DNA of 10,000 bases from Anaerolinea sp. (GTDB lineage: Bacteria > Chloroflexota > Anaerolineae > Anaerolineales > Anaerolineaceae). The DNA lies in contig JAIWNK010000110.1 of assembly GCA_020216845.1 (NCBI GenBank), positions 1 through 10,000 of the forward strand, in the 5' to 3' direction. Every line of letters begins with the position of its first letter. The stretch's first letter is position 1. Shown in pieces: positions 1-10,000 of the stretch. Made by a program: the position numbers and the translations under genes. Under the pieces are notes generated by a model that saw only the letters and a program-made list of their open reading frames with translations, was not told the DNA's origin and made no database searches.

Positions 1-1
1 G

Positions 2-334
2 CAGGTGGTGGCGCAGCAGGCAGAGCCGCGCCCGGTGATGTATGGGGCGCGGCTTGTGCAGGTGGCGGAAGAGGAATATGAGACGGCGCGCAGCGAGTGG
101 GCGCGGCGCAATCGCGTGAGCAAGCGGCGCGTGCTGGGGCAGCTGGGCGGTGAACCGGCCTGGTTGCAGGGAGAGGAGCAGCCAATTTGTGCTTGTGGGC
201 GCAAGATGCGCTTTGTGGCGCAGCTGGAAGAAGGCCCAGAAGATGCAACGGCAATGAACTTTGGCGGCGGTTGTGCCTATCTCTTCGATTGCGACTGTGA
301 AGAGCGCAAGGGCGCTTTGTTGTGGCAGCAATAG
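2..334 (+). CDS. C-terminal part of a DUF1963/YwqG-like protein (5' end outside window)
   Basis: The reading frame is open to the left edge, so this is most likely the C-terminal end of a longer protein. GTG codons at 5 and 8 and an ATG at 38 are in frame, but none has a visible ribosome-binding site. The visible part has the order typical of the C-terminal half of DUF1963 (YwqG-like) proteins: a LGGEPAWLQ segment, a short Cys motif (ICACGRKM), a VAQLE strand, an NFGGGCAYLF segment, a Cys-rich CDCEE turn and a final WQQ. The clustered cysteines (C-x-C, then C and C-x-C) suggest metal binding or disulfides, which is inference. The biochemical role of this family is not established. The gene converges on the lactate dehydrogenase gene with only 4 bp between the stop codons and no obvious terminator. 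The family call comes from motif resemblance only. Confidence 0.6.
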   Translation, partial: QVVAQQAEPRPVMYGARLVQVAEEEYETARSEWARRNRVSKRRVLGQLGGEPAWLQGEEQPICACGRKMRFVAQLEEGPEDATAMNFGGGCAYLFDCDCEERKGALLWQQ

Positions 335-338
335 GCTG

Positions 339-1298
339 CTACAGGCCCAGGTCGCGAATTGTTTTTTGTAACAGTGCTGCGGATTGACGCAAGCCTTTGA
401 GCTCAGTCTCGTCTAGTGTTAGGTGTAACACGCGCTCAACCCCGCCAGCATCCAACACGCTCGGCAGGCTGAAGCACACATCGCTCAGGCCATAGTAATC
501 ATCAATCAGGCTCGAGACGGATAGGACGGTGCCCTGATCGCGCAGGATGGCCTCAACGAGGCGCACGAGCCCGGCGCCAATGGCATAATAGGTGGCACCT
601 TTGCGCTCAATGATGTGATAGGCAGCATCGCGCGTTTGAGCAAAGATCTCATCCAACATGTGTTGGTCGGCACAGCCAAAGCCATTGGCGGCGCAGAAAT
701 CGGACAGGCGCATGCCGGCGATGTTGGCAAGTGACCAAACGGGCACTTCGCTATCCCCGTGTTCGCCGATGATGTAGGCATGGACGCTGTGCGCGTCTAC
801 ATCGAAGGTTTGGCTGAGCAAGTAGCGAAAGCGAGCTGTATCCAGAATGGTGCCGGAGCCAATGACGCGAGCACTGGGCAGGCCGGAAAATTTCAGCGCG
901 GCATAGGTGAGTACGTCTACTGGGTTGGAGGCAATTACAAGCAGGCCGTTGGGGTTGTTTTCGACGATTTGTGGAATGATTTGGCGGAAAATGTTGGTGT
1001 TGCGCGTAGCAAGGTCGAGGCGCGTTTCACCGGGGCGTTGGGCGCTGCCGGCAGTGATGACAGTCACTGCTGCACCGGCGCAATCGGCATAGCTGCCGGC
1101 CCAAATGCGCGTGGGGCGGGAGAAAGGCACGGTGTGCATGAGGTCCATTGCTTCGCCTTCGGCGCGGGCTTGATTGGCGTCAATCAGCACAATTTCGCTG
1201 GCCAGGCCGCTGATCAGCAGATGATAGGCAAAAGTGGCCCCAACATTGCCAACGCCGACGATTGCAACCCGTGTGGGCTGATGAATGCGATGGGACAT
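339..1298 (-). CDS. ldh: L-lactate dehydrogenase (NAD-dependent, probably FBP-activated)
   Basis: This cytoplasmic enzyme interconverts pyruvate and L-lactate with NADH/NAD+. At 319 residues it has normal length for the LDH/MDH superfamily. The N-terminal Rossmann motif is GVGNVGAT (residues 15-22), with the NAD-selecting acidic residue D40 ending the second strand (IVLID). The mobile loop reads SAQRPGETRL. Q87 is the position that marks lactate rather than malate dehydrogenase (Arg in MDH), and R93 is the catalytic loop arginine. D153 and R156 (LDTARFR) and the catalytic H180 (GEHGDSEVPVW) complete the active site. By alignment with Bacillus LDH, R158 and H173 correspond to the Arg173/His188 pair that binds fructose-1,6-bisphosphate, so allosteric activation is likely (inference). 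The start at 1298 is fixed by a strong Shine-Dalgarno (AAAGGAGT, 1306-1313) seven bases upstream. It is divergently transcribed from the solute-binding lipoprotein operon. Confidence 0.95.
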   Translation of the reverse strand: MSHRIHQPTRVAIVGVGNVGATFAYHLLISGLASEIVLIDANQARAEGEAMDLMHTVPFSRPTRIWAGSYADCAGAAVTVITAGSAQRPGETRLDLATRNTNIFRQIIPQIVENNPNGLLVIASNPVDVLTYAALKFSGLPSARVIGSGTILDTARFRYLLSQTFDVDAHSVHAYIIGEHGDSEVPVWSLANIAGMRLSDFCAANGFGCADQHMLDEIFAQTRDAAYHIIERKGATYYAIGAGLVRLVEAILRDQGTVLSVSSLIDDYYGLSDVCFSLPSVLDAGGVERVLHLTLDETELKGLRQSAALLQKTIRDLGL

Positions 1299-1339
1299 GA
1301 GAAAAACTCCTTTGAAAGAGATCGGGATGAGACAACTTG

Positions 1340-1368
1340 ATTATAGCAACAATGAAAAGGCCGGGCAA
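1340..1368 (-). promoter_or_regulatory. Promoter of the lactate dehydrogenase gene
   Basis: On the minus strand there is a -35 box TTGCCC (1363-1368), a 17-bp spacer and a perfect -10 box TATAAT (1340-1345). The -10 box is preceded by TGC, which makes an extended -10. Transcription would start near 1333 and leave a leader of about 35 nt with the ribosome-binding site AAAGGAGT at 1306-1313. No convincing Rex-type (TTGTGA-N-TCACAA) operator is seen. Confidence 0.7.
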
Positions 1369-1389
1369 TTGCATGTAGGGGGCTTTGAA

Positions 1390-1417
1390 TTGACAATCCC
1401 TGGTTATCACGTATAAT
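1390..1417 (+). promoter_or_regulatory. Consensus sigma-70 promoter of the SBP-macroglobulin operon
   Basis: A perfect -35 box TTGACA (1390-1395) is followed by a 16-bp spacer and a perfect -10 box TATAAT (1412-1417). Transcription would start near 1424, about 50 nt before the GTG start at 1477. The -35 box lies 21 bp from the -35 box of the divergent ldh promoter, so the two polymerase sites abut without overlapping. Such a close match to consensus suggests strong basal expression (inference). Confidence 0.8.
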
Positions 1418-1476
1418 CAAAGGGAAGGTATTATTTTCTGCTCTGAATTTTGGCATGAAAAGACAAGAGGAAGAAC

Positions 1477-3111
1477 GTGAAAACTCATTTCCTGTTTAAA
1501 GTTTGGGTGATTGGAATGGCTTTGAGCCTGTTGTTGACCGCCTGTCAGGGCAGTGGCACGAGCAACAAGACGTTTGAACCGCTGATCGTACAGGCCGCGA
1601 ACTGTGATTACGGGGGCAAAATTCGTTCGATTGAGGCGATTGACGCGCTGACCGTGCGTTTCACGCTTTGTTCACCCGATGCGGCTTTCCTTGCCAAGGT
1701 TGCTTCGCCGGCTTTCTCGATTCAAGATCGGAATACGCTGGATCAATATCAGGGCGATGCGCTTAAAATCAGTCAAAATGTGAATGGAACCGGCCCATAC
1801 GTGGTCAAGCTTTGGGTACCGGGGGATCGGTTGGAGCTGCAAGCCAACCCGAATTATTGGGATGTGCCGGCGCGCAATCAGGAAATGTTGTTGAGGTGGG
1901 CGAGTAGTTCGAATGTCCGTTTGGGCGAATTGCGCTTTGGCAAAGTGGATGGGGCCGACAACTTGAACGCTGCCTCGCTTAGCGAGCAACTATCCGGCGA
2001 CAACACCTATCGCGTCTATCAACGTCCGGCGTTGAATCTTGCGTATTTGGGAATGAATCGTAACATAGCGCCGTTTGATGATGTGCGCGTGCGACAAGCG
2101 TTCTCGCTGGCGCTGGGGCGGCGCTCGATCGTGAATCAGACTTTTCCGCTTGGGTCGCTGTTGGCGGAGCAAATTGTGCCGCCTTCGATGCAGCCGGGCT
2201 ATACCGATGGGTTGCGTTGGTATGATTACAATCCCAAAGAAGCGGAAGATTTGCTCAAAGAGGCTGGGTTCGATTTCAACCAGGAAATTGAGCTGACTTA
2301 TCCCTATGTTCCGCCGACGGTGATGCCGGACAATGAAAAAGTGGCTCAGCTGATTCAAGAGCAATTGAAGCTGGTTAATGTCAAAGTGCGCTTAAACCGC
2401 TCGCGCAATTTTGAGACGTTGTTGCAACAGGGAAAACTGGCTTTGTTTTTGTATGGCTTTGAAGCGGAATATTCAGACCCGACCGCGTTTTATGATACCT
2501 ATTTGGGCAGCAGCTCAACTTTGTTCGGTGATCCGCATCCGGAACTGGTGACGCTCATTCAGCAAGCGAATAATACAGTGGATGCAACAGCGCGGCAGGT
2601 GAGCTACAATGCGGTCAATGAAAAGGTGAAAGAGTTATCCCCGTTTGTGCCGTTGGCACACGTCAATTCGTTGTTGGCGTTTCGCGGCGATGTTTTGGGG
2701 GTGCGCATTGGCCCGTTGAACGAAAACTTTGAACAGATGAGCGCAGCAAGGGATCAATTGGTCTTTATTGGCTCCGAAACGCCCAAGACGTTGTGGCCGG
2801 TGGATGAGGTTAATGAAGATGCCTTGCGGGCAGCATCGCTGTTATATACGCCGTTGGTGCGTTATCAATATGGTGAAACGGGGGTTCGTCCTGGGTTGGC
2901 TGAATATTGGACGGTGAATAGCGATTTGACCGAATGGACGTTTTACCTGCGGTACAATGTGCATTTTAGCAATGGGGCCGTGTTGGATGCCAATGATGTG
3001 GTGGCGACCTTTGCAGCGCAGTGGGATGCTTCGAATCCCAATCATGTCGGCTTGCGTGGCGAATTCCCGTATTTCAAGAAATTTTTTGGCGCTTTTTTGA
3101 ACGCGAAGTAG
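1477..3111 (+). CDS. Extracellular solute-binding lipoprotein, family 5 (SBP_bac_5), circularly permuted
   Basis: This is a predicted membrane-anchored binding protein of the oligopeptide/dipeptide (DppA/OppA-like) ABC-importer class, 544 residues. The GTG start at 1477 follows an AAGAGGAAG ribosome-binding site at 1465-1473 and gives a proper lipoprotein signal: KTHFLFK, a hydrophobic core and lipobox L20-T21-A22-C23. The rest is unmistakably family 5 but in altered order. Residues 48-80 (IRSIEAIDALTVRFTL) match a segment normally about 100 residues into the mature protein. They are followed by NGTGPYVV (103-110), the ANPNYWD motif (123-129) and the APFDDVRVRQAFSLAL segment (198-213). Next comes the C-terminal lobe ending near 427. 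Then residues 428-542 carry what is normally the N-terminus: a SETPKTL opening, LLYTPLVRY, RPGLAEYW, WTFYLRYNVHFSNG, DANDVVATF and QWDASNPNH. The frame is clean and the length normal, which argues against simple truncation. The ligand is unknown. No permease or ATPase gene lies nearby. It is probably co-transcribed with the next gene. Confidence 0.85.
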   Translation: MKTHFLFKVWVIGMALSLLLTACQGSGTSNKTFEPLIVQAANCDYGGKIRSIEAIDALTVRFTLCSPDAAFLAKVASPAFSIQDRNTLDQYQGDALKISQNVNGTGPYVVKLWVPGDRLELQANPNYWDVPARNQEMLLRWASSSNVRLGELRFGKVDGADNLNAASLSEQLSGDNTYRVYQRPALNLAYLGMNRNIAPFDDVRVRQAFSLALGRRSIVNQTFPLGSLLAEQIVPPSMQPGYTDGLRWYDYNPKEAEDLLKEAGFDFNQEIELTYPYVPPTVMPDNEKVAQLIQEQLKLVNVKVRLNRSRNFETLLQQGKLALFLYGFEAEYSDPTAFYDTYLGSSSTLFGDPHPELVTLIQQANNTVDATARQVSYNAVNEKVKELSPFVPLAHVNSLLAFRGDVLGVRIGPLNENFEQMSAARDQLVFIGSETPKTLWPVDEVNEDALRAASLLYTPLVRYQYGETGVRPGLAEYWTVNSDLTEWTFYLRYNVHFSNGAVLDANDVVATFAAQWDASNPNHVGLRGEFPYFKKFFGAFLNAK

Positions 3112-3123
3112 CCTAACAAGGAT

Positions 3124-3128
3124 GGAGG
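3124..3128 (+). promoter_or_regulatory. Ribosome-binding site that sets the macroglobulin start
   Basis: GGAGG at 3124-3128 lies five bases before the ATG at 3134. An upstream in-frame ATG at 3122 overlaps this Shine-Dalgarno and has only AAGG touching it, too close to act. The ATG at 3134 is therefore the better start, shortening the protein by four residues. Confidence 0.8.
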
Positions 3129-3133
3129 AAGCA

Positions 3134-6100
3134 ATGAAACCATTGTCCGTTGAAATTTGGCGTGGCAAGCTGTATCTGGCGTTGACAATCTTGGTTTTGG
3201 GCAGCCTGGCGTGCAGTTTGCCGTTTGTGCGCCAAACGCCAACGGCAGAGACCCAATCGCCAACGTTGGCACCGGCGCAACCGGTGCGTTTGCCGCCTGC
3301 TGTGGTCGAAGCGGAACCGTTTCCTGGTACAACGCTGTCCTTGAATTCGGGGGTGAAGCTGCTTTTCAATCAGCCCATGGAGCGTTTATCCGTAGAAGGA
3401 GCCTTGAAAGTTGAACCGGCAGTGGGTGGGCGTTTTGAGTGGCAGGATGATAGCAGTGTGACTTTTGTGCCCGATCAGACCTTGCCCGCAGGTAGTGACC
3501 TGAAGGTCACGATCGGGGAGACGGCACGCGCAGCCAATGGCATTGCGTTGCAAGAAGCGATTGTGTTTGAGTATACGACCGCTGAACCGTTGCGGGCGAC
3601 ACAGCGCTTGCCGGAAGGCAATGCGGTTGATCCGTTTGCCGCAGTCGTTGTGGCTTTCAATCAGCCGGTTGTGGCTTTAGGAGCCGAGACACAAGATTTG
3701 CCGGTGGCGTTGACCTTGGAGCCGACAACAAAGGGGCGCGGCGAATGGCTGAATACCAGTACCTACATTTTCTATCCTGAACCAGCGCTGGCGGGCGGGG
3801 TCACGTATACAGCGCGCATCAACCCGGATTTGATCAGTGTGGCGGGCAGCCGTCTGGCAGAAGATTCGGCCATGCCCTGGCAGTTTACCACAACGATCCC
3901 GGCCTTTTTGCGGCTTTCAACGCAAACGGAATTGTCGTTGCCATTGGATGAGGTGTTTGAGATGACCTTCAATCAGCCGATGGATCGCGTCAAAACCGAG
4001 GCAGCTTTTTCGTTGACAGATGCGAATGGTAAGGTGGTTGAGGGAAAATTTGAATGGGAGCAACAAGATACGGTGATGCGCTTCCAACCACTGAACTTAC
4101 TCAAACGCGATACGGGCTATACCTTGCGCCTGACGGAGAAAGCAACCGGGCTCAGCGGCGCAGCGCTGGAAAATCCGCAATTGATTAAGCTGTGGAGCGT
4201 TGGCAACCTGACGTTGACGCAGTCACGCCCGGCGGAGGGGGAACAGCTGGATTTGTATGAACGCTATGGCTCTGTTTATCTGGGCTTCAGCACGCCGCTT
4301 AAGGCCGATCAGGATTTGGAGGCCTTGGTTCGGATTGATCCGCCCATTCAGGATCTTTCCTTGTATGCTGATAACCAAACGCTGATGATGTATGGCGTAT
4401 TTGATTATGATACAACGTATACCGTCACGCTCAAAGGGCAGCTGCAAGATCGCTGGGGTGGCGTATTAGGGGAGGATCAGCGCTTGATCTTTTGGACGGC
4501 AAATGCGACCCCGAAGACGGTTGTGCCGATGGTGCAGGTAGCTAGCTCGTCCTTGTTCATCGCTCCCTGGGAAACAACCATTCCTGTGCAAACGATCAAT
4601 ATCAATCGTTTGGATGTGATTCGCTACAATATGAAGCCGATGGACTGGATGCAATTGAATGATGCCAATGAGGTGGCTTCGATGCCGGAGGCGGATCGCT
4701 GGCAGCAGGCTTTGCCGCAGGCGGTGAATCAGACGCAGAGTACGGATCTCAAAATTTCACGCGATGGATTGCAATTGTTGCCTGGTATTTATGGAATGCA
4801 AGTTCGAGATGGGCTGAGTGAGCCAAATTATTTTAGCTTAATCATCAGCCGAGTGCACCTGACGCTAAAACGCAGTCCAAATGAGTTGTTTATCTGGGCA
4901 GTCAACCTGGAAACGCAGGCACCGATTGGCGGGGCGCGCCTGACGATTTATGATAAGGCGGGCAATGCGTTGGGGAATGTGGTGACCGATCAGAATGGGC
5001 AGGCGGTCTTTTCTCGCAAGCTGGACCGGAATAGTGAATTGTTCGTGGTGACTGGGCAACCGGGCGAACCGTTGTTTGGCATTGCCGGCACCAGCATGGA
5101 ATATGGTTTGCAGCCGTGGCAGTTTGGGGTGGCTACATTGTATCAGGATCAACCTGAGCATGTTTATGTGTATACGGATCGGCCCATCTATCGCCCTGGG
5201 CAAACAGTGGCCTGGCGTGGCGCATTGCATGTGCGCGACAATGGGCGCTATTATCTGCCAACCGAGCGCAATCAGGTGGGCGTAGCAGTGTATGGCCCCT
5301 ATGACGAGAATTATCAGCGGCCGTTGCTTTTTCAGACGACATTGCCGTTATCTGGCTTTGGCACGTTTGATGGCACCTTTGAGCTGCCGCCGGATGCACA
5401 GCCGGGCATGTATGCGATTGATGTGGAAGAAATTGGACAGATTTCTTTCCAGGTGGCCAATTATCGCAAGCCGGAAGTTGAGCTAAGCCTGAGTGCACCG
5501 AGTGCGGTGGCCCCCGGAACAGACCTGGGGGCTGGTGTTCGCGCTCAGTACTATTTTGGCGCTCCGGCTAGCAATTTGCCGGTGCAGTGGTCTTTGTATG
5601 CGCAGCCAGAGTATGTGGGAATTGATGGCTATCAGGTTGGGCCATTGGGAGATTTTCGTTGGAGCTGGGCTGAGAATACGCCCGGACGATTGGTGCTGAG
5701 CGGTGAGGGGATAACCGATAAAAATGGCATGTTTGCCGTTTCGATTGCGGAAGAGGACTATCGAAACATGTTGATGACCCCTGGTCAACCGATGCGCCTG
5801 ACCATTGAATTTACGGTGCAAGATGAAAATGGGCAGCAAGTTAGCGGGCGGACAACGACGATCCATTATCCGGAACTGTTCCTGATTGGGGCGCGCAGTG
5901 AAACCTGGACGGGGCAAGCTGGGACGGATATGCTTTTCTCGCTGCGCACCTTCAATTGGGATAAACAACCTGCGGGCAGCAAATCGGTGACGGCAGTCTT
6001 CCAACAAGCCAGGTGGGAGCGCAACGGTGTGGATCAGATGGGGAGCCCTGCTTATCAAAAAGTGTTGACCGAGGTGGGGCGCACGACCCTGGTAACCGAT

Positions 6101-9010
6101 TCGCAGGGGCAGGTGCAGATGACATTCACGCCGCCAGCTGCAGGGGTTTATCAATTGGATGTGAGCAGTGGTGGCGCGTTGACGCAGTTGATGGTTTGGG
6201 TGAATGGGAGTGGTGTGGGCTCGTGGCCGCGTTTGCCTGACCAACGGATTGAGCTGCAAACGGATGCACAAGAATATAGCGTGGGGCAAACAGCCCATAT
6301 TTTGATCCCCAATCCATTTGAGGGGGAAGTGCTTGGGTTGGTGACGGTTGAACGTGGGTTGGTGATGCGTTCGCAGCTGATTCGGTTTTCTGGGCCAAGT
6401 TATGATCTTGGGCTGTCTTTGATGGATGAGGATGCACCGAATGTGTATGTCTCGGTTTTGTTGCTGCGCAGCGCAGAGCGACAGCGCCCCGATTTCCGGT
6501 TGGGTTTGGTGAATGTCAAAGTAAAGCCAGATCACTTGCTGTTGCAATTGGGCCTGACGATTGATCCGCCGCGTGCTGCTCCGGGGGATACGGTGCGGGT
6601 GACCCTGGAAGCGCGAGATGCGCTTGGACAGCCGGTGCAGGGTGAGTTCTCCTTATCGGTGGTGGATAAGGCTTTGTTGGCCTTGAAAGATGATAATGCG
6701 TTACCGATTGAGGATGCTTTCTACGGCGAACAGCTTTTGGAAGTGCGGACGACGCTGGATATGGCGGTATACGCCCGGCGAATTGAGCAGTATAAACAAC
6801 CGTTTGGGCGCGGCGGTGGTGGCGATGGTGTGCCGGTTGAGCAGATGCCTTCATCTTTTGTACGCGAAGATTTTCGCGATACTGCCTATTGGAATGCGAC
6901 CGTGCTGACAGATGAACAGGGGCAGGCGGTGATGGATGTTGCGCTGCCTGATAACCTGACAACGTGGGTTGTGTTGGGGCGTGGCCTCACCCGCACGGCT
7001 TTGGTTGGTGAGGCGCAAGCAGAGTTTGTGGTGACGCGCGAGTTGCTTGTGCGCCCGGTAACTCCTCGCTTTATGGTGTCGGGTGATCACGTGCAGCTTG
7101 CAGCTGTGGTGCACAACAATTCGCTGGAGAGCCGTAATGTGCAGGTCTCTTTGCAGGCAGATGGGTTTGTGTTGGATGATGCGGCTTTGGCCGTGCAAAC
7201 TGTGTTGTTGCCACCGGGGGAGCACACCCGTGTGACATGGTGGGGGCAGGTGAAGGACGTGGAGGGGGTTGAGCTGGTCTTCTCTGCAACGGCGGGTGAA
7301 CTGAGTGACAGTGCCCGTCCGGTGTGGGGAACATTGCCAGTGCTGCGCTATAGCGCGCCTTTGACCTTTGGCACGTCGGGTGTGATGACGGATGGCGGAC
7401 GGCGTTTGGAGGCAATCAGTTTGCCGCGTTCCTATACGCCAAGCGGAGGTATGTTGCAGGTGGAGCTTGCACCGTCGCTGGCGGCGACCATTTTGGGCGA
7501 ATTGCCGGTCTTAGAAGCCTATCCATATGATTACACGGAAGCCATCCTGTCGCGTTTGTTGCCCAATGTGGAGAGTTATCGCATCTTAAATGACCTTAAG
7601 ACGGGCACGCCAGAAACAAAGGCGGAGCTGAAGGCGCAAATTGAGGCTGCTTTGGAGCAGTTGTCGCGCATGCAGAATCAAGATGGCGGTTGGGGCTGGC
7701 AACAGGGCAGCGATTCGGATGCCTATTTGACGGCTTATGCTTTGTTTGGCTTGCTGGAGGCCAATCGGGCTGGGTTTGTGGTAAGTTCACAGGCAATTAG
7801 CAATGCGCAGAATTATTTACAAGGTCAGCCAGAACCGGGCGCAGCTGCGCAAGGTTGGGAACTGGACCGGGGCGTTTTTCGGAATTTTGTTTTGGCGCGC
7901 AGTGGCATTGCCGTAGATTGGACGCGTTGGTATGAGCAGCGCAGTTTGCTCAGTCCCTGGGCACAGGCGCTGACGGCCTGGGGTCTGACGCAGCAATCAC
8001 CGGGCAGTGACGCAGCACGGACGTTGCTTTCGGATGTGCAGGCGCGAGCTGAACGTTCGGCGACGGGTGTGCATTGGCAAGGGCTGGAAGACGATTGGCA
8101 TAACTTCACGACCCCGAACTATACGACGGCGGTGGTGCTATATGTGCTGGCAACCCTTGACCCGGCTAACCCAATCGTGCCGGATACGGTGCGCTATTTG
8201 GTGATGCATCGCAAAGCGAGCATGGGCTGGGGGTCTAGTTACGAAACAAGTTGGGTCATTTTGGCGTTGGGGCAGGTGATGCGCGGCACGGGCGATTTGC
8301 GCCCCAATTTTCAGTTTTCGGCGGCGTTGAATGACCGTCCTATTCTCAATGGAACGACCAACGGGACGGAAACGGTCACGGTGGCACAGGCGGTGCTGCC
8401 GTTATCTGATTTGCAAGAACGCTCGCCCAACACCCTGGTGATTGAACGGACACCGGGGAGCAGCTGGTTGTATTACCGCTCTTATTTGCAACTCAACCGT
8501 CCAGTGGTGGATGCGCAGCCGATGATGCGCGGGTTGCAAATTGATCGTCAGTATTATGCCTATGGCCAGGATTGTCGGATGCCAGATTGTGAACCCTTGC
8601 AGCGGGTTTCGCTGAGCGCAATGGATGGGCAGGTGTTGGTGCGTTTGACGGTGACCGTGCCCAAGGAAATGTATTACGTGATGGTGGAAGATGTTATTCC
8701 GGCTGGCATGGAGGTGCTGGATTTGAGCCTGAAGACCAGCCAACAAGGCGGGCAAGGCGAGGAGTGGTTTGACCCGCGCAATCCATTTGGCAATGGGTGG
8801 GGCTGGTGGTGGTTTGATGCACCGAAAATTTATGATATGCGGGTGCAATGGATGGCGCGTTACCTGCCAGCTGGGACGTATGAGCTGACCTATCGGCTTT
8901 TGCCGGTGACGGCAGGGGAATATCAAGTGTTGCCGGCGCGGGCCTGGATGTACTTCTTCCCAGAGGTGGAAGGTGTGAGCGGTGGTGCCTTGTTTGAGGT
9001 GACGCCGTAG
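3134..9010 (+). CDS. Alpha-2-macroglobulin-like lipoprotein without thioester
   Basis: This giant protein (1958 residues) belongs to the bacterial alpha-2-macroglobulin family, thought to trap or inhibit proteases at the cell surface. Its signal peptide ends in SLAC with the lipidated Cys at residue 27. S at -3 and L at -2 are atypical but allowed. Four Ig-like (Big_5-type) repeats follow, marked by FNQPM (78), FNQPV (175), FNQPM (279) and GFSTPL (about 384). Macroglobulin domains come next, including the MG2 signature YTDRPIYRPGQTV (680-692) and a bait-region-type domain (about 1036-1184, ending VVDKALLAL). A GRGGGGDG linker (1225-1232) leads to the PF00207-type core (AYWNATVLTDEQG to LPDNLTTWVVLGRGLT, about 1246-1286), a thioester-type alpha/alpha toroid (about 1430-1720) and a C-terminal domain with YVMVEDVIPAGMEVLD and LPAGTYELTYRLLP. 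The usual GC-x-EQ thioester site reads D1466-Y-T-E-A1470, so no thioester can form. The only other cysteines are C1814 and C1819, a possible disulfide. It lies 22 bp after the binding-protein gene, with no terminator between. No pbpC-like partner is adjacent. Confidence 0.92.
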   Translation: MKPLSVEIWRGKLYLALTILVLGSLACSLPFVRQTPTAETQSPTLAPAQPVRLPPAVVEAEPFPGTTLSLNSGVKLLFNQPMERLSVEGALKVEPAVGGRFEWQDDSSVTFVPDQTLPAGSDLKVTIGETARAANGIALQEAIVFEYTTAEPLRATQRLPEGNAVDPFAAVVVAFNQPVVALGAETQDLPVALTLEPTTKGRGEWLNTSTYIFYPEPALAGGVTYTARINPDLISVAGSRLAEDSAMPWQFTTTIPAFLRLSTQTELSLPLDEVFEMTFNQPMDRVKTEAAFSLTDANGKVVEGKFEWEQQDTVMRFQPLNLLKRDTGYTLRLTEKATGLSGAALENPQLIKLWSVGNLTLTQSRPAEGEQLDLYERYGSVYLGFSTPLKADQDLEALVRIDPPIQDLSLYADNQTLMMYGVFDYDTTYTVTLKGQLQDRWGGVLGEDQRLIFWTANATPKTVVPMVQVASSSLFIAPWETTIPVQTININRLDVIRYNMKPMDWMQLNDANEVASMPEADRWQQALPQAVNQTQSTDLKISRDGLQLLPGIYGMQVRDGLSEPNYFSLIISRVHLTLKRSPNELFIWAVNLETQAPIGGARLTIYDKAGNALGNVVTDQNGQAVFSRKLDRNSELFVVTGQPGEPLFGIAGTSMEYGLQPWQFGVATLYQDQPEHVYVYTDRPIYRPGQTVAWRGALHVRDNGRYYLPTERNQVGVAVYGPYDENYQRPLLFQTTLPLSGFGTFDGTFELPPDAQPGMYAIDVEEIGQISFQVANYRKPEVELSLSAPSAVAPGTDLGAGVRAQYYFGAPASNLPVQWSLYAQPEYVGIDGYQVGPLGDFRWSWAENTPGRLVLSGEGITDKNGMFAVSIAEEDYRNMLMTPGQPMRLTIEFTVQDENGQQVSGRTTTIHYPELFLIGARSETWTGQAGTDMLFSLRTFNWDKQPAGSKSVTAVFQQARWERNGVDQMGSPAYQKVLTEVGRTTLVTDSQGQVQMTFTPPAAGVYQLDVSSGGALTQLMVWVNGSGVGSWPRLPDQRIELQTDAQEYSVGQTAHILIPNPFEGEVLGLVTVERGLVMRSQLIRFSGPSYDLGLSLMDEDAPNVYVSVLLLRSAERQRPDFRLGLVNVKVKPDHLLLQLGLTIDPPRAAPGDTVRVTLEARDALGQPVQGEFSLSVVDKALLALKDDNALPIEDAFYGEQLLEVRTTLDMAVYARRIEQYKQPFGRGGGGDGVPVEQMPSSFVREDFRDTAYWNATVLTDEQGQAVMDVALPDNLTTWVVLGRGLTRTALVGEAQAEFVVTRELLVRPVTPRFMVSGDHVQLAAVVHNNSLESRNVQVSLQADGFVLDDAALAVQTVLLPPGEHTRVTWWGQVKDVEGVELVFSATAGELSDSARPVWGTLPVLRYSAPLTFGTSGVMTDGGRRLEAISLPRSYTPSGGMLQVELAPSLAATILGELPVLEAYPYDYTEAILSRLLPNVESYRILNDLKTGTPETKAELKAQIEAALEQLSRMQNQDGGWGWQQGSDSDAYLTAYALFGLLEANRAGFVVSSQAISNAQNYLQGQPEPGAAAQGWELDRGVFRNFVLARSGIAVDWTRWYEQRSLLSPWAQALTAWGLTQQSPGSDAARTLLSDVQARAERSATGVHWQGLEDDWHNFTTPNYTTAVVLYVLATLDPANPIVPDTVRYLVMHRKASMGWGSSYETSWVILALGQVMRGTGDLRPNFQFSAALNDRPILNGTTNGTETVTVAQAVLPLSDLQERSPNTLVIERTPGSSWLYYRSYLQLNRPVVDAQPMMRGLQIDRQYYAYGQDCRMPDCEPLQRVSLSAMDGQVLVRLTVTVPKEMYYVMVEDVIPAGMEVLDLSLKTSQQGGQGEEWFDPRNPFGNGWGWWWFDAPKIYDMRVQWMARYLPAGTYELTYRLLPVTAGEYQVLPARAWMYFFPEVEGVSGGALFEVTP

Positions 9011-9030
9011 AAGAAAACTGTGTCAATGCG

Positions 9031-9068
9031 CAAGAGACATGGCCAATTGCCATGTCTCTTGTTTTTTT
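9031..9068 (+). terminator. Intrinsic terminator of the SBP-macroglobulin operon
   Basis: A perfect 13-bp stem (9031-9043 with 9049-9061) encloses a 5-base loop (CAATT) and is followed directly by seven T residues (9062-9068). It begins 20 bp after the macroglobulin stop. The T-tract overlaps the stop codon of the convergent phaR-like gene at 9067-9069. Read from the other strand the hairpin lacks a U-tract, so it should act mainly on rightward transcription. Confidence 0.93.
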
Positions 9069-9573
9069 AGGCTTGCTTGCGCAGCGACTGAATTTGTTGT
9101 TCCAGTTGTTCGATTTGTCTTTGCAACTCGCTCAGGTCTTCGGGCGAAGCTGGGTCTTGCGGGTCGGGCGGCGGGGCGGGGTGCAGGCTGGGGTCTAGCA
9201 ACAATTGCAACATTTGTTCCGCTTGTGCGGGGGAGAAATAGCCTTTTTGCACCAGATGATTGACGCGCCGGCGGGTTTCTTGCTCAAAGCTGCCTGTGGG
9301 GTCGAGAAATGCATTGACCGAATGGCGTAGCTCACTGCCGGTTTGCAACAGGCGAGCAAAGAAGGCCTCAGGCAGGTGCATCAGCGCTTGTTTTTGCTGT
9401 TCGATGATGACCTGCATCAATGTTGCTGAGGTTAGGTCTTCGCCGCTGTTGTGGTCAAGGACTTGAATTTCTTCGCCAAGCTGAATGGCCTGGGCAATTT
9501 CGTTCAAGCTGATGTAACTGCCGCTTTGCAGATCGTAGAGCTTGCGGTTGGCATAGCGCTTGATGATGCGCAT
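9067..9573 (-). CDS. phaR: PhaR-type polyhydroxyalkanoate synthesis regulator
   Basis: This is a predicted cytoplasmic DNA-binding regulator of 168 residues. Family members repress phasin genes and their own gene and are titrated away by polyhydroxyalkanoate granules. Residues 1-60 form the PHB/PHA accumulation regulator DNA-binding domain: IIKRYANRKLYD (3-14), SYISLNEIAQAI, GEEIQVLDHNSGEDLTSATL and QVIIEQQ. Residues 64-110 (LPEAFFARLLQTGSELRHSV and onward) form a helical region. A proline-rich linker (about 128-144, PAPPPDPQDP) leads to a C-terminal coiled coil (146-166, LSELQRQIEQLEQQIQSL). The ATG at 9573 lies six bases after the stop of the phasin-like gene and has only a weak AAGAG upstream, so translational coupling is likely. 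No PHA synthase is in the window, so the link to PHA comes from family and neighbour. Chloroflexota homologues may have broader roles. Confidence 0.87.
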   Translation of the reverse strand: MRIIKRYANRKLYDLQSGSYISLNEIAQAIQLGEEIQVLDHNSGEDLTSATLMQVIIEQQKQALMHLPEAFFARLLQTGSELRHSVNAFLDPTGSFEQETRRRVNHLVQKGYFSPAQAEQMLQLLLDPSLHPAPPPDPQDPASPEDLSELQRQIEQLEQQIQSLRKQA

Positions 9574-9579
9574 GGGGGA

Positions 9580-9924
9580 TTACTCTTGCGCTTTCTTCAT
9601 TTCTTCAAGCTTTTGGCTCAGCTCTGCAATGCGGGCAGCAAGCGCTTCGACATCAGCTTTGGTGGCGACCGCCGGGTGGGCCTGGGCAGCTTGAGCTTTG
9701 CGTTCGCGCTCAGCCTTTTCGCGCCGTTCAATTGCTTCACGCATCAGGCGGCGAGCATCTTTTTCGGCAATTTCGCCGCGTTCGGCCATGCGGGTGAGGA
9801 AGCTATCTACTTCTTCCTGGGCAATCATCGTTGCACCGACAGCGGCCAGGGTTAGTTTGCGCAATGTGCGATAGAAGGGGCTGTGCTTTTCTTCTTGTTC
9901 TTGTGGCTGAGTTTGTGTGGACAT
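9580..9924 (-). CDS. Phasin-like granule-associated protein (COG3937 type)
   Basis: This small, highly charged helical protein has 114 residues. It resembles the phasin-type polyhydroxyalkanoate synthesis regulator family. The N-terminus is Gln/Glu-rich and polar. An amphipathic to hydrophobic helix follows (TLRKLTLAAVGATMIAQEEV, 20-39), then SFLTRMAERGEIAEKDARRLMRE (41-63). Next come a basic Arg/Lys/Glu helix (to about 80), an Ala/Pro-rich hinge (QAHPAVATKA) and a C-terminal coiled coil (DVEALAARIAELSQKLEEM, 91-109). There are no cysteines and no signal peptide. The frame opens further upstream to 9999, but the ATG at 9924 has an ideal GGAGGT site six bases before it, and the upstream extension crosses the predicted promoter. 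It is the first gene of an operon with the PhaR-type regulator. A role at the surface of a storage granule is inferred from family and partner. Confidence 0.78.
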   Translation of the reverse strand: MSTQTQPQEQEEKHSPFYRTLRKLTLAAVGATMIAQEEVDSFLTRMAERGEIAEKDARRLMREAIERREKAERERKAQAAQAHPAVATKADVEALAARIAELSQKLEEMKKAQE

Positions 9925-9930
9925 GGGAGA

Positions 9931-9936
9931 ACCTCC
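9931..9936 (-). promoter_or_regulatory. Ribosome-binding site that sets the phasin-like start
   Basis: GGAGGT on the minus strand, six bases before the ATG at 9924, is a near-perfect Shine-Dalgarno. It rejects the longer reading frame that starts at 9999. Confidence 0.85.
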
Positions 9937-9957
9937 ATTTGTGATAACAGTTTTCTT

Positions 9958-9987
9958 TTGACGCGCTGCGTCATTGATTATTATAAT
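9958..9987 (+). promoter_or_regulatory. Possible outward promoter toward a gene right of the window
   Basis: On the plus strand TTGACG (9958-9963) and TATAAT (9982-9987) are separated by 18 bp, which fits a sigma-70 promoter reading out of the window. Its -10 box overlaps the minus-strand -10 because ATTATAAT (9980-9987) is self-complementary. Whether either or both are used depends on the gene beyond the edge. Confidence 0.4.
9980..9985 (-). promoter_or_regulatory. -10 box of the phasin/phaR operon promoter
   Basis: A perfect TATAAT on the minus strand would start transcription near 9973, giving a leader of about 49 nt. With normal spacing the -35 box would fall just past the right edge (about 10003-10008), so it cannot be checked here. 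The TTGACG at 9994-9999 on this strand is only 8 bp away and cannot pair with it. Confidence 0.5.
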
Positions 9988-10000
9988 GCGGTGCGTCAAA

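Follow-up and report, generated by a model that had tools for sequence, protein, structure and literature searches.

The question raised by this locus is whether a gene that carries the parts of a family-5 solute-binding protein (SBP) in the wrong order encodes an intact lipoprotein and, if so, what that protein does. The gene lies in a 10,000-nucleotide stretch of Anaerolinea sp. DNA (contig JAIWNK010000110.1), which is referred to throughout as the window. The original prediction was of a functional, circularly permuted protein. Coordinates are collected in Table 1.

Segment order of the window protein and its spread

The reading frame opens with GTG and continues without interruption or internal stop. 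The lipobox, which ends at Cys23, is on the new N-terminus, as originally noted. All eight motifs looked up, whose swapped order had drawn attention to the gene, are present in the protein. Those of the conventional N-terminal segment, placed by the original prediction at residues 428–542, were found across residues 433–540; the placing was right to a few residues. The segment that conventionally comes next was expected directly after the signal peptide, and IRSIEA starts at residue 49.

The only Pfam family matched by the window protein is PF00496 (E 7e-72; 243 bits for the whole protein, against a curated cut-off of 32.4). The best stretch pairs residues 46–346 with model positions 62–364. 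When the C-terminal fragment (residues 425–544) was scanned separately, residues 470–522 matched model positions 2–54 (E 1.7e-13). Thus, the profile search gives two matches with reversed model coordinates, the C-terminal one covering the model start, which is the pattern anticipated for a permuted protein. The conventional order is absent and no single collinear alignment over the protein was obtained. The pieces are also swapped with respect to the solved DppA chain 1dpe. Here, residues 49–422 align with DppA 124–505 (i-Evalue 4e-34) and residues 450–534 with DppA 25–116 (i-Evalue 7e-9). In sequence comparisons, the glutathione-binding GbpA chain 3m8u gave a swap identical to that of DppA.

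Structure prediction and comparison with DppA had also been proposed. The AlphaFold2 model of the window protein is confident (pLDDT 92.9) and its top structural matches are family-5 proteins. Residues of about 46–425 align with E. coli DppA 121–507, and both Foldseek and VIA-align recognised the cluster C fold in residues 46–425. These aligners are sequential and used mainly residues 37–425, so the permutation cannot appear in them as one superposition. Taken together, the window gene is an intact permuted SBP lipoprotein and the permutation is confirmed. We refer to this arrangement as CP1. CP1 proteins have their former N- and C-termini joined, and their new ends correspond to about residue 120 of DppA. 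Because the termini are relocated in this way, the lipid anchor would be on another part of the N-lobe, at a site that we take to be domain II from the domain limits of OppA.

Table 1. Locations of the features discussed (positions without a locus handle refer to the window).
Feature	Location	Strand	Basis or remark
Circularly permuted family-5 solute-binding lipoprotein (CP1), 544 aa	1477..3111	+	ORF, PF00496, DppA alignment, AlphaFold2 model
Signal peptide with lipobox LLLTAC, Cys23	1477..1545	+	Motif read by eye; model helix 2-22; lipidation inferred from motif
Cys43, new N-terminus, putative disulfide partner	1603..1605	+	Cys in 85/88 CP1 sequences
Residues 46-425, middle and C-terminal parts of a conventional protein (about DppA 121-507)	1612..2751	+	DppA alignment
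Cys65, putative disulfide partner	1669..1671	+	Cys in 87/88 CP1 sequences
Pro280, column of the Arg matching DppA Arg383 in permease-linked CP1	2314..2316	+	Alignment; PMC12136057
Glu331, aligned with DppA Asp436	2467..2469	+	Alignment; PMC12136057
C-terminal residues 426-540, N-terminal segment of a conventional protein (about DppA 25-116)	2752..3096	+	1dpe, PF00496 matches
Alpha-2-macroglobulin-like gene, N-terminal lipobox-like motif	3122..9010 (start 3122 or 3134)	+	Directly downstream of CP1
PhaR-like repressor and phasin-like protein	9067-9573 and 9580-9999	-	Both below NCBIfam cut-offs
CP3 genes	L144:5884-7617; L172:8163-9956; L173:7461-8942		Permease and ATPase genes adjacent
Fusion proteins	L124:4618-8016; L122:6769-10779; L116:4409-6886; L054:8659-11532		

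The CP1 order is widespread. Counting the query and its 99% copy P0002, 45 of the 121 proteins compared are permuted (P0001–P0044, P0050) and the other 76 have the conventional order or a one-piece match only; these protein-search counts are lower bounds (about 8000 candidates were scored per search). One homologue, P0003, is full-length and 80% identical to the window protein. The 43 closest database matches (P0002–P0044) are all permuted alike, and the close homologues of conventional order that would have pointed to a local rearrangement were not found among them.

Among near genomes, 42 of 61 gave a match at E<=1.2e-46, some of these being contig-end fragments and one (G008) the CP3 arrangement described below. 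In a sample of 396 genomes from the class, 177 matched at E<=1e-42, and all matches listed, down to E 1e-74, cross the junction between the old termini. The phylum sample gave 62 matching genomes out of 400. The junction is crossed in 56; five cover query residues 45–418 only (conventional or unassigned order) and one match is partial. Thirty of the 62 come from other classes of the phylum, with the junction crossed in 24. Named CP1 matches are Thermoflexus, Thermanaerothrix, Anaerolineaceae, Anaerolinea and Anaerolineae, in keeping with the earlier impression that homologues of like order exist in Chloroflexota. CP1 is thus a large clade, found here in Chloroflexota and mainly in Anaerolineae. 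Outside the phylum it may be absent: a contig scan across species with six peptide patterns recovered six loci, of which two are permuted (both Anaerolineae), one is conventional and three match in one piece.

Gene context and ligand residues

In most of the neighbourhoods fetched, permease genes of the DppB and DppC types come after the CP1 gene, often together with two oligopeptide-type ATPase genes. We called 46 CP1 genes in 44 of 51 fetched loci; the other seven, in which the simple ORF caller gave no full CP1 gene, were excluded. A dppB/C-like gene lies within four genes of 35 of the 46, including L050, where the permease-like gene stands behind a conventional binding-protein gene. A conventional gene, L053_12 (L053:12374-14386), also occurs about 2 kb downstream of the CP1 gene at its locus. 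Because most of the fetched CP1 genes are near dppBC genes, the permuted fold probably serves importers. Permease-linked CP1 proteins would capture peptide by the usual clam-shell closure and hand it over to DppBC.

In DppA, salt bridges hold the dipeptide; Arg383 contacts the peptide carboxylate and Asp436 the peptide amino group (PMC12136057). The Arg column corresponds to residue 280 of the window protein, or to residue 279 in the pairwise DppA alignment. Arg occupies position 280 in 40 of the 46 CP1 genes. A permease neighbour accompanies 35 of these 40 'Arg-plus' genes and none of the six 'Arg-minus' genes. Seventeen further CP1 genes were read, of which the truncated Arg-minus gene of L171 was dropped; a permease neighbour was present for 4/4 Arg-plus and 0/12 Arg-minus genes. 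The totals are 39/44 Arg-plus versus 0/18 Arg-minus, contig-end fragments (L142–L151) having been left out of the scoring. The Fisher p of 1.8e-11 for this association counts sequences, not independent events, because the sequences are related and the Arg-minus genes are one clade (40/40 tips, support 0.869). The outgroup was a distant basal group of eight CP1 sequences (P0037–P0042, P0044, P0050) that also lack the Arg. Five of the 44 Arg-plus genes are likewise without a neighbouring permease, in 2.2–4.6 kb of downstream sequence covered. All 44 Arg-plus genes have Asp at position 331. Among the 18 Arg-minus genes, the residue there is Asp in 13, Glu in three (the window gene included) and a different one in two.

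The window protein is Arg-minus. With Pro280 and Glu331 it lacks the Arg383/Asp436 salt-bridge pair, the acidic side being kept as Glu. Against the NCBIfam DppA equivalog it scores 160.8 bits, below the cut-off of 1005. No adjacent dppBC genes are present in the 10-kb contig, in a genome that is 76% complete, and the flanking genes are for L-lactate dehydrogenase (-) and an alpha-2-macroglobulin (A2M) (+).

Some Arg-minus members share a conserved locus with permease-linked CP1 genes. The divergent genes upstream of Arg-minus L158 and permease-linked Arg-plus L163 are homologous and in the same order, with identities of 52, 39 and 51%. This conserved group, of genes of about 181, 253 and 305 aa, thus occurs upstream of CP1 both with and without a permease (L158 4841-7078, L163 9686-11957). 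At the window, the L-lactate dehydrogenase gene occupies the slot instead. The simplest reading is that dppBC would have been lost from the locus together with the ligand Arg, leaving the binding protein intact.

We therefore favour, as the likely reading of these sequence data, that this CP1 member was once part of an importer, became uncoupled from its permease and has been retained at the cell surface as a lipoprotein that binds a ligand. It would no longer be an ordinary dipeptide carrier. One point against this is that 13 of the 18 Arg-minus genes retain the Asp, so that the ligand site may still be partly functional; such frequent retention of half the site speaks against complete loss of ligand binding in the branch.

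Alternatively, the window protein could still be an importer component with changed ligand specificity, feeding another Dpp/Opp-type permease in trans. Its cognate permease may lie elsewhere in the genome, of which 76% is represented. Contigs C21 and C158 of this genome carry two conventional SBP_5 genes that lie beside permease genes, and in P. aeruginosa several DppA paralogues are reported to share one DppBCDF (PMC4206461). Furthermore, 16 of the 18 genes of the window branch have an acidic residue at the Asp position. However, the Arg position is Pro280 in the window protein, and no gene of the branch with usable flanks has a dppBC neighbour. We consider supply in trans credible, though on the unlikely side.

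If the window protein is instead uncoupled and retained at the surface, a candidate partner is encoded next to it. The A2M gene has MG2, A2M_BRD, A2M, bMG and TED domains. These are shared with bacterial alpha-2-macroglobulins, and the gene is separate from that of the permuted protein. The window A2M lacks the CxEQ thioester motif, and none of the 13 CP1-adjacent A2M frames inspected, of which some are incomplete, contains it. An A2M gene is directly downstream of 10 of the 18 Arg-minus genes (the window, L043, L047, L055, L161, L162 and L165–L168), and none was seen beside the other eight (L040, L041, L156–L160 and L174). Two Arg-plus loci, L042 and L044, and the contig-end fragment L146 all have the arrangement CP1-dppB-dppC-A2M. 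Behind A2M there is a PhaR-like gene in the window and in L042, L043, L044, L047, L162 and L165 (three loci compared, L165 by eye). The window gene is plausibly co-expressed with the A2M gene, which starts 10 to 22 bases downstream, and its role could be in surface ligand binding or sensing, perhaps with A2M.

Origin of CP1 and further permutations

To place CP1, sequences were rotated to the conventional order and a FastTree tree was built from 83 conventional, 43 CP1 and 15 of 44 CP2 sequences, rooted on a conventional protein. CP1 is monophyletic (43/43 sequences, support 1.0). It groups with 11 DppA-like proteins of conventional order (support 0.968), one node inside this group being unsupported (0.146). 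Its sister in the sampled tree is the conventional-order SBP_bac_5 protein L053_12 (support 0.89), which is possibly close to the unpermuted parent of CP1. CP1 also carries a conserved pair of cysteines (Table 1). Column 43 is Cys in one of the 83 conventional sequences and a gap in 64, and column 65 is Cys in none of the 83. From this conservation we guess at a possible Cys43–Cys65 disulfide that would hold the new N-terminus.

Rather than by permutation of one gene, the order could have arisen if the C-terminal segment had been acquired from another gene, a route raised as a possibility for the Treponema pallidum protein TpMglB-2 (PMC4990184). The present comparisons gave no support for such an origin. 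Both segments best match the same DppA/GbpA chains and the rotated CP1 sequences group among DppA-like proteins, which makes acquisition very improbable. A local rearrangement, assembly error or decaying pseudogene can be dismissed almost entirely for, although the source genome is a draft bin of 168 contigs, the order is identical in 45 of the 121 proteins compared and across many genomes, P0003 is full-length, no stop interrupts the frame and the model is confident. The clade-wide order, the confident model and the proximity of 35/46 CP1 genes to dppB/C-like genes therefore make a functional permuted protein far likelier than a broken gene, in line with the original prediction.

A second SBP_bac_5 permutation, CP2, has a separate origin and is cut near the hinge. 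The example at L067 1903-3549 starts with DppA-like 295–522 and ends with 17–285, in the coordinates of conventional relatives, and its PF00496 match pairs residues 336–543 with model positions 1–209. CP2 also occurs in L061–L066. All 15 sequences used in the tree group together (support 1.0). At seven of the eight CP2 loci fetched, dppB- and dppC-like genes come after the CP2 gene, together with a single ATPase gene in L139 and with two in each of the remaining six; no clean ORF was obtained at the last locus (G012, L060/L134). A CP2 search at 1e-42 matched 34 of the 396 class genomes. Eleven have the collinear CP2 order and the other 23 gave separate pieces, in conventional order where both were listed. 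The conventional-order relatives of CP2 are 37–49% identical to it, and the CP2 model is weaker (pLDDT 80.5).

The third arrangement, CP3, was found in a single genus, in the three genomes G008, G876 and G884. It begins at query residue ~270, passes the old C-terminus and the free ends of CP1, and stops at ~265. At its internal junction, a CP1-like tail (FFGAFLNA) runs into a CP1-like head (APSCDYGG); its PF00496 match pairs residues 258–574 with model positions 1–278. After rotation, CP3 nests among Arg-plus CP1 proteins (0.946), with L170 as sister (0.851). Because of these junction ends and this nesting, CP3 appears to derive from a CP1 gene by a second permutation. L049 and L122 contain tandem CP1 genes, which would be plausible raw material for permutation.

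Some CP1 proteins are also extended. More than 200 residues precede the CP1 part in 17 of the 46 genes, 20 loci having been chosen for long frames; start codons of the fusions were picked mechanically and some extensions may be too long. Of ten long proteins scanned, eight carry other binding-protein domains upstream. These are SBP_bac_1 (L054), SBP_bac_3 (L113, L116, L119 and L120), one or two Peripla_BP_6 (two proteins in L122) and Peripla_BP_6 with SBP_bac_3 (L124). The extension in L115 has no recognised domain. Such fusions suggest multi-specific binding proteins. At L123:1926-5168, caspase (C14), HEAT and FHA domains seem to be joined in frame with a permuted SBP_bac_5, a fusion that could be genuine or could stem from errors in a draft bin.

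Relation to known systems and significance

The closest known systems are the Dpp-type importers of cluster C, with DppA and GbpA (HbpA). The window protein resembles these in the sequence of both segments and in the fold of residues 46–425, and most fetched CP1 relatives share the dppBC(DF) context. The window protein differs in its permuted order and in having neither the Arg nor a permease gene beside it.

TpMglB-2 (Tp0684) is a natural circular permutation of a lipid-anchored ABC SBP; its authors proposed the term 'Type Ic / Cluster Bc', discussed tethering as a possible reason and thought most homologues to be probably tethered (PMC4990184). It thus shares natural permutation and a lipid anchor with CP1. 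However, TpMglB-2 is described there as a Type I / cluster B sugar binder, of a different family and fold class from the window protein, which belongs to PF00496 and family 5. Tandem binding domains are known in GlnPQ where, however, they are joined to the transmembrane domain (PMC8025302). In literature on permutation, tandem binding domains and A2M, TpMglB-2 was the one natural permuted binding protein found. We found no report of a permuted family-5 or cluster C binding protein, in a search whose coverage left out most subscription journals. Hence, natural permutation of an SBP is already known and the family-5/cluster C instance appears new. For both CP1 and CP2 proteins the source names, where given, are 'substrate-binding' or 'hypothetical', and the permutation is therefore invisible from annotation.

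Why family-5 proteins of Chloroflexota should be permuted repeatedly, as CP1, CP2 and the re-permuted CP3, is a matter for speculation. A moved, anchored N-terminus might free the protein for tethering or for stringing behind other binding domains, and one CP1 branch might have left transport to pair with the co-encoded A2M lipoprotein in surface capture or sensing. We hold this combined explanation to be doubtful, with a small chance of being right as it stands.

A large and apparently active permuted family with unpermuted relatives is, in our judgement and not from a survey, seldom caught. Here, a single family in a single phylum shows three cut sites, and one of the permutations is nested within another. 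With these cut sites, and with conventional-order CP2 relatives at 37–49% identity, the effects of moving the termini on clam-shell closure, tethering to the membrane and docking with the permease are therefore testable by comparison.
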